Source: Kaistia geumhonensis (GTDB lineage: Bacteria > Pseudomonadota > Alphaproteobacteria > Rhizobiales > Kaistiaceae). From it: a DNA stretch of 64,000 nucleotides. This document shows positions 1 to 64,000 of this stretch, one piece after another; the stretch's first letter is position 1, and each line of letters starts with the position of its first letter. The notes under the pieces are model-generated. The model saw nothing but the letters and a program-made list of their open reading frames with translations. It did no database searches and was not told the DNA's origin. The DNA lies in NCBI RefSeq assembly GCF_030815145.1, contig NZ_JAUSWJ010000001.1, forward strand, positions 1,116,001 through 1,180,000. The letters are read 5' to 3'. Made by a program: the position numbers and the translations under genes.

Positions 1-1993
1 TGCGGCGCACGGTGCCACGCGTGGTGGCGAACATCACGTCGAGCGTCTCCCAGCTCGCCTCGTCTTCCGGCAGCGGCAGGATCGAGGTGATACGCTCCCC
101 GTCCTGCAGCGGCAGGAGATTGTTGAGGAACTTGCCGCGCGCCTGAGGCGCCGCGAGCGGCAACCGCCAGACCTTCATCTTGTAGGCGATGCCGCGGGAG
201 GAGAAGAACACCACCGGGGTATGCGTGGAGGCGACAAACAGGCGCGTGACGAAATCCTCGTCCTTGGTCGCCATGCCGGACCGGCCCTTGCCGCCGCGGT
301 TCTGCGCGCGATAGGTCGCGAGCGGCACGCGCTTGATGTAGCCCTCGTGGCTGACGGTGACGACCATGTCCTCGCGCTGTATCAGGTCCTCGTCCTCGAA
401 ATCGGCGCCGCCTTCGAGGATCTCGGTCTTGCGCGGGGTCGCGAACTCGTCGCGCACCGCCGTCAGCTCGTCGCGGATGATGCCCATGATCCGGGCGCGC
501 GAGCGCAGGATGTCGAGATAGTCGGCGATCTCGATGCCGATCTTGTTCAGTTCGTCGGCGATCTCGTCGCGGCCGAGCGCGGTGAGGCGCTGCAGGCGCA
601 GATCAAGGATCGCGCGCGCCTGCGCATCTGACAGCTGATAGGTGCCGTCGGCGGCGAGGCGATGGCGCGGATCATCGATCAGCGCGATCAGCGGCGCAAC
701 ATCGAGCGCCGGCCAGTGACGCTCCATCAGCCGCTCGCGCGCCGTCGTGGGATCGGGCGCGGTGCGGATGAGCTGGATGATCTCGTCGATATTGGCGACG
801 GCGATAGCGAGACCGACGAGCACATGGGCGCGATCGCGCGCCTTGTTGAGCAGGAACCGCGTCCGGCGCGTCACCACTTCCTCGCGGAAGGCGACGAAGG
901 CCTGGATGAGGTCCTTCAGGTTCATCAGCATCGGGCGGCCGCCCGAGAGGGCCACCATGTTGACGCCGAACGAGGTCTGAAGCGGCGAGAAGCGATAGAT
1001 CTGGTTCAGCACCACATCGGCCACCGCGTCGCGCTTCAGTTCGATCACGACGCGCATGCCCTGGCGGTCGCTCTCGTCGCGGATGTCGGAGATGCCCTCG
1101 ATGCGCTTGTCGCGCACCAGTTCGGCGATCTTCTCGATCATCACCGCCTTGTTCACCTGATACGGGATCTCGGTGATGATGAGCGCCTCGCGCTCCTTGC
1201 GGATCGTCTCGACGGCGACACGGCCGCGCATCAGGATCGAGCCGCGCCCGTCCTGATAGGCGGCGCGGATGCCGGCGCGGCCGAGGATCAGGCCGCCAGT
1301 CGGGAAATCGGGACCGGGCACGATCTCCATGAGATCGGCGATCGAGATGGCCGGATCGGCGATATAGGCGATGCAGGCGTCGATCACCTCGCCGAGATTG
1401 TGGGTCGGGATGTTCGTCGCCATGCCGACGGCGATGCCGCCGGCACCGTTGACGAGCAGGTTCGGGAAGCGCGCCGGCAGGACGACAGGCTCGCGCTCGG
1501 AGCCGTCATAGTTGTCCTGATAGTCGACCGTGTCCTTGTCGATATCCTCGAGCAGGGAATGGGCCGCCTTGGCGAGACGGACCTCGGTGTATCGCATGGC
1601 CGCGGGGCTGTCGCCGTCGACCGAGCCGAAATTGCCCTGGCCGTCGGCCAGCATGACGCGCATGGAAAAATCCTGCGCCATGCGGACCAGCGCGAAATAC
1701 ACCGACTGGTCGCCATGCGGATGGTACTTACCGATCACGTCGCCGACGACACGGGCCGACTTGCGGAACGGCTTGTTCCAGTCATAGCCCTGCTCGTTCA
1801 TCGAATGCAGGATGCGGCGATGCACCGGCTTGAGGCCGTCCCGGGCGTCGGGAAGCGCACGGCTGACGATCACGCTCATGGCGTAATCGAGGAAGCTGCG
1901 CTTCATCTCGTCGGAGATGGAGATGCCTTCGAATTCGGAAGGCCGGCCGTCGCCGGGCTCGTCCTGGCGCGGCGGCTCGTTGGTATCGGACAA
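1..1993 (-). CDS. gyrA: DNA gyrase subunit A (C-terminus beyond left edge)
   Basis: This is the breakage-reunion subunit of the A2B2 gyrase, which introduces negative supercoils. About 664 codons are visible; the family is usually around 900 aa, so most of the C-terminal beta-pinwheel lies outside. Seen: the N-terminal [20 protein letters not shown] block (residues 28-47), the QRDR helix [10 protein letters not shown] (91-100), the catalytic tyrosine in AAMRYTE (Tyr135), and the GyrA-type FPTGG and GRGS motifs. The start is TTG at 1993: an in-frame TGA lies 15 nt upstream and there is no intervening ATG or GTG. The protein then reads M-S-D-T-N-E-P. Odd: the positions matching E. coli Ser83 and Asp87 are Gln96 and Phe100. 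Identity is secure from the family motifs; ParC is less likely given the FPTGG/GRGS context. Confidence 0.96.
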
Positions 1994-2027
1994 CAGATGT
2001 TTCCGGAATCAGGTTTCGTTGCGCGCG

Positions 2028-2056
2028 ATCATAGGGACCGCATTGCGGCGGTTCAA
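2028..2056 (-). promoter_or_regulatory. Predicted sigma70 promoter of gyrA
   Basis: Read on the minus strand, TTGAAC (2056-2051) is followed by a 17-nt spacer and TATGAT (2033-2028), a near-consensus housekeeping promoter. It would start transcription about 30 nt upstream of the gyrA TTG. It lies in the 274-bp divergent gap between gyrA and the MBOAT gene; the rest of that gap shows only GC-rich potential stem-loops around 2121-2180. No transcript data support it. Confidence 0.55.
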
Positions 2057-2267
2057 GGAATGCTCTCGGACTTGACGGATTTCCGCGCCTTCTGCCGCCT
2101 TGTTAGGCGACTCGCAGGACCCGGGAGGGCGAAAGGGCGTCCCGGCCGTGGCGCTTGCGCCCTCTCGCCCGGCATGCGAGATAGCCGCGTTCGACGGGCG
2201 ACGGCGGCGACGATGCGCTTCACGCCCCAATCGTGGTCCCGCTGCTCCTCCTCGCCTCACGCCGTCG

Positions 2268-3692
2268 ATGCTCTTTTCCTCGCCCGAGTTCATCTTCCTG
2301 TTCCTGCCCGTCGTCACGCTGGTGACATGGGCGCTGGCGCGGCAGTCGGATCTCGCGGCCAAGATCTTCCTGATTTTCGCGTCGGTCGTGTTCTACACGA
2401 TCTCGGGCTTTCTCGACGTCGTGGTGCTCGCGGTCTCGCTCGCCGCCAATTTCGCGCTGGCCATGGCGATCGAGCGCGGCCGACATGCCAAGCTCTATCT
2501 CATCGTCGGTATCGTCTTCGACGTCGCCATCCTCGGCTATTTCAAATATTTCGACTTCCTGACCGACACGGTGAACACCGCCTTCGGCCGTGAAGTCTCA
2601 CACGGTGAATTCCGCCACCTGCCGCTGGCGATCTCCTTCTTCACCTTCCAGCAGATCGCCTTCCTGATCGACGTGCACCGCGGCCGCATCCGGCGGCCCA
2701 ACCTCGGCAACTACGTCTTCTTCCTGTTCTTCTTCCCGCACCTCATTGCCGGCCCGATCACGTCCTATCTTCCGATCAGCCGGCAGGTCGACCTGAAGCG
2801 GGTCTTCACGCCCCGGGTGCGCAATATCTGCTTCGGCCTTGCGCTGTTCTCGGTCGGTCTCGCCAAGAAAGTGCTGATCGCCGATCCGCTCGGCCAGTAT
2901 GTGAAGCCGTTCTTCGCCGAACCGGAGGCACTCGGATTCTGGACAGCCTGGCTCTCGGCGCTCGGCTATTCCTTCCAGATCTATTTCGACTTTTCCGGCT
3001 ACAGCGACATGGCGATCGGCCTCGGCATGCTGTTCAACATCCGCTTGCCGCTCAACTTCGCCTCGCCCTACAAGTCGCGCTCCATCCAGGAATTCTGGCG
3101 CCGCTGGCACATCACGCTGTCCAACTGGCTGCGCGACTACATCTACATCCCGCTCGGCGGCAACCGCCACGGCAGCGTGCGCACCTATGCCAATCTCGTC
3201 GCCACGATGCTGATCGGTGGCATCTGGCACGGCGCCGGCTGGGGCTTCGTCGTCTGGGGGCTGGTCCATGGACTCGGCCTCGCGGCGAACCGGTTCTATG
3301 CACGAATGGGCATGCCGCGCCTGCCGCGCGCGGTCGCCTGGCCGCTCACCTTCCTGTTCGTGACCTTCGCCTGGATCCTGTTCCGCTCGGCGACGCTCGG
3401 CGACGCGATCGTCCATCTTGAGGCTATGGTCGACCCTGCCGGGATCTTCACCGACAGCTACCGGCCCTTCCTGACGGTCGCCAACCTCAACCGCATGATC
3501 GCGCTCGTGGTCGTCGCCGGCCTCGTCGCATTCCTCGCGCCGCCGGCCGCGCTCATCGCGGGCGTCACCATCCTGCCGAACCGGCGCGCCGCCATGAGGG
3601 CCGCGCTCTGGTGCGGCCTCATCTTCGGCCTTGCCTTGCTCGCATTCACGGGCCAGACCTCGACGAATGAATTCATCTATTTCCGCTTCTAG
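2268..3692 (+). CDS. MBOAT-family O-acyltransferase (AlgI/PatA-like)
   Basis: This is a polytopic membrane O-acyltransferase of about 474 aa, the usual AlgI-family size. Such proteins move acyl (often acetyl) groups across the inner membrane for esterification of extracellular polysaccharides. Seen: many hydrophobic segments, the family block FWRRWHITLSNWLRDYIYIP, and GGIWHGAGW carrying the conserved catalytic histidine. The ATG at 2268 (MLFSSPEF) is chosen because upstream in-frame sequence reads as low-complexity Arg/Pro-rich non-coding translation. The next gene begins inside its 3' end (26-bp overlap), as expected for an MBOAT/SGNH acylation pair. The substrate is unknown: no polysaccharide synthase or alginate genes lie nearby, so the name algI is not assigned. 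Confidence 0.9.
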   Translation: MLFSSPEFIFLFLPVVTLVTWALARQSDLAAKIFLIFASVVFYTISGFLDVVVLAVSLAANFALAMAIERGRHAKLYLIVGIVFDVAILGYFKYFDFLTDTVNTAFGREVSHGEFRHLPLAISFFTFQQIAFLIDVHRGRIRRPNLGNYVFFLFFFPHLIAGPITSYLPISRQVDLKRVFTPRVRNICFGLALFSVGLAKKVLIADPLGQYVKPFFAEPEALGFWTAWLSALGYSFQIYFDFSGYSDMAIGLGMLFNIRLPLNFASPYKSRSIQEFWRRWHITLSNWLRDYIYIPLGGNRHGSVRTYANLVATMLIGGIWHGAGWGFVVWGLVHGLGLAANRFYARMGMPRLPRAVAWPLTFLFVTFAWILFRSATLGDAIVHLEAMVDPAGIFTDSYRPFLTVANLNRMIALVVVAGLVAFLAPPAALIAGVTILPNRRAAMRAALWCGLIFGLALLAFTGQTSTNEFIYFRF

Positions 3693-5178
3693 CGGCAGGG
3701 CCCGCCTGCGCGCCGCGCTCACGAAGGGCGCCCGACGCTCGCTCGCCATGATGGCGCTCGGCGCGATCATGGGCCCGCTGCTCTATGCCGGGCTGGTGAC
3801 GTTCCAGCTCGGGGCCTGGAGCCGCGCGCAATGGTGGCTCTACGACATCCTCACGCTCCGCCGGCACTTCTACGCCGACATCGTGAAGCCGCTGCCGCCC
3901 GAGGCGCGCAAGACGCTGGTCGCCGCAGGCTCGGGGACGATGTTCGGCCTCGACGGCGGCGCCGTCAGCCGCGCCACCGGCGAGACGGTGCTCAATTTCG
4001 GCATGCATGCCGGCCTCGACATCGACCTCCTGCTGGCGCAACTCGACGGCTTCGTCGACGCCAACGACCGCGTGGTGATGCCGCTGGAGTTCGAGCACTA
4101 CAGCCGAACCGCGGTGACCGACCTCTCGGCGGAAACCTTCCTCGCCTTCCTCTACCCCTATGCGGACGCGATCCCCTTGACCCGCCTCGCCCGCCTGGCT
4201 GCGGCGGCGCATCCCTTCAACGTCCTCGACGGGGTCGGCAACCGCATCGGCGAGATCATCGGAACGCGTCCGAGCCCTGCGCGCCCGCTCGCGACGCTGC
4301 TCGACGACTGGAAGGCCGCCCGGGCGTCCGGCGGCGCGGGCGACGACCACGCGCCCTACGACTATTCGACGATGAACGCGCATGGCGACAAGGAGCTCAT
4401 GCTCCAGACGCCGAAAGATGCCGAAGCGGCTATGCGCGCCGCCACGACGCCGGCGCAGCCCATCGTCACGCCCTACGCCGCCGGCGCCCTCGCCGACGCC
4501 CGCAAGGTGGTCGAGGCCAAGGGGGCCAGCCTCATCCTGACCTGGCCCGTGATTGTGGAGGACGATTCCGGCACGCTCTTCACGCCCGAATACTGGCAGC
4601 GGATCATCGATCTCGCGCGTGCCGCCGACGAGGCCGGCTCGCCGATCCACTGCGACCCGATCGGCGCCATCGTGCCGGTCCAGTACCGCTACGACACGTC
4701 CTATCACGTGAACTGGAAGGGTGCCTCGGTCTACTCGGCCGGCTTCGCAGCCTGCCTGCCAGAGATCGAAAGCCGGGCGTTCGACTGGAAGAGCGCCGAT
4801 GCCGCCACCCTCGCCGCGCGCGCCAAGGGGCGCATCGCGGGACTGAAGCGCCCGCCCGACCCGCTGGTCTTCGGCTATGAGCGCAATATCCGCCTGCTTC
4901 AGACGCTCAACGACGCCGTGGTTGCGGCGCATGCCGCCAGCGGCCGCTACCCAGACGAACTGCCGGCCATCGACCCGGACATTCCGGTCGTCGAGAAGGG
5001 TGCCGGGCTGTTCCTGCCCTGGTACCGGACCGACGGCACCGACTACAAGCTGGTGGCGGAGGACCCGCATGACTGCTTCGCGGTCTCCGAAGGCTGGCCG
5101 CAGATGATCGATCCGACCCGGCCCGTCGCGGGCGGCTGCACCTACGGATTCTGGACGCCCGGCGCGGCGGACTGGTAG
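3667..5178 (+). CDS. Putative SGNH/AlgJ-AlgX-like acyltransferase partner with distinctive C-terminus
   Basis: This is a membrane-anchored protein of about 503 aa whose start overlaps the MBOAT gene, so it is probably its periplasmic acyl-transfer partner. Seen: one N-terminal hydrophobic segment (MMALGAIMGPLLYAGLV), a possible nucleophile block AAGSGTMFGLDG, and the DTSYHVNWKGASVYS segment resembling the Asp-His block of AlgX/DltD-type SGNH enzymes. The last ~110 residues follow a pattern ending in AASGRYPDELPAI, W-Y-x-T-D-G-x-x-Y and a Cys pair (DPHDC, GGCTYG), reminiscent of the C-terminal half of type II pseudopilins; this is my inference. The ATG at 3667 (MNSSIS) fits the overlap; ATGs near 3747 are alternatives. 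The family assignment is weaker than for the partner because the GDS-type motif is not canonical. Confidence 0.6.
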   Translation: MNSSISASSGRARLRAALTKGARRSLAMMALGAIMGPLLYAGLVTFQLGAWSRAQWWLYDILTLRRHFYADIVKPLPPEARKTLVAAGSGTMFGLDGGAVSRATGETVLNFGMHAGLDIDLLLAQLDGFVDANDRVVMPLEFEHYSRTAVTDLSAETFLAFLYPYADAIPLTRLARLAAAAHPFNVLDGVGNRIGEIIGTRPSPARPLATLLDDWKAARASGGAGDDHAPYDYSTMNAHGDKELMLQTPKDAEAAMRAATTPAQPIVTPYAAGALADARKVVEAKGASLILTWPVIVEDDSGTLFTPEYWQRIIDLARAADEAGSPIHCDPIGAIVPVQYRYDTSYHVNWKGASVYSAGFAACLPEIESRAFDWKSADAATLAARAKGRIAGLKRPPDPLVFGYERNIRLLQTLNDAVVAAHAASGRYPDELPAIDPDIPVVEKGAGLFLPWYRTDGTDYKLVAEDPHDCFAVSEGWPQMIDPTRPVAGGCTYGFWTPGAADW

Positions 5179-5243
5179 CGCCGCCGGAGCCGTGCCAAGC
5201 TCCGAAGCGCGGCGCTCGGCGCGCCGTCTGCGGGGGGCCGATC

Positions 5244-5900
5244 TTGGGCGATTATCTGCTGAACGCGCTCGTGACGCTCGCCGTCACCATCGACCCGATC
5301 GGCCTCGCGCCGATCTTCGTCGCGCTGACGCGCGGCATGACCGACCTGCAGCGCCGCCAGACCGCGATCCGCGCCACGATCACCGCCATGCTGGTGCTGC
5401 TCGCCTTCGCGCTGGTCGGCGAAAAGCTCATCACCTTCCTCGGTATCTCGATCCCCGCCTTCCGCATCGCCGGCGGGCTGCTTCTCTTCCGCATCGCCTT
5501 CGAGATGGTCTTCGAGCGGCGCGACAAGCGCAAGCAGGCGAGCGCCGACCGGGCGCTGGAGGAAACGGCCTTCGACCAGGACGACGTGCGCCATCTCGCG
5601 ATCTTCCCGCTCGCGATTCCCCTGATCTCGGGACCGGGCGCGATCTCGGCGACGATCCTGATCGCGTCCGGCGCGCCGGATACGCTGAGCCTGATCGGCC
5701 TGCTCGCGATCGTGGCGCTGCTGATCCTCTGCTGCCTGCTCGTCTTCATGGCGGCCGGACCGCTCGATCGCGCGCTGGGCGATACGGGCCGCATCGTGCT
5801 GACGCGCTTGCTCGGCGTCCTGCTTGCCGCCCTCTCGGTGCAGTTCGTTGCCGACGGCATCGTTGCGATCGCGCGGACCGCCTTCCCGGCGACCCTCTAG
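5244..5900 (+). CDS. MarC family integral membrane protein
   Basis: This is a 218-aa inner-membrane protein of the MarC/UPF0056 family. Despite the name, members have no proven role in multiple antibiotic resistance and their function is unknown. Seen: the diagnostic N-terminal TIDPIGLAPIFVALTRGM, the second conserved block FPLAIPLISGPGAISATIL, and about six hydrophobic helices in the usual two-repeat arrangement. The predicted start is TTG at 5244 (M-G-D-Y-L-L-N), preceded by a G-rich run that may act as ribosome-binding site; no in-frame ATG gives a better N-terminus. The stop codon overlaps that of the convergent downstream gene through a shared CTAG. Confidence 0.9.
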   Translation: MGDYLLNALVTLAVTIDPIGLAPIFVALTRGMTDLQRRQTAIRATITAMLVLLAFALVGEKLITFLGISIPAFRIAGGLLLFRIAFEMVFERRDKRKQASADRALEETAFDQDDVRHLAIFPLAIPLISGPGAISATILIASGAPDTLSLIGLLAIVALLILCCLLVFMAAGPLDRALGDTGRIVLTRLLGVLLAALSVQFVADGIVAIARTAFPATL

Positions 5901-6319
5901 CCGGGACCGGCTGCGGCCGTCGTCCTGCCGAAAACAACCTCATGCATAATGCGGCCGGGCAGCAGCGTGAAGAGGCCGGCAATCACCAGCGCGCCGATGA
6001 AGAGGTTGCGCGCGAGATGGCGGTGCATGCCGACCTCATGGCGGCGCGCCATCATGACGAGGTTCGGCAGCACGATCAGCGTCAGGATCGACAGGAGATG
6101 AACCAGGCTGAACGGCCCGAAGGTGCGGATCTCGTGGATCCAGAAGGACGAGCCGGCCACGACGACCATCAGCAGGACCCAAAGCCAGCCGACAGAGCGA
6201 TGCGGCAGCGTCCCCTTTGGCGCGGCAAACTGCACGATGCCGATGGCGAGCGCCGCCAGCGCCGCGAACGCATGAATCTGGATGACGGAAGAGGCCTCGA
6301 GAAGGGGAGCCAGCGACAT
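5897..6319 (-). CDS. DUF2306-like small membrane protein
   Basis: This hydrophobic protein of about 140 aa has four predicted transmembrane segments. Conserved-looking polar residues lie between helices (IQIHAF, LPHRSVGWLW, SFWIHEIR, HRHLARNLF), a pattern matching DUF2306 proteins of unknown function. The His residues near the membrane could in principle bind haem or metal, but nothing shows this. The ATG at 6319 (MSLAPLLEAS) is chosen because hydrophobic, family-like sequence begins there; the longer reading frame upstream is Arg-rich antisense to the MOSC gene. It lies 14 bp downstream of the MOSC gene on the same strand and is probably cotranscribed with it. Confidence 0.7.
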   Translation of the reverse strand: MSLAPLLEASSVIQIHAFAALAALAIGIVQFAAPKGTLPHRSVGWLWVLLMVVVAGSSFWIHEIRTFGPFSLVHLLSILTLIVLPNLVMMARRHEVGMHRHLARNLFIGALVIAGLFTLLPGRIMHEVVFGRTTAAAGPG

Positions 6320-6333
6320 GCGAGACTCTCCCC

Positions 6334-7095
6334 TCAGGACAGGATCAGCGGATCGCCCACGTTCAGAATTCCGCCCGCGCGGACCTCGGCGTAAACGCCA
6401 CAATCCATGTGATCGTAGAGCCGAAGCAGGTTCGCCGGGATCTCCATGTCCCGCTCGGCGGTCGCCGGATCGACATTGGTGGCGACGCAGCGGCGGGTGC
6501 GCTTGACGATGGCGATCTCCGCCGTGCCGAGCGCCGCGCGCCGCCCGACCCAATCCAGTTCCACGAAAGGGGGCAGGCCGGTCACGTAGACATTGGCGCG
6601 AAAGCGCAGCGGATCGACGCTGCGGCCGAGTGCGAGCCCGAGCGCCGCGACCGTGGCGAGATTGATGATCGACACGAGCGGCTTGCCGACATCGGAGAAG
6701 CTGTGCCCCGGCGCGGCCAACACCTTGAGGGGACCGCGCACCTCCTCGCCCATGAAGTCGGTGAGATACGCTTCCGCCGCCCGTCGTCCTTCCTCGGTCG
6801 ACAGGCGAAAGGTCGCCGCCCGATCACCCTCGACGTGCCAGTCATGCGTCTCGGGATCGAGTGTTGTGCGCAGCTTTGCCAGCCGCGCATTCTTCATCAG
6901 GCAGAGGAACTTGGTCTTTGGCTGGTAGGCCGGAGCGGACGGGTCGAAGCCGGAGGGGCCGTTCTCGATCGCATAGACGCGGTCCCCGGGGATCGTCGCG
7001 TGGCGGGCCAGGCGCGCTCCCGCCAGCGGCCCAGGCGAGAACCCCTTCACGGGGTATCGATAGAGGCTGTCGACGGTGGCGTTCATCGACGTCAT
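6334..7095 (-). CDS. MOSC domain-containing protein
   Basis: This protein of 253 aa has an N-terminal MOSC_N beta-barrel (about residues 7-75, starting LYRYPVKGFSP) and a C-terminal MOSC domain (about 110-250). The conserved Cys in RTRRCVATNVDP is the position expected to ligate a molybdenum cofactor, as in YiiM/YcbX and mARC proteins, which reduce N-hydroxylated compounds. The actual substrate is unknown and no ferredoxin domain is fused. The start codon overlaps the stop of the upstream TPR gene as ATGA, which fixes the ATG at 7095 and implies translational coupling. Confidence 0.9.
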   Translation of the reverse strand: MTSMNATVDSLYRYPVKGFSPGPLAGARLARHATIPGDRVYAIENGPSGFDPSAPAYQPKTKFLCLMKNARLAKLRTTLDPETHDWHVEGDRAATFRLSTEEGRRAAEAYLTDFMGEEVRGPLKVLAAPGHSFSDVGKPLVSIINLATVAALGLALGRSVDPLRFRANVYVTGLPPFVELDWVGRRAALGTAEIAIVKRTRRCVATNVDPATAERDMEIPANLLRLYDHMDCGVYAEVRAGGILNVGDPLILS

Positions 7096-9074
7096 CTCCC
7101 ATCCTTGAGGGCAGCAACGGCAGCGGCGATGCGGCCGAAGAGCTCGTCCCAGTCACCACGCTTCGCCTGACGCATCAGCCGCGCCGAAGGATACCAGGGC
7201 GACGCTTCGGCGCTCGGCCCCCAGCGCCATTCCGGCACCTGTTTCAGCGCGACGATCAGCGGTCGGCCCAGTGCACCGGCGAGATGCGCGACCGCAGAAT
7301 CGATCGAGACGACGAGATCGAGATTGGCCAGGACTGCCGCCGTATCCATGAAGGAATCGGGCCCGGAGGCAAAGTCTTCCGGCAGGATCGTGACCTTCAT
7401 GCCCTCGGGGAGAGACGAAAGCTGCTCCGTGCCCGCGCCTTTCTGCAGGCTGACGAGTTCCACGCCCGGCAGCGCGGCGAGCGGCGCGAAGGCGGCGAGC
7501 GGCACCGAGCGCAGGCGGTCCACGGCAGCGTTCGGATTGCCCTGCCAGGCAATGCCGATGCGGAAAGGCCCATTCGGCAGGCGGGCGCGCCATGAGGCGA
7601 CGCGCGCCGGATCGGCCGCGAAATAAGGCACGCGGCCGGCAAGGAGATCTTCGCCGAGACCGAGCAGATGCGGCAGGCTCATAAGAGAGGCGTGCACGTC
7701 ATGCGGCGGCGGCACCTCCTGCCGGGCGACCACCTTCAAGTCGCCCATGCCGGCGACGAGCCCGTGCAGGCTTTCCGGCACCTCGACGACCACGTCCTCT
7801 CCCCGTTCTGCGAGGAGAGCGGCGAAGCGCACGAACTGGATCGTGTCACCGAGCCCCTGCTCGGCGTGCAGCAGCAGGCGCCGGCCCGCGAGCGGTCCTC
7901 CCTCCCACTCCGGCGTCCCCGCCTCGCGCGGCCGCCAGACCGGCGTGATCCGCCGCTCCTCGAAGCCCGGCCAGCCTTCGGCGTGGCGGCCGCGGAAGAG
8001 CATCAGCGTCGCGCGGCCATAGACGGCGGCGGGGCGACCGGGCTCGATCGCCAGCGCCCGGTCGTAGTCCGCGAGGGCCTCGTCGAAACGCCCGCATTCA
8101 CGCAGCGCATTGGCTCGGTCGGTCAGCAGCCCGGCATGGTCCCGCCGGCCGCCGAGGCCTCGGTCGCAGGCGGCGACCGCGTCCTCATAGCGCTGCAATT
8201 CGTAGAGCGCGCTGCCTTCGAGCGCCGCGAAATCTGGTTCGGCCCGCCGTGCCGCCGGAGCGGTCTCGATCGCCGCAAGCGCCTCGGCAGCCCGTCCGAG
8301 CCGCAGCAGCGCCTTCGCCTTGTTGGACAGGAGCGCCCCGTCGGACGGCGCCGTCGCGAGACCGCGCTCGAAGCTGGCCAGCGCCTCGTCGACCCGGCCG
8401 CCGGCCAGCAGGATCAGGCCGCGGCTGTTGAGCAGGTCGGGCCGGCCCGGCGCGGCGGCGAGCGCGCGCTCGATGGTTCTCAGCGCTTCATCGGTGCGGC
8501 CGAGATCCCGCAGCAGGCGGGCCCGGTTGTGCAGCACCGGCACATGCGCCGGACGCGCCAAGAGCGCCCGATCATAATCCGCGAGGGCGGCGTCTGTCTG
8601 GCCCAACGCCTGCAGCAGCACACCGCGGTTGTTGAGCGCCTCCACGAAGTCCGCTCGCTTCGCGAGGGCATCCCCATACCCTGCCATCGCATCATCATGG
8701 CGTCCGAGCGCCTCGAGAACGGTCGCCCGGTTATAGGCGAGCTCGGCGCTGGCAGGGGCAGCCGTCAGCGCGGTTTCATAAGTCTTCAGCGCGTCGGCCA
8801 ACCGACCGAGTGCATGCTGCGACCCCGCCTTCGCAGCGAGGACGTCGGGAATGCCCGGCCGGATCGCGAGCGCCCGGTCGAAGCTCTCGATCGCCGGGCG
8901 ATGGGCGCCCTGCCCTGCCTGCACGAGTCCCATCAGGAAGCGGGCGTCGAACAGCTTGGGCATGGCCGCGACGACCAGCCGGCACTGCTGCTCCGCCTCC
9001 TGCAGACGCCCGGCCTGATAGGCGGCGACCGCCCTTCCGAACGTCGCCTGCAGCGCGCTGTGCGCCTGGTTCAT
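7092..9074 (-). CDS. Tetratricopeptide-repeat protein with glycosyltransferase family 9-like C-terminus
   Basis: This is a 660-aa protein. Residues ~1-350 are tandem TPR motifs (repeated A-x-Y/F-D-R-A-L-A-x-x-P/R-x-x units), a protein-protein interaction superhelix. Residues ~385-640 resemble glycosyltransferase family 9 (ADP-heptose:LPS heptosyltransferase fold): HAEQGLGDTIQFVRFA, RIGIAWQGNP, and DLVVSIDSAVAHLAGALG near the C-terminus, with W-R-W-G and W-Y-P following. Proteins of this architecture are common in alpha- and betaproteobacteria and are thought to glycosylate or scaffold envelope components, but few are characterised. It overlaps the MOSC gene by 4 bp, although no functional link is obvious. 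Start ATG at 9074 gives MNQAHSALQATFGRAV. Confidence 0.85.
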   Translation of the reverse strand: MNQAHSALQATFGRAVAAYQAGRLQEAEQQCRLVVAAMPKLFDARFLMGLVQAGQGAHRPAIESFDRALAIRPGIPDVLAAKAGSQHALGRLADALKTYETALTAAPASAELAYNRATVLEALGRHDDAMAGYGDALAKRADFVEALNNRGVLLQALGQTDAALADYDRALLARPAHVPVLHNRARLLRDLGRTDEALRTIERALAAAPGRPDLLNSRGLILLAGGRVDEALASFERGLATAPSDGALLSNKAKALLRLGRAAEALAAIETAPAARRAEPDFAALEGSALYELQRYEDAVAACDRGLGGRRDHAGLLTDRANALRECGRFDEALADYDRALAIEPGRPAAVYGRATLMLFRGRHAEGWPGFEERRITPVWRPREAGTPEWEGGPLAGRRLLLHAEQGLGDTIQFVRFAALLAERGEDVVVEVPESLHGLVAGMGDLKVVARQEVPPPHDVHASLMSLPHLLGLGEDLLAGRVPYFAADPARVASWRARLPNGPFRIGIAWQGNPNAAVDRLRSVPLAAFAPLAALPGVELVSLQKGAGTEQLSSLPEGMKVTILPEDFASGPDSFMDTAAVLANLDLVVSIDSAVAHLAGALGRPLIVALKQVPEWRWGPSAEASPWYPSARLMRQAKRGDWDELFGRIAAAVAALKDGR

Positions 9075-9110
9075 GCCGCCTCCCGCCAGTCGTCTCGGTC
9101 CCGCCCTGAT

Positions 9111-9647
9111 CTACCGGTCGAATGGCGCGACTTCAACACGCGGCGACCGATCGGCAGCTCGCGCCGCAGCCAGATCCTGCCATGGGCCAAGCGACCAGTA
9201 GGACCCGGCGGCACCCGACGGCGAGGTCATGACATGCACGATGGCCGGACCGATCCGATCGCCGGTCTCGCCATAGGGAATGCGCGCTGTCGGCCGGCCG
9301 AGCGCGAGGCTCGCGGCGCGTTTCGACGTGAAGGCGATGCGGCGCGGCGCGCAGCGGGCGATCTTCTCGTGCAGCGCCGCGGCGTCGACGCGCGAAAGAT
9401 CGATCGCGTCGTCCTGACCTATATGCTCCTTGGCCACGTCGGTGAGCCCGATGCCGTAGCGAAGCACCTCGCGATAGGCGAGCGGCGCCAGCACATGCGG
9501 CGTCAGGCCGACGGCATGAAGCGTCGGCCAGAACTTGTTGCCCGGCTTGGCGTAATAGGCGCCGACCCGCGCCGACCACGCTCCGGCGCCCGTCCCGCAG
9601 AAAACGATGTCGAGACCCGGCGCCAGAACGTCCGGCAGGACGGGCAT
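9111..9647 (-). CDS. Mismatch-specific uracil/thymine-DNA glycosylase (Mug/TDG-like)
   Basis: This is a 178-aa protein of the uracil-DNA glycosylase superfamily, Mug-like branch, which removes uracil or related lesions opposite guanine to start base-excision repair. Seen: motif 1 region DIVFCGTGAGAWSA (residues ~13-26), the Y-Y-x-x-P-G-N-x-F-W-P substrate-pocket block, and motif 2 region HVMTSPSGAAGSYWSL. Motif 1 departs from the GINPG of E. coli Mug: the Asn used for water activation is replaced by residues of C-G-T-G-A-G. It sits next to ssb and uvrA, so the context is DNA repair. Lesion specificity cannot be read from sequence. Confidence 0.82.
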   Translation of the reverse strand: MPVLPDVLAPGLDIVFCGTGAGAWSARVGAYYAKPGNKFWPTLHAVGLTPHVLAPLAYREVLRYGIGLTDVAKEHIGQDDAIDLSRVDAAALHEKIARCAPRRIAFTSKRAASLALGRPTARIPYGETGDRIGPAIVHVMTSPSGAAGSYWSLGPWQDLAAARAADRSPRVEVAPFDR

Positions 9648-9673
9648 GGGCCCGCCTCCCCTTCGACCCGATC

Positions 9674-10180
9674 CTAGAACGGGATGTCGTCGTCGAGATC
9701 GGCCGCGTAGGAGCTGGTCGCGGCCGGCTGGCGGGCGGCGCCACCGCCGCGCGGGGCTTCGAGCGGGCTGGAACGGCCGAAATCGCTGCCACCGCTCTCG
9801 TAGTCACCGCCGCCTTCGGACGGACCCGACCGGCCGTCGAGCAGCGTCAGCTCGCCGCGGAAGCGCTGCAGCACCACCTCGGTCGAATAGCGCTCGGCGC
9901 CCGACTGGTCCTGCCACTTGCGGGTCTGCAATTGGCCCTCGACATAGACCTTCGAGCCCTTCTTCAGATACTGCTCGGCGATCTTGGCGAGGTTCTCGTT
10001 GAAGATCACCACGCGGTGCCACTCGGTCCGCTCCTTGCGCTCACCGCTTTGACGGTCGCGCCAGGTCTCGGAGGTGGCGATGTTGAGATTGACGATCGGG
10101 TCGCCCGATTGCGAGCGGCGCACTTCCGGGTCGCGCCCGAGATTGCCGACCAGGATCACCTTGTTGACGCTACCGGCCAT
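9674..10180 (-). CDS. ssb: Single-stranded DNA-binding protein
   Basis: This is a 168-aa SSB that coats single-stranded DNA during replication, recombination and repair. Seen: an N-terminal OB fold ([20 protein letters not shown], then [13 protein letters not shown] and [13 protein letters not shown]), a Gly/Ser-rich flexible linker from about residue 115, and the acidic tip DLDDDIPF that recruits partner proteins. The ATG at 10180 is preceded by AGGAAAG at good spacing; the longer in-frame extension is Arg/Lys-rich and unlike the family. It is transcribed divergently from uvrA across a gap that carries a LexA box, the classic alphaproteobacterial arrangement. Confidence 0.97.
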
Positions 10181-10322
10181 GCGCTTTCCTTTCCTCTTGG
10201 GCAGCCGCCCGCACCGAAGCGCGGGCGCCGCCATTCCTGCCGCAGCCTAGACAAAATCGCCGCCGCTTTCGCCCGCCTTCGCTGCTTGTCCACAGCGCGC
10301 CTCTGCGTCGGACAAGACTCCC

Positions 10323-10337
10323 GTTCCTTATTTGTTC
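10323..10337. promoter_or_regulatory. LexA (SOS) box, GTTC-N7-GTTC, in the ssb-uvrA divergent region
   Basis: The 304-bp gap between ssb and uvrA (10181-10484) contains GTTC at 10323 and GTTC at 10334 with exactly seven bases between them. This direct repeat is the LexA-binding site known from Rhizobium, Rhodobacter and other alphaproteobacteria, unlike the palindromic enterobacterial box. It sits roughly midway (about 145 bp from each start) and could control both genes. The rest of the gap holds a GC-rich stem-loop nearer uvrA and no ORF that I can support. Confidence 0.8.
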
Positions 10338-10398
10338 TAGACAATCGCGTTGGCGCTGGCAAGATCGGCTCCGCTCCGCTAGAGGCGAGTCGCGGCGC

Positions 10399-10424
10399 GC
10401 ACCGGCGGGCCTGCGCGCCGGTGC
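10399..10424 (+). other. GC-rich stem-loop in the probable uvrA leader
   Basis: GCACCGGCG (10399-10407) is repeated inverted as CGCCGGTGC (10416-10424) with an 8-nt loop: a perfect 9-bp stem. It lies between the LexA box and the uvrA start. There is no T-run, so it is not a typical intrinsic terminator. Its role, if any, is unknown. Confidence 0.4.
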
Positions 10425-10484
10425 CGTCTTGTCTCGCGCCGCACAACGCCTAGATTTGCAGTTCGGCTTTCGCCGCCTTCCCCG

Positions 10485-13427
<2,943 letters not shown>

Positions 13428-13431
13428 GCGG

Positions 13432-14505
13432 TCAGGCGCGATCGGAGACGCGGTTGCGTCCGCCGCTCTTCGCCGCATAGAGGGCGGCGTCGGCAGAGCG
13501 GAACGTCTCCGCCACCGCTTCTCCCGGCGAACACAGCGCGATGCCGGCGCTGATGGTGATCGAGCCGGCTACGGGATGAGCGGAAATCGTCACGAGATGG
13601 CGGACCCGGTCGGCGAAGCGCAGCGCATTGGTCATCGTGACATTGTCGAGGATGACCAGGAATTCCTCGCCGCCCCAGCGGCCGACCCGGTCGATCGGCC
13701 GCAACTGGCTGCGGATCAGTTGTGCCGTCGTGACGAGGATCTCGTCGCCGACGAGATGGCCATGCCGGTCGTTGATCGACTTGAAGTGGTCGATATCGAA
13801 CAGGACCAGGGCAGCCGACTTGTGGTCGTCATGGTCCTCGAAGGCCTGCATCCATTCTTCGAGAGCGCGCCGGTTGGCGATGCCGGTCAGGGGGTCGGTC
13901 CTCGCAGCGTCCTCCATGCTGCGCGCGTGGCGGGAGACGCGGTCGAACTCCAGCCGCAGCATCGCCACGAGCGACAGCAGGAGCAGCGTGAGCAGATGCG
14001 CGACCACCGCATTGACAAGAAGGGCGCTGACCCTGAGATCCCCCTCCTCGGAGGCATCGAGAGCCGCGATCCCGAGCGCCAGAGCCGAAAGCAGGAATGT
14101 CACCGAGGCGGCCGCGACCGCGCGCCGTCGCGACAGCAACATGAAGGCGGCGACATAGAGCGCCGGCATCCATTGCAGGGTATTGGCGACGTCGTAGATG
14201 CTCTCTTCCGGGGGCCCGAGGGCGAAAAGGACCACCTGCGCGACGAGATAGAACGCGACGCCGAAATAGCAGGCGAGTTCCGCATAGGGTTGGAACCACG
14301 GCTTCGCGGCCACGCCCAGCAGGTTCACGCAAAGAAAGATGATGACGATCGGGTAAGCCCATTGATCGCTGGGCTTGATGAGGCCGGCGCTCGTCTCGAA
14401 GGCCCAGAGCCCGAGAAAGACCAGCGCGCCGGCCGCAATCACGATCATGACGATCTGTTTGCGGCGCCTGGCCAGCGACGACAGATCGCCCGCCGACTCA
14501 GACAT
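13432..14505 (-). CDS. Membrane-bound diguanylate cyclase (GGDEF)
   Basis: This protein of about 357 aa has six or so N-terminal transmembrane segments (residues ~18-190) followed by a GGDEF domain that makes cyclic di-GMP from two GTP. Seen: DPLTGIANRRALEEW at the domain start, the metal-binding segment ALVLFDIDHFKSINDRHGH, and the active site RWGGEEF. An RPID motif lies exactly five residues before GGEEF, matching the inhibitory I-site, so product feedback is expected. The membrane part is not a named sensor domain that I recognise. ATG 14505 (MSESAGDL) has GGAG 8 nt upstream; an ATG at 14541 is an alternative. It ends 4 bp from the convergent uvrA. Confidence 0.93.
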   Translation of the reverse strand: MSESAGDLSSLARRRKQIVMIVIAAGALVFLGLWAFETSAGLIKPSDQWAYPIVIIFLCVNLLGVAAKPWFQPYAELACYFGVAFYLVAQVVLFALGPPEESIYDVANTLQWMPALYVAAFMLLSRRRAVAAASVTFLLSALALGIAALDASEEGDLRVSALLVNAVVAHLLTLLLLSLVAMLRLEFDRVSRHARSMEDAARTDPLTGIANRRALEEWMQAFEDHDDHKSAALVLFDIDHFKSINDRHGHLVGDEILVTTAQLIRSQLRPIDRVGRWGGEEFLVILDNVTMTNALRFADRVRHLVTISAHPVAGSITISAGIALCSPGEAVAETFRSADAALYAAKSGGRNRVSDRA

Positions 14506-14700
14506 GGAAGCCGCTCCAGAGGCCCAATCCTGGCGCATCATCGCTGGTCTCTTGCCGCAGGCCGCACGACGGCGACCTCACCTCTGACGACAAAGTCGGC
14601 AACTTGGCCGACAGCCAGCTAATGGAGGGTTTCCGAATCTATTTCAACCGGAGATATGGTTGCGAAATCTCTAGCCGCCGCTTCTGGTTGCAGACGGCAC

Positions 14701-14722
14701 AGGCGGGCGCGGGCGCCCGCCT
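14701..14722. other. GC-rich inverted repeat downstream of the lipoprotein gene
   Basis: GGCGGGCG and CGCCCGCC flank a 4-nt loop, with an outer A-T pair. It lies 20 bp past the stop of the small lipoprotein gene on the minus strand. No T-run follows, so it could be a transcript-stabilising hairpin or a weak terminator. The remainder of the 14506-14743 gap shows nothing else that I can support. Confidence 0.35.
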
Positions 14723-14743
14723 CGCAGGGGGTGGCAGCAGGGG

Positions 14744-15079
14744 TCAGGAGTAACCGGCCTGCTTGCGGAACTGGGCGGCGGTGGCAGCCGCCTGAGCGGC
14801 GGGCACCAGCACATAGCCGCGGGCCGACATGCAGGCCTCGGCGGCGCGCAGAGCGGCATTGTCGCCGGGCGGCAGGACGCAGGCGGCGCGATCGGTCGCG
14901 AACTGGTCGGCAAGTGCCGGATTGGCGCGGCCGCTCTGGCCGTCCTTGCGCACCCAGGCGAGCGGCTCGTTGGCCGAGGCCGCCGGCGGAACGGAGACCT
15001 GCGTCGGCGCGGTCGACTGGCAGCCGGCGAGGACGCTGGCGGCGAGGAGTGCGAGGATGGCGGGATAGGCGTGCTTCAT
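14744..15079 (-). CDS. Small putative lipoprotein
   Basis: This is a predicted lipoprotein of about 111 aa with a lipobox ending LLAASVLAGC, acylated at Cys20 after cleavage by signal peptidase II. The mature part is Ala-rich, with two further Cys residues (AACVLPPG and EACMSARGYVLVP) that could form a disulfide. The C-A-C-M-x-x-x-G-Y pattern recalls small alphaproteobacterial outer-membrane lipoproteins of unknown function. The start at 15079 (MKHAYPAI) gives a normal signal peptide; the 8 residues upstream in frame are dispensable. Function unknown. Confidence 0.75.
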   Translation of the reverse strand: MKHAYPAILALLAASVLAGCQSTAPTQVSVPPAASANEPLAWVRKDGQSGRANPALADQFATDRAACVLPPGDNAALRAAEACMSARGYVLVPAAQAAATAAQFRKQAGYS

Positions 15080-15206
15080 CGGAACGCTTCTCGGTTGCGG
15101 CATTGCGTTGGACCGCCGCGGCGCGGGCGACGAGTCGGTTCGGGCGAACTTTAGCAGAAGGTGCGCCGCGATGCGACGGCGCAGGCCAGATTGGTGCCGC
15201 GCCGTC

Positions 15207-15974
<768 letters not shown>

Positions 15975-15979
15975 GATCC

Positions 15980-16966
15980 TCAGGTCCCCGACTGATGCCG
16001 GCGTTCCAGCCAGGAATGGAGTGTCATCATCCCGAGGATGATCGCACCGATGAAGATGTTGTAGGCGAGCCCCGGCACGCCGATCAGGACGATGCCGTTG
16101 CGCATCACGCGCAGGATGAACACGCCGAGCACAGTGCCGATGATGGTGCCGCGCCCGCCCGTCAGCGCCGTGCCGCCGATCACCACCATCGCGATGACCT
16201 CGAGCTCGTAGCCCGAGCCGCTGTTGGGGTTGGCGGACGAGGTGCGGATCGACGAGATGATGCCGGCCAGCGCCGCCAGCATGGCGGAGAGCATGAACAG
16301 GGCAACCTTCACCCGGTCGACATTGACACCGCGGGCGCGCGCCGCGCCCGGATTGCCGCCCGACGCCTGGATCCAGTTGCCGACGCGCGTGCCGGTCAAG
16401 AGATAGCCGAGCACGACGGCGAAGCCGATGAACCAGAACAGCGAGGCATAGAGGCGGAACGAGCCGATATAGAACGACCCGACCAGGATATCGGCCAGCC
16501 ACTGCTCGCCCGAATTCCAGGTGCGCTGCGGGAAGCCGTCGGAGATGTAGAGCGCCGTTCCGCGCACGACGAGCAGCATGCCGAGCGTCACGAGGAAGGA
16601 CGAGATGCGGATGCGCGTCACGAACCAGCCATTGGCCCAGCCGATCACGGCGGCCAGGAGCATCGCCACGAGGAAGGCGAGTTCGAGCGAGGCGGCGCCG
16701 GTGTTGAACAGTGTCCACATCACGACGGGCGCGAAGCCGAACACGGAGCCGACCGAAAGGTCGAACTCTCCGGACGTCATGAGCAGCGTCATCGCCAGCG
16801 CGATGAGACCGAGCTCGACCGTGAAGCTCAGCGTGTTGCTGATGTTTCCGACCGAGAGGAATTCATGATTGATCGACCAGAAGACGGCCAGCTCGACCAG
16901 GAGGAGGACGAGCGGCCCGAATTCCGGCCGGGCGATAAGTCGCTGGACGAAGCTGTGCTTTTCCAC
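15980..16966 (-). CDS. Sugar ABC transporter permease (RbsC/FrcC family)
   Basis: This is a 328-aa inner-membrane permease of the BPD_transp_2 family with about eight to ten hydrophobic helices. Seen: the family signatures LALAMTLLMTSGEFDLSVGS (approximate; the core is TSGEFDLSVGS), ASGGNPGAARARGVNVDRVK (the cytoplasmic loop that contacts the ATPase) and VIGGTALTGGRGTIIGTVLG. The predicted start is GTG 16966 (MEKHSFVQRL). The frame stays open upstream and no convincing ribosome-binding site is visible, so the true start may differ slightly. It lies between the binding-protein and ATPase genes. Confidence 0.9.
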   Translation of the reverse strand: MEKHSFVQRLIARPEFGPLVLLLVELAVFWSINHEFLSVGNISNTLSFTVELGLIALAMTLLMTSGEFDLSVGSVFGFAPVVMWTLFNTGAASLELAFLVAMLLAAVIGWANGWFVTRIRISSFLVTLGMLLVVRGTALYISDGFPQRTWNSGEQWLADILVGSFYIGSFRLYASLFWFIGFAVVLGYLLTGTRVGNWIQASGGNPGAARARGVNVDRVKVALFMLSAMLAALAGIISSIRTSSANPNSGSGYELEVIAMVVIGGTALTGGRGTIIGTVLGVFILRVMRNGIVLIGVPGLAYNIFIGAIILGMMTLHSWLERRHQSGT

Positions 16967-17086
16967 GAGCGGGGCGCCGATGCTGAGGGTCTGACGTGAC
17001 AGGACGGCTGGCCGTCCCGCAAGCGGGGGCGAAGGAGGCGCGCCGGCCAGACGACCGACGCGCCGAACCCTGGATCTACCGTGCGA

Positions 17087-18019
17087 TTACTTGCCCGACA
17101 GGATGTCGTCGTAGATCTGCGCGGTGTCCTTCTCGTAGAGGGCGCCGGTGATCACGTTGAAGCCCGGAGGAATGCCGCTCGCGGCCATGTTGGCGAGCGA
17201 GAGGGCGACATAGGAGGTCGCCTGCGGGTCCTGCCACTGGGCGGCGTTCACATAGCCCTGAAGCACTTCCTGCGTGGTATCGAGCGAATTGCCCCAGCCG
17301 ACGACCGGAATCTCGCCCGGCTTGACGCCGACCTGGTCGAAGACGCGCTTGATCGAGCCGGTGACGAGGTCGCCGAGGCCGATGATCGCCTTCACCTTCT
17401 GCCGGTTGGCGGTGAGGTAATCGACCATGCGGTTGATGGCTTCGGCCTGATCGAGCTTGGCCTCGGTCACCTCATAGGTGATGCCGAGCGGCTCAAACAC
17501 GCTCTTGATGCCTTCCTCTTCCTGCACGCCATAAGTGGCGCCGGGAATCTCGACGGGCATCCAGACGAAATCGCCCTTCTTCACCAGGCCCTTGTCGACC
17601 AGATACTGCGCCCAGCCACGACCGAACACGACATTGTCGCCGCCGACATAGGCGTCGAAGCTGGCCTGCGGGTCGGGCGTGTTGAAGTTGATGATCGGAA
17701 TGTCGGCGGCGTTGGCTTCCTTGGCGACCTCGACCAGGCTGCCCGGATCGGGGCTGGTCGTGACGATGCCATCGGCCTTGGCGGCGATGGCGGCGCGGAC
17801 GGCCTCCTGCTGCGAGGCGACGTTGCCCTCGTGGAACGAGGTGTTGACGGTGTTGCCGGTGTCGGTCGCCCACTGCTTGGCGCCGGCGAGGAAGTAGGTC
17901 CATACCGGATCGGCCACCGAGCCATGCGATATCCAGTAGAAGGTCTTGGCCTCGGCGGCGAGCGGCATGGCAATGGCCATGACGAGCGCCGACAAAGCGA
18001 GGGTCAGCTTCTTGAACAC
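17087..18019 (-). CDS. Sugar ABC transporter periplasmic binding protein
   Basis: This is a 310-aa solute-binding protein of the periplasmic-binding-protein 4 (ribose/fructose) type. A signal peptide, FKKLTLALSALVMAIAMPLA, is followed by cleavage near AEA-KTF. Seen in the mature protein: DGIVTTSPDPGSLVEV, IPIINFNTPDP and AIIGLGDLVTGS, typical of this fold. The GTG at 18019 is preceded by GGGAGG at good spacing, so the longer upstream reading is rejected. It is the first gene of the importer operon. No sugar-catabolic gene or repressor adjoins it, so the ligand cannot be named; a fructose/ribose-like sugar is the best guess from family resemblance. Confidence 0.92.
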   Translation of the reverse strand: MFKKLTLALSALVMAIAMPLAAEAKTFYWISHGSVADPVWTYFLAGAKQWATDTGNTVNTSFHEGNVASQQEAVRAAIAAKADGIVTTSPDPGSLVEVAKEANAADIPIINFNTPDPQASFDAYVGGDNVVFGRGWAQYLVDKGLVKKGDFVWMPVEIPGATYGVQEEEGIKSVFEPLGITYEVTEAKLDQAEAINRMVDYLTANRQKVKAIIGLGDLVTGSIKRVFDQVGVKPGEIPVVGWGNSLDTTQEVLQGYVNAAQWQDPQATSYVALSLANMAASGIPPGFNVITGALYEKDTAQIYDDILSGK

Positions 18020-18238
18020 GGAAAGATCCTCCCGAAACAATTCTTCTCGTTGGTGTCCGGCGCGGTGGGGGAGCGCGCAGCCGCCGGTGCCTCGGCGCGG
18101 CCCTCTGCACGGATCGGGTCCTCCTAACCCTCACCGCGGAGACAGACGTCTCGGGCAGACAGTGGCACAGTTGATACCGGTCCCACAATCACCGGCCGAC
18201 CGCGTCGCGCAGAAATTTCAATCGTTTCAGGAGGGATC

Positions 18239-19036
18239 TCACAGCCGTGCCAGAAGCTCGGTCTTCTTGGCGGCGAACTCCTCATCCGAAAGGATGCCGC
18301 GGTCGCGCATCGCGGCGAGACGCTCGATCTTCGCCAGGATGTCGCCCGAGAGGTCCGGAGAGGCGCCGGCGCGCGGCGATTCGGCTGGCACCGCTTCCGA
18401 AAGGGGCTTGTCCTCCGCGACGGGCGGACGGCCGATCACCGCGAGATCGGAGAGGCGCACCGTGCCGTGCTGGCTGGTGAAGGAGACGTCCGCGCCGGTG
18501 CCCTGCTGCTGCGAGACGCCGCCGATCGCGTGGTCGGCCGTATCGTAGAGCGTGACATGTCCGCCCTTGCGGATCGCGAGGCGCCGGCTGTCGGGAAAAT
18601 AGGCATAGTGGAGGTCGTTCTGCGCGCCGCTCGCCGCCGGGCGCCCGAGTTCCGCCGGCCATGGCGAGAAGCCGGCGCCCGGCGCGAACAGCGGCGCCGC
18701 CTCGCGGCCGTCGCGGCGCTCCCCGGCCGTCGGCGCGGGGACGGCCTCGAAAACCCCGCCCGAGGCGAGTCCTTCCGCCAGATCGTCAAGCGCGGCGGCA
18801 ACGCGCGTCTTCAGCGCATTGTTGAACATGTCGCCGATCATGATCATGCCGCCGGCGTTCCACTGTCCCATGCCGCCGACTGCGGGATGATCGAATTGCG
18901 CCTGCCTGCCGCCGCCCGCGGCGAGCGCCGCCAGAAGGACGATCACGGCCTCGGCGTCGAAGCCATGGCGCGCGGCGACATCGTCGACGAGGCGTCGTCC
19001 AATCTCGCTGAGGGATTGCCGGTTCGAGGAAGGCAT
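18239..19036 (-). CDS. SHOCT domain-containing protein of unknown function
   Basis: This protein of 265 aa ends in a SHOCT domain (residues ~228-262, core ILAKIERLAAMRDRGILSDE then EEFAAKKTELL), a short C-terminal oligomerisation helix pair found in many unrelated proteins. The middle contains a conserved-looking FDHPAVGGMGQW-x-x-GGMIMIGDMFNN segment and an H-Y-A-Y-F-P-x-x-x-R-L-A-I block, with a low-complexity linker between. No enzyme motif, signal peptide or membrane segment is evident, so it is probably cytoplasmic. The gene is monocistronic as far as can be seen. The 250-bp gap to the DUF1127 gene holds their divergent promoters, which I could not place. Confidence 0.7.
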   Translation of the reverse strand: MPSSNRQSLSEIGRRLVDDVAARHGFDAEAVIVLLAALAAGGGRQAQFDHPAVGGMGQWNAGGMIMIGDMFNNALKTRVAAALDDLAEGLASGGVFEAVPAPTAGERRDGREAAPLFAPGAGFSPWPAELGRPAASGAQNDLHYAYFPDSRRLAIRKGGHVTLYDTADHAIGGVSQQQGTGADVSFTSQHGTVRLSDLAVIGRPPVAEDKPLSEAVPAESPRAGASPDLSGDILAKIERLAAMRDRGILSDEEFAAKKTELLARL

Positions 19037-19286
19037 GCGGGTTTTCCTTCTTTTCGGTGGTCAAAGCGACCGCGTCCCTTGCCGGCCGCGACTCTGCCAC
19101 ACAGATGAATGATGCGCTGCACAATCGTTGGGGGCGTTAATGCTGCCTTGCATCAACCGCAGCCCAGCCATGCGTTTTTTCGGTCTGCACATAAAAGCGG
19201 TCCATCCCTAGATTGGGGTCAACAAGGGCGAGGCAAGAACCCCACCCCGTTCGCCGGCCCAGAGATCAGTTTGAAGGATGACCACG

Positions 19287-19436
19287 ATGAACCTCATCAA
19301 CAGCTACAAGACCTGGCTCAAGTATCGCGAGACGAAGAACGAGCTTTCCCGCCTGACCCAGCGTGAACTGGCCGACCTCGGCATCAACCGTGCCGACATC
19401 AACCAGGTCGCCCGCAAGGCGGTTGCCGGTTACTGA
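19287..19436 (+). CDS. Small DUF1127 (YjiS-like) protein
   Basis: This is a 49-aa protein beginning MNLINSYKTWLKYRETKNEL with a DUF1127 core LTQRELADLGINRADI. DUF1127 proteins are short, Arg/Lys-rich and abundant in alphaproteobacteria; some affect phosphate, carbon or RNA metabolism, but the mechanism is unclear. Two in-frame ATGs exist (19278 and 19287); the second lies about 8 nt after AAGGA and gives the usual ~47-50 aa length. An intrinsic terminator follows at 19526, consistent with a stand-alone transcript. It is short and easily missed by gene callers. Confidence 0.85.
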   Translation: MNLINSYKTWLKYRETKNELSRLTQRELADLGINRADINQVARKAVAGY

Positions 19437-19525
19437 GAATTAAGCTTCGCGGCGACGAACCTCCTCCCTCGTCTCCGTGATCAGGCGGCCCGCGACCTCC
19501 TCCCCGCGTCGCCGCCCCTTCTGAG

Positions 19526-19563
19526 AAACGCCCGCCGATCTCCTCCCCGGCGGGCGTTTTTCT
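19526..19563 (+). terminator. Intrinsic terminator after the DUF1127 gene
   Basis: AAACGCCCGCC (19526-19536) pairs with GGCGGGCGTTT (19549-19559) around a 12-nt loop, and the T-run continues past the stem. It ends the DUF1127 transcript about 90 bp after its stop and insulates trmFO. Confidence 0.85.
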
Positions 19564-19614
19564 TTGTCCGGACGGCTGTTGTCGTGGTGACGCCGCGAGC
19601 CTAATGTCCGCGCC

Positions 19615-21045
19615 ATGACGACGAACGATCTCTCCGCGGGCGCCTTGCGTCCCATCCATGTCATCGGCGGCGGGCTCGCCGGCTCGGAAGCCGCCTGGCA
19701 GATCGCGCGGCGCGGCGTGCCGGTCGTGCTGCACGAGATGCGGCCCGTCCGCGCCACCGACGCCCACAAGACCGACGGCCTCGCCGAACTGGTCTGCTCC
19801 AACTCCTTCCGCTCCGACGATGCCGAGGCGAATGCCGTCGGACTGCTGCATGCCGAGATGCGCATGGCGGATTCGCTCATCATGGCGATGGGCGATCGGC
19901 ACCAGGTGCCTGCCGGCGGCGCGCTCGCCGTCGACCGCGACGGCTTCTCGGCCGCCGTCACCGCGGCGCTCGAGGCGCATCCGCTCGTGACCATCGAGCG
20001 CGGCGAGATTGCCGGCCTGCCGCCGGAGGACTGGGACAATGTCATCGTCGCGACCGGCCCGCTGACCTCGGCGGCGCTCGCCGATGCCGTGCGCGGCCTG
20101 ACGGGAGAGGATTCGCTCGCCTTCTTCGACGCCATCGCGCCGATCGTGCATTTCGATTCTATCGACCGCAGCATCGCCTGGTTCCAGTCGCGCTACGACA
20201 AGCCGGGACCGGGCGGCACCGGCGCCGACTATCTGAACTGCCCGATGACCGAGGCGGAATATAACGCCTTCGTCGACGCGCTGATCGCCGGCGAGAAGAC
20301 CGAGTTCAAGGAGTGGGAAGCCTCGACGCCCTATTTCGACGGCTGCCTGCCAATCGAGGTGATGGCGGAGCGCGGCCGCGAGACGCTGCGCTTCGGTCCG
20401 ATGAAGCCGGTCGGCCTCACCAATCCGAACGATCCGACGGTGAAGCCCTATGCGATCGTGCAGCTGCGCCAGGACAATGCGCTCGGCACGCTCTACAACA
20501 TGGTCGGCTTCCAGACGAAGCTGAAATATGGCGCGCAGACCGCCATCTTCCGCATGATTCCCGGCCTTCAGAACGCCGAGTTCGCGCGGCTCGGCGGGCT
20601 GCACCGCAACACCTTCCTCAACTCGCCCAAGCTGCTGGACGGCTCGCTGCGCCTGAAGGCGATGCCGCGGCTGCGCTTCGCCGGCCAGATCACCGGCTGC
20701 GAAGGCTATGTCGAATCGGCGTCGATCGGGCTGCTGGCCGGACGCTTCGCTGCCGCCGAACGCCTCGGCGAGGCACCGTCGCTGCCGCCGCCGACCACCG
20801 CCTTCGGCGCACTGCTCGGTCACATCACGGGCGGCCATCTCTCGGCCGACGAGGGCGGCAATCGCTCCTTCCAGCCGATGAACGTCAATTTTGGCCTGTT
20901 CCCGCCGGTGACCGTGCCGAAGGAACCGGGCAAGCGGCTGCGCGGCAGCGAGAAGACGCTGGCCAAGAAGCACGCGCTGACCGCCCGGGCCCGCGCCGAT
21001 GCGGCCGCATGGCTCGCCGGCGCCGTGGCCGAGGCGGCCGAGTGA
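19615..21045 (+). CDS. trmFO: Methylenetetrahydrofolate-tRNA-(uracil-5-)-methyltransferase
   Basis: This is a folate/FAD-dependent tRNA methyltransferase that makes m5U54 (ribothymidine) in the T-loop, the alternative to SAM-dependent TrmA. The 476-aa length is typical. Seen: the FAD-binding [39 protein letters not shown] with the conserved Cys, and the C-terminal blocks [19 protein letters not shown] and [13 protein letters not shown], which are diagnostic for TrmFO over GidA/MnmG. The ATG at 19615 gives a normal N-terminus about 13 residues before the dinucleotide motif. It converges with the YciI-like gene with a 3-bp gap. Confidence 0.96.
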
Positions 21046-21048
21046 GCC

Positions 21049-21399
21049 TCAGCTGAGCACCCGGATCTCCCTCACCTCGATGGCGCCATAGCGCGCCATC
21101 GGGATCTTCGATGCCACGGCCATCGCCTCGGCGCGGTCGCGGACATCGATCAGGATGAAGCCGCCGACATGCTCCTTGAGCTCGGCGAAGGGGCCGTCCG
21201 TATAGAAGGTCTCCTCCCCTCGCACGCGAATCGTCGTCGCGGTCGGCGGCTCGCCGAGCGCATGAGCGGCGATCAGGATCCCGCGCGCCGCGAGTTCGCC
21301 GTCATAGGCGAGCGACTCGTCGGTGATCGCCTGATGGTCGGCCGCCGTCAGGCCCTCGAAGCGTGTGGGATCGACGATCACGAGGCAGAGAAAGCGCAT
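21049..21399 (-). CDS. YciI-family (YCII/DGPF domain) protein
   Basis: This is a 116-aa single-domain protein with the ferredoxin-like YCII fold. Seen: MRFLCLVIVDPTRFEGLTAA, the diagnostic E-T-F-Y-T-D-G-P-F-A-E-L-K-E and GGFILIDVRDRAEAMAVA, ending with IEVREI. DGPF-domain proteins often accompany ECF sigma factors in actinobacteria and proteobacteria, but no sigma factor is adjacent here. The biochemical role is unknown; a dehydratase- or monooxygenase-like activity has been suggested for related folds. About 100 bp separate it from the DUF815 gene upstream. Confidence 0.85.
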   Translation of the reverse strand: MRFLCLVIVDPTRFEGLTAADHQAITDESLAYDGELAARGILIAAHALGEPPTATTIRVRGEETFYTDGPFAELKEHVGGFILIDVRDRAEAMAVASKIPMARYGAIEVREIRVLS

Positions 21400-21477
21400 G
21401 GCAGCCGGTCCTTTCGGAGAATGATGACCGAGGACGAACGGAAGCCGCCCGCACCGACAGCCAGCCGCCCTCCCCCG

Positions 21478-22374
21478 TCAGCCGGCGATCGGAACGCCGA
21501 GCCTTCCCGCGAGGTCGGTGATGAACTGCCAGGCGACGCGGCCGGAGCGGGCGCCGCGGGTGGTCGCCCATTCCAGCGCATCGCGGTCGAGTTCGGCCTG
21601 ATCGACATCGAGGCCGAAATGCGCGGCATAGCCATGCACCATGGCGAGATAATCGTCCTGGCTGCATTTGTGGAAGCCGAGCCAGAGGCCGAAGCGATCG
21701 GACAACGAGACCTTCTCCTCCACCGCCTCGTGCGGATTGATCGCCGTCGAGCGCTCGTTCTCCATCATGTCGCGCGGCAGCAGGTGGCGCCGGTTCGAGG
21801 TCGCGTAGAAGACGACATTGTCCGGCCGGCCCTCGACGCCGCCGTCCAGCGCCGCCTTCAGCGACTTGTAGGAGGTGTCGTCGTTGTCGAAGGAGAGATC
21901 GTCGCAGAAGAGGATCACGCGGCGCTCGCTGCCGCGCAGGAGGCTCATGAGCTCGGGCAGGCTGTCGATATCCTCGCGGTGGATCTCGATCAGCTTGACC
22001 GGATGGCCGCCGGGGAGACGCGCGGGATCGCGGTTGACCTCGGCCTGCGCCGCCTTGACCAGCGAGCTCTTGCCCATGCCCCGCGCGCCCCAGAGGAGCA
22101 CATTGTTGGCCGGCAGGCCGCGCGCGAAGCGCTCCGTATTGTCGACGAGGATGTCGCGCACGCGGTCGACGCCCTTCAGCAGGGCCATGGCGACGCGGTT
22201 GACGCGCGGGACCGGCTGCAGGCTGGCGCTGGCCGCATGCCAGACGAAGGCGTCGGCGACGTCGAGGTCGAAAGGCGGGCGTGGCGCGGGCACGGCCCGC
22301 TCGATGAGCGCGATGAGCCGGTCGAGGCGGCTTGCGATGGCGGAAAGGCCGGTGTCGCTCGTGACGTCTCCCAT
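21478..22374 (-). CDS. DUF815 family AAA+ ATP-binding protein
   Basis: This is a 298-aa P-loop ATPase of the DUF815 family. Seen: Walker A LLWGARGMGKSSLVKA, a Walker B-like VILFCDDLSF followed by DNDDTSYKSLKAALDGG, the sensor-like FYATSNRRHLLPRDMMEN, and a C-terminal helical lid. The function of the family is unknown. It lies immediately upstream of yajC but in the opposite direction. ATG 22374 (MGDVTSDTG) has AAGGAG about 10 nt upstream, so the longer Pro/Arg-rich extension is rejected. The 208-bp gap to yajC contains a good forward promoter. Confidence 0.85.
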   Translation of the reverse strand: MGDVTSDTGLSAIASRLDRLIALIERAVPAPRPPFDLDVADAFVWHAASASLQPVPRVNRVAMALLKGVDRVRDILVDNTERFARGLPANNVLLWGARGMGKSSLVKAAQAEVNRDPARLPGGHPVKLIEIHREDIDSLPELMSLLRGSERRVILFCDDLSFDNDDTSYKSLKAALDGGVEGRPDNVVFYATSNRRHLLPRDMMENERSTAINPHEAVEEKVSLSDRFGLWLGFHKCSQDDYLAMVHGYAAHFGLDVDQAELDRDALEWATTRGARSGRVAWQFITDLAGRLGVPIAG

Positions 22375-22449
22375 GTCGCGAACGCTCCTTGATTTATGGG
22401 GGTCGAAAGGGGATGAAGGCCGCCTGCGGTACCACGGCGGCGGCTGCAT

Positions 22450-22477
22450 TTGCAAAGCCCCGGAGCGCCGCTATAGT
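22450..22477 (+). promoter_or_regulatory. Predicted sigma70 promoter of yajC-secDF
   Basis: TTGCAA (22450-22455) and TATAGT (22472-22477) are separated by 16 nt and point towards yajC, giving a leader of roughly 100 nt. It is the only good sigma70-like pair that I see in the gap. Not experimentally supported. Confidence 0.5.
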
Positions 22478-22582
22478 CCGCGCCGTTTTGCGAGCCGTTG
22501 TCTCTCCCTATGTGAAGGCCGGCGCAAACGACGCGCTCAATCGATGCGTTCCATCCGGACCGCCGAGGCATAGGGAAAGTCG

Positions 22583-22924
22583 ATGTTCATCAGCCAGGCC
22601 TACGCACAAGCCGCAGGCGCCGCCGCGCCGGGCGGCATGGAAATGCTGATCCAGTTCGTCCCGTTCATCTTCGTCTTCGCCATCATGTGGTTCCTGATGA
22701 TCCGTCCGCAGCGTCAGCGGGCGAAGCAGCATCAGGAGATGATCAAGAACGTCCGCCGCGGTGACACGATCGTGATGACCGGCGGCCTCATCGGCAAGAT
22801 TGCCCGCGTCGTCGACGATGGCGAGCTCCTGCTCGAAGTCGGCGAGAATGTCCGCGTGCGCGTCTCGCGTGCCGCCATCGCCGATGTGCGCGCCAAGGGC
22901 GAGCCGGTCAAGGAAGGCGAGTAA
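22583..22924 (+). CDS. yajC: Preprotein translocase subunit YajC
   Basis: This is a 113-aa single-span inner-membrane accessory subunit of the Sec holotranslocon (SecDF-YajC). Seen: a short N-terminus rich in Ala/Gln, the hydrophobic helix FVPFIFVFAIMWFLMI, immediately the conserved RPQ-R-Q-R cytoplasmic start, and the soluble fold with GDTIVMTGGLIGKI. It is the first gene of the yajC-secD-secF run, with 57 bp to secD. Confidence 0.95.
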   Translation: MFISQAYAQAAGAAAPGGMEMLIQFVPFIFVFAIMWFLMIRPQRQRAKQHQEMIKNVRRGDTIVMTGGLIGKIARVVDDGELLLEVGENVRVRVSRAAIADVRAKGEPVKEGE

Positions 22925-22981
22925 CCCTCGCCTTCATAACGGCCGGTTCAACGGCCGACCTCCTTCTGGAACGCACCATTC

Positions 22982-24589
22982 ATGCTTCACTTCAGCCGCT
23001 GGAAGATGATCGCGATCCTGGCCGTCGTCCTGGTCGGGATCCTGGCAGCCGTCCCCAACCTGTTCTCGAAGGAGACGGTCGATTCCTGGCCGAGCTGGAT
23101 GCCCAAGCGGCAGCTGGTGCTCGGCCTCGACCTCCAGGGTGGTGCGTATCTCCTCTATGAGGTGGACCGGCAGGACTATGTGCAGCGTCGGCTGCGCACC
23201 CTCGTCTCCGAGATCCGCACGGCGATGCTCGAGGATCCGCGCATCGGCTATTCGGGCCTCGGCGTGCAGGGACAGGGTGTGCAACTGCGCATCCGCGACC
23301 TGTCGCAGCTCGATCTCGTGCGCCAGCGGCTGGAGCCGCTGCGCAACCCGTTGAGCAATTCGCTGCTCGGCGGCACCGCGGTCAACGAGTTCGACCTTTC
23401 GGTCGGTTCGGACGGCCTCGTGCAGATGACCTATTCGCAGGCCGGCCTCACGCAGCGCGTCCGCTCGATCGTCGACCAGTCGATCGAGGTCATCGCGCGG
23501 CGTATCGACCAGCTCGGCACCGTCGAGCCGTCGATCCAGCGCCAGGGCGAGGACCGGATCCTCGTCGAGGCGCCCGGCCTCGGCGATCCCGAGCGGCTGA
23601 AGAACCTCGTCGGCCAGACGGCGCAGCTCACCTTCCATCTCGTCGACGGATCGTTCCAGACCGGGCAGGCGGAGCCGCAGCGCAAGCCGGGCACGATCGT
23701 CCTGCCGGCGCTCGACAGCCCCGGCGTCAACTACATCCTCGAAGAGGCGCCGCTCCTCACCGGCGAGGACCTGACGGACGCGCAGGCGACCTTCGACCAG
23801 CGCTCCAACGAGCCTGTCGTGTCGTTCCGCCTCACCACGGGCGGCGCGCAGACCTTCGGCAAGGTGACGCAGGTGAACGTCAACCGCGCCTTCGCCATCG
23901 TGCTCGACGACAAGGTCATCTCGGCTCCCGTCATCCGCGAGCCGATCCTCGGCGGCTCGGGCCAGATCAGCGGCAACTTCTCGATCCAGTCGGCCAACGA
24001 CCTCGCGATCCTGCTGCGCGCCGGCTCGCTGCCGGCGAAGCTGACCATCGTCGAGGAGCGCAATGTCGGCCCCGGCCTCGGCGCCGATTCGATCCGCGCC
24101 GGCAAGATCGCCTCGATCATCGCCACCGTCGCGGTCTGCGCCTTCATGGTGATGACCTACGGCTTCCTCGGATGGCTCGCCAACATCGCCGTGATCGTGA
24201 ACGTCATCATGATCTTCGGCATCATGACGATCCTCGGCGCCACGCTGTCGCTGCCCGGCATCGCGGGCGTCATCATCACCGTCGGCACCGCGGTCGATTC
24301 GAACGTGCTCATCTACGAGCGCATCCGTGAGGAATTCCGATCCGGACGATCCGCGATCGCCTCCATCGATGCCGGCTTCCACCGCGCGCTCGGCACCATC
24401 CTCGACGCGAACGTCACGACGCTCATCGCCGCGATCGTGCTCTTCTATCTGGGATCCGGACCGATCCGCGGCTTCGCCGTGACGCATGCCATCGGCGTCG
24501 CCACGACGATCTTCACCGCCTTCACCTTCACGCGGCTCATGGTCGCGCTGTGGGTGCGCTGGCGTCGTCCCACCAAGATCTCGCTCTGA
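22982..24589 (+). CDS. secD: Protein translocase subunit SecD
   Basis: This protein of 535 aa is the larger half of the proton-motive-force-driven SecDF motor that pulls proteins from the Sec channel into the periplasm. Seen: the first membrane helix, then QLVLGLDLQGGAYLLYEVD (D1 motif), a large periplasmic P1 domain, and the C-terminal membrane bundle with GAAV-type blocks ITVGTAVDSNVLIYERIREE and DANVTTLIAAIVLFYLG-S-G, including the conserved Asp used in proton conduction. It is separate from secF (20-bp gap), not fused as in some alphaproteobacteria. Confidence 0.97.
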   Translation: MLHFSRWKMIAILAVVLVGILAAVPNLFSKETVDSWPSWMPKRQLVLGLDLQGGAYLLYEVDRQDYVQRRLRTLVSEIRTAMLEDPRIGYSGLGVQGQGVQLRIRDLSQLDLVRQRLEPLRNPLSNSLLGGTAVNEFDLSVGSDGLVQMTYSQAGLTQRVRSIVDQSIEVIARRIDQLGTVEPSIQRQGEDRILVEAPGLGDPERLKNLVGQTAQLTFHLVDGSFQTGQAEPQRKPGTIVLPALDSPGVNYILEEAPLLTGEDLTDAQATFDQRSNEPVVSFRLTTGGAQTFGKVTQVNVNRAFAIVLDDKVISAPVIREPILGGSGQISGNFSIQSANDLAILLRAGSLPAKLTIVEERNVGPGLGADSIRAGKIASIIATVAVCAFMVMTYGFLGWLANIAVIVNVIMIFGIMTILGATLSLPGIAGVIITVGTAVDSNVLIYERIREEFRSGRSAIASIDAGFHRALGTILDANVTTLIAAIVLFYLGSGPIRGFAVTHAIGVATTIFTAFTFTRLMVALWVRWRRPTKISL

Positions 24590-24609
24590 CGCGAAGAAAG
24601 GACACGTCC

Positions 24610-25554
24610 ATGCGCCATCTTCGCCTCGTTCCGGACAACACCGCCATCCCGTTCATGCGGATGCGGAAGTTCACCTTCCCGGTCGCCGCGTTCCTGTCGA
24701 TCATGTCGGTGATCCTGTTCTTCACCGTCGGCCCCAACTACGGCATCGACTTCCTCGGCGGCACGGTCATCGAGATCCAGACGAAGGATGCCAAGCCCGA
24801 CCTCGGCAAGATCCGCGGCGAGCTCAACGGTCTCGGCATCGGCGACGTGCAGGTGCAGACGATCGGCGACGACAACTCCGTCCTCATCCGCATCGGCCAG
24901 CAGCCGGGCGGCGAGGCGGCGCAGCAGGAGGCGATCGCCAAGATCAAGGCGACGATCGGCGACGAGGCCGAGTTCCGCCGCACCGAGATCGTGGGACCGC
25001 GCGTTTCGGGCGAACTCGCCTTCAACGGCGCCATCGCGATGATCGTCACCTTCGCGGCGATCGCGGTCTATGTGTGGTTCCGCTTCGAATGGCAGTTCGC
25101 GGTCGGCTCGATCATCTCGGCGGCCAATGTCGTCGTGATGACCTTCGGCTTCTATGTGGTCACGCAGCACGAGTTCAACCTGACCTCGCTCGCCGCCATC
25201 CTGACCACGGTCGGCTATTCGCTGAACGACACCGTCGTCGTCTATGACCGAATCCGCGAGACGCTGCGCAAATACAAGAAGATCTCGCTCGGCGACCTCA
25301 TCGACCGCGCGATCAACGACATGCTGGGCCGTACCGTCATCACCACGATGACGACCCTCATCGCGCTGCTGTCGCTCTACATCTTCGGCGGCGAGGTCAT
25401 CCGGGCGTTCACGCTCGCCATGATCTTCGGCGTCATCGCGGCGATCTTCTCGTCGATCTGCGTGGCCGCGCCGGTGCTGATCTATTTCGGCCTCCGGCAG
25501 GACGCGCTCGACGAGAAGAAGAAGGACGCCGACGCCAAGCCGCAGAAGGCCTGA
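24610..25554 (+). CDS. secF: Protein translocase subunit SecF
   Basis: This 314-aa partner of SecD has six membrane helices and a smaller periplasmic domain. Seen: NYGIDFLGGTVIEIQTKD at the start of the P1 region, VGYSLNDTVVVYDRIRETLR and LGRTVITTMTTLIALLSLYI in the C-terminal bundle. ATG 24610 (MRHLRLVPDN) follows GAAAGGAC at suitable spacing; the longer reading would overlap secD and is not needed. It is followed after 15 bp by the Mth938-like gene, so it is probably in the same operon. Confidence 0.97.
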   Translation: MRHLRLVPDNTAIPFMRMRKFTFPVAAFLSIMSVILFFTVGPNYGIDFLGGTVIEIQTKDAKPDLGKIRGELNGLGIGDVQVQTIGDDNSVLIRIGQQPGGEAAQQEAIAKIKATIGDEAEFRRTEIVGPRVSGELAFNGAIAMIVTFAAIAVYVWFRFEWQFAVGSIISAANVVVMTFGFYVVTQHEFNLTSLAAILTTVGYSLNDTVVVYDRIRETLRKYKKISLGDLIDRAINDMLGRTVITTMTTLIALLSLYIFGGEVIRAFTLAMIFGVIAAIFSSICVAAPVLIYFGLRQDALDEKKKDADAKPQKA

Positions 25555-25569
25555 GGCGCGAGGCGCGCC

Positions 25570-25974
25570 ATGGCAATCACCCGCCGGCCCGACGCGGTCG
25601 TCCCGCGCGACCAACACCTGCCGCAGCAGGTGCCGATCGACGCCTATGGCGGCGAGGCTGGGTTTCGCTTCGCCGACATGGCCCATCCGGGCTCGATCCT
25701 CGCCCTGCCGAGCGGCATCCATGGCTGGCCGGCGAAGACGGTGTCGGAGATCGACGCCGAGGCACTCGCGGCGGTGTTCGACCAGCGCGACGCCATCGAC
25801 GTCCTCATCATCGGCACCGGCGCGGACATCGCGGCCATCGCGCCGGGGCTCCGCCAGGCGCTGCGCGAGGCGGGCATCGGCGTCGAGGTCATGGCGACGG
25901 GACCGGCGGTCAGGACCTACAATATCCTGCTTGCGGAAGGCCGGCCGGTGGCGGCGGCGCTCCTCGCACCCTAA
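25570..25974 (+). CDS. Mth938/DUF498 domain protein (NDUFAF3 homologue)
   Basis: This is a 134-aa protein of the Mth938-like fold. Seen: IDAYGGEAGFRFADMAHPGSILALP-type N-terminal strand pattern, DVLIIGTGADIAAI and the C-terminal VEVMATGPAVRTYNILLAEG-R block. The human member NDUFAF3 is an assembly factor for respiratory complex I, and alphaproteobacterial members are known to be linked to secDF. It sits 15 bp after secF and 46 bp before a squalene-synthase-like gene resembling a second assembly factor. A role in complex I biogenesis is inference from homology and context. Confidence 0.88.
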   Translation: MAITRRPDAVVPRDQHLPQQVPIDAYGGEAGFRFADMAHPGSILALPSGIHGWPAKTVSEIDAEALAAVFDQRDAIDVLIIGTGADIAAIAPGLRQALREAGIGVEVMATGPAVRTYNILLAEGRPVAAALLAP

Positions 25975-26020
25975 CTAGGCTGCATCCGCCTCATTTCCCC
26001 GAGACAGCGCCGGACCGTCG

Positions 26021-26863
26021 ATGGACGCCTTCGCCTATGCCGCCGACGAGCTGCGCCGCGACGACCGCGAGCGCTTTCTCGCCGACCTCTTCGCCCCCGA
26101 GGCCGAACGACGGCATCTCTTCGCCCTTCACGCCTTCAATCTCGACGTGGCGCGGGTGCGCGAGAAGGTGCGCGATCCGTTGCCGGGCGAGGTGCGGCTG
26201 CAATGGTGGCGCGATCTCATCGAGGGCAAGCCGCATGGCGACGCCGCCGGCAACCCGCTGGCCGCCGCGCTGATCGAGACGATCTCGCTGGCCGGCCTGC
26301 CGCGCGCCGCGCTCGTCAACCTCATCGATGCGCGGGTGTTCGACCTCTATGACGACCCGATGCCGAGCGTCACCGATCTCGAGGGCTATGCCGGCGAGAC
26401 GGCGTCGGCGCTCATCCAGTGCGGCGCGATGATCCTCGTCGGCGGGCGCGATCCGAAGAGCGCCGATGCCGCGGGCCATGCCGGCGTCGCGCAGGCGATC
26501 ACCGGGCTGCTGCGCGCCCTCCCCTGGCATGCGCGGCGGCGGCAGCTCTATCTCCCTGCGGATCTCATGGCGAAGCATGGCGCGAAGGCCGAGGACGTCT
26601 TCGCAGGAAAACTGACTCCCGAAGTCGCGGCCGTGCTTGCCGATCTCCGCGCCCTCGCGCGCAGCCATCTCGCCAGGTCCCGCGCGCTGATCCCCGCGCT
26701 CGACCGCGCCGTGCTGCCGGCTTTCCTGCCGGTCGCGCTCGTGGAAACACTCCTCGCGATCATGGAAAAGCGCGGCTTCGATGCGCTCAACCAGCCGGCC
26801 GAGCTGCCGCAATGGCGCACGCAATGGCTGCTCTGGCGTGCGGCGCGGCGCGGCAACGTCTAG
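26021..26863 (+). CDS. Squalene/phytoene synthase-family protein, probably non-catalytic (NDUFAF6-like)
   Basis: This is a 280-aa protein of the all-alpha isoprenoid synthase fold. Seen: LFALHAFNLDVARVREKV where active enzymes have the first D-x-x-x-D; GEVRLQWWRDLIEG, typical of the family; and LPWHARRRQLYLPADLM, where the second aspartate motif (N-x-x-R-D-x-x-x-D) should be but is missing. Both Asp-rich magnesium sites are therefore lost, as in NDUFAF6, a mitochondrial complex I assembly factor. No carotenoid or hopanoid gene is nearby. Its position after the NDUFAF3 homologue and secDF supports an assembly role over terpenoid synthesis; this is inference. Confidence 0.82.
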   Translation: MDAFAYAADELRRDDRERFLADLFAPEAERRHLFALHAFNLDVARVREKVRDPLPGEVRLQWWRDLIEGKPHGDAAGNPLAAALIETISLAGLPRAALVNLIDARVFDLYDDPMPSVTDLEGYAGETASALIQCGAMILVGGRDPKSADAAGHAGVAQAITGLLRALPWHARRRQLYLPADLMAKHGAKAEDVFAGKLTPEVAAVLADLRALARSHLARSRALIPALDRAVLPAFLPVALVETLLAIMEKRGFDALNQPAELPQWRTQWLLWRAARRGNV

Positions 26864-26878
26864 AAGACAGCGGGAATT

Positions 26879-27094
26879 CTACTCGCGATAGCCGGCGACG
26901 GCGCGGGCGCGCTCGACGAGCGGCATTTCGGGGAAGGCCTCGCGGACGGCGCGGAGCGCCTCGGCACCCGAGGCCGGGGCCATGAGATCGAGCAGGCGAC
27001 GCATCTGCGCGATCTGCAGATCGAGGGCGGCGACGAAGCGCGGATCGTCGGCGGCGAGCGTCTCGGCCTCGAAGTCACGCGGGGCATGCTGCAT
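26879..27094 (-). CDS. Conserved small hypothetical protein
   Basis: This is a predicted 71-aa acidic protein, MQHAPRDFEAETLAADDPRF at its start, with a helical LQIAQMRRLLDLMAP segment and a C-terminus ending LVERARAVAGYRE. No cysteines, membrane segments or enzyme motifs are visible. ATG 27094 is preceded by GGGAGAG, a good ribosome-binding site. It converges with the squalene-synthase-like gene with a 15-bp gap and is divergent from puuE. I do not recognise a named family. Its reality rests on length, codon pattern and RBS, so moderate confidence. Confidence 0.55.
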   Translation of the reverse strand: MQHAPRDFEAETLAADDPRFVAALDLQIAQMRRLLDLMAPASGAEALRAVREAFPEMPLVERARAVAGYRE

Positions 27095-27251
27095 CGGCGC
27101 TCTCCCTCGTCCGGAGCATCCTGCGGCCCCATCCCCCCGAATTTGCGCTGTCAGGGTTAACCGAGCGTAAAGACGCCACTGGCCGCCCGCCTTGTCTCGG
27201 GCCGCGACACTCCCCAGAATGAGCGGGCCCGACACCTGCCGCGAGAGCATC

Positions 27252-28163
27252 ATGACGACAGCCTATCCGCGCGACCTCATCGGCTACGGCCGCACGCCGC
27301 CCGATCCGAAATGGCCCGGCGGCGCGCATGTCGCGGTGCAGTTCGTCGTCAACTACGAGGAAGGCGGCGAGAGCAACATCCTCGACGGCGACAAGGCGTC
27401 CGAGATGCTGCTCTCGGAGATCGTCGGCGCGCAGCCCTGGCCGGGCCAGCGCAACCTCAACATGGAATCGATCTACGAATATGGCTCGCGCGCCGGCTTC
27501 TGGCGGCTGTGGCGGCTGTTTTCGAGCCGCGGCATCCCCGTCACCTGCTATGGCGTGACGCTCGCGATGCAGCGCAATCCCGAAGCGGTCGCCGCGATGA
27601 AGGAAGCGGACTGGGAGATCGCCAGCCACGGCCTCAGATGGCTGGAATACAAGGATTTCCCGGAGGCCGAGGAGCGGCGGCACATTATCGACGCCATCCG
27701 CATCCACACGGAGATCACCGGCTCGCGGCCGCTCGGCTTCTACCAGGGCAAACCGTCCGACAACACGTTGCGGCTCCTGATGGAGGAAGGCGGCTTCCTC
27801 TACACCTCCGACAGCTATGCCGACGACCTGCCCTATTGGGTGGCGGGGCCGCATGGCCCGCATCTCATCATCCCCTATACGCTCGACACCAACGACATGC
27901 GCTTCGCGACGCCGCAGGGGTTCAACTCGGGCGACCAGTTCTTCACCTATCTGAAGGACGCGTTCGACATGCTCTACGAGGAAGGCGCGGCTGGCGCGCC
28001 GAAGCTCCTCAATGTCGGCCTCCATTGCCGCCTCGTCGGCCGGCCGGCGCGCGCGCAGGCGCTCGCCCGTTTCGTCGACTATGTCGCCTCCAAGGACAAG
28101 GTCTGGATCCCGCGCCGCATCGACATCGCCTGGCACTGGCACGCCCATCACAAGCCGGCGTGA
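27252..28163 (+). CDS. puuE: PuuE-type allantoinase (polysaccharide deacetylase fold)
   Basis: This protein of about 303 aa, with the NodB-like deacetylase fold, matches the cofactor-independent allantoinase PuuE, which opens allantoin to allantoate in purine degradation. Seen: YPRDLIGYGRTPPDPKWPGG at the N-terminus, VNYEEGGE with ILDGD, ASHGLRW, GFYQGKPSDNTLRLL, and SDSYADDLPYW, all typical of the PuuE subgroup. ATG 27252 (MTTAYPRDL) has GCGAGAG upstream; ATG 27219 would add 11 residues without a good RBS. No urate oxidase, OHCU decarboxylase or allantoate amidohydrolase gene is adjacent, so it is an orphan of its pathway in this window. Confidence 0.9.
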   Translation: MTTAYPRDLIGYGRTPPDPKWPGGAHVAVQFVVNYEEGGESNILDGDKASEMLLSEIVGAQPWPGQRNLNMESIYEYGSRAGFWRLWRLFSSRGIPVTCYGVTLAMQRNPEAVAAMKEADWEIASHGLRWLEYKDFPEAEERRHIIDAIRIHTEITGSRPLGFYQGKPSDNTLRLLMEEGGFLYTSDSYADDLPYWVAGPHGPHLIIPYTLDTNDMRFATPQGFNSGDQFFTYLKDAFDMLYEEGAAGAPKLLNVGLHCRLVGRPARAQALARFVDYVASKDKVWIPRRIDIAWHWHAHHKPA

Positions 28164-28285
28164 GGCGGGCGGCCGCGGGCGCTGCAAATCCTGGTTGTCA
28201 TTCGCGCCCTGCGATGCGCATCATCCCGAAAACGCCGAAGACCGCGACAGGCGGCGGAGCGTCAACACGGGAAGGAGGAAGCGCT

Positions 28286-29002
28286 ATGCCCGGCAAGAAG
28301 ATCCTGATGCTGGTTGGCGATTTTACCGAGGAATACGAGATCTTCGTCTTCCAGCAGGGGATGGAGGCGGTCGGCCATACCGTCCACGTCGTCTGCCCGG
28401 ACAAGAAGACCGGCGACACGCTGCGCACCTCGCTGCATGATTTCGAGGGCGACCAGACCTACACCGAGAAGCTCGGCCACAACTTCACGATCAACAAGAC
28501 CTTCTCGAAGGTCGATCCGGCCGACTACGACGCCGTCTACTGCGCCGGCGGCCGCGGACCGGAGTACATCCGCACCGACAAGCGCGTGCAGGCGATCGTC
28601 CGCCACTTCCACGAGGCGCAGAAGCCGATCTTCACCATCTGCCACGGCGTGCAGATCCTGGTCGCGGTCGACGGCGTGGTGACGGGCAAGAAGGTCGCGG
28701 CGCTCGGCGCCTGCGAGCCGGAAGTGCGCCTCGCCGGCGGCACGTATATCGATGTCGGACCGACCGAGGCCTATGTCGACGGCGTCATGGTCTCGGCCAA
28801 GGGCTGGACCGGGCTCGCGGCCTTCATGCGCGAATGCCTGAAGATCCTCGGCACCGAGATCATCCACGGCCCCGCCGCCACGCCCGGCACCAAGGCCGAC
28901 AAGCCCGCCGCCAAGGCCAAGCGCGTCCCGAAGACCGAGGCAGCGGACGACGCGAAGCCGGCCCCGCGCGCCCGCCGCACGAAGAAGCTGGAACCGGCAT
29001 AG
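28286..29002 (+). CDS. DJ-1/PfpI family protein with Lys/Ala-rich C-terminal tail
   Basis: This is a 238-aa class I glutamine amidotransferase-like protein. Seen: the N-terminal KILMLVGDFTEEYEIFVF with conserved Glu, DAVYCAGGRGPEYIRTD, and the nucleophile elbow TICHGVQIL with Cys followed by His, as in PfpI/YhbO and DJ-1. These proteins act as chaperone- or glyoxalase-type enzymes or hydrolases; the activity here is unknown. The core ends near residue 195; the remaining ~45 residues are Ala/Lys/Arg-rich and probably disordered, an uncommon extension. ATG 28286 has an excellent AAGGAGG RBS. It lies 122 bp after puuE in the same direction. Confidence 0.9.
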   Translation: MPGKKILMLVGDFTEEYEIFVFQQGMEAVGHTVHVVCPDKKTGDTLRTSLHDFEGDQTYTEKLGHNFTINKTFSKVDPADYDAVYCAGGRGPEYIRTDKRVQAIVRHFHEAQKPIFTICHGVQILVAVDGVVTGKKVAALGACEPEVRLAGGTYIDVGPTEAYVDGVMVSAKGWTGLAAFMRECLKILGTEIIHGPAATPGTKADKPAAKAKRVPKTEAADDAKPAPRARRTKKLEPA

Positions 29003-29184
29003 CGGGCTCCCTCCGGCATCGAGGCGGTCGTCATGCCCGCGGTGGACCCGGGCATGACGCCATGTGCGTGACCGTCCGCCCCGCGCCTCGAGGAAATGGC
29101 CCGGCGGGTTGATCCCTCGGCGCATCGGCTCTATCGGTGTGGCGCCGCGGCGTGGCGCCGCCGGCAGCAGCCGAGACCGTTCCC

Positions 29185-30465
29185 ATGCTCGACATCAAGT
29201 GGATCCGCGACAATCCCGCAGCCCTCGACCGCGCGCTGACGCGCCGCGGTGCCCCGCCGGCCGCCGAGATCATCCTCGGCATCGACGAGGAGCGCCGCGC
29301 GCATATCCAGAAGGTGCAGTCGGCGCAGGAACGGCGCAATTCGGCATCGAAGGAGATCGGCAAGGCGAAGGCCGCCAAGGACGAGGCGACGGCGGCGACG
29401 CTGATGGCCGAAGTCGCGGGCATCAAGGACTTCCTCGCCCATGCCGAGGAAGACGAGCGCCGGCTCGACAAGGCGCTCGCCGATGCGCTCGCCGTGCTGC
29501 CCAACGTCCCGCTCGACGACGTGCCGAACGGCCGCGACGAGAAGGACAATGTCGAGAAATCGATGTCCGGCCAAAAGCGGCTCTACGGCTTCGAGCCGAA
29601 GGAGCATTTCGAGATCGGCGTCGCCGAGAAGCTGATGGACTTCGAGACGGCGGCGAAGCTCTCAGGCAGCCGCTTCGTGATCCTCAAGGCCGGCCTCGCC
29701 CGGCTCGAGCGCGCGCTCGGCCAGTTCATGCTCGATACGCACACGGCCGAGCATGGCTACACCGAAGTGCAGCCGCCGCTGCTGGTCAGGGACGACGCGC
29801 TCTACGGTACCGCGCAGCTGCCGAAATTCGCCGAGGACCTCTTCAAGGCCGGCGATCAGCACTGGCTGATCCCGACCGCCGAGGTGCCGCTGACCAATAT
29901 GGTTCGCGAGGCGATCCTCGAGGAGAAGGAGCTGCCGCTGCGCTTCACGGCGTTGACGCCCTGCTTCCGCTCGGAGGCGGGTTCGGCCGGACGCGATACG
30001 CGCGGCATGCTGCGCCAGCACCAGTTCGACAAGGTCGAGCTCGTCTCGATCACCACGCCGGAGACCTCGATCGCCGAGCATGAGCGCATGCTCGGCTGCG
30101 CCGAGGCCGTGCTGCAGAAGCTCGACCTGCATTACCGCGTGGTGACGCTCTGCACTGGCGACATGGGCTTCGGCGCGCAGAAGACCTACGACATCGAGGT
30201 CTGGCTGCCGGGCCAGAAGGCCTATCGCGAGATCTCGTCCGTCTCGGTCTGCGGCGATTTCCAGGCGCGGCGCATGAATGCGCGCTTCCGTCCCGCGGGC
30301 GACGCCAAGGGCACGCGCTTCGTGCACACGCTGAACGGCTCCGGCACGGCGGTCGGCCGCTGCCTGATCGCGGTGATGGAGACCTTCCAGAACGAGGATG
30401 GCAGCGTAACGATTCCGCCGGCGCTGCGCCCCTATATGGGCGGACTCGAAAAGCTCGACGCCTGA
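29185..30465 (+). CDS. serS: Seryl-tRNA synthetase
   Basis: This is a class II aminoacyl-tRNA synthetase of 426 aa that charges tRNA-Ser and the selenocysteine tRNA if present. Seen: the N-terminal coiled-coil arm that grips the long variable arm of the tRNA (about residues 25-105), motif 2 [47 protein letters not shown], and motif 3 [23 protein letters not shown] 29185 gives the canonical M-L-D-I-K-x-I-R N-terminus. It heads the serS-surE-pcm-nlpD block with 12 bp to surE. Confidence 0.98.
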
Positions 30466-30477
30466 ACGGAGACCGCG

Positions 30478-31242
30478 ATGCGCATCCTGCTGACCAATGA
30501 CGACGGCATCCACGCGCCGGGCCTCGCCGTGCTCCAGCGGATCGCGCATCAGCTCTCCGACGATGTCTGGACGGTGGCGCCGGAGACCGACCAGTCCGGC
30601 CTCGCCCATTCGCTGACGCTCTCCGAGCCGCTTCGGCTGCGCGAGGTCGACGATAGGACCTATGCGCTGCGCGGCACGCCGACCGATTGCGTCATCATGG
30701 CGGTGCGGCGCATCCTCGGCGGGCTGCCGGACCTCGTGCTCTCCGGCGTCAATGCCGGCCAGAACGCCGCCGACGACGTGACCTATTCGGGCACGGTGGC
30801 CGGTGCCATCGAGGGGACGCTGCTCGGCATTCCCTCGATCGCGCTCAGCCAGGCCTCGATCTCGGTCGACGGCAAGCGGACGATCCCCTTCGAGACAGCC
30901 GAGCGCCATGCGCCGGCCATCCTCGACCGGCTCGTGCGCGAAACGCCGCCGCGCGGCGTCCTCTACAACGTCAACTTCCCCTCCTGCCTGCCGGACGCGG
31001 TGGAAGGCGTGCGCGTCACGGTGCAGGGCACGGTCGGCCATGGCCTCACCATCGAGGAGCGCGAGGACGGGCGCGGCCAGCCCTATTTCTGGCTGAAGTA
31101 CCAGCGCGGCGCCGAGGCGCATCGCGAGGGGACCGACGTCCACGCCATCGCGCATTCCGCGATCTCGGTGACGCCGCTCCGGCTCGACCTGACCGCCCAT
31201 GACGAGCTCGCGAAGCTCGGCGCGCTCTTCGCCGGACACTGA
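30478..31242 (+). CDS. surE: 5'/3'-nucleotidase SurE
   Basis: This is a 254-aa metal-dependent nucleoside monophosphatase and exopolyphosphatase linked to stationary-phase survival. Seen: the N-terminal active site [16 protein letters not shown] with the metal-binding Asp pair, the Ser in APETDQSG, and [20 protein letters not shown] carrying the conserved Asn. The length is standard. It lies between serS and pcm; surE and pcm are commonly paired in bacteria and act together in recovery from stress-damaged proteins and nucleotides. Confidence 0.97.
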
Positions 31243-31327
31243 GGTCACAAAACCGCTCGGGCACTAAGGCCGCGTTTACCACCCGCGTTGCATCACTCGT
31301 CACTGCGAGAACGAGGGCGTGTAGCGT

Positions 31328-32017
31328 ATGGCACTCGGAGCAGTGAGGTTCGATCCGCGGCCGGAGGTCGATATGACCCCGTTCGTGCCGATCGCGGAAT
31401 TCCTGCTGACATTGCGGCAGATGGGCATCATGGACCGGCAGATCCTCGCCGCCATGGAATCCGTGCCGCGCGCGCTGTTCCTCGATGGCGAGGGACGGCA
31501 TGGCCCGCTCTTCGCCGAGCGGCCGCAGCCGATCGCCTGCGGGCAGACCAACACGCCGCCGATCCTGATCGCCGTGATGCTGCGGGCGCTGGCGCTGACC
31601 GGGCGCGAGCGCATCCTCGATGTGGGCACAGGTTCCGGCTATCTCGCCGCCGTGCTCTCGATGATGAGCCGGCATGTCTACACCATAGAACGCTTCCGCA
31701 CGCTGGCCGAGGCGGCGCGGGCGCGCTTCGCCGCGATCCGCAGCGACAGCATCACCGCGGTGCATGGCGACGGCATGCATGGCTGGTCGGAGCGGGCGCC
31801 TTTCGACCGCATCGTGACCATGGCCTCGGCCCCCGAGCCGCCACGCTACCTCATCGACCAGCTGGCGCCGAACGGCGTCATGATCATGCCGATCGGCCCC
31901 GCCGACGGGACGCAGATGCTGACTCGGTTCCAGCGCGTCGAGCGCAACTTCCAGCGCTCGGACATCTGCGAGGTGCGCTTCGTACCGCTGATCCAGGGCA
32001 AGGCGATCCGGCTCTGA
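31328..32017 (+). CDS. pcm: Protein-L-isoaspartate O-methyltransferase
   Basis: This is a 229-aa SAM-dependent enzyme that methylates L-isoaspartyl residues to start repair of aged proteins. Seen: M-x-S-V-P-R-A-L-F near residue 45, P-Q-P-I-A-C-G-Q-T-N-T-P-P-I-L (the substrate/initial PCMT motif, usually G-x-x-I-S-x-P), SAM-binding ILDVGTGSGYLAAVLS, and HGDGMHGW. The start is ATG 31328. It follows surE by 85 bp; in that gap I see no clear promoter. It is probably expressed with surE. Confidence 0.93.
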   Translation: MALGAVRFDPRPEVDMTPFVPIAEFLLTLRQMGIMDRQILAAMESVPRALFLDGEGRHGPLFAERPQPIACGQTNTPPILIAVMLRALALTGRERILDVGTGSGYLAAVLSMMSRHVYTIERFRTLAEAARARFAAIRSDSITAVHGDGMHGWSERAPFDRIVTMASAPEPPRYLIDQLAPNGVMIMPIGPADGTQMLTRFQRVERNFQRSDICEVRFVPLIQGKAIRL

Positions 32018-32153
32018 AAGGGAGACGGCACCGCCCATCCCACGGCGATTCCGAGGCTTTTTCGCAGCGTTTCCGGTCCGCTTAAGCCTTTGTCAACGTT
32101 ACCGGGCTTTACTCGCCGATACCGATTGTCCGTTGCGTCGCGAGTTGCCACCG

Positions 32154-33578
32154 ATGCGTAAAAGCGTTTCCCCTGCCCGTTCGCGGTTCTTCGTCCAGGT
32201 TGCGGCCATCTCTCTTCTCGCCGGCCTGACGGCGGCGTGCAGCGGTGACTCGACCCGGTTCGGGATCCCGGCCTTCACCGGAAGCACGGCCAACCAGAAA
32301 GCCATCATCGGCGGCGACGACCAGCCCATGCCGGCGCCGGTCGCCGACGTGTCGTCGCAGCCCGTGCAGAGCACGCAGATGGCCGGCTCGTCCCGTCAGG
32401 ACGCGCTGCTGCCCGGCGTCGCCCCCGCCCCGGTCGCCACCGCCGCGCAGCCGCAGCCGCTGAACCGCCCGATCGAGCCCGTGCAGACGGCCGCCGCCAC
32501 GCCGGCCGCGACCGGCAAGCCCGGCTGGAACGCGGCGAGCGGCACCGTCGTCACGCTCGGCCCCGGCGAGACCCTGTCCTCGGTCTCCCGGCGCTATGGC
32601 GTCCCGGTCAAGGAACTCGCCCGCGTCAACAACATCGCCGACCCCTCGGCGGTCGGCATCGGCACGCGCATCACCATCCCGACCTATGGCGTCGCCGGCG
32701 GCGCGGCAAAGCCCGCAGTCGCGGTCGCCGACGAGAAGAAGGTGGCGACGACCGATCCGTCGACCTCGCTCTCCGGCCTCCACACCGTCACGCCCGGCCA
32801 GACCGTCGATCAGATCGCCCGGCTCTACAATGTGAGTCCGAAGGAGATCGCGGCGCTGAATCATCTCGGCGCCAACGATGCGCTGAGGAGCGGACAGCAG
32901 ATCAAGATCCCGGGCCACAGCCCGACCAGCACCGTCGCGATGCGTCCGGAGCCGGTCCGCAAGCCCGAGACGCCGAAGGGCGAGGAAGGCGACGCCGCCA
33001 AGCCGGTCGCGCAGGCCGCGCCGGGCGCCGATGCGCCCGAGACCACCGCCTCGATCTCACCCGCTCCGGCCGACAAGGCCGCGGTTGCCGATGCCGCCAA
33101 GGAAATGGCCGCCGCAGCCGCCAAGCCGCAGCCGACCGCCTATGCGCCGGCCTCGGGCAATACCGAGACGGCCGCCGTCGCCGACGCGCCCTCCGCCAAC
33201 GGCACGTCCTTCCGCTGGCCGGTGCGCGGCCGCATCATCGGCTCCTTCGGCTCCGGCCCGACCGGCGAGCGCAATGACGGCATCAATCTCGCGGTGCCGG
33301 AAGGCACCTCGATCAAGGCTGTCGAGGCCGGAACCGTCATCTATGCCGGCAACGAGCTGCAGGGCTACGGCCAGCTCGTGCTGATCCGCCACGCCGACGG
33401 CTGGGTCTCGGCCTATGCCCACAACAGCGCGATCCTCGTGCAGCGCGGCGACACGGTGCGGCGCGGCCAGATCATCTCGCGCGCCGGCACCTCCGGCAAT
33501 GTGAGCGCGCCGCAGCTGCACTTCGAGCTGCGCAAGGGCTCGAAGCCGGTCAACCCGCTGGATTACCTGCAGGGCTGA
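32154..33578 (+). CDS. nlpD: LysM/M23 lipoprotein, NlpD-like, with degenerate metallopeptidase site
   Basis: This is a 474-aa outer-membrane lipoprotein (lipobox LLAGLTAAC, acyl Cys29) with two LysM peptidoglycan-binding domains (residues ~130-177 and ~209-253), an Ala/Pro-rich linker and a C-terminal LytM/M23 domain (~352-470). The first zinc motif H-x-G-x-D reads N374-D-G-I-N378, and the last H-x-H reads Q-L-H, so catalytic zinc ligands are lost. In E. coli NlpD and EnvC such inactive LytM domains activate cell-wall amidases at division; the same is inferred here. ATG 32154 is chosen as the N-terminus of the signal peptide. It closes the serS-surE-pcm-nlpD block and is followed by a terminator. 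Confidence 0.9.
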   Translation: MRKSVSPARSRFFVQVAAISLLAGLTAACSGDSTRFGIPAFTGSTANQKAIIGGDDQPMPAPVADVSSQPVQSTQMAGSSRQDALLPGVAPAPVATAAQPQPLNRPIEPVQTAAATPAATGKPGWNAASGTVVTLGPGETLSSVSRRYGVPVKELARVNNIADPSAVGIGTRITIPTYGVAGGAAKPAVAVADEKKVATTDPSTSLSGLHTVTPGQTVDQIARLYNVSPKEIAALNHLGANDALRSGQQIKIPGHSPTSTVAMRPEPVRKPETPKGEEGDAAKPVAQAAPGADAPETTASISPAPADKAAVADAAKEMAAAAAKPQPTAYAPASGNTETAAVADAPSANGTSFRWPVRGRIIGSFGSGPTGERNDGINLAVPEGTSIKAVEAGTVIYAGNELQGYGQLVLIRHADGWVSAYAHNSAILVQRGDTVRRGQIISRAGTSGNVSAPQLHFELRKGSKPVNPLDYLQG

Positions 33579-33605
33579 CCGCCGGCCCATTCCCCCAAAG
33601 ACAAT

Positions 33606-33631
33606 GCCCGGGCCATGGCCCGGGCTTTTTT
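33606..33631 (+). terminator. Intrinsic terminator after nlpD
   Basis: A 20-nt perfect palindrome, GCCCGGGCCATGGCCCGGGC, at 33606-33625 is followed by six T residues. It ends the serS-surE-pcm-nlpD transcript 28 bp past the nlpD stop. Confidence 0.9.
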
Positions 33632-33676
33632 CGTTTCGGCAGAGGTCGGGGGCGCCCGGAGGCGCCCCTCTGTCGC

Positions 33677-35113
33677 TCAGGGCTGCGTGTAGGCGGTCTT
33701 CACGGTCGTGAAGAACTCGGCGGCGTACTTGCCCTGCTCGCGCGGGCCGTAGCTGGAGCCCTTCCGGCCGCCGAACGGCACGTGATAATCGACGCCGGCG
33801 GTCGGCAGGTTGACCATGACCATGCCGGCCTCCGCGTTGCGGCGGAAATGCGAGGCATGCTTGAGGCTGGTCGTCACGATGCCGGCCGAGAGGCCGAAGG
33901 CGGTGTCGTTGGCGACGGCGAGCGCCTCCTCATAGTCCTTGACCTTGATGACGCTGGCGACCGGGCCGAATACCTCTTCCTTGTTGATGCGCATCTCCGG
34001 CGTAGTGCCGGTGAACAGCGCCGGCTCGAGGAAGAAGCCCGGATTGTCGCGCTCGATGCGACGGCCGCCGAAGGCGAGCTCGCCGCCCTCTTCCTTGGCG
34101 ATCTTGATGTAGTTCTCGTCCTGGTCGAGCTGGCTCTGGTCGACGACCGGGCCGATATTGGTGCCCTGCTTGATCGCGTCGTCGACGACGAGATCCTTCA
34201 TGCGCTTCACCATCGCCTCGACATAGGCGTCGTGGATCTTCTCGGTGACGATGAGGCGAGAGGAGGCCGTGCAGCGCTGGCCGGTCGAGAAGAAGGCGCT
34301 GTTGACGGTGGTCTCGACCGCGGTCTTGAGATCGGCGTCGTCGAGAACGACGGTCGGGTTCTTGCCGCCCATCTCGAGCTGGAACTTGCGCATCACCGCG
34401 ATCGAGGCCTCGGCGACCTTCTTGCCGGTTCCGACCGAACCGGTGAAGGACAGCGCGTTGACCTTCGGCGATTCGAGGATCGCCTGGCCGACGACCGAGC
34501 CGCGGCCCATGACGAGGTTGAGCACGCCCTTCGGCAGGCCGTTGCGGACCAGGATGTCGACGATGGTCCAGGTGCAGCCCGGCACGAGGTCGGCCGGCTT
34601 GATGACGACCGTGTTGCCATAGGCGAGCGCCGGCGCGATCTTCCAGGCCGGAATGGCGATCGGGAAGTTCCAGGGCGTGATCAGGCCGACGACTCCGATC
34701 GGCTCGCGGGTGATCTGGACGTCGATGCCCGGACGGACGGAGGGCAGCACCTCGCCCGCGAGGCGCAGCGTCTCGCCGGCGAAGAAGTGGAAGATCTGCG
34801 CGGCACGGATGGTCTCGCCAATGCCCTCGGGAAGCGTCTTGCCTTCCTCGCGCGACAGCAGGCGGCCGATCTCCTCCTTGCGGGCGAGGATCTCGTCGCC
34901 GGTCGCCTTCAGGATGTCGTGGCGCTGCTGGATGCCCGACTGGGACCAGGTCTTGAACGCGGCCTGCGCGGCGTCGATGGCGGCGCGGGCGTCCTCGGCG
35001 GTGCCCTGCGCGAAGGTGCCGACCACCTCATTGGTGTTGGACGGGTTGATGTTGGGCCGCGCATCGCCGCCCACCCATTCGCCGCCGATATAGTTCTTGT
35101 GAAGTTCGGTCAT
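33677..35113 (-). CDS. Aldehyde dehydrogenase, probable alpha-ketoglutaric semialdehyde dehydrogenase
   Basis: This is an NAD(P)+-dependent aldehyde dehydrogenase of 478 aa. Seen: VGLITPWNFPIAIPAWKIAP, the NAD-binding SFTGSVGTGKKVAE, the general base in QLEMGGKNP, the catalytic Cys in FFSTGQRCTASSR, and EEVFGPVASV. The family member that oxidises 2,5-dioxopentanoate to 2-oxoglutarate is the best fit because the gene directly upstream encodes an AraD1-family protein and both follow a GntR regulator. That would be the final step of the oxidative (Weimberg-type) route for L-arabinose, D-xylose or hexarates. Substrate is inferred from context, not from sequence alone. Confidence 0.88.
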   Translation of the reverse strand: MTELHKNYIGGEWVGGDARPNINPSNTNEVVGTFAQGTAEDARAAIDAAQAAFKTWSQSGIQQRHDILKATGDEILARKEEIGRLLSREEGKTLPEGIGETIRAAQIFHFFAGETLRLAGEVLPSVRPGIDVQITREPIGVVGLITPWNFPIAIPAWKIAPALAYGNTVVIKPADLVPGCTWTIVDILVRNGLPKGVLNLVMGRGSVVGQAILESPKVNALSFTGSVGTGKKVAEASIAVMRKFQLEMGGKNPTVVLDDADLKTAVETTVNSAFFSTGQRCTASSRLIVTEKIHDAYVEAMVKRMKDLVVDDAIKQGTNIGPVVDQSQLDQDENYIKIAKEEGGELAFGGRRIERDNPGFFLEPALFTGTTPEMRINKEEVFGPVASVIKVKDYEEALAVANDTAFGLSAGIVTTSLKHASHFRRNAEAGMVMVNLPTAGVDYHVPFGGRKGSSYGPREQGKYAAEFFTTVKTAYTQP

Positions 35114-35217
35114 CGGAAATCCTCGACTACCTTGGCTTGTAAAGGGTACGCCGCCCCGAGGGTCGGAGCGGCGCTCGGCCGGCAGGACCGGCCCTTGTGG
35201 TGCAGGTTGGCGGGCGC

Positions 35218-36219
35218 TCAGAGCGCCGTCACCGTCACGCTCTCTTCCGGAGCATAGGCGAGCGCATTCCTGAGCGGCAGCCCGAACGCCTCCGACTCGA
35301 TCTCGAAGACGTCACCCGGCTCGGTGCGGATGCCGAAGGCGACCGAGAGCGTCGCCGTGCCATAGGTGTGCACATGCACCTGGCCCGGACGGCGGAAGAA
35401 GTCATACTTGAAGTGGTGATGCTCCAGATTGGCGAGCGTGTGCGACATGTTCGCCTCGCCAGACAGGAAGGGCTCGTCGAAGATCACCTTGTCGTCGCGC
35501 AGGATGCGCGAGCGGCCGCGGACGTCGTCCGGCAGCGCACCGACGAGAAGCTCCGGGCCGACCGAGCAGGGACGCAGCTTGGAATGGGCGAGGTAGAGAT
35601 AGTTCACCCGCTCCATCACATGGTCCGAAAACTCGTTGGCGAGCGCGAAGCCGATGCGGAACGGGCGGCCGTCGTCGGCGATGATGTAGATGCCGGCGAC
35701 CTCCGGCTCCTCGCCGCCGTCCTGCGCGAAGGACGGCGCCGTCAGCGGCTGGCCCGGACCGACGAGCAGCGCGCCGTCGCCCTTGTAGAACCATTCCGGC
35801 TGCACGCCGACCTTGCCGGCGGCCGGCTTGCCGCCCTCGATGCCCATGCGGAACATCTTCATCGAATCGGTCAGCGTCTCCTCGGCGGCGGCGACCGTCT
35901 TGTGCATCGCGTCGCGGGCCGAGGCCGAGCCGAGATGGGTGAGGCCCGTGCCGGTGATGAGCAGATGGGCCGGATCGGGATGATCGATCGGCGCCAGCAC
36001 ACGGCCGGACGCCAAAAGCGCCGCTCGATCGACGCTCTCGCCCTTGCCGGCCGCCTCGACCACCGCCTCGATGCTGCTGCGCGCCGCGATCGCCGCGCGC
36101 GCGAGATCATAGACAGTGCGATGGCCGGGAACGATCGCCGAGCTCTCGGCGCCGGCCGGGCCGGTCGTCGCCACCACGGCGCGCTCGCCGCCTTCCGTCA
36201 GGATCTGAATCAGTCGCAT
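35218..36219 (-). CDS. AraD1/GguC-family protein (fumarylacetoacetase-like fold)
   Basis: This is a 333-aa protein of the AraD1 group within the fumarylacetoacetate-hydrolase superfamily, associated with 2-keto-3-deoxy-L-arabonate dehydration. Seen: LLITGTGLTHLGSASARDAM, QPEWFYKGDG, VAGIYIIADDGRPFRIGFAL-x-NEFSDH-x-x-E with the Glu/Asp metal ligands, and FGLPLRNALAYAPEE at the C-terminus. ATG 36219 (MRLIQILT) follows GGAGGAAG; the upstream reading is Arg/Lys-rich and rejected. It lies between the GntR regulator (100-bp gap) and the aldehyde dehydrogenase (104-bp gap), probably one operon. The product would be the semialdehyde used by the next enzyme. Confidence 0.87.
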   Translation of the reverse strand: MRLIQILTEGGERAVVATTGPAGAESSAIVPGHRTVYDLARAAIAARSSIEAVVEAAGKGESVDRAALLASGRVLAPIDHPDPAHLLITGTGLTHLGSASARDAMHKTVAAAEETLTDSMKMFRMGIEGGKPAAGKVGVQPEWFYKGDGALLVGPGQPLTAPSFAQDGGEEPEVAGIYIIADDGRPFRIGFALANEFSDHVMERVNYLYLAHSKLRPCSVGPELLVGALPDDVRGRSRILRDDKVIFDEPFLSGEANMSHTLANLEHHHFKYDFFRRPGQVHVHTYGTATLSVAFGIRTEPGDVFEIESEAFGLPLRNALAYAPEESVTVTAL

Positions 36220-36319
36220 CGCTTCCTCCTTCTCGCCTTTCATGCGCCGGCGGCATGCTTGCGCCGGCATTGATCACAGGATTGATCCGGCCGGAGCCGG
36301 CTGCCGATGGCACGAGCCA

Positions 36320-37093
36320 TCAGCCGATTTCAGTTTCCGCCTCGCCGCGGCGGCCCACCCATATGGAATCGAACACATTGCCCTTGGCGTTGCGCAAGAG
36401 CCGCCGCATCGCGAGAAAGGCGCCGTCGGCATTGCGCTCGCGGATTGCCTCGTAGACGTCACGGTGCTGAAGGACGGCGTCATCGCCCATGACGGTGCGC
36501 CAGCCGAGCGAGAACGAGATGACGAGGCCGGATTCGATCATGCCGCCGGCCGAGCGCAGCAGCGGATTGTGCGAAGCCTCCAGCACGATCATGTGGAAGG
36601 CGAGATCGGCCTTGATCTGGTCGGCGCTGCCGCGGTCGCGGCTGCGGATGCCGTCGAGGGCCTTGGCGAGCGCCTCGATCTCCTCGGCCGTCGCCCGCTC
36701 GGCGGCCCGCGCCGCCGCGGCCGGCTCGATGATCTCGCGCATCTCAAACAGGGAATGAATGAACTCGTCGCTCGGGAAGGGGTCGATCTGCCAGTGCAGC
36801 ACGTCGGGGTCGAGCATGTTCCAGTCGGAGCGCGGTCGCACGCGGGTGCCGATCTTCGGCCGCGACACGGTCAGCCCCTTGGCGGAGAGCAGGCGGATCG
36901 CCTCGCGCACGGCCGTTCGCGAGACCTTGAACTCCTCCTGCACCTTGGGCTCGGTCGGCAGCGTGTCGCCCGGCTGATACTGGCCGGTGACTATCCGGCG
37001 CCCGAGCGTGCTCGCGACCATGTCGGACAGGCTGCCGGTCCGCTCGCGGCCTGTCGTCGCGAGCGCTCGGCTCGTATCCTGGACGCCGCGCAT
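36320..37093 (-). CDS. GntR/FadR-family transcriptional regulator
   Basis: This is a 257-aa repressor-type protein with an N-terminal winged helix (residues ~20-85: GDTLPTEPKVQEEFKVSRTA, VREAIRLLSAKGL) and a C-terminal all-helical FCD ligand domain with the metal-binding D-x-x-x-H (DLAFHMIVLEASHNPLL) and later His (LQHRDVYEAI). FCD regulators commonly sense sugar acids. It heads the AraD1-aldehyde dehydrogenase operon, so it probably responds to a pentonate or its keto-deoxy product. ATG 37093 (MRGVQDTS) has GGGAGGGG upstream. A palindrome overlaps its predicted promoter, consistent with autorepression. Confidence 0.92.
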   Translation of the reverse strand: MRGVQDTSRALATTGRERTGSLSDMVASTLGRRIVTGQYQPGDTLPTEPKVQEEFKVSRTAVREAIRLLSAKGLTVSRPKIGTRVRPRSDWNMLDPDVLHWQIDPFPSDEFIHSLFEMREIIEPAAAARAAERATAEEIEALAKALDGIRSRDRGSADQIKADLAFHMIVLEASHNPLLRSAGGMIESGLVISFSLGWRTVMGDDAVLQHRDVYEAIRERNADGAFLAMRRLLRNAKGNVFDSIWVGRRGEAETEIG

Positions 37094-37132
37094 GGCCACA
37101 CCCCTCCCTGGTCGCGCCTCTGCGCCGCATTC

Positions 37133-37161
37133 ATAGTATGTTTGCCGGGTCGAAAACTCAA
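37133..37161 (-). promoter_or_regulatory. Predicted promoter with overlapping palindrome upstream of the GntR operon
   Basis: On the minus strand TTGAGT (37161-37156), a 17-nt spacer and TACTAT (37138-37133) form a sigma70-like promoter. The -10 lies inside CATACTATG (37140-37132), a perfect 4+1+4 palindrome that could be the operator of the FadR-type regulator encoded downstream. The operator role is inference. Confidence 0.5.
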
Positions 37162-37244
37162 CCGCGCCGCCGTCATCGGCCCGACATCGCTGTGATCGCA
37201 GGCTCCCCGCCGCCATTGGGCAACAGCCTCGGGGAAACACCTTC

Positions 37245-38216
37245 ATGACCGGATTGTTCGATTTTCGCGCCCGCACGATGGGTGCCGCTCTCGTCGTCCT
37301 GCTCGCCGCCGGAAGCGGAGCCTCCGCCACGGAACTCACGGTTCTCTCCTTCAACATCCGCGGCGGCGGCGCCAATGACGGCAAGGGGATAGAGGAGACC
37401 GTCGCCGCCATTCGGGCCGTGAACCCGGACATCGTCGGCATCCAGGAAAGCCGCGCCGAATCGGTGCCCTGCACCGCCGAGAGCTGCCCGCCCGCCGGCG
37501 AGAGCGTCGCCGCCAGGATCGCCGCCGCGCTCGGCTACCAGTTCGTCGACCAGGGCGCCGAGAGCCCGGCGCTGTGGGCGAATGCCATCCTCGCCCGCGT
37601 CCCGATCGGGCCGCTGACGCCGAACCGCACCGGCGCCCGCCTTACGATCGACGGCCGCAGCGTCGACGTCTTCAACATCCATCTCACGGATGCACCCTAC
37701 CAGCCTTACCAGGCGCTCGGCATCGACTATGGCCCCTATCCGGTCCTGAAGACCGCCGACGAGCTGGTCAAGGCGGCAGAGGCGACCCGCGGTCCCGGAC
37801 TCGCGCTGCTCTTCGCCGACATGGACGCCGCCGGCCCAGCCGACGTCGCCTTCGTCTTCGGCGACTTCAACGAGCCTTCGCATCACGACTGGGTGGACGC
37901 GACCGTGCAGGCCGGCCTGCAGCCGCTCGCGGTTCCCTATCCGTCTGAGAAGGCGATCGAGGCGCGCGGTTTCGTGGACACATTCCGGGCCGTCTATCCG
38001 GATCCGGTGGCGAAGCCGGGCCTCACCTGGACCCCGACGACGAGCCCGACCGACAAGGACGACCATCACGACCGCATCGATTTCGCGCTGGCAAAGGCGA
38101 AGGGGCTCGAAGTCGTCTCCGCCGGCATTCTCGGCGAGAAGACGCCGGAGGCCGACATCGTCGTCACGCCCTGGCCCTCGGACCACCGCGCGACCTTCGC
38201 CAAAGTCCGCTTCTGA
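37245..38216 (+). CDS. Secreted endonuclease/exonuclease/phosphatase family protein
   Basis: This is a 323-aa protein with an N-terminal signal peptide (MGAALVVLLAAGSGASA, cleavage about residue 28) and an EEP fold. Seen: LTVLSFNIRGGG, DIVGIQES with the metal-binding Glu, FNIHLTDAP, FVFGDFNEPSHHDW, DRIDFALAKAK and the catalytic PWPSDHRATFA. Members cleave phosphodiester bonds in DNA, lipids or inositol phosphates; the export signal suggests an extracytoplasmic nuclease or phosphodiesterase. Substrate unknown. It stands alone: divergent from the GntR operon and convergent with the GST gene, with a terminator between. Confidence 0.87.
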   Translation: MTGLFDFRARTMGAALVVLLAAGSGASATELTVLSFNIRGGGANDGKGIEETVAAIRAVNPDIVGIQESRAESVPCTAESCPPAGESVAARIAAALGYQFVDQGAESPALWANAILARVPIGPLTPNRTGARLTIDGRSVDVFNIHLTDAPYQPYQALGIDYGPYPVLKTADELVKAAEATRGPGLALLFADMDAAGPADVAFVFGDFNEPSHHDWVDATVQAGLQPLAVPYPSEKAIEARGFVDTFRAVYPDPVAKPGLTWTPTTSPTDKDDHHDRIDFALAKAKGLEVVSAGILGEKTPEADIVVTPWPSDHRATFAKVRF

Positions 38217-38230
38217 AAAAAACCCGGCAA

Positions 38231-38260
38231 GAAAAAACGGCGCGTCCCGCGACGCGCCGT
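38231..38260 (-). terminator. Intrinsic terminator after the GST gene
   Basis: On the minus strand ACGGCGCGTC pairs with GACGCGCCGT around a 4-nt loop, then runs into six T residues (A-tract 38232-38237 on the plus strand). It lies 20 bp past the GST stop; it also separates the convergent nuclease gene. Confidence 0.82.
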
Positions 38261-38280
38261 CATCTCTTCGTGCGGAAGGC

Positions 38281-38994
38281 TCAGCGGGCGCGCTGGCCGA
38301 ACAGGATCTTCTGCGCTTCCTTGTCGTCGGCAAGATTGACCGGATCGACGGGCGCCTTGATCGCCATGCCGCGCTGCACGGCCGGACGCGCGTTCAGGAG
38401 ATCGATCCAGCGCTTCACATGCTTGAATTCGGTCGTGTCGAACTGCTGCGTCTCCCAGCCAGCCGCCCAGCCGAAGATCGCCATGTCGGCGATCGAATAG
38501 GCGGCGCCGCCGACATATTCGTTGCCGGCGAGGCGACGGTCGAGAACGCCATAGAGACGGTGCGTCTCGTCCTGATAGCGCTTGGTCGCATAGGGGATGC
38601 GTTCCGGCGCATAGACCGAGAAATGGTTGCGCTGGCCGAGCATCGGGCCGAAGCCGCCCATCTGCCACATCAGCCATTCCTCGACCGCGACGCGCGCGCG
38701 CTCGTCGTCCTGCGGATAGAACTTCCCGAACTTGCGCCCGAGATAGAGCAGGATGGCGCCCGACTCGAACACCGAGATCGGCGCGTTGCCCGGCCCCTCG
38801 GGATCGATGATCGCCGGCATGCGGTTGTTCGGCGCGATCTTGAGGAATTCCGGCTTGAACTGGTCGCCCTTGCCGATATTGACGAACTTGATCTCGTAGG
38901 GAACGCCGAGTTCCTCGAGCATGATCGAGATCTTCTTGCCGTTCGGGGTCGGCCAGAAATGGAGTTCGATCGGCTTCACCTGCTCTGCCGCCAT
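38281..38994 (-). CDS. Glutathione S-transferase, Nu-class/YfcG-like
   Basis: This is a 237-aa GST with an N-terminal thioredoxin-fold domain and C-terminal helical domain. Seen: FWPTPNGKKISIMLEE, the signature of the YfcG/YghU (Nu) class whose Thr-Pro-Asn replaces the usual Tyr/Ser, the cis-Pro in NNRMPAI, and VFESGAILLYLGRKFGKFYP for the glutathione gamma-glutamyl contact. Nu-class enzymes act mainly as disulfide reductases. ATG 38994 (MAAEQVKPIEL) has GAGG 6 nt upstream. It is monocistronic, with its own terminator. Confidence 0.92.
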   Translation of the reverse strand: MAAEQVKPIELHFWPTPNGKKISIMLEELGVPYEIKFVNIGKGDQFKPEFLKIAPNNRMPAIIDPEGPGNAPISVFESGAILLYLGRKFGKFYPQDDERARVAVEEWLMWQMGGFGPMLGQRNHFSVYAPERIPYATKRYQDETHRLYGVLDRRLAGNEYVGGAAYSIADMAIFGWAAGWETQQFDTTEFKHVKRWIDLLNARPAVQRGMAIKAPVDPVNLADDKEAQKILFGQRAR

Positions 38995-39130
38995 GATTGC
39001 CTCGCTCGCGGAATTGATGCCGGCAGCGTGCCGGCAGGGGATGGTGCCGGCCAGGGGCCGACGGTAACGGACGGTAACATCAGCATCCCGCAATCGCCGC
39101 CGGCCCGCAAGGCCGGGCGGCGGCCGCGGC

Positions 39131-40612
39131 TCACTCGAGGCCAAGCTTCCGCTTCAAGATTTCGTTGACCGCCTGCGGGTTGGCCTTGCCGCCCGAGGCC
39201 TTCATGATCTGGCCGACGAACCAGCCGGCGAGCGTCGGCTTGACCTTGACCTGCTCCACCTTTTCGGGATTGGCGGCGATGATGTCGTCGACCACCTTCT
39301 CGATGGCGCCGGTATCGGTCACCTGCTTCAGCCCGCGCGCCTCGACGATCGCCTTCGGATCGCCGCCCTCGCTCCAGACGATCTCGAACAGGTCCTTGGC
39401 GATCTTGCCGGAAATGGTGCCGTCGGCGATCAGGTCGATGATCGCGCCGATCTGGGCCGCCGAGACGGGGCTCGACGTGATGTCGAGCCCGTCGCGGTTG
39501 AGCCGAGCGGCGAGTTCCTGCGTCACCCAGTTGGCGGCGATCTTGGGATCGCGCCCCTTCGCGACCGCCTCGTAGAACTCGGCGACGTCCTTCTCGAGCA
39601 CCAGCACGCCAGCGTCATAGGCCGAGAGGCCATAATCCTTGACGAAGCGCGCCTTCAGCGCGTCGGGGAGCTCGGGCAGCGAGGCGGCGATCTCCTGCAC
39701 CCAGGATTCGTCGAGAACGAGCGGCAGAAGATCGGGATCGGGGAAGTAGCGATAGTCATGCGCCTCTTCCTTGGAGCGCATGGAGCGGGTCTCGCCTTTG
39801 TTGGCGTCGTAGAGCCGCGTTTCCTGGTCGATCGTGCCGCCATCCTCGATGATCGCGATCTGGCGCCGCGCCTCGTATTCGACCGCCTGGCCGACGAAGC
39901 GGATGGAATTGACGTTCTTGATCTCGCAGCGCGTGCCGAGGGGCTCGCCGGGGCGGCGGACGGAGACATTGACGTCGGCGCGCATCGAGCCCTCGTCCAT
40001 GTTGCCGTCGCAGGTGCCGAGATAGCGCATGATGGTGCGCAGCTTCGCGAGATAGGCCTTCGCCTCCTCCGACGAGCGCAGGTCGGGCTTGGAGACGATC
40101 TCCATCAACGCGACGCCCGAACGGTTCAGGTCGACGAAGCTCATGGTCGGGTGCTGGTCGTGCAGCGACTTGCCGGCATCCTGCTCGAGATGCAGCCGCT
40201 CGATGCCGATCGTGATCGTCTCGCCGCTCTCGAGGTCGATCGTGATCTCGCCCTCGCCGACGATCGGCTGCTTGTACTGCGAGATCTGATAGCCCTGCGG
40301 CAGGTCGGGATAGAAGTAGTTCTTCCGGTCGAATACCGAGCGGTGGTTGATGGCCGCCTTCAGCCCGAGGCCGGTGCGCACCGCCTGCGCCACGCACTCC
40401 CTGTTGATCACCGGCAGCATGCCCGGCATCGCCGCGTCGACGAGGCTGACATGCGAATTCGGCGCGCCGCCGAATTCGGTCGAGGAGCCGGAGAACAGCT
40501 TCGCGTTCGACAGGACCTGCGCATGCACCTCCATGCCAATCACCACCTCCCAATCCCCGGTCGCGCCGGCGATCAGCTTCTTCGGGTCGGCAGGGCGGGC
40601 ATGGGCGTTCAT
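39131..40612 (-). CDS. gatB: Aspartyl/glutamyl-tRNA amidotransferase subunit B
   Basis: This is subunit B of GatCAB (493 aa), the kinase/transamidation subunit that converts Glu-tRNA-Gln (and Asp-tRNA-Asn) to the amidated form. Seen: [65 protein letters not shown], and the C-terminal helical YqeY-like tail ending L-K-R-K-L-G. ATG 40612 (MNAHARPA) has GAAGGA at 8 nt; ATG 40618 is an alternative 2 codons upstream. GatA and GatC are not in the window. A full-length gltX in the same window fits the indirect pathway. Confidence 0.97.
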
Positions 40613-40730
40613 CGGCATGGTCCTTCGGATCGTCTCCCGGTTGGGTTAGTGAATCTCGCGGCAGTCCGCAAGGGAAGCGCGGCCGGGCGCTCCCCGGACC
40701 GCGTCTTCCGCCGCGAGCCTCCTGCCGGAA

Positions 40731-41243
40731 TCAGTCCACGAAGTCGCCGCAGCGCGGCGCCGGCGCGGTGCCCCACGGCATGATCGGGACGCTGGAGATC
40801 GAGTTCTTGGGGCTGCCGTCGACCAGCTTGTCGGAATAGACGAGATAGACCAGCACGTTGCGTTTGGAGTCGCAGCCACGCACGATCTGCATCTTCTTGA
40901 ACCAGAAGGAACGGCGCTGGCGGAACATCTCGTCGCCCTGGCCGATCTTCTCCTTGAAGCTGATCGGGCCGACCTGCCGGCAGGCGAGAGAGATGTCCGA
41001 GGTCTCCTCGGCGAGGCCGAGCATGCCCGAGACGCCGCCGCGCTCAGGCGCCGCGAAGTGGCAGGCGACACCCTCGACCTCGGGATCGTCGACGCCGTAG
41101 ACGGCGATCTTGTCGTTGGGGGTGACCCACTTGAAGGTCGTCGATTCCTTGAAGATGAGGTCCGGTCCATCGGCGAGCGCCGGAACCGCCCCGAAGGCGG
41201 CGAGGACGGCGGCGGCGCAGATGGCGGCGAGCGGGCGGCGCAT
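40731..41243 (-). CDS. CreA family secreted protein
   Basis: This protein of about 170 aa has a signal peptide (AAICAAAVLAAFGAVPALA, cleavage before DGPD) and a CreA-like domain. Seen: the conserved blocks KIAVYGVDDPEVEGVACHF, AEETSDISLACRQVGP and a C-terminal IVRGCDSKRNVLVYLVYSDK, then SVPIMPWG. The paired cysteines suggest a periplasmic disulfide-bonded fold. CreA has no established function. ATG 41243 (MRRPLAA) is 6 nt after GGGGAG; ATG 41249 is the alternative. It lies 118 bp upstream of gatB on the same strand. Confidence 0.85.
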   Translation of the reverse strand: MRRPLAAICAAAVLAAFGAVPALADGPDLIFKESTTFKWVTPNDKIAVYGVDDPEVEGVACHFAAPERGGVSGMLGLAEETSDISLACRQVGPISFKEKIGQGDEMFRQRRSFWFKKMQIVRGCDSKRNVLVYLVYSDKLVDGSPKNSISSVPIMPWGTAPAPRCGDFVD

Positions 41244-41305
41244 GGGCATCTCCCCTGTTGAGACCGACGGCTATATAGGCACGCCGCCGGCCGGCGGGAG
41301 TGCTT

Positions 41306-42709
41306 TTACGCCGGAAGGCCGCGCAGCAGACGGTCGCGCCGCATCCAGCGGCCGACCAGCATGACCGAGGTCGCCGCCAGGCCCGACAGGAGGCCGATCC
41401 AGATGCCGAGGCCGGCGAAACCGAAGCCGAACGCAAGCGAGAGGCCGATGCCGAGCCCGATGCACCAGTAGCCGACCGCCGCATAGATCATCGGAACGCG
41501 CGCGTCGTGCAGCCCGCGCAGCATGCCGGCGGCCATCACCTGCGCTCCGTCGAATACCTGGAACAGCGCGGCGATGCCGAGGAACGAGACCGCGAGCGCC
41601 ATCACGCCGGCATTCGCCGGGTCGTGGCGGTCGATGAAGATGCCCGCGAGCACCTCGGGGACGGAGAAGATCAGCAGCGCGGTGCAGCACATGAAGGCGG
41701 TGCCGAGCGCGAAGGGGGTCCAGCCGGCGCGCGTGATCGCCTCGCGGTTGCCGGCGCCGAAGGCATAGCCGACGCGGACGGTCGCCGCCTGCGAGAAGCC
41801 GAGCGGCACCATGAAGCAGACCGCCGCGAACTGGATGGCGATCGCATGCGCCGCGACCGAGTCGGCCCCGATCAGCCCCATGACGAAGACGGCGGCATTG
41901 AACACGGTCGCCTCGAGCGCGACGGCGACGCCGATCGGCAGCCCGAGCGCGACGAGGCTGCGGAACTTGGCGAAATCGAAGCGCCAGAAATGGCCGAAGA
42001 TGCGGTAGCGGCGGAAGCGCGGATGGACGACGCAGACGACGGCCATGCCGGCGAACATGGTCAGCGCCGAGATGGTCGAGCCGATCCCGGCGCCGAGAAT
42101 GCCGAGCCGCGGCAACCCCAACTCGCCGAACACCAACGCCCAGACAGCGAGCGCATTGACGAGCAGGCCGGCGACGCCGATCACCAGCGACCAGGCCGGC
42201 CGCTCCAGCGCGACCACGAAGGAGCGCAGGACGAGATAGAGCAGCATCGGCAGCATGGCCCATTGCAGGCCGCGCATGTAGTGGCTGGCCTCGCGGGCGA
42301 GATCCGGCTCCTGGCCGATGGCGAGCAGGATCGGCTCGGCGTTCCAGAGCAGCAGCCAGAACGGAACGGTGATGGCCAGCGCCATCCAGAAACCCTGGCG
42401 GACAATGTCGCGCACGGCGCGGACGGAATGCCGCTTCTCGCCGCGCTTTCTGGCGATCATCGGCGAGACGGCCGAGATCATGCCGATGCCGAAGATCAGC
42501 ATGGCGAAATAGAGGTTCGTCCCCAGCGCACCGGCGGCGAGTTCGCGCGAGCCGAGCCAGCCGATAAAGACGATATCGGTGACGTTGATCACCGTCTGCG
42601 CGAGATTTGTGAGGATGAGCGGCAGGGCCAGTGCGATCGTCGCGCGGGCCTCGTCGATCCAGGGGCGTAGAAGGTTTTGCCGCGCGAATGTGGCGGTCGG
42701 GGCGGTCAT
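41306..42709 (-). CDS. MATE family multidrug efflux transporter (NorM-like)
   Basis: This is an inner-membrane antiporter of about 467 aa with twelve predicted helices in two related halves. Seen: LALPLILTNLAQTVINVTDI with the conserved helix-1 region, LGTNLYFAMLIFGIGMISAV, ALGLPIGVAVALEATVFNAA and GFSQAATVRVGYAFGAGN. NorM-type MATE proteins export cationic drugs and dyes using sodium or proton gradients. ATG 42709 (MTAPTATF) is chosen over the longer Cys-containing extension, which is outside the family. It is followed after ~60 bp by the creA-like gene. Drug specificity is unknown. Confidence 0.9.
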   Translation of the reverse strand: MTAPTATFARQNLLRPWIDEARATIALALPLILTNLAQTVINVTDIVFIGWLGSRELAAGALGTNLYFAMLIFGIGMISAVSPMIARKRGEKRHSVRAVRDIVRQGFWMALAITVPFWLLLWNAEPILLAIGQEPDLAREASHYMRGLQWAMLPMLLYLVLRSFVVALERPAWSLVIGVAGLLVNALAVWALVFGELGLPRLGILGAGIGSTISALTMFAGMAVVCVVHPRFRRYRIFGHFWRFDFAKFRSLVALGLPIGVAVALEATVFNAAVFVMGLIGADSVAAHAIAIQFAAVCFMVPLGFSQAATVRVGYAFGAGNREAITRAGWTPFALGTAFMCCTALLIFSVPEVLAGIFIDRHDPANAGVMALAVSFLGIAALFQVFDGAQVMAAGMLRGLHDARVPMIYAAVGYWCIGLGIGLSLAFGFGFAGLGIWIGLLSGLAATSVMLVGRWMRRDRLLRGLPA

Positions 42710-42945
42710 GGCAATCTCGGGCGTGCAGGCGCGCCGGGGGAGCGCGGAATGATCGCCTAATAGGCATATTGGGCAGTGCTTGACCACTCAAAGCTTTAGA
42801 TGGCCGCCATCACGCGCAAGAATGCAACACTGCCGTGCATGGCCGGTGGGTGAACGCCGTCACACAAGTGACCATCGCGCTTCGCTATGGTAAGAGCATT
42901 CTTGCTCCGCCGCCCTTTGTGAAGCCGCCCCGAAGAGACCGGACG

Positions 42946-44061
42946 ATGCGTGTTCCGAGTATGCCTCCCCGCGTCGCGCTAGCGGCCATCGTTCTTCTCG
43001 CCCTCGCCGGTGTCGCCGAGGCCGCCTCGCCGGCCTGCCGCGCGCTCGAGGCGCAGCTCTCGAGCCTCCAGAAGAAGAGTTCGCGCGCCGCGGCCTTCGA
43101 CGGCGCCGCCAGCAAGCAGCGCGCCGCGATCGCCTCGGCCGAGGGTCAGGCCCGGCGGGCCGGCTGCTTCGGGGGCGGCCTGTTCGTGCGCGACCAGTCC
43201 GGCTCGGCGCAATGCCGCGCACTCGTCTCGTCCATCGGCAAGATGAAATCCAATCTCGCCAAGCTCGACCGCGGCAGCCGCAGCTCGGGCGGCGGCTCGG
43301 GAGCCTCGCGCGAGGCCATCCTGCGGCAGCTCGGCGCCAACAACTGCGGCCCGCAATATGCGAGCTATGTCGCACAGCCGCAGCAGCGCGGCTTCCTGCA
43401 GCGCCTGTTCAATCCCGATCCGCTGCCGCGGCAGACCGATGTGGCCGTGGTTCCGGCCCGGCCGGTGACGCGCGACGTCGCTCGGCAGGACGACTATGGC
43501 AGCAGCGGCTACGATCTCGGCTTCGGCGGCGGCACCTACCGCACGCTCTGCGTCCGCACCTGCGACGGCTATTACTTCCCCATCAGCTACACGACCCGCG
43601 CCGGCAATTTCATGACGGACCAGCAGGTCTGCCAGCAGATGTGCCCGGGCACCGAGGTCGTGCTCTACGCCCATCGCAATCCGGGCCAGGATTCGACGCG
43701 GGCGCTCTCGACGGTCGACAAGTCGCCCTATGCCGACCTGCCCAACGCCTTCGCCTATCGGTCGAGCTACAATCCCGGCTGCACTTGCGGCAAGTCCTCG
43801 GCGCTCGACATCGTCGCGGGAGGCTACAGCCCGGCGGCGATCGGCCCCTATTCGGCGGCGCTGGCGCCCGTGCCGGGCGCCCGGCCCGAGCAGGGCGAAG
43901 ATCCGGAGACGCTCGCCAATCGCCGCGGCCAGTTCGACCCCGGCGAAATCGGCAAGCCCAATATCGCGACGCCGGTGGCGTCGCTCACGACCCCGGTGCC
44001 GACGGTGACGTCGGGCGGGCCTGTCCGGCGAGTCGGTCCTTCGTACTACTACGCCCAATGA
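42946..44061 (+). CDS. DUF2865 domain protein, predicted secreted
   Basis: This is a 371-aa protein with a signal peptide ([18 protein letters not shown]). Then comes an N-terminal coiled region with cysteines ([17 protein letters not shown]), and a cysteine-rich DUF2865 core: [40 protein letters not shown] and [16 protein letters not shown]. The domain is common in Hyphomicrobiales and has no known function; disulfides and export suggest an envelope role. ATG 42946 ([10 protein letters not shown]) directly precedes the signal peptide. Its last 77 bp overlap gltX on the other strand, so both C-termini are encoded by the same DNA. Confidence 0.85.
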
Positions 44062-45373
44062 GCGGCAGCAGGCCGGCGAGTTCCGGCCCGTGGTCGAGAC
44101 CGGTGAGCGCGCGGCGGAGCGGCATATAGAGCGCCCGCCCCTTGCGGCCCGTCGACGCCTTGAGAGCTTCCGTCCAGAGCTTCCATGTCTCCGCTCCGAA
44201 CGGCTCGGACGGCAGCAGCCGCTCGGCCTCGGCGAGGAACGGTGCGTCTTCGGCAGCGGGCCCGGACGGCGGCAGCGGCCCGGTCACGATGCTCCACCAG
44301 CCGGCTGCATCGGCGACACGCACCAGATTGCCGCGGACGGTGTTCCAGAAGGCCTCCCCGCCGCTGATCCCCATCGCCGCCAGTCGCTCCGCGACCGCCT
44401 CATAGGGCAGCGCATGCACCAGCCGCGCATTGAGACCGTCGAGATCGGCGGGATCGAAGCGGGCCGGCGAGCGCGAGACCATGGAGAGATCGACCATCGC
44501 CGCGAGCGCGGCGAGGTCTCGAGCCGGCTCGATTGGCGCCGAAGTCCCGAGCAGCACGGCGAGCGAGGCGACCGCCATCGGCTCGTATCCGGCCTCGGCC
44601 AGCGAGCCGAGCGACAGCGCGCCGGTGCGCTTCGAGAGCCCCTCGCCGCTCGCGGTCGTGAGCAGATTGACATGGCCGAAGACCGGGGCCGCAGCCCCGA
44701 GCGCCTCGAAGAGCTGGATCTGCACGCCGGTATTGGTGACGTGGTCGTCGCCGCGGATGATGTGCGTGATGCCGAAGGCGATGTCGTCGACGACCGAGGG
44801 CAGCGTGTAGAGGAAGGTGCCGTCCTCGCGGATGAGCACCGGATCGGACAGCGAGGCAATGTCGACGGTCTCCTCGCCGCGCACGAGATCGGTCCAGCGT
44901 ACCAGACGCGCCGTCTCGTCGAGGCGGAAGCGCCAGTGCGGCCGGCGCCCCTCCGCCTCCAGCCGCGCCCGGTCCGCCTCGGTGAGCTTCAGCGCGGCGC
45001 GATCGTAGATCGGCGGCAGGCCGTGGGCCATCTGCCGCTTGCGGCGATAGTCGAGCTCCTCGGCCGTCTCATAGGCGGGATAGAGGCGGCCGGACTGTTT
45101 CAGCGCCTCGGCGGCCGCCCGATGGGCGCCAGCATGCCCGGACTGCCGTTCCAGCCGGTCGACCGTAATGCCGAGCCAGGCGACGTCGCGCAGGATCGCC
45201 TCGGCGAAGCGTTCTTCCGAGCGCTCGCGGTCGGTATCGTCGAGCCGCAGCACGAAGCGGCCGCCATGGCGAAGCGCATAGAGCGCATTGAACAGCGCCG
45301 GCCGGGCGTTGCCGATATGGAGATAGCCGGTCGGCGACGGCGCGAAGCGGACCGTGACGGGATGGTCGGACAT
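43985..45373 (-). CDS. gltX: Glutamyl-tRNA synthetase
   Basis: This is a class I synthetase of 462 aa that makes Glu-tRNA and probably mischarges tRNA-Gln for GatCAB. Seen: the HIGH motif in [58 protein letters not shown] and the KMSKS equivalent [13 protein letters not shown], followed by an anticodon-binding helical domain. The length excludes the short Glu-Q-tRNA synthetase. Alphaproteobacteria often carry two gltX copies; this may be either. ATG 45373 (MSDHPVTVR) is the canonical N-terminus. The last ~25 residues lie antisense to the DUF2865 gene and are rich in Ser/Pro/Arg, so they are probably a dispensable extension. Confidence 0.95.
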
Positions 45374-45497
45374 GGGCTCGGCGTTCTTTCCAGGTTGGCA
45401 GCGGTTTAGCCATCCCCCTCGGAGCGCGCAACCATGGCTCTCGACCGGAGGGACGGCGGCAAGAGCGGCGACCATGCTCGATGCCGCGCTTCGGCAG

Positions 45498-45534
45498 CCC
45501 CTCTCCCCCCCTCGTGGGGAGAGATGGAGAGGGG
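45498..45534. repeat. Intergenic nested inverted repeat (CTCTCCCC/GGGGAGAG)
   Basis: CTCTCCCC (45501-45508) pairs with GGGGAGAG (45516-45523), and CCCCTCTCC (45498-45506) with GGAGAGGGG (45526-45534), giving two alternative stems. It lies in the 224-bp gap between gltX and the TetR gene, which holds no supported gene. A related CTCTCCC/GGGAGAG hairpin occurs at 54275-54291, so it may be a dispersed intergenic palindrome. Confidence 0.45.
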
Positions 45535-45597
45535 CGCGCTGCGCGCGTCAACCTATTCGCGTTGAGCTGTAGCGATGACGCGCCGACGTGGTGCCGA

Positions 45598-46206
45598 TCA
45601 GCCGTCGATGCTGGCGGCGATCAGGCGGTCGGCGATGGCAGCGAGCGAGCGGGCGGGGCCGTCGGAGCGGAAGATCTGGCCCGCGGCGTTGGCGCCCTCG
45701 AAGAGCATCAGCAGGCCGTCGGCGAGTTCGGCCGGGTCGCGCGCGCGCATGTCGGTCGCCATCGCCTCGAGGCGGCGGCGCAGTTCGCGCTTGTTGGCCT
45801 CACTGACGGCGCGGGCGGGCGAATCCGGCTCCGGAAACTCGACAGCGGCATTCGTCAGTGCGCAGCCGCGATAGTCGGTCTCGGCCTGACGGCCACCGAC
45901 GCGACCGAAATAATCGACGATCTGCGCGCGAGGATCGCCCGGATGCGCGTCGACCGCCGCCTGGAAACGGTGCCAGAAGCCGTCCTCGTAGTCGCGGAGA
46001 TAGGCGGCCGCCAGCTCGTCCTTGGAAGGGAAGCTGCGATAGAGGCTCGGCTTGGTGACGCCGGCGCGCTCGACGATCTCGTCGACGCCGACGGCGCGGA
46101 TGCCCTCGCGATAGAACAGGCTGCGCGCCGCGTCGAGGATGCGCTCGGCCGCCCGCGGCTTCGTCGCACCACGCTTCTCCGCCGCCTGATCCGGTGTGCC
46201 GCTCAT
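45598..46206 (-). CDS. TetR/AcrR-family transcriptional regulator
   Basis: This is a 202-aa repressor with the N-terminal helix-turn-helix (ERILDAARSLFYREGIRAVG then VDEIVERAGVTKPSLYRSFPSKDEL, residues ~20-64) and a variable C-terminal ligand domain containing DYRGCALTNAAVEF, the pattern of the TetR_C AcrR-like group. ATG 46206 has AAGGAG 4 nt upstream. It is divergent from an MFS exporter-aminoglycoside kinase pair across an 82-bp gap containing two copies of an ACCGGT-centred motif, so it most likely represses both itself and that pair. The inducer is unknown. Confidence 0.93.
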   Translation of the reverse strand: MSGTPDQAAEKRGATKPRAAERILDAARSLFYREGIRAVGVDEIVERAGVTKPSLYRSFPSKDELAAAYLRDYEDGFWHRFQAAVDAHPGDPRAQIVDYFGRVGGRQAETDYRGCALTNAAVEFPEPDSPARAVSEANKRELRRRLEAMATDMRARDPAELADGLLMLFEGANAAGQIFRSDGPARSLAAIADRLIAASIDG

Positions 46207-46237
46207 CGTGCTCCTTCGCCGCGCCTGCCCCTTGCAA

Positions 46238-46290
46238 TGTAACAGACCGGTACGTAACATCCAAGCACGATACGGACCGGTGAGTCACAT
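46238..46290. promoter_or_regulatory. Repeated operator-like motif between TetR and MFS genes
   Basis: A 22-bp imperfect palindrome at 46238-46259 (TGTAACAGACCGGT-ACGTAACA, centred on ACCGGT, 16 of 22 positions symmetric) is followed by a second copy of its right part: GACCGGTgaGTcACAT at 46275-46290 matches GACCGGTacGTaACAT at 46245-46260 at 13 of 16 positions, exactly 30 bp apart. The location in the divergent gap and the symmetry fit a TetR-family operator pair. Inference only. Confidence 0.6.
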
Positions 46291-47566
46291 GAGCGCCATT
46301 GTAAAGCGGCCCTTCGGCCAGAACTACGCCTTCGTCGTCGCGGGCGTCATCTTCCTGTCGCTCCTGGCCGCCGCCGGCCTCAGGGCGGCGCCCGGCGTGC
46401 TCATGCTGCCGCTGCAATCCTCGCTCGGCTGGGACCGGACGACGATCTCGCTCGGCGCGGCCATCGGCATCTTCCTCTATGGCCTCGCCGGCCCCTTTGC
46501 GGCAGCGCTGATGCAGACCTTCGGGCTGAAGCGCACGCTCGTCTGCGCCCTGCTGCTCATGTCGATCTCGACGGCGCTGTCCTCGATGATGACGGCGCCC
46601 TGGCAGTTCATCACGCTCTGGGGCGTCCTCTCCGGCATCGGCTCGGGCGCAGTCGCCCTCGTGATGGGCGCGACGATCGTCAATCGCTGGTTCGTCTCCA
46701 ATCGCGGCCTGATGATGGGCCTCTTCTCGGCCTCGACCGCGACGGGAACGCTGATCTTCCTGCCGGGCTTCGCGGCGCTCGCGGCCTGGGGCGGCTGGCA
46801 GGCGGTCGTGCTCACCATCGCAGCCATCACCGCCCTGCTCATCCCGATCGTGCTGCTGCTCGTACCCGAGAGCCCGAAGGCGGCCGGCCTGCTGCCCTAT
46901 GGCGCGACGGGCGCGGAGCCGCAGCAGCCGGCGACGACGGGCAATCCCTTCGCGAACGCGATCCGCGCGCTCGTCGAGGCCTCGCGCACCCGCACCTTCT
47001 GGTATCTCTTCGCTACCTTCTTCGTTTGCGGCTTCACCACCAACGGCCTGGTCGGCACGCATATGATCGCCTTCTGCGGCGACATGGGCATCGCGGAAGT
47101 GCAGGCGGCGAGCATGCTGGCCATGATGGGCATCTTCGATCTGGTCGGCACAACCGCGTCGGGCTGGCTGACCGACCGCGTGGATCCGCGCAAGCTGCTC
47201 TTCGTCTATTACGGGCTGCGCGGCCTCTCGCTGATCTACCTGCCCTTCTCGGATTTCTCGGTCTGGAGCCTGTCGATCTTCGTCGTCTTCTACGGCCTCG
47301 ACTGGATCGCCACGGTGCCGCCGACCGTGCGCCTCGCCAACGAAGCCTTCGGTGACCGCAAGGCGCCGGTCGTCTTCGGGTGGATCGCCGCCGGCCACCA
47401 GCTCGGCGCCGCCTCGGCCGCGTTCCTCGCCGGCTGGCTGCGCACCGAGCAGGGCAACTATTTCGACGCCTTCATGATCGCTGGTGCCACCGGCGTCGTC
47501 GCCGCGTTGCTCGCGCTGATGATCGCGCGGCCGGGGCGGGGCGCAGTCGTCGAAGGCGCGGCCTGA
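46289..47566 (+). CDS. Major facilitator superfamily transporter
   Basis: This is a 425-aa transporter with twelve predicted membrane helices. Seen: LRAAPGVLMLPLQSSLGW, WDRTTISLGAAIGIFLYGLAG (approximate segment starts), and a cytoplasmic GWLTDRVDPRKLLFVYYGLRG loop after helix 8 corresponding to the MFS G-x-x-x-D-R motif. It resembles the OFA/YbfB-like branch, which includes carboxylate carriers as well as drug exporters. ATG 46289 overlaps the end of the second operator-like repeat. The following kinase gene begins 1 bp after its stop, so the two are cotranscribed. Export of a toxic compound is inferred from TetR control. Confidence 0.85.
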   Translation: MSAIVKRPFGQNYAFVVAGVIFLSLLAAAGLRAAPGVLMLPLQSSLGWDRTTISLGAAIGIFLYGLAGPFAAALMQTFGLKRTLVCALLLMSISTALSSMMTAPWQFITLWGVLSGIGSGAVALVMGATIVNRWFVSNRGLMMGLFSASTATGTLIFLPGFAALAAWGGWQAVVLTIAAITALLIPIVLLLVPESPKAAGLLPYGATGAEPQQPATTGNPFANAIRALVEASRTRTFWYLFATFFVCGFTTNGLVGTHMIAFCGDMGIAEVQAASMLAMMGIFDLVGTTASGWLTDRVDPRKLLFVYYGLRGLSLIYLPFSDFSVWSLSIFVVFYGLDWIATVPPTVRLANEAFGDRKAPVVFGWIAAGHQLGAASAAFLAGWLRTEQGNYFDAFMIAGATGVVAALLALMIARPGRGAVVEGAA

Positions 47567-47567
47567 C

Positions 47568-48389
47568 ATGGGCGACGCCGCCGCCCTTTTTGCGCCATGG
47601 ATGGTGCGCTGGCGGCTCGTCGCCGATGGCGCGTCGATCGAGACGCCGACCAGCAACCTGCTTCCCGTCCTGCAGGACGGCGAGCCGACGATGCTCAAGA
47701 TGCTGAAACCCACGAGCGACGAAGGCCCAGGCATCGCGGCGCTCGGCTGGTTCGCCGGCGACGGCGCCGTCCGCGTCGTCGCGGCCGAGGGCGATGCGCT
47801 CCTGATGGAGCGCGCAATCGGGCGGCGCTCGCTGACGACAATGGCGGTCACCGGTGGAGACGAGGACGCGATCCGCATCATGGCCGCAACCGCCAAGGCG
47901 CTACATGCCCCACGCCCCGCGCCGCCGCCGGAATTGCCGACCCTCACGCGGCGCTTCCGCGCCCTCTACGAGGCCCCGCCGGCGCATCCCGTTCTCGCCC
48001 GCTGCGCCGCTCGCGCCCGCCGGCTCGTCGAGACCTCGCGCGAGAGCGTGGTGCTGCATGGGGACCTGCACCACGAGAACGTGCTCGATTCGCCGCGCGG
48101 CTGGCTCGCCATCGATCCGAAAGGCGTCGCAGGCGAGCGCGCCTATGACGTCGCCAATCTGTTCCTGAACCCGGCCGGCGTCGATCGGCTGGTGCTCGAC
48201 CGCGCGCGGGCGCAGCGTCTCGCGGCGATCGTCTCGGAGGAACTCGCGCTCGATCCCGCCCGCGTGCTCGGCTTCGCCTTCGCCCATGCGGGCCTATCGG
48301 CCGCCTGGTGCATCGAGGACGGCATCGACCCGCGGATCGCCATCGAGGCGGCGGAAATGCTGGAGCCGCTCGCGGCCGGCGCCGCCTAG
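47568..48389 (+). CDS. Aminoglycoside/hydroxyurea-type phosphotransferase (APH(6)-like)
   Basis: This is a 273-aa small-molecule kinase of the APH fold. Seen: the catalytic loop VVLHGDLHHENVLDS with Asp and Asn, and the metal-binding AIDPKGVAGERAYDVAN, both characteristic of streptomycin 6-kinase and hydroxyurea phosphotransferases. The N-terminal ATP-binding lobe (TMLKMLKPTSDEGPG) is recognisable. Its ATG lies one base after the MFS stop, so it is translated as part of the same unit. Chromosomal APH-fold proteins often act on unknown metabolites, so antibiotic resistance is only a possibility. It converges with the GFA-family gene (12-bp gap). Confidence 0.85.
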   Translation: MGDAAALFAPWMVRWRLVADGASIETPTSNLLPVLQDGEPTMLKMLKPTSDEGPGIAALGWFAGDGAVRVVAAEGDALLMERAIGRRSLTTMAVTGGDEDAIRIMAATAKALHAPRPAPPPELPTLTRRFRALYEAPPAHPVLARCAARARRLVETSRESVVLHGDLHHENVLDSPRGWLAIDPKGVAGERAYDVANLFLNPAGVDRLVLDRARAQRLAAIVSEELALDPARVLGFAFAHAGLSAAWCIEDGIDPRIAIEAAEMLEPLAAGAA

Positions 48390-48401
48390 CGGCTCGCGCG
48401 C

Positions 48402-48800
48402 TCAGTCGTCGCCGGCATGGATCGGCGCATCGCCCCCGATCTCGTAGTAGTCGCCCTTGTCGGCCGCGAAGATATGCGCGCCGATCACCACCCCGGTCGG
48501 CGTCTCGAAGCCGCCCATCGCGATGGCGATCCGGTCGCTGCCCGGACGATGCCAGAAGAGCACCGAACCGCAGGTGCGGCAGAAGCCGCGCTCGGCGACG
48601 TCGGACGAGCGATACCAGCGCACGCTTTCCTCGCCCTCGATCGCGAGATCGGCCACCGCGACATTCGTCGAGGCGAGAAAATGCCCCGTCTGCCGGCGGC
48701 ACTGCGTGCAGTGGCAGGCAATCACCGGCTCGAGCGCTCCGGCAACGCGGTAGCGCACCGCGCCGCAGAGGCAGGAACCGCGATGCGCCTCAGAGGCCAC
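48402..48800 (-). CDS. GFA (glutathione-dependent formaldehyde-activating) family protein
   Basis: This is a 132-aa Mss4-like zinc-binding protein. Seen: [23 protein letters not shown] and [12 protein letters not shown], the seven-cysteine pattern that binds zinc in this family, then [20 protein letters not shown]. Only Gfa itself is tied to formaldehyde-glutathione adduct formation; most family members are uncharacterised. The start is GTG 48800, overlapping the stop of the upstream DAHP synthase gene by 11 bp, so the two are probably cotranscribed. No formaldehyde dehydrogenase is near. Confidence 0.88.
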
Positions 48801-50178
48801 CGGCGGCCACCAGCCGATACTCGGCGACGCGGGTCTTCTTCAGCAGCTCCGCAACAAGGAAGGCGAGCTCCAGCGACTGGTCGGCGTTGAGCCGCGGATC
48901 GCAATGGGTGTGGTAGCGGTCCGAGAGATCCTCGTCAGTGATCGCGCGTGCGCCGCCCGTGCACTCGGTGACGTTCTTGCCCGTCATCTCGATATGGATG
49001 CCGCCCGGGAACGTCCCCTCGCCCTGATGGACCTCGAAGAAGGTGCGAACCTCCTTCAGGATCAGGTCGAAGGGCCGCGTCTTGTAGCCGGTGACGGCCT
49101 TGATCGTGTTGCCGTGCATCGGATCGCAGGACCACACGACGGAGCGGCCCTCGCGCTCGACAGCGCGGATCAACTGCGGCAGGTGGTCATAGACCTTGTT
49201 GGCGCCGAAGCGGCAAATGAGCGTCAGCCGGCCCGGCTCGTTGTCCGGGTTGAGCGCGTCGATGAGCTGCAGCAGGCCGTCACCGGTGAGCGAGGGACCG
49301 CATTTGAGACCGATCGGGTTCTTCACGCCGCGCATATATTCGACATGGGCGTGGTCAACCTGGCGCGTGCGATCGCCGATCCACAGCATGTGGCCGGAGG
49401 TGGCGTACCAGTCGCCGCTCGTCGAATCGACGCGCGTCATCGCCTGCTCGTAGCCGAGCAGCAGCGCCTCATGGGAGGTGAAGAACTCGGTCGAGCGCAG
49501 CGAGGGCGTCGTGTCCGGGTTGATGCCGCAGGCGCGCATGAAGGCCATGGTCTCGGAGATGCGGTCCGCGATCTCCTGATAGTGATGACCCTGCGGGCTG
49601 TCCTTCACGAAGCCGAGCATCCACTGATGCACATGCTCGAGATTGGCATAGCCGCCCTGCGCGAAGGCGCGCAGCAGGTTGAGCGTCGCGGCGGACTGGC
49701 GATAGGCGTCCTCGACCCGGCGCGGATCGGGGATGCGGGCCGCCGGCGTGAACTCGATGCCGTTGATGTTGTCGCCGCGATAGGAGGGCAGCTCCACGTC
49801 GCCGATCTTCTCCATCGGCGCCGAGCGCGGCTTGGCGAACTGGCCGGCGATGCGGCCGACCTTCACCACCGGCATCTGGCCGGCGAAGGTCAGCACCACC
49901 GCCATCTGCAGGAAGACGCGGAAGAAATCGCGGATGTTGTCGGGGTGATGCTCGGCGAAGCTCTCGGCACAGTCGCCACCCTGCAGCAGGAAGGCCTCGC
50001 CGCGCGCAACGGACGCCAGCCCCTTCTTCAGCTGCCGCGCCTCGCCGGCAAAGACCAGCGGCGGATAGCTGGCGATGCGGGCCTCGACCGCGGCCAGCGC
50101 CGCCTGGTCGGGATAATCCGGCACCTGCTGGATGGGCTTTTCCCGCCAGCTCGCGGGGCTCCAGCTCGTCTTGGTCAT
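48790..50178 (-). CDS. 3-deoxy-7-phosphoheptulonate synthase, class II
   Basis: This is a 462-aa plant-type DAHP synthase that condenses phosphoenolpyruvate and erythrose 4-phosphate, the first step of the shikimate pathway. Seen: [19 protein letters not shown] N-terminus ([15 protein letters not shown]), [63 protein letters not shown] and [10 protein letters not shown] with metal ligands. ATG 50178 is the canonical N-terminus, so the longer reading is rejected. No other aromatic-biosynthesis gene is near. Feedback sensitivity cannot be judged from sequence. Confidence 0.96.
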
Positions 50179-50303
50179 GGTCGGCTCCACACGGCGTCCG
50201 GCCGCTTCGGCGCCCGAGCGCCCTGCCGTCCGCTTCTCAAAAAGGTGCAGCCTTATACACGCCCCTCCCCCGCCCCGCCAATCGAAGCCGTTGCTGCGCC
50301 GCA

Positions 50304-51098
50304 TCACGCCGCGGCGAGCGCGCGCATGCGGGCGGCGGTTTCCTCGCCGGCCGGGAAGAAGGCCTCGATGGCGATTTCGGAAAGCGTGACGTCAGCGGGG
50401 CCGCCGAAGACGGTGGTCGTCGAGAGGAACGAGAGCTCGCCATCGCCATGGCGAAGGCGCAGCGGCACGGCGATGCCGGCCAGTTCGCCGGCCCTCGGTC
50501 GTTCGCGAGCGAGCGGTCGCGGCAGCGCTTCCATCTCGGCGAGAAGATCGGCCAGAACCGCGTCACCCGTCAGATCGACCTCATGCGCCAGGCGGCGAAG
50601 CATATGGCCGCGCCATGCCGGAAAATCGACGATGCGCGGCGCGAGGCCGCCGGGGTGGAGCGACAGCCGCACCACATTGACCGGCGAAACCAGCAGCGCG
50701 GGATCGACTCCCTCGACGAGCGTCCCGACGGCGGCGTTCGCCTCGAGCATGGTCCAGTGCCGGTCGACCGCGAGCGCCGGGTAGGGCATGTGGCCGCCGA
50801 CGATGCGGCGGACCACCTCCCGCGCCGCACCGAGGCCGGGATCGTCGAGCCGCCGCGCCGGGTGGACGGGCGCATAGCCGGCGGCGACGAGCAGGAGATT
50901 CTGCTCGCGGAGCGGGAGGGCGAGTTCCTCGGCGAGGCGCAGCACCATGGTGCGGCTCGGCTGCGAACGGCCGGTTTCGAGGAAGGAGAGATGCCGCGTC
51001 GAGAGGCCCGCCTCTCCGGCGAGCTCCATCTGCGACAGGCGCCGGCGACGGCGCCACTCCTTCAGTTCCTCCCCGAACGACGTTTGCGACAGGCTCAT
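50304..51098 (-). CDS. XRE-family regulator with MmyB-like ligand-binding domain
   Basis: This is a 264-aa protein with an N-terminal helix-turn-helix (residues ~8-65: [20 protein letters not shown] then [20 protein letters not shown]) and a C-terminal PAS-like MmyB domain ([20 protein letters not shown] and [18 protein letters not shown]). Such regulators, widespread in actino- and proteobacteria, often control an adjacent short-chain dehydrogenase or NTF2-like gene; here the divergent neighbour is an NTF2-like protein. ATG 51098 has GGGGAGGAG upstream. The ligand is unknown (fatty acid-like molecules bind some relatives). Confidence 0.92.
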
Positions 51099-51239
51099 GG
51101 GCTCCTCCCCGGTGCGAAACCTAGCCCGCCGGCCGCGGCGGACCAATGACCTCGGAGGTAATCGACCGCTCGCGGCCCCTGCTGCACCGTCAGGAGCGTC
51201 GCAGCCGGCCAGTGACCGGCCCAACCCCGGAGACCCATC

Positions 51240-51629
51240 ATGACAGTCAACACCACCGCCACCCCGGACGCCGCCACGCTCGCCGCCCGCTATATCGCCG
51301 CCTGGAACGCCACCGATCCGGCCGAGCGGCGCCGTCTCATCGCAGAGGCCTTCACGGGCGACGCCAGCTATGCCGATCCCCTCGCCAGCGTCTCCGGCCA
51401 TGACGGGCTCGACGCGCTGATCGGCGCCATGCAGGAACGCTTCGCGGGTCTTTCCTTCCGTCTCGCCGGAAAGGCGGACGGCTACGGATCCAACCTGCGC
51501 TTCAGCTGGGAGCTTGCTCACGGGGGCGGCCCGGCGCTGGCGGGCGGGACCGACTTCGCGACCGTCTCGGACGGCCGGATCGGCCGCGTGACCGGCTTCC
51601 TCGACTTCGTGCCGGACGGCGTCGCCTGA
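51240..51629 (+). CDS. NTF2-like (SnoaL-type) protein
   Basis: This is a 129-aa protein with an NTF2-like alpha+beta barrel: AARYIAAWNATDPAERRRLI, the DPLASVSGHDGLDALIGAMQ pattern and a C-terminal beta region ending VTGFLDFVPD. Members act as isomerases, hydrolases or ligand-binding proteins. It is divergent from the XRE/MmyB regulator (141-bp gap), a recurrent pairing that suggests control by it. Its last 112 bp overlap the convergent AlkA gene on the other strand. Confidence 0.82.
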   Translation: MTVNTTATPDAATLAARYIAAWNATDPAERRRLIAEAFTGDASYADPLASVSGHDGLDALIGAMQERFAGLSFRLAGKADGYGSNLRFSWELAHGGGPALAGGTDFATVSDGRIGRVTGFLDFVPDGVA

Positions 51630-52489
51630 TCGGCGAGCGACGCCCAGAGATGAACCGTGGCGAGGCTGCGATGCGGTGCGAAGGCCCGCATCGCGGCCTC
51701 CTGCTCGGCCGGCGTCGGACGGCGATCAAGCCCATGCAGGCGCTGGAGGCCCGTGGCGAGGCCGGAATCGCCGATCGGCGCCGTATCGGCATGGCCGAAA
51801 CCGCGCAGCAGCACATAGCGCGCGGTCCACGGGCCAATGCCCGGCAAGGCGACGAGAGCGGCCTCGACAACGCCGGCCTCTTTGCCCGCCAGCGCATCGA
51901 GATCCGGCTGGCCTGCCGCAACGGCCGCGGCGACGCCGGTGAGATAGCGCGCCTTGGCACGGGAGAACCGCCGCGATGCGAGCGCCGCCGGATCGATCGC
52001 CGCCACCTCGGCGGGACCCGGATGGGCGACGAGCCCGCTCGGCGCGTGACGGATGCCCGCGAGATCGACCATCTCCCGGCGAAGCGCAGCCGCGAAGGTC
52101 AGGTTGATCTGCTGCCCGATCACCGCCCAGCAAAGCGCCTCGAACACGGTGGCGGTCAGCGGGATCCGCAGTCCCCGACGCGCACCGACCAGCGCCGCGG
52201 AGGCCGGATGCGCCTCGAAGGCGTCAGGGTCGGACAGGAGGCCCAGCATCCGCCGCGCCATGGTCTCGATGGCCGCCTCGGCCGCGTCCGACAGCGACCG
52301 GTCGGCCGAGAGCCGCGCCTCGTCGCCGGCGATCTCGAGCGTGACGAGCACCGGCCCGCCGTCTACGACGAGCGGTTTCTCGATCCGCGCGCCCGTGACG
52401 CGCTCCGAAAGGCTCGCCGGGTCGCGGCCGTGATAGGCGAGGACCTCCGCCGCCCGGTAGTCGGGCGGCAAGGGCATGACGCGGACCAT
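51518..52489 (-). CDS. DNA-3-methyladenine glycosylase II (AlkA-like, HhH-GPD)
   Basis: This base-excision-repair glycosylase of about 323 aa removes alkylated bases. Seen: FEALCWAVIGQQINLTFAAA, the hairpin LPGIGPWTARYVLLRGFGHA and APIGDSGLATGLQRL, whose Asp is placed as the HhH-GPD catalytic residue. Its ATG at 52489 shares one base with the stop of the upstream Ada-zinc-domain gene (TGATG), implying translational coupling. The final ~37 residues (after HLWASLADQA) are Ser/Pro/Arg-rich and antisense to the NTF2-like gene, so the original stop was probably lost. A second ATG at 52477 is possible. Confidence 0.88.
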   Translation of the reverse strand: MVRVMPLPPDYRAAEVLAYHGRDPASLSERVTGARIEKPLVVDGGPVLVTLEIAGDEARLSADRSLSDAAEAAIETMARRMLGLLSDPDAFEAHPASAALVGARRGLRIPLTATVFEALCWAVIGQQINLTFAAALRREMVDLAGIRHAPSGLVAHPGPAEVAAIDPAALASRRFSRAKARYLTGVAAAVAAGQPDLDALAGKEAGVVEAALVALPGIGPWTARYVLLRGFGHADTAPIGDSGLATGLQRLHGLDRRPTPAEQEAAMRAFAPHRSLATVHLWASLADQATPSGTKSRKPVTRPIRPSETVAKSVPPASAGPPP

Positions 52490-52680
52490 CAGGCCGCGCG
52501 GTCCGGCCGGCAGCGGAGGCACGCGCGATAGCCGGACGCCTCGGCGCCGGCGGCATCGGAGAAGAAGCGGACATTCTTCGGCAGCGGCGCCCGCGACGCG
52601 CAATCCGGCCGGCAATAGATGCCGGTCGTCGCCACTGCATAGAGCCGCGCCCCTGCCGGAAACGCCACCGTCGTCGTCAT
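52489..52680 (-). CDS. Stand-alone Ada metal-binding domain protein
   Basis: This protein of only 63 aa corresponds to the N-terminal zinc domain of Ada. Seen: LYAVATTGIYCRPDCASRAP with the C-x3-C pair (first Cys equivalent to methyl-accepting Cys38 of E. coli Ada), RFFSDAAGAEASGYRACLRC giving C-x2-C, and a terminal R-P-D-R. In Ada this domain takes methyl groups from DNA phosphotriesters and then activates transcription through an AraC-type domain, which is absent here. It is coupled to alkA by a TGATG overlap. It may be a sensor, a DNA-targeting partner of AlkA or a remnant of a fusion. The start is ATG 52680. Confidence 0.82.
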   Translation of the reverse strand: MTTTVAFPAGARLYAVATTGIYCRPDCASRAPLPKNVRFFSDAAGAEASGYRACLRCRPDRAA

Positions 52681-52759
52681 CGTTCGCCTCGTCGCTCGCT
52701 GATCGCCCAGCGGAGGATGCCGCCAGGTTGATCGCGGCAACACCCGTTTCCTGGCGCGG

Positions 52760-54043
52760 TCAGTGGCGGTCCTTCGCCCAGAGATAGAGGCCGATGCCGA
52801 CGCCCATTACCGAGAGGAAGACCAGGTAGTGGGCATGCGCCATGGGGTCGGATTTGAGCGCCACCGTGACGAGCAGCGGCGTCAGCCCGCCGAAGATCGC
52901 GTAGGCGATATTGTAGGCGAAGGAGACGCCGGTGAAGCGCACGGCCGGCGGGAAGGCCTTGACCAGCACATAGGGCACCGCGCCGATGACGCCGACTGAG
53001 AAGCCGGCGAGCGCCGAGAGAAGGAAGAGGCTCGACGCGTCGCTTGCGACCGAGGAATAGAAGTAGAAGGTCGCGGCGCCGAGGAAGACGCTGCCGAAGG
53101 TGAAGAAGCGGCCGGCGCCGATGCGGTCGACCGTGAGGCCGGCAAGCACGCAGCCGACCGTCAGGAACAGGGTCGCGATCGAATTGGCGGTCAGCGCCTC
53201 GCCGGCCGGGATCTTGTAGAGCGTCTGCAACAGCGTCGGCGTCATCAGGATCGCCACGACGATCGCTCCCGACAGCATCCAGGTCAGCAGCATCGAGAGG
53301 ATCGTGGCGCCCTTGTGCGCGCGCAGCACCTCGCCGAGCGGCAGGCCCGCCGAGAGCGCCTTCGCCGCCTTCAGCTCGCGGAACACCGGCGTCTCGTCGA
53401 GCCAGCGGCGGAGATAGACGGCAACGAGGCCGAAGACACCGCCGAGCGCGAAGGGGATGCGCCAGCCATAGGCCATCACCTCGTCGGGCGTGAACACGAC
53501 ATTGACGGCGGTCGCGATCAGCGAGCCGAGCAGAATGCCCGCGGTGAGGCCGCAGGTGAGGATGCCGCAGGCGAGGCCGATGCGATGGACCGGGACATGC
53601 TCGGACACGAAGGTCCAGGCGCCGGGCACCTCGCCGCCGATCGCCGCGCCCTGCAGCACGCGCATGGTGAGCAGGAGGATCGGCGCCGCGATGCCGATCG
53701 AGGCATAGGTCGGCAGCACGGCGATGCCGAGCGTAGAAAGCGCCATCAGCAGGATCGACAGCGTGAACATGCGCTTGCGGCCGAGCTTGTCGCCGAAATG
53801 CGCCATCACGAGCCCGCCGAGTGGCCGTGCCAGATAACCGGCGGCGAAGATGCCAAAGGCCTGCAACTGCTGCACCCATTCCGGAATCTCCGGCGGGAAG
53901 AACAGGTGACCGAGCACGGTCACGAAGAAGACGAAGATGATGAAGTCGTAGAATTCGAGCGCGCCGCCGAGGGCGGACAAAGCGAGGGTCTTGTAGTCGC
54001 GGCCGTCGAGCAGGCGACGGCCGGGGGCGGCAACTGCAGTCAT
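52760..54043 (-). CDS. MFS transporter, metabolite:H+ symporter (MHS) family
   Basis: This is a 427-aa twelve-helix transporter of the MHS (KgtP/ProP/citrate) branch. Seen: LGGALEFYDFIIFVFFVTVL (diagnostic G-x-x-x-E-x-Y/F-D in helix 1), FGDKLGRKRMFTLSILLMAL with the MFS A-motif, GAAIGGEVPGAWTFVSEHVP and RRWLDETPVFREL. MHS members take up organic acids or osmolytes with protons; the substrate is unknown. It stands alone, 80 bp from the Ada/AlkA pair on the same strand. Confidence 0.9.
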   Translation of the reverse strand: MTAVAAPGRRLLDGRDYKTLALSALGGALEFYDFIIFVFFVTVLGHLFFPPEIPEWVQQLQAFGIFAAGYLARPLGGLVMAHFGDKLGRKRMFTLSILLMALSTLGIAVLPTYASIGIAAPILLLTMRVLQGAAIGGEVPGAWTFVSEHVPVHRIGLACGILTCGLTAGILLGSLIATAVNVVFTPDEVMAYGWRIPFALGGVFGLVAVYLRRWLDETPVFRELKAAKALSAGLPLGEVLRAHKGATILSMLLTWMLSGAIVVAILMTPTLLQTLYKIPAGEALTANSIATLFLTVGCVLAGLTVDRIGAGRFFTFGSVFLGAATFYFYSSVASDASSLFLLSALAGFSVGVIGAVPYVLVKAFPPAVRFTGVSFAYNIAYAIFGGLTPLLVTVALKSDPMAHAHYLVFLSVMGVGIGLYLWAKDRH

Positions 54044-54236
54044 GATTGTTTCACTCCCGGCCTTGGCGCCGGTTCTCGTTCGGGGATCGGCGTTCTTTGA
54101 TCCGTCGGAGCGGGATTCACAAGCGGAAATCCGCCGCAGCGTTACGGCCGCGATCCGAGGCAGCGCCGTTCTTCACCTCTTGCTCAGGGAGAGGTCAGCG
54201 CGCCGAACGCGGCCAATGGGGAATTACGGCGTATCC

Positions 54237-54291
54237 GGTGAGGGCAATCTCCTCACCCGGACCTTTGGTCCGCTCTCTCCCGATGGGAGAG
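54237..54291. repeat. Cluster of three small hairpins downstream of gor
   Basis: Three consecutive inverted repeats are visible: GGTGAGG/CCTCACC (54237-54257), GGACC/GGTCC (54259-54271) and CTCTCCC/GGGAGAG (54275-54291). They lie just past the gor stop (minus strand). None has a T-run. They may act as a transcript 3' structure or belong to a dispersed intergenic palindrome also seen near 45500. The rest of the 54044-54308 gap shows nothing else supported. Confidence 0.5.
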
Positions 54292-54308
54292 TGAACCGCC
54301 GCGGCTCT

Positions 54309-55688
<1,380 letters not shown>

Positions 55689-55723
55689 GCGGGCCCCTTC
55701 AGGCTTTCAGACTGCGCAGCCGA

Positions 55724-56230
55724 TCAGAGATCGACGCCCTTCTTCTTCAGCTCCTCGCGCGACTTCTCGTAGAGCTCCTCGCCGATGCGATCGGACCAGC
55801 CCTTCACGGACTGCAGCGTCTCGGCGACGACCTTCGGGCCGATATCGGCGAGCTTGGCGCCGGCCGGGCTCTTGTAGAAGGCGGTGATCGCGTTGAGCTC
55901 GTCCTCGGTGAAGTACTTCGCCCAGATGCGCGCGACGTCGTTGTCGAGATCGTTGCGGCGCGGCACGAGGTCGAGCGCCTCCTGCTCGACGACCTGGCCG
56001 ATCAGCTGGTGCTGGTCGGGACGCAGGCGGATCAGGCGGTTCTGCACCTGCTGCGAGAGCAGCGGCAGCAGATTGTCGAAGCCCTTCGAGGTCTTCGCAG
56101 CCTGGACGGCCGCGACGGCCGCCTTCAGATGCGACTCGGTCACTTCCTGGGCGTTCGCGGCGGCGACGCAGCCGACCATGAGGCCGAGCGCGACCACGGC
56201 GGCGCGGAACGACGTGCGGATGAAAGTCAT
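55724..56230 (-). CDS. DUF2059 secreted protein
   Basis: This is a 168-aa protein with a signal peptide (AAVVALGLMVGCVAAANA, cleavage near AQEVTE) and a helical DUF2059 domain: FTEDELNAITAFYKSPAGAK is the diagnostic segment, followed by a C-terminal helical tail of Lys/Glu residues. Function unknown; DUF2059 proteins are periplasmic. ATG 56230 (MTFIRTSFRA) has GGGAG upstream. It sits between rpiA and gor on the same strand, with a 29-bp gap to rpiA. Confidence 0.88.
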   Translation of the reverse strand: MTFIRTSFRAAVVALGLMVGCVAAANAQEVTESHLKAAVAAVQAAKTSKGFDNLLPLLSQQVQNRLIRLRPDQHQLIGQVVEQEALDLVPRRNDLDNDVARIWAKYFTEDELNAITAFYKSPAGAKLADIGPKVVAETLQSVKGWSDRIGEELYEKSREELKKKGVDL

Positions 56231-56259
56231 GAAACCGGCTCCCTTCGGGGCGAAGAAGT

Positions 56260-56958
56260 TCAGGCGCCCAACCAGACGACGCCATCGGGACGGGCGATCA
56301 CGGCAGCAGTCGCAAGGCCGATGAAGAGACCATGTTCGACCACCCCCGGAATCGCCGCCAGGGCAAGGCTCATGGCTTCTGGCTCGCGAATGAGGCCAAA
56401 AGATGCATCGACGATGGCGTGGCCGCCATCGGTGACGAAGGGGGCGCCGTCGGCGGCGAGGCGCCGTTTCAGCGTCACCTGCTGGCCGAGGCGATGCGCC
56501 GCCGCCTCGATGGCGTGGAGGGTCGCGCCGAAGCCGAAATGGTTGACCTCGATGGGCAGCGGGAAAGCGCCGAGCCGGTCGACGAGCTTCGAGCCATCGG
56601 CGATGACGATCATGCGGTCGGATGCCGCGGCGACGATCTTCTCGCGCAGCAGCGCGCCGCCGCCGCCTTTGATGAGCTGCAGCGAACGGTCGAGCTCGTC
56701 GGCGCCGTCGATGGTGAGATCGAGATGCGGCGTCTCGTCGAGCGTCGTCAGCGGAATGCCCTCCTCGCGGGCGAGCTTCGCGGTGCGCTCCGATGTCGGG
56801 ACGCCGACGATATGGAGGCCGCCGCGCACGCGCTCGCCGAGGCCGCGGACGAGATGGACGGCCGTCGAGCCGGTGCCGATGCCGAGCTTCATGCCGTTCG
56901 TGACATGCTCGAGCGCCGCCAGCGCCGCCTGCCGCTTCAGATCGTCGGTGTCGGTCAT
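56260..56958 (-). CDS. rpiA: Ribose-5-phosphate isomerase A
   Basis: This is a 232-aa enzyme that interconverts ribose 5-phosphate and ribulose 5-phosphate in the pentose phosphate pathway. Seen: [20 protein letters not shown] (phosphate-binding GTGST), [29 protein letters not shown] with the catalytic Asp/Glu region, and [19 protein letters not shown] 56958 (MTDTDDLKR) begins the family-like sequence. It shares a divergent region with gph; both act in sugar-phosphate metabolism. Confidence 0.96.
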
Positions 56959-57118
56959 CCTCGCCCTCGCCTCCGCCTCGTCGCACCCGGCGTGCCGGAG
57001 CCGTGTGTTAGCACGGGGTCCGGGCCGCGCCAACGTCCGCGCTCCCTTCCGCTCTGCCCTTGCCGCCGCGATGGTCGCGGCTATGCTCGCGCTCCTTTCG
57101 GAAAGGACCCGACGCCCG

Positions 57119-57802
57119 ATGCGCCCCACTCTCGTCTTCGATCTCGACGGCACGCTGGTCGACACCGCCGCCGATCTCGTCGCCACGCTCAACGTCATCC
57201 TGGAGCGCGAGGGCCTCGCCGCGGTGCCCTATGCCGACGCTGTGCCGATGGTCGGTCACGGCGCGCGCGTCCTGATCGAGCGCGGCCTCGCCGCCAACGG
57301 CGCGACCCGCGAGGCGGCGCTCATCGACCGCATGTTCGACGACTATATCGCGCATTACGCGGCCAATATCGCCGTCGGCAGCCGGCCTTTCCCCGGCGTC
57401 GTCGCGGCGCTCGACGCCTTCGCTTCGCGCGGCTGGCTGCTCGCGGTCTGCACCAACAAGCTCGAGCATCTCTCGCTGAAGCTGCTCTCTGAACTCGGCC
57501 TTGCTGATCGCTTCGATGCCATCTGCGGCGCCGATACGTTTCTGGCGAGGAAGCCCGACCCGATCGCCCTCACCGAGACCATCCGCCGCGCCGGCGGCGT
57601 CGCCGAGGCGGCGATCATGGTCGGCGACTCGCGGACGGATATCGACACGGCCAAGGCCGCCGCGATCCCCGTGGTGGCCGTCGATTTCGGCTACACCCCC
57701 GTGCCGGTGACGGAACTCGGACCGGACATCGTCATCAGCCACTATGACGATCTCGAAGCAGCCGTGGCGCGGCTGCGGCCGGACCTCGTCGGCCAGGCAT
57801 AG
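57119..57802 (+). CDS. gph: Phosphoglycolate phosphatase-like HAD hydrolase
   Basis: This is a 227-aa haloacid-dehalogenase phosphatase. Seen: motif [18 protein letters not shown] (nucleophile Asp), a helical cap, motif II VCTNK, Lys in LARKPDP and motif [17 protein letters not shown]. The gph assignment, removal of 2-phosphoglycolate from DNA 3'-end repair or photorespiration-like reactions, rests on family resemblance and length; other HAD substrates are possible. ATG 57119 is preceded by AAAGGA. It converges with the amidohydrolase gene (18-bp gap). Confidence 0.85.
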
Positions 57803-57820
57803 GGCCCCGGCGCCCTGCCC

Positions 57821-59293
57821 TCAGCGGAGGCCGGCGCCGAAATGGCAGCCGCAGCCGTAGTAGCGGCGGACGGCGCGCTTCATCGCCGCCGTGGCGGCGT
57901 CGTCGGGCGGCACGGCGTTCCATGAGCGCTTCGCCTCGCCGATCAGCTCGGCCTCCAGCGCGGGACGATCGACGGTGACGCAGCGGCCATCGGCGACGAT
58001 TACGCGCCCGCCGACGATCAGGCGGCGGATATGTTTCCGCGTCGCCCGCGTCAGCAGGACATTGGTCGGATCGGCATCGGCCGCGAGCACATCCGCCGTC
58101 ATGGCGGCATAGTCGAGTTCAAGGATATCGGCCGGCGCGCCCGGCGCGATCCGCCCGCCGCCGTCCTCGCCGATCACCGCCCGGCGGCCATCGACGGTCG
58201 CGCCTTCGAACAGCCGCGCCGCCGTCAGCACGTCGTCGAGGCCGAAGCCGCGGTGATTGAGCCAGACGAGCCGCATTTCGCGCAGCATGTCGTCGTCGTC
58301 GTCTAGCGGTTGCGCATCCAGCCCGACGCCGAAGCGCGTGCCGGCCCCGATGAAGTCCGCGACCGGCGCGATGCCGGAGCGCAGGCGGAAATTGGAGGAC
58401 GTGTTCACCGAGACGATCACGCCACGCTCGGCGAGCAGCGCGCTTTCATCGGCGGTCAGATAGACGCCATGCGCGATCGAGAGGCGCGGCGACAGCAGGC
58501 CGATCTCGTCGAGCTGGCGGACGATGCCGTCCGGATAGGCATGGTCGGCCCATTCGCGCTGATAGCGGGTCTCGAGCAGATGCATATGGATGCGCCGGCC
58601 GTTCACCGCCGAGGCCTCGGCGATCGCGGCGAGCGAGGCGTCCGACACCCATTGTGCGCCGACCGGGCAATACTGGATGGAGAAGCGCTCATGCTCGAAC
58701 GCTGCCATCTCCTCCACGCGGCGGAGATAGGCCTTCACCTCCTTCGGCGGCCCGAGGCGCGCTTCCAGCCGCGGCCGCAGCGCCGGGTCGGCGGCGGCGA
58801 GAAACGTCTTCTGATCGCCATAGACGAGCGGATTGCGATCGGTGAACGGCGCCGCGAAGGCGACATGGATGCCGACATCGGCGGCCGCGCGTGAAACCGC
58901 CTCGCATTCCTCGAGGATGCGGCTCTCGTCCTGCGGGCCGTGACTGTGGTTGGTGGCGCAAATTCCGCCCTCGGCCATGCGCGCGAAAGCGACGGCCGCG
59001 CGGCGATAGGCATCGAGCTTCGGCTCGCGCGACAGCGTCGGAATCCAGGCTTCGAGGCCATCGTCGACGGCGCCGAAGGCGAGCGTGCGCAAGCCGCGGC
59101 CATGGTCATGGGCATTGACGGGCGCGGCAATCGCCATGGTCCCGGTCTTGGCGCCTCCCAGCGGCGTTACGGCTGCGATGCGACCGTCCTCGATGCTGAT
59201 CCGCGCAGGGCCGCTCGCCGCCCCCTTGCCGGGATTGGCCAGGATGGCGCCGACATCGATATGGGCAAGCGACGAAGATTGAGGCACGGTCAC
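57821..59293 (-). CDS. Metal-dependent amidohydrolase (cytosine deaminase-like)
   Basis: This is a 490-aa amidohydrolase-superfamily protein. Seen: the first metal motif in APVNAHDHGRGL, later metal His sites HMHLLETR and IAHGVYLT, and the Asp site FGVGLDAQPLDDDDDM, giving a mononuclear deaminase-like centre, with the flanking beta-sandwich (ILANPGKG at the N-terminus, IVGGRVIVADGR at the C-terminus). It may deaminate a nucleobase, triazine or related ring; the substrate is unknown. The C-terminus ends with C-x-C (YYGCGCHFG), which is unusual. Two perfect inverted repeats lie just upstream. Confidence 0.82.
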   Translation of the reverse strand: MTVPQSSSLAHIDVGAILANPGKGAASGPARISIEDGRIAAVTPLGGAKTGTMAIAAPVNAHDHGRGLRTLAFGAVDDGLEAWIPTLSREPKLDAYRRAAVAFARMAEGGICATNHSHGPQDESRILEECEAVSRAAADVGIHVAFAAPFTDRNPLVYGDQKTFLAAADPALRPRLEARLGPPKEVKAYLRRVEEMAAFEHERFSIQYCPVGAQWVSDASLAAIAEASAVNGRRIHMHLLETRYQREWADHAYPDGIVRQLDEIGLLSPRLSIAHGVYLTADESALLAERGVIVSVNTSSNFRLRSGIAPVADFIGAGTRFGVGLDAQPLDDDDDMLREMRLVWLNHRGFGLDDVLTAARLFEGATVDGRRAVIGEDGGGRIAPGAPADILELDYAAMTADVLAADADPTNVLLTRATRKHIRRLIVGGRVIVADGRCVTVDRPALEAELIGEAKRSWNAVPPDDAATAAMKRAVRRYYGCGCHFGAGLR

Positions 59294-59344
59294 GCATCCT
59301 TCCGCTGCCGCGCGACAAGCTCGGCTGTCCGGCCAGGCATGCTA

Positions 59345-59354
59345 TTGTCGACAA
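59345..59354. promoter_or_regulatory. TTGTCGACAA palindrome upstream of the amidohydrolase gene
   Basis: A perfect 10-bp palindrome lies about 52 bp upstream of the amidohydrolase ATG. It resembles the short T-T-G-T-x-x-A-C-A-A operators used by GntR-family regulators. No regulator gene is adjacent, so assignment is speculative. Confidence 0.35.
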
Positions 59355-59361
59355 AGCCCGG

Positions 59362-59395
59362 CAATCCGGCGATCCATCGATAGATCGCCGGATTG
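59362..59395. other. Perfect 13-bp inverted repeat
   Basis: CAATCCGGCGATC (59362-59374) is repeated inverted as GATCGCCGGATTG (59383-59395) with an 8-nt loop. It occupies the 140-bp gap between the DUF2934 stop and the amidohydrolase start on the minus strand. No T-run follows on the minus strand, so it could be an operator, an RNA leader hairpin or a weak terminator of the DUF2934 gene. Confidence 0.6.
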
Positions 59396-59433
59396 TCGAA
59401 AGCAGATTTCGTGCCAGTGAGAGGCGGCTTCCG

Positions 59434-59682
59434 TCAGCCGGTCGGCCCCTGGTTGCCGTCCTCGTCCTCGGCGTCCGGCATCATGCCGCTGCCGATCGTG
59501 GCATCCTGATTGACGAGATCGGGACGGGCATGCGGTCCGGCGGGGGGCATCTCTGGCTCGACATGGCCGCCTTCGATCTGCTCGGCCTCAGCCCAGAACT
59601 CCTCCGCTCGGCCTTCGGGCGAGCCGGCGGCGAGCCAGAGATGATAGGCCCGTTCACGCACGCGTTCTTCGAGATCGGCCAT
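59434..59682 (-). CDS. Small DUF2934 protein
   Basis: This 82-aa protein begins MADLEERVRERAYHLWLAAG, the DUF2934 signature (R-x-R-A-Y-x-L-W-x-x-x-G-x-P-x-G), followed by EEFWAEAEQIE and a Pro/Asp/Gly-rich acidic tail. DUF2934 proteins are small, common in Hyphomicrobiales and uncharacterised. ATG 59682 is preceded by GGAGGAGG, one of the best ribosome-binding sites in the window, which makes the longer upstream reading unlikely. Confidence 0.85.
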   Translation of the reverse strand: MADLEERVRERAYHLWLAAGSPEGRAEEFWAEAEQIEGGHVEPEMPPAGPHARPDLVNQDATIGSGMMPDAEDEDGNQGPTG

Positions 59683-59758
59683 GGTTGATCCTCCTCCATG
59701 AAGCATGGGTTTCATGCCCAGTAAGCATGGAGGTTCAACGTGACCGGGATACGATGGT

Positions 59759-60595
59759 TCAGACGCCGAGTTTCGCCAGCGCCGCGTCGAGGCCCTCGCG
59801 GGAGAAGTCGAAGCTGACGGTCTTGCCGTTCTTCAGAACGATTTCGGTCGAGATCCGGCTGGAGCGGCGGAGCAGCGAGACGAAGTCGCCGGCCAGCCGG
59901 GCGCGGACTTCACAGGAATGGGCCCCGCAGGCGGTAAAGGGCACGGTCTTCGGCCGGCCGTCGCCCATGATCAGCGTCATGCCGCGGTCGACCATGACGC
60001 CGGTCGGTGCGGTCCAGATGGCAAAGAGCCCGCCAGCACTGTGCTCGATGGTCCAGGAGGTCTCGACGAGCGGATCGTCGGGCTGGCTGAGGCTCTGCGA
60101 GGCCGTGCAGAAGCTCGCTTCCGGGCGGTCGCAGGCGGCCGTCCAGCCGCGCGGCGTCAGCGGGGGCGGCGGCAGCGCCACCGAGGGCGTGACGAGGCGG
60201 ACCGGATCCGGCGCCGGCTGCGCCGGGAAGGGCCGCACATCGGGAGGCGTGATCGGCCGGGCGGGCCGTGTCGCCGTCGCGGCGGCGACGGAGCCTGTCG
60301 CCACCGGATCGATATCCGGTGTCGAAACGGCTGGTGCGACATGCTTCACGAGGCGGATATCGGACGATTGCGGCTGGATCGGCTGTGGCTGGACCGACAT
60401 CGCGACCAGCGTCGCCGACGGCTCGGCTTGCGCATCGCCATCCATGCCGAGCAGGGTGCGCGCCGCCATCAGCGTGCCGTCGGATTGCCAGAGGATGACC
60501 GCCACCACGAGGGCGACGACCGTCAAGCCCTCGACGACCCTGTGGAGAGTCGAGCGCGGATCCGGCGGTTCAAGCTCGTCAAACGAGTCGCTCAT
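59759..60595 (-). CDS. Membrane-anchored IalB-like protein
   Basis: This is a 278-aa protein with one N-terminal membrane helix (VVEGLTVVALVVAVILWQ), a Pro/Gln-rich linker (~residues 55-150) and a C-terminal domain resembling invasion-associated locus B: RPEASFCTASQSL, FAIWTAPTGVMVDRGMTLIM and FTACGAHSCEVRARLAGDFV with paired cysteines. IalB was named from Bartonella erythrocyte invasion, but homologues are general in alphaproteobacteria. ATG 60595 (MSDSFDELE) is chosen; GTG 60604 would add three residues. It follows an IalB-family gene on the same strand (63-bp gap), suggesting tandem duplication. Confidence 0.8.
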   Translation of the reverse strand: MSDSFDELEPPDPRSTLHRVVEGLTVVALVVAVILWQSDGTLMAARTLLGMDGDAQAEPSATLVAMSVQPQPIQPQSSDIRLVKHVAPAVSTPDIDPVATGSVAAATATRPARPITPPDVRPFPAQPAPDPVRLVTPSVALPPPPLTPRGWTAACDRPEASFCTASQSLSQPDDPLVETSWTIEHSAGGLFAIWTAPTGVMVDRGMTLIMGDGRPKTVPFTACGAHSCEVRARLAGDFVSLLRRSSRISTEIVLKNGKTVSFDFSREGLDAALAKLGV

Positions 60596-60658
60596 GCGTG
60601 ACACGGGGGGCGGTCCGGGTGAATCGACCCCCCGACAATCGGTAATCTTGGTTAAGAA

Positions 60659-61174
60659 TTACTTGATGGCGTCGAAAGCAGATGCGAACCCGCCGAGCGG
60701 AAGCGCGACGCGGACCGGCGTCTTGTCGAGGCCGGAGAAGACGAGATCGAGCGTCTTGCCCGCGACCATGGCTGCGGCGAAGTCGGACGGCAACGGCGCG
60801 CCCGCATAGCATCCGCCCGGATCGCAGGTCTGGAGCGGCAGGGACCGCCCGCCCGCTCCGTCGACATCGATCGTGACACCGCCTTCGAGCGAAAGGCCGA
60901 GCGGCAGGCGGATCATGATGACCGGCCGCCGCGTGTCGGCGGGAACGCGGACCGTGACAGAGGCCACCAGCTGGCCGCTTCCCGAGAGCACGGCGCGCTG
61001 CGTCACCTCGCAGTCGGGTGCCGCGGCGCGCGCGGCCGAAACGCAGCTCGCGGCCCATCCGGGCTTCGGGGCGGCGGCATCCTGAGCCCGCGCCGGCAGC
61101 GCCCCGGAAGCCGCGACGAGGCTGGCGGCGAGAAGGGCCGGCAGGAGACGAATCGGAAGAACAGGATGCTGCAT
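60659..61174 (-). CDS. Invasion-associated locus B (IalB) family protein
   Basis: This is a 171-aa secreted protein: signal peptide (LLPALLAASLVAASGALPARA-Q), then an IalB domain with WAASCVSAARAAAPDCEVTQ, RLPLGLSLEGGVTIDVDG, and LQTCDPGGCYAGAPL, whose four cysteines probably form two disulfides. The periplasmic role is unknown. It is adjacent and upstream on the same strand to the membrane-anchored IalB-like gene, and downstream of zntA. Confidence 0.85.
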   Translation of the reverse strand: MQHPVLPIRLLPALLAASLVAASGALPARAQDAAAPKPGWAASCVSAARAAAPDCEVTQRAVLSGSGQLVASVTVRVPADTRRPVIMIRLPLGLSLEGGVTIDVDGAGGRSLPLQTCDPGGCYAGAPLPSDFAAAMVAGKTLDLVFSGLDKTPVRVALPLGGFASAFDAIK

Positions 61175-61217
61175 GCCGCGAGTCTCCCCACCGTCTCGGC
61201 CGGCGCAAGGGCGGGGC

Positions 61218-63503
61218 TCAGCCCTCCCGCCTGCGGCCGAGCAGCGTCAGAGCGTTGATGGTGACGAGGACCGTCGCTCCGGTATCGGCGAGGATCGCCG
61301 GCCAGAGACCCGTGATGCCGAGCAGCGTCGTCACCAGGAACACCACCTTGAGGCCGAGCGCGATGGCAATGTTCTCGTGGATCTTGCGCATCACGCGGCG
61401 TGCGAGGCGGATGAGCCGCGCCACGTCTCCGACGCGGCTGTTGAGGATGGCCGCGTCGGCGGTCTCCAGCGCGACATCTGTGCCGCCGCCCATGGCGATG
61501 CCGACATCCGCCGCGGCGAGCGCCGGCGCATCGTTGATGCCGTCGCCGACCTTGGCGACGTGGAAGCCTGCGGCTCGCAAGTCGGCGACGATACGCTGCT
61601 TGTCGGCCGGGAGCAGTTCGGCCCGCACCTCGATGCCCATGTCGCGGCCGACCCGCTCCGCCGCCCGGAGATTGTCGCCCGTCAGCATGATCGCCGAGAC
61701 GCCGAGCGTCTTCAGCGCCGCGAGGCCCTCGGTCGCGTCAGGCCGCGCGCCGTCGCGCACGGCGACGAGCGCCAGCGCCCGGCCATCGGCGACCAGCACC
61801 GAGACGCTGTCGCCGGCCGCGGCGAGGGTATCGGCTCTCGCGAGGGCGGACGCGTCGAGCGCCTCCCTGCCCTCGCCGGCGGCGGCCGTGCCGAGGAAGA
61901 GGCGCCTGCCCGCGACCACGCCTTCGACGCCGCGGCCCGCAACGACCGTGACCGAGAGCGCTTCGGGGATCGCGACGCCTGCCTCCGCGGCACGCGTCAG
62001 GATCGCCTTTGCCAGCGGATGGCTGGAGCCGGCCTCAAGCGCCGCCGCGAGGGCGAGGACATCGGCCTCGGCCTCGCTGCCGAGCGGCACGATTTCGCTG
62101 ACCACGGGACGGCCGAGCGTCAGCGTTCCGGTCTTGTCGAAGGCGACGCGATCGATGCGGGCGAGCTGTTCGAGGACGGCGCCGCCCTTCATGAGCAGGC
62201 CCTGCCGGGCGCCCGATGCGAGGCCGGCCGCGATCGCCGCCGGCGTCGAGATCACCAGGGCGCAGGGGCAGCCGATCAGCAGCAGCGCCAGCCCCTTGTA
62301 GATCCACTCATCCCAGCCGGCGCCGAAGAACAGCGGCGGAACGATCGCAACCAGAGCGCCGACCAGCAGAACGGCCGGCGTATAGATGCGCGAGAAGCGG
62401 TCGATGAAGCGCTCGGTCGGCGCCTTCGCCTCCTGCGCCTCCTCGACGAGGCGGACGATGCGCGCGATCGTGTTGTCCCTGGCTGCCGCCGTCACCTCGA
62501 CGCGCAACACGCCGTCGATATTGATCGTCCCGGCATAGACCGTGTCGCCGACGCCCTTCCGCTTCGGCACGCTCTCGCCGGTGACGGTCGCCTCGTCGAG
62601 TGCGCTGCTGCCGGTGAGAATGACGCCATCGGCCGCGACACGGTCGCCGGGCCGGACCATGATCAGCGCGCCGACGGAGAGGCTGTCTGCGGCGACGCTC
62701 TTCGTTGCGCCATCAGCCTCGACCAGCGCGGTCTCGGGAACGAGCTCGGAGAGGGCTCGGATGCTGGAGCGGGCGCGTCGCGCGGCGGCCCCTTCCAGCA
62801 TCTCGCCGATAAGGAACAGGACGACGACCACCGCCGCCTCCTCGCTGGCGCCGATCGCGACCGCGCCGACGGCGGCGATCGTCATCAGCGTCTCGATCGA
62901 GAAGGGCGAGCCGAACCGAGCCGCCATGAAGGCGCGGCGGGCGATCGGCACAAGGCCGACCAGCATGGCGAGCGCGAAGGGCCAGTGGCCGAACTGCGGC
63001 ATGGCGGCGACGACGGCCCAGGCGAGCACGAAGGCCAGCGCGGCGGCGATCGTCAGCCGCGCCTTGCCCGTGTGCCACCAGGCAACGCCGTCCTCGTCCT
63101 CGTCGTCATGGCCGTGCAGGCCGGCCGGCATGGCATCCGCGGCCGGAGCGGCGTGATCGTGACCCGCGTGATCGTGCCCCGCATGGTCGTGATCCGCACG
63201 GTCGTGGCCGGCATGATCATGATCATCGTGATCGTGATGGTCGTGCGCGGCAGCGCGCCGGGCCGGCTCGGTCCCGCCGATCAGCGACGCGCGGTAGCCG
63301 AGCGCTGCGACGTCGCGCGTCACGGCCGGGGCGATGGCGGCCTCGGTCCGCCGCGACACGGTCATGGTGCCGGCGGCCACCGAGACGCTGACCTCCACAA
63401 CGCCGTCGATCCGCCGCACGGCGCGGTCGATCTTGGCGGCGCAGGCCGCGCAGTCCATGCCACCGATGCGGTAGCGCTCTTCCGTCGTGAGCGGCGCGTT
63501 CAT
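61218..63503 (-). CDS. zntA: P1B-type heavy-metal ATPase (Zn/Cd/Pb exporter)
   Basis: This is a 761-aa metal-exporting ATPase. Seen in order: an N-terminal metal-binding HMA domain with GMDCAAC (Cys18, Cys21), an exceptional His/Asp-rich linker (residues ~87-117, repeated H-D-H-A-G units), membrane helices, TVTGESVPKRKG, the CPC motif IGCPCALVISTPAAI, the phosphorylation site AFDKTGTLT, and GDGINDAPALAAADVGIAMG. The CPC with the K in helix 7 region (later) and the divergent MerR regulator point to Zn2+/Cd2+/Pb2+, but Cu+ pumps share CPC, so this rests on the ZntA-like overall pattern and context. Confidence 0.93.
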   Translation of the reverse strand: MNAPLTTEERYRIGGMDCAACAAKIDRAVRRIDGVVEVSVSVAAGTMTVSRRTEAAIAPAVTRDVAALGYRASLIGGTEPARRAAAHDHHDHDDHDHAGHDRADHDHAGHDHAGHDHAAPAADAMPAGLHGHDDEDEDGVAWWHTGKARLTIAAALAFVLAWAVVAAMPQFGHWPFALAMLVGLVPIARRAFMAARFGSPFSIETLMTIAAVGAVAIGASEEAAVVVVLFLIGEMLEGAAARRARSSIRALSELVPETALVEADGATKSVAADSLSVGALIMVRPGDRVAADGVILTGSSALDEATVTGESVPKRKGVGDTVYAGTINIDGVLRVEVTAAARDNTIARIVRLVEEAQEAKAPTERFIDRFSRIYTPAVLLVGALVAIVPPLFFGAGWDEWIYKGLALLLIGCPCALVISTPAAIAAGLASGARQGLLMKGGAVLEQLARIDRVAFDKTGTLTLGRPVVSEIVPLGSEAEADVLALAAALEAGSSHPLAKAILTRAAEAGVAIPEALSVTVVAGRGVEGVVAGRRLFLGTAAAGEGREALDASALARADTLAAAGDSVSVLVADGRALALVAVRDGARPDATEGLAALKTLGVSAIMLTGDNLRAAERVGRDMGIEVRAELLPADKQRIVADLRAAGFHVAKVGDGINDAPALAAADVGIAMGGGTDVALETADAAILNSRVGDVARLIRLARRVMRKIHENIAIALGLKVVFLVTTLLGITGLWPAILADTGATVLVTINALTLLGRRREG

Positions 63504-63538
63504 CGCGAGCCTCGCTTCCCTTGCATTCGTCGGCAGAG

Positions 63539-63569
63539 AGGCTAAATGCTCCAGCGACTAGAGGATCAA
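63539..63569 (-). promoter_or_regulatory. MerR-type zntA promoter with 19-bp spacer and dyad
   Basis: On the minus strand TTGATC (63569-63564) and TAGCCT (63544-63539) are separated by 19 bp, longer than the optimal 17. The spacer contains the imperfect dyad CTCTAG-TCG-CTGGAG. A stretched spacer with a dyad is the hallmark of promoters untwisted by MerR/ZntR/CueR regulators. It lies 36 bp upstream of the zntA ATG and in front of the divergent MerR gene. Confidence 0.72.
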
Positions 63570-63583
63570 GCGGGAAGATCACC

Positions 63584-64000
63584 GATGCGCGCAATCTCGA
63601 TCGGCGCCGTCGCCAAGGCGACCGGCGTCAAGGTTCCGACGATCCGCTACTATGAGGAAGTCGGCCTGCTGCCGGCCGCCGACCGCACGGCGAGCAACCG
63701 GCGATCTTATGACCAGGCGACGGTGCGCCGGCTGCGCTTCATCCGCCATGCGCGCGATCTCGGCTTCTCGGTCGAGGCGATCCGGCAGCTGATCGATCTC
63801 TCCGACCAGCCCGACCGCTCCTGCGGCGATGTCGATTCCATCGCGCGGCTGCATCTTGCCGATATCGACGAGAAGATCGCCCGCCTCACCGCGCTCAGGA
63901 GCGAGGTCAAGCGCATGGTCGACGAGGGCGCGCATGGCCGCGTCGCCGATTGCCGTGTCATCGAGGTGCTCGGCGACCACGCCGCCTGCCTGCACGAGGC
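63584..64000 (+). CDS. MerR-family metal-responsive regulator (3' end beyond right edge)
   Basis: At least 139 codons are visible. Seen: winged-helix ISIGAVAKATGVKVPTIRYY with YEEVGLLP and NRRSYD, the dimer helix (DIDEKIARLTALRSEVKRMV), and cysteines at CGDV (near residue 84), ADCRVIEVL and AACLHE, placed like the metal-binding Cys of ZntR/CadR. It is divergent from zntA across an 80-bp gap with the stretched promoter, so it almost certainly controls zntA in response to Zn2+, Cd2+ or Pb2+. The C-terminus is cut by the window. Confidence 0.92.

Follow-up and report, generated by a model that had tools for sequence, protein, structure and literature searches.

A free-standing Ada zinc-domain protein overlapping alkA in Kaistia, a predicted repair effector of a Cada2-type response

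Repair of methylphosphotriesters in DNA is usually read as signal capture, important for switching on Ada. In Bacillus subtilis, the functions of Ada are split over AdaA and AdaB, and AdaA keeps its zinc and AraC domains together; in actinobacteria, Ada–AlkA fusion proteins are found. What does an Ada zinc domain do when it is encoded alone, in a frame that overlaps alkA? Such a gene, here called adaZn, lies in Kaistia geumhonensis, within a 64,000-nucleotide stretch of DNA (contig NZ_JAUSWJ010000001.1, positions 1,116,001 to 1,180,000; ‘the window’) to which all coordinates refer. A first-pass annotation had suggested that the small protein either scans DNA for methylphosphotriesters and guides AlkA, or consumes them directly. 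Here we follow the gene through its genus, family and order, together with the regulator that may control it.

A zinc domain without a switch

The adaZn gene (52489–52680, minus strand) encodes a protein of 63 amino acids that was identified by open reading frame, Pfam match, alignment and predicted fold. A possible ribosome-binding site, GAGG (52687–52690, minus strand), lies 6 bases before its ATG. The protein matches Pfam Ada_Zn_binding (PF02805) with an E value of 2.1e-23 and 82.5 bits (cut-off 23), bearing out the initial description of a protein made of this domain only. The match covers profile positions 15–65 of 65; the first 14 positions, which we take to be the first helix of N-Ada, are absent. 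All four zinc cysteines are present, in the motifs C23-R-P-D-C27 and C54-L-R-C57, and align with C38, C42, C69 and C72 of E. coli N-Ada; they are invariant across the 12 aligned stand-alone proteins, the 7 AdaZn proteins of the genus among them. C23 is the predicted methyl acceptor, and C27, C54 and C57 are predicted to complete the zinc site.

An AlphaFold model computed from the seven AdaZn sequences has a mean pLDDT of 79.8 and a pTM of 0.62. Its best match in the PDB is 1u8b (E value of 1.3e-4, TMq of 0.69, 51% identity over 51 columns); 1zgw, 1wpk and 1adn, also N-Ada structures, are matched as well, and the sole further match has an E value of 9.6. The model thus predicts that the N-Ada fold is kept despite the missing N-terminal part, the loss of which could impair methyl transfer. 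Compared with E. coli Ada (1adn, 1u8b, 1zgw and 1wpk), AdaZn shares the zinc domain, the four aligned cysteines and the predicted fold, but lacks the AraC-type DNA-binding domain, the OGT domain and the N-terminal part of the zinc domain, and so does not have the architecture of E. coli-type Ada (EcAda). The genome (one contig, 4.59 Mb) contains exactly one PF02805 match, which leaves no EcAda there.

Overlap with alkA

The gene that follows adaZn is alkA (51518–52489, minus strand), which encodes a 323-amino-acid, DNA-3-methyladenine glycosylase II-type protein with an HhH-GPD domain (42.7 bits). D241, within GDSGL and presumably the catalytic aspartate, is invariant in 7/7 coupled AlkA proteins. 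As first noticed in the window, the TGA of adaZn and the ATG of alkA have one base in common (TGATG, 52487–52491, minus strand), and an overlap with the inferred alkA start recurs in every genome of the genus that has adaZn (TGATG in four, GTGA in two and ATGA in one). This arrangement of stop and start would couple the translation of AdaZn and AlkA. The two remain separate, overlapping open reading frames and not an Ada–AlkA fusion; the actinobacterial fusions likewise link a zinc domain to AlkA, whereas here there are two overlapping genes, with no AraC domain between them.

Upstream, a metabolite/H+ symporter-like protein of the MFS type (52760–54043, minus strand; Pfam and sequence) ends 4 bases from the candidate regulatory box described below. 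Downstream, a convergent SnoaL-like gene (51240–51629, plus strand; Pfam and sequence) overlaps the 3′ end of alkA, which extends 112 bases into it (51518–51629). The C-terminal tail encoded in this overlap (KSRKP...VAKSVPPAxAGP) is found in 4/7 coupled AlkA proteins. In several siblings, a stop truncates alkA and the translated match runs on past it; because the match continues where the sibling gene has already stopped, conservation of the SnoaL-like gene probably accounts for the tail.

Conservation and history within the genus

PF02805 was matched in all genomes of the genus but one (13 of 14) and in none of the 14 family genomes from other genera; the exception within the genus, G021, has a fragmented assembly (720 contigs). 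The 13 genomes comprise 6 with a canonical Ada and 7, including the window genome, with the short form, and the 6 canonical-Ada genomes have no adaZn. The canonical proteins are 372–405 amino acids in length, counted from the first possible start codon, with PF02805 and PF01035 matches in one frame and an AraC part recognized by eye.

These comparisons also settle whether adaZn is a frameshifted gene, a check that the first-pass annotation had named. No AraC domain follows adaZn; the next gene is alkA. The same free-standing gene occurs in seven genomes, with an AraC–OGT protein encoded elsewhere, and a frameshifted EcAda was rejected on these grounds. In addition, dN is lower than dS in all six adaZn pairs computed. 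The most extreme of these is L016/L018 (dS of 0.73, dN of 0.084), with values comparable to those of alkA; the window gene and L014 give a dS of 0.19 and a dN of 0.077. The ratios suggest that adaZn is under purifying selection.

All seven AdaZn proteins carry a new, short N terminus with the consensus MSTxxPFP, in which P8 is invariant. This start replaces the N-terminal part of the domain, which 7/7 alkA-coupled proteins lack, compared with 0/5 other stand-alone zinc proteins, which come from other families of the order.

In the 6 canonical-Ada genomes, alkA adjoins gor, SnoaL and XRE genes. The gor side is kept in five of the seven adaZn genomes (the window genome, L014, L016, L017 and L018), directly or with the symporter gene between, and the SnoaL and XRE genes are kept in four; L015 and L019 are rearranged. 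An AlkA tree groups the six canonical-Ada genomes in a single clade (100/99), whereas no branch separates the adaZn genomes from the rest in any of 200 bootstrap trees (0%). This topology tends to favour adaZn as the earlier state within the genus, with one swap to canonical Ada, and the direction of that swap is unsure given very distant outgroups. Two designs of the adaptive response have been swapped around one alkA locus within a genus.

A Cada2-type regulator and its candidate box

All seven adaZn genomes of the genus encode an AraC–OGT protein of 299–304 amino acids without a zinc domain; the copy in the window genome matches HTH_18, HTH_AraC and PF01035. Kamat et al. (2024, PMC10957082) describe Caulobacter Cada2 as an activator of the adaptive response that is switched on by methylation of its PCHR cysteine, in a paper that also attributes the activation of E. 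coli Ada to methylation of C38. RLHD and the PCHR cysteine are defining features of Cada2, which has no A-box domain and recognizes GCAA (B-box) and CGG (X-box) elements in its target promoters (PMC10957082). The AraC–OGT protein of the window genome has a B-box helix–turn–helix, RLHD and PCHR and has no A-box domain. RLHD and the PCHR cysteine are present in 30 of 31 AraC–OGT loci examined, including all 7 copies of the genus, in a listing that took only frames with an RLHD-like motif; L191 is the locus left off. By eye, the arginine of the Cada2 B-box motif is a lysine (LQKLF) in the genus proteins.

AraC–OGT was matched at E ≤ 1e-25 in 353 of 397 sampled genomes of the order, a count that includes weaker matches (about 1e-40) to canonical Ada; of the genus, five genomes with canonical Ada are in this sample, and they have weak AraC–OGT matches only. 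Every one of the 12 genomes with a stand-alone zinc gene has a Cada2 homologue and a single PF02805 match. The regulatory part, originally described as absent, is therefore absent at the locus, but not from the genome: a Cada2-type AraC–OGT protein is encoded elsewhere and a candidate box of its type precedes adaZn–alkA.

In 7/7 genus genomes the cada2 promoter carries GCAAGAATCGGGTGG(C/T) or differs from it only slightly; one of the seven was recognized with a looser pattern. The box is also present at 19 of 24 cada2 loci from other genera (one by a looser pattern); 4 have no box, and the remaining one, L191, is unoriented. We built a weight matrix from these 19 other-genus sites only, excluding all sequence from the genus. 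Scanned with this matrix, the top site of the 64-kb window is a candidate Cada2-type box, GCCAGGAAACGGGTGTTG (52738–52755, minus strand), 58–75 bases before the adaZn start, at 17.7 bits versus 10.9 for the next site. The site before adaZn also ranks first in 6/6 sibling loci of 12 kb (15.0–21.9 bits, next site ≤9.3), and the window score ties for second lowest among the seven. Given that a site of at least 17.7 bits occurs somewhere in 3 of 60 shuffled 64-kb windows, the box claim rests on position and recurrence and not on the window site alone.

The CGGGTG element is kept before adaZn in 7/7 genomes and is intact in the window, where the B-box GCAA is degenerate (CCAG). Elsewhere the B-box reads GCAA in three genomes (one with a longer spacer), GCAG in two and TCAG in the closest sibling of the window. 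Canonical-Ada promoters in the order often contain a GCAA...CGG core, so that only the CGGGTGG part discriminates. A CGGATGG or CGGATCG variant is present at alkA in 4 of the 6 canonical-Ada genus genomes and in the fragmented G021; the other two canonical-Ada genomes (L037 and L038) have no site at alkA. A loose whole-genome scan that allowed 2 mismatches had almost no power (61 sites versus 53 in the reversed control). Only the cada2 promoter matched exactly; the site before adaZn has 3 mismatches and so falls outside its list. Together, position and recurrence lead us to predict that adaZn–alkA belongs to the Cada2 regulon.

A near-perfect box, GCAAGAAACGGGTGGA, lies in the genome itself (L087, C1:1501594-1501609) between LysR-like and DUF1127-like genes, and a further candidate box lies near a purD-like gene (L103), all three genes being named by eye. 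GANTC, which CcrM methylates in the cell cycle, occurs within the operator in 20 of the 25 cada2 boxes listed (L163–L192; 18 GAATC and 2 GATTC), so the cell cycle may gate the adaptive response of bacteria with such boxes.

Stand-alone zinc genes across the order

Among the genes fetched from the order, a box of at least 12 bits lies within 350 nt upstream of 11 of 12 stand-alone zinc genes, 0 of 15 AdaA-like genes and 2 of 33 EcAda-like genes (Fisher 2.6e-9, a value that is uncorrected for relatedness and overstates independence, as the 12 genes come from four genera). The 12 are the 7 of this genus, G093 and G158, G107 and G303, and G194; the full set is at least 12, as order matches with intermediate open frames were taken in part only. 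The box of G158 is borderline (12.1 bits). The twelfth gene (L146, from G303) shares 8 bases with the 3′ end of a gene for an EamA transporter; the box, at 16.7 bits, lies in front of that EamA gene (L146:1935-3177), so an exporter may belong to the Cada2 regulon at this locus.

Searching for further stand-alone zinc genes beside alkA, as had been suggested, gave a divided answer. The pairing recurs in 7/7 adaZn genomes of the genus, but AlkA queries detected no alkA in the 4.3–6.2 kb around any of the 5 stand-alone genes from elsewhere in the order, which represent three genera. The coupling of adaZn to alkA therefore looks like a feature of this genus. Four of these five genes have the box directly upstream.

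As negative controls, the box was found at 0 of 14 alkB loci, so AlkB was rejected as a further target of the Cada2 box, and before neither of two genes (L337 and L345) for small stand-alone proteins with an Ada-like zinc domain. In these two proteins the acceptor cysteine is, by eye, replaced (IYGTLKCKSGKR), and they are possibly non-catalytic, zinc-binding relatives. Outside the order, the box precedes one of five new stand-alone genes (L240, 20.0 bits; L305, 9.6; L303, 1.9; L298, 0.3; L306, −5.0). The best 80 of 573 relatives include 2 loci with stand-alone genes: L193, by its length the contig of G024 again, and L240, from a Solibacter metagenome-assembled genome. Among the matches listed, 1 of 105 other zinc-domain genes has a site of at least 12 bits (L207, 12.0). 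When 21 further genomes of the order were rechecked, none of the six loci inspected closely held a new stand-alone gene that was complete and encoded the acceptor cysteine; G351 (L336) has a 52-amino-acid frame that matches positions 2–38 of the PF02805 profile.

Proposed function and alternatives

We propose that AdaZn is probably not a sensor but an inducible repair effector, a suicide methylphosphotriester methyltransferase, of a Cada2-type response, co-translated with AlkA. Methylation damage to DNA would lead to methylation of the PCHR cysteine of Cada2, as shown in Caulobacter and presumed here. Methylated Cada2 would then activate its own promoter and that of adaZn–alkA through a common box (a GCAA-type B-box, an A/T-rich spacer and CGGGTG), and the overlap of stop and start would couple the translation of AdaZn and AlkA; both steps have sequence support. 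Conservation and fold suggest that AdaZn folds around zinc through C23, C27, C54 and C57, and that C23 irreversibly takes the methyl group from methylphosphotriesters as AlkA excises N-alkylated bases. Sensing would sit in Cada2, which would make AdaZn a repair protein, in which only the repair chemistry of the E. coli sensor domain is left. That AdaZn binds zinc and accepts methyl groups, and that Cada2 binds the box and induces the operon, are predictions from sequence. Of the two options offered at the outset, direct consumption of methylphosphotriesters appears to fit best.

The other option, that AdaZn is a targeting or accessory subunit that scans for methylphosphotriesters and holds AlkA at damaged regions, seems to us unlikely. 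It would account for the adaZn–alkA overlap in 7/7 genomes and for the replacement of the N-terminal part by a short new start in 7/7 alkA-coupled proteins when 5/5 others retain that part, and actinobacteria offer a precedent in their Ada–AlkA fusions. However, two enzymes that belong to one regulon would be just as likely to be co-translated, and alkA was detected near 0/5 of the other stand-alone genes in the order, in the 4.3–6.2 kb searched. An obligate version, in which AlkA has AdaZn as its small subunit, loss of the N-terminal part exposes a surface for docking and a one-to-one complex brings the glycosylase to methylphosphotriester-bearing DNA, is likewise doubtful; if true, that complex would be a damage-guided base-excision enzyme.

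AdaZn might instead sense in trans, its methylated form helping Cada2 to bind or activate promoters and thereby restoring a split E. coli-type Ada. A Cada2 homologue in all 12 stand-alone genomes and the place of adaZn in the predicted Cada2 regulon agree with this reading, but we consider it distinctly improbable: the box is kept at five cada2 loci (L169–L172 and L179) from genera of the family that lack PF02805 (0/14 genomes), an E. coli-style AAT-N5–7-GCAA is absent from the 250 nt before all seven adaZn genes, and Cada1 is described as dispensable for induction in Caulobacter (PMC10957082).

It is very unlikely that the upstream box is the site of another regulator, such as GcrA/CcrM at GANTC, and its link to Cada2 accidental. 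GANTC is indeed found in 20 of the 25 cada2 boxes listed, and GcrA is reported to control ogt in Brucella (PMC6813329), but the box goes with cada2 and with Ada zinc genes that stand alone, not with alkB, and CGGGTG is kept in 7/7. GANTC is absent from the 110 nt before all seven adaZn genes, and a pure GcrA/CcrM site there was rejected. A decaying EcAda remnant with no present function, to which the missing N-terminal part might point, is the least probable reading, given four cysteines invariant in 7/7, dN below dS in 6/6 pairs, the alkA overlap and promoter site in 7/7 and an AlkA tree that does not favour EcAda as the older state of the genus.

In this genus, and it seems in three others of the order, the zinc domain survives without its switch, and its gene falls within the predicted regulon of a zinc-less sensor. 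Provided that AdaZn transfers methyl groups, a knockout in such a genome would test the value of backbone methyl removal in its own right. We suggest as an annotation rule that small ‘Ada metal-binding’ proteins in the order be treated as candidate Cada2 targets.

Relation to known systems

Published work already covers Cada2 and its box, and also that the zinc domain is separable (PMC10957082). Neither a free-standing Ada zinc protein nor one paired with AlkA was found in titles and abstract openings of the literature on Ada, AlkA and the zinc domain. The term ‘stand-alone’ is absent from the text of PMC10957082, the figures and supplements of which tabulate domain organisations and might list such forms. 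The box string was found in the literature only in seven papers on unrelated subjects.

The closest parallel is the Caulobacter response. In both, the regulator is an AraC–OGT protein with RLHD and PCHR and no A-box, and promoters carry GCAA and CGG, although GCAA is kept before adaZn in only three of the seven genomes. Caulobacter Cada1 has its zinc domain fused to OGT and is encoded in an operon with an alkB-like gene, and deletion of cada1 leaves induction unaffected (PMC10957082); its zinc domain is thus an operonic effector that is dispensable for induction. AdaZn differs in standing alone, in being shorter at its N terminus and in overlapping alkA. The box spacer is 4 bases in our count compared with 3 in the text of PMC10957082. 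The split of Ada functions over more than one protein also recalls AdaA and AdaB of B. subtilis, but there the zinc domain stays with AraC, from which that of AdaZn is separate.

Elsewhere in the window, positions 19442–19562 (plus strand) match the alphaproteobacterial small RNA ar14 (Rfam RF02344, 62.5 bits).
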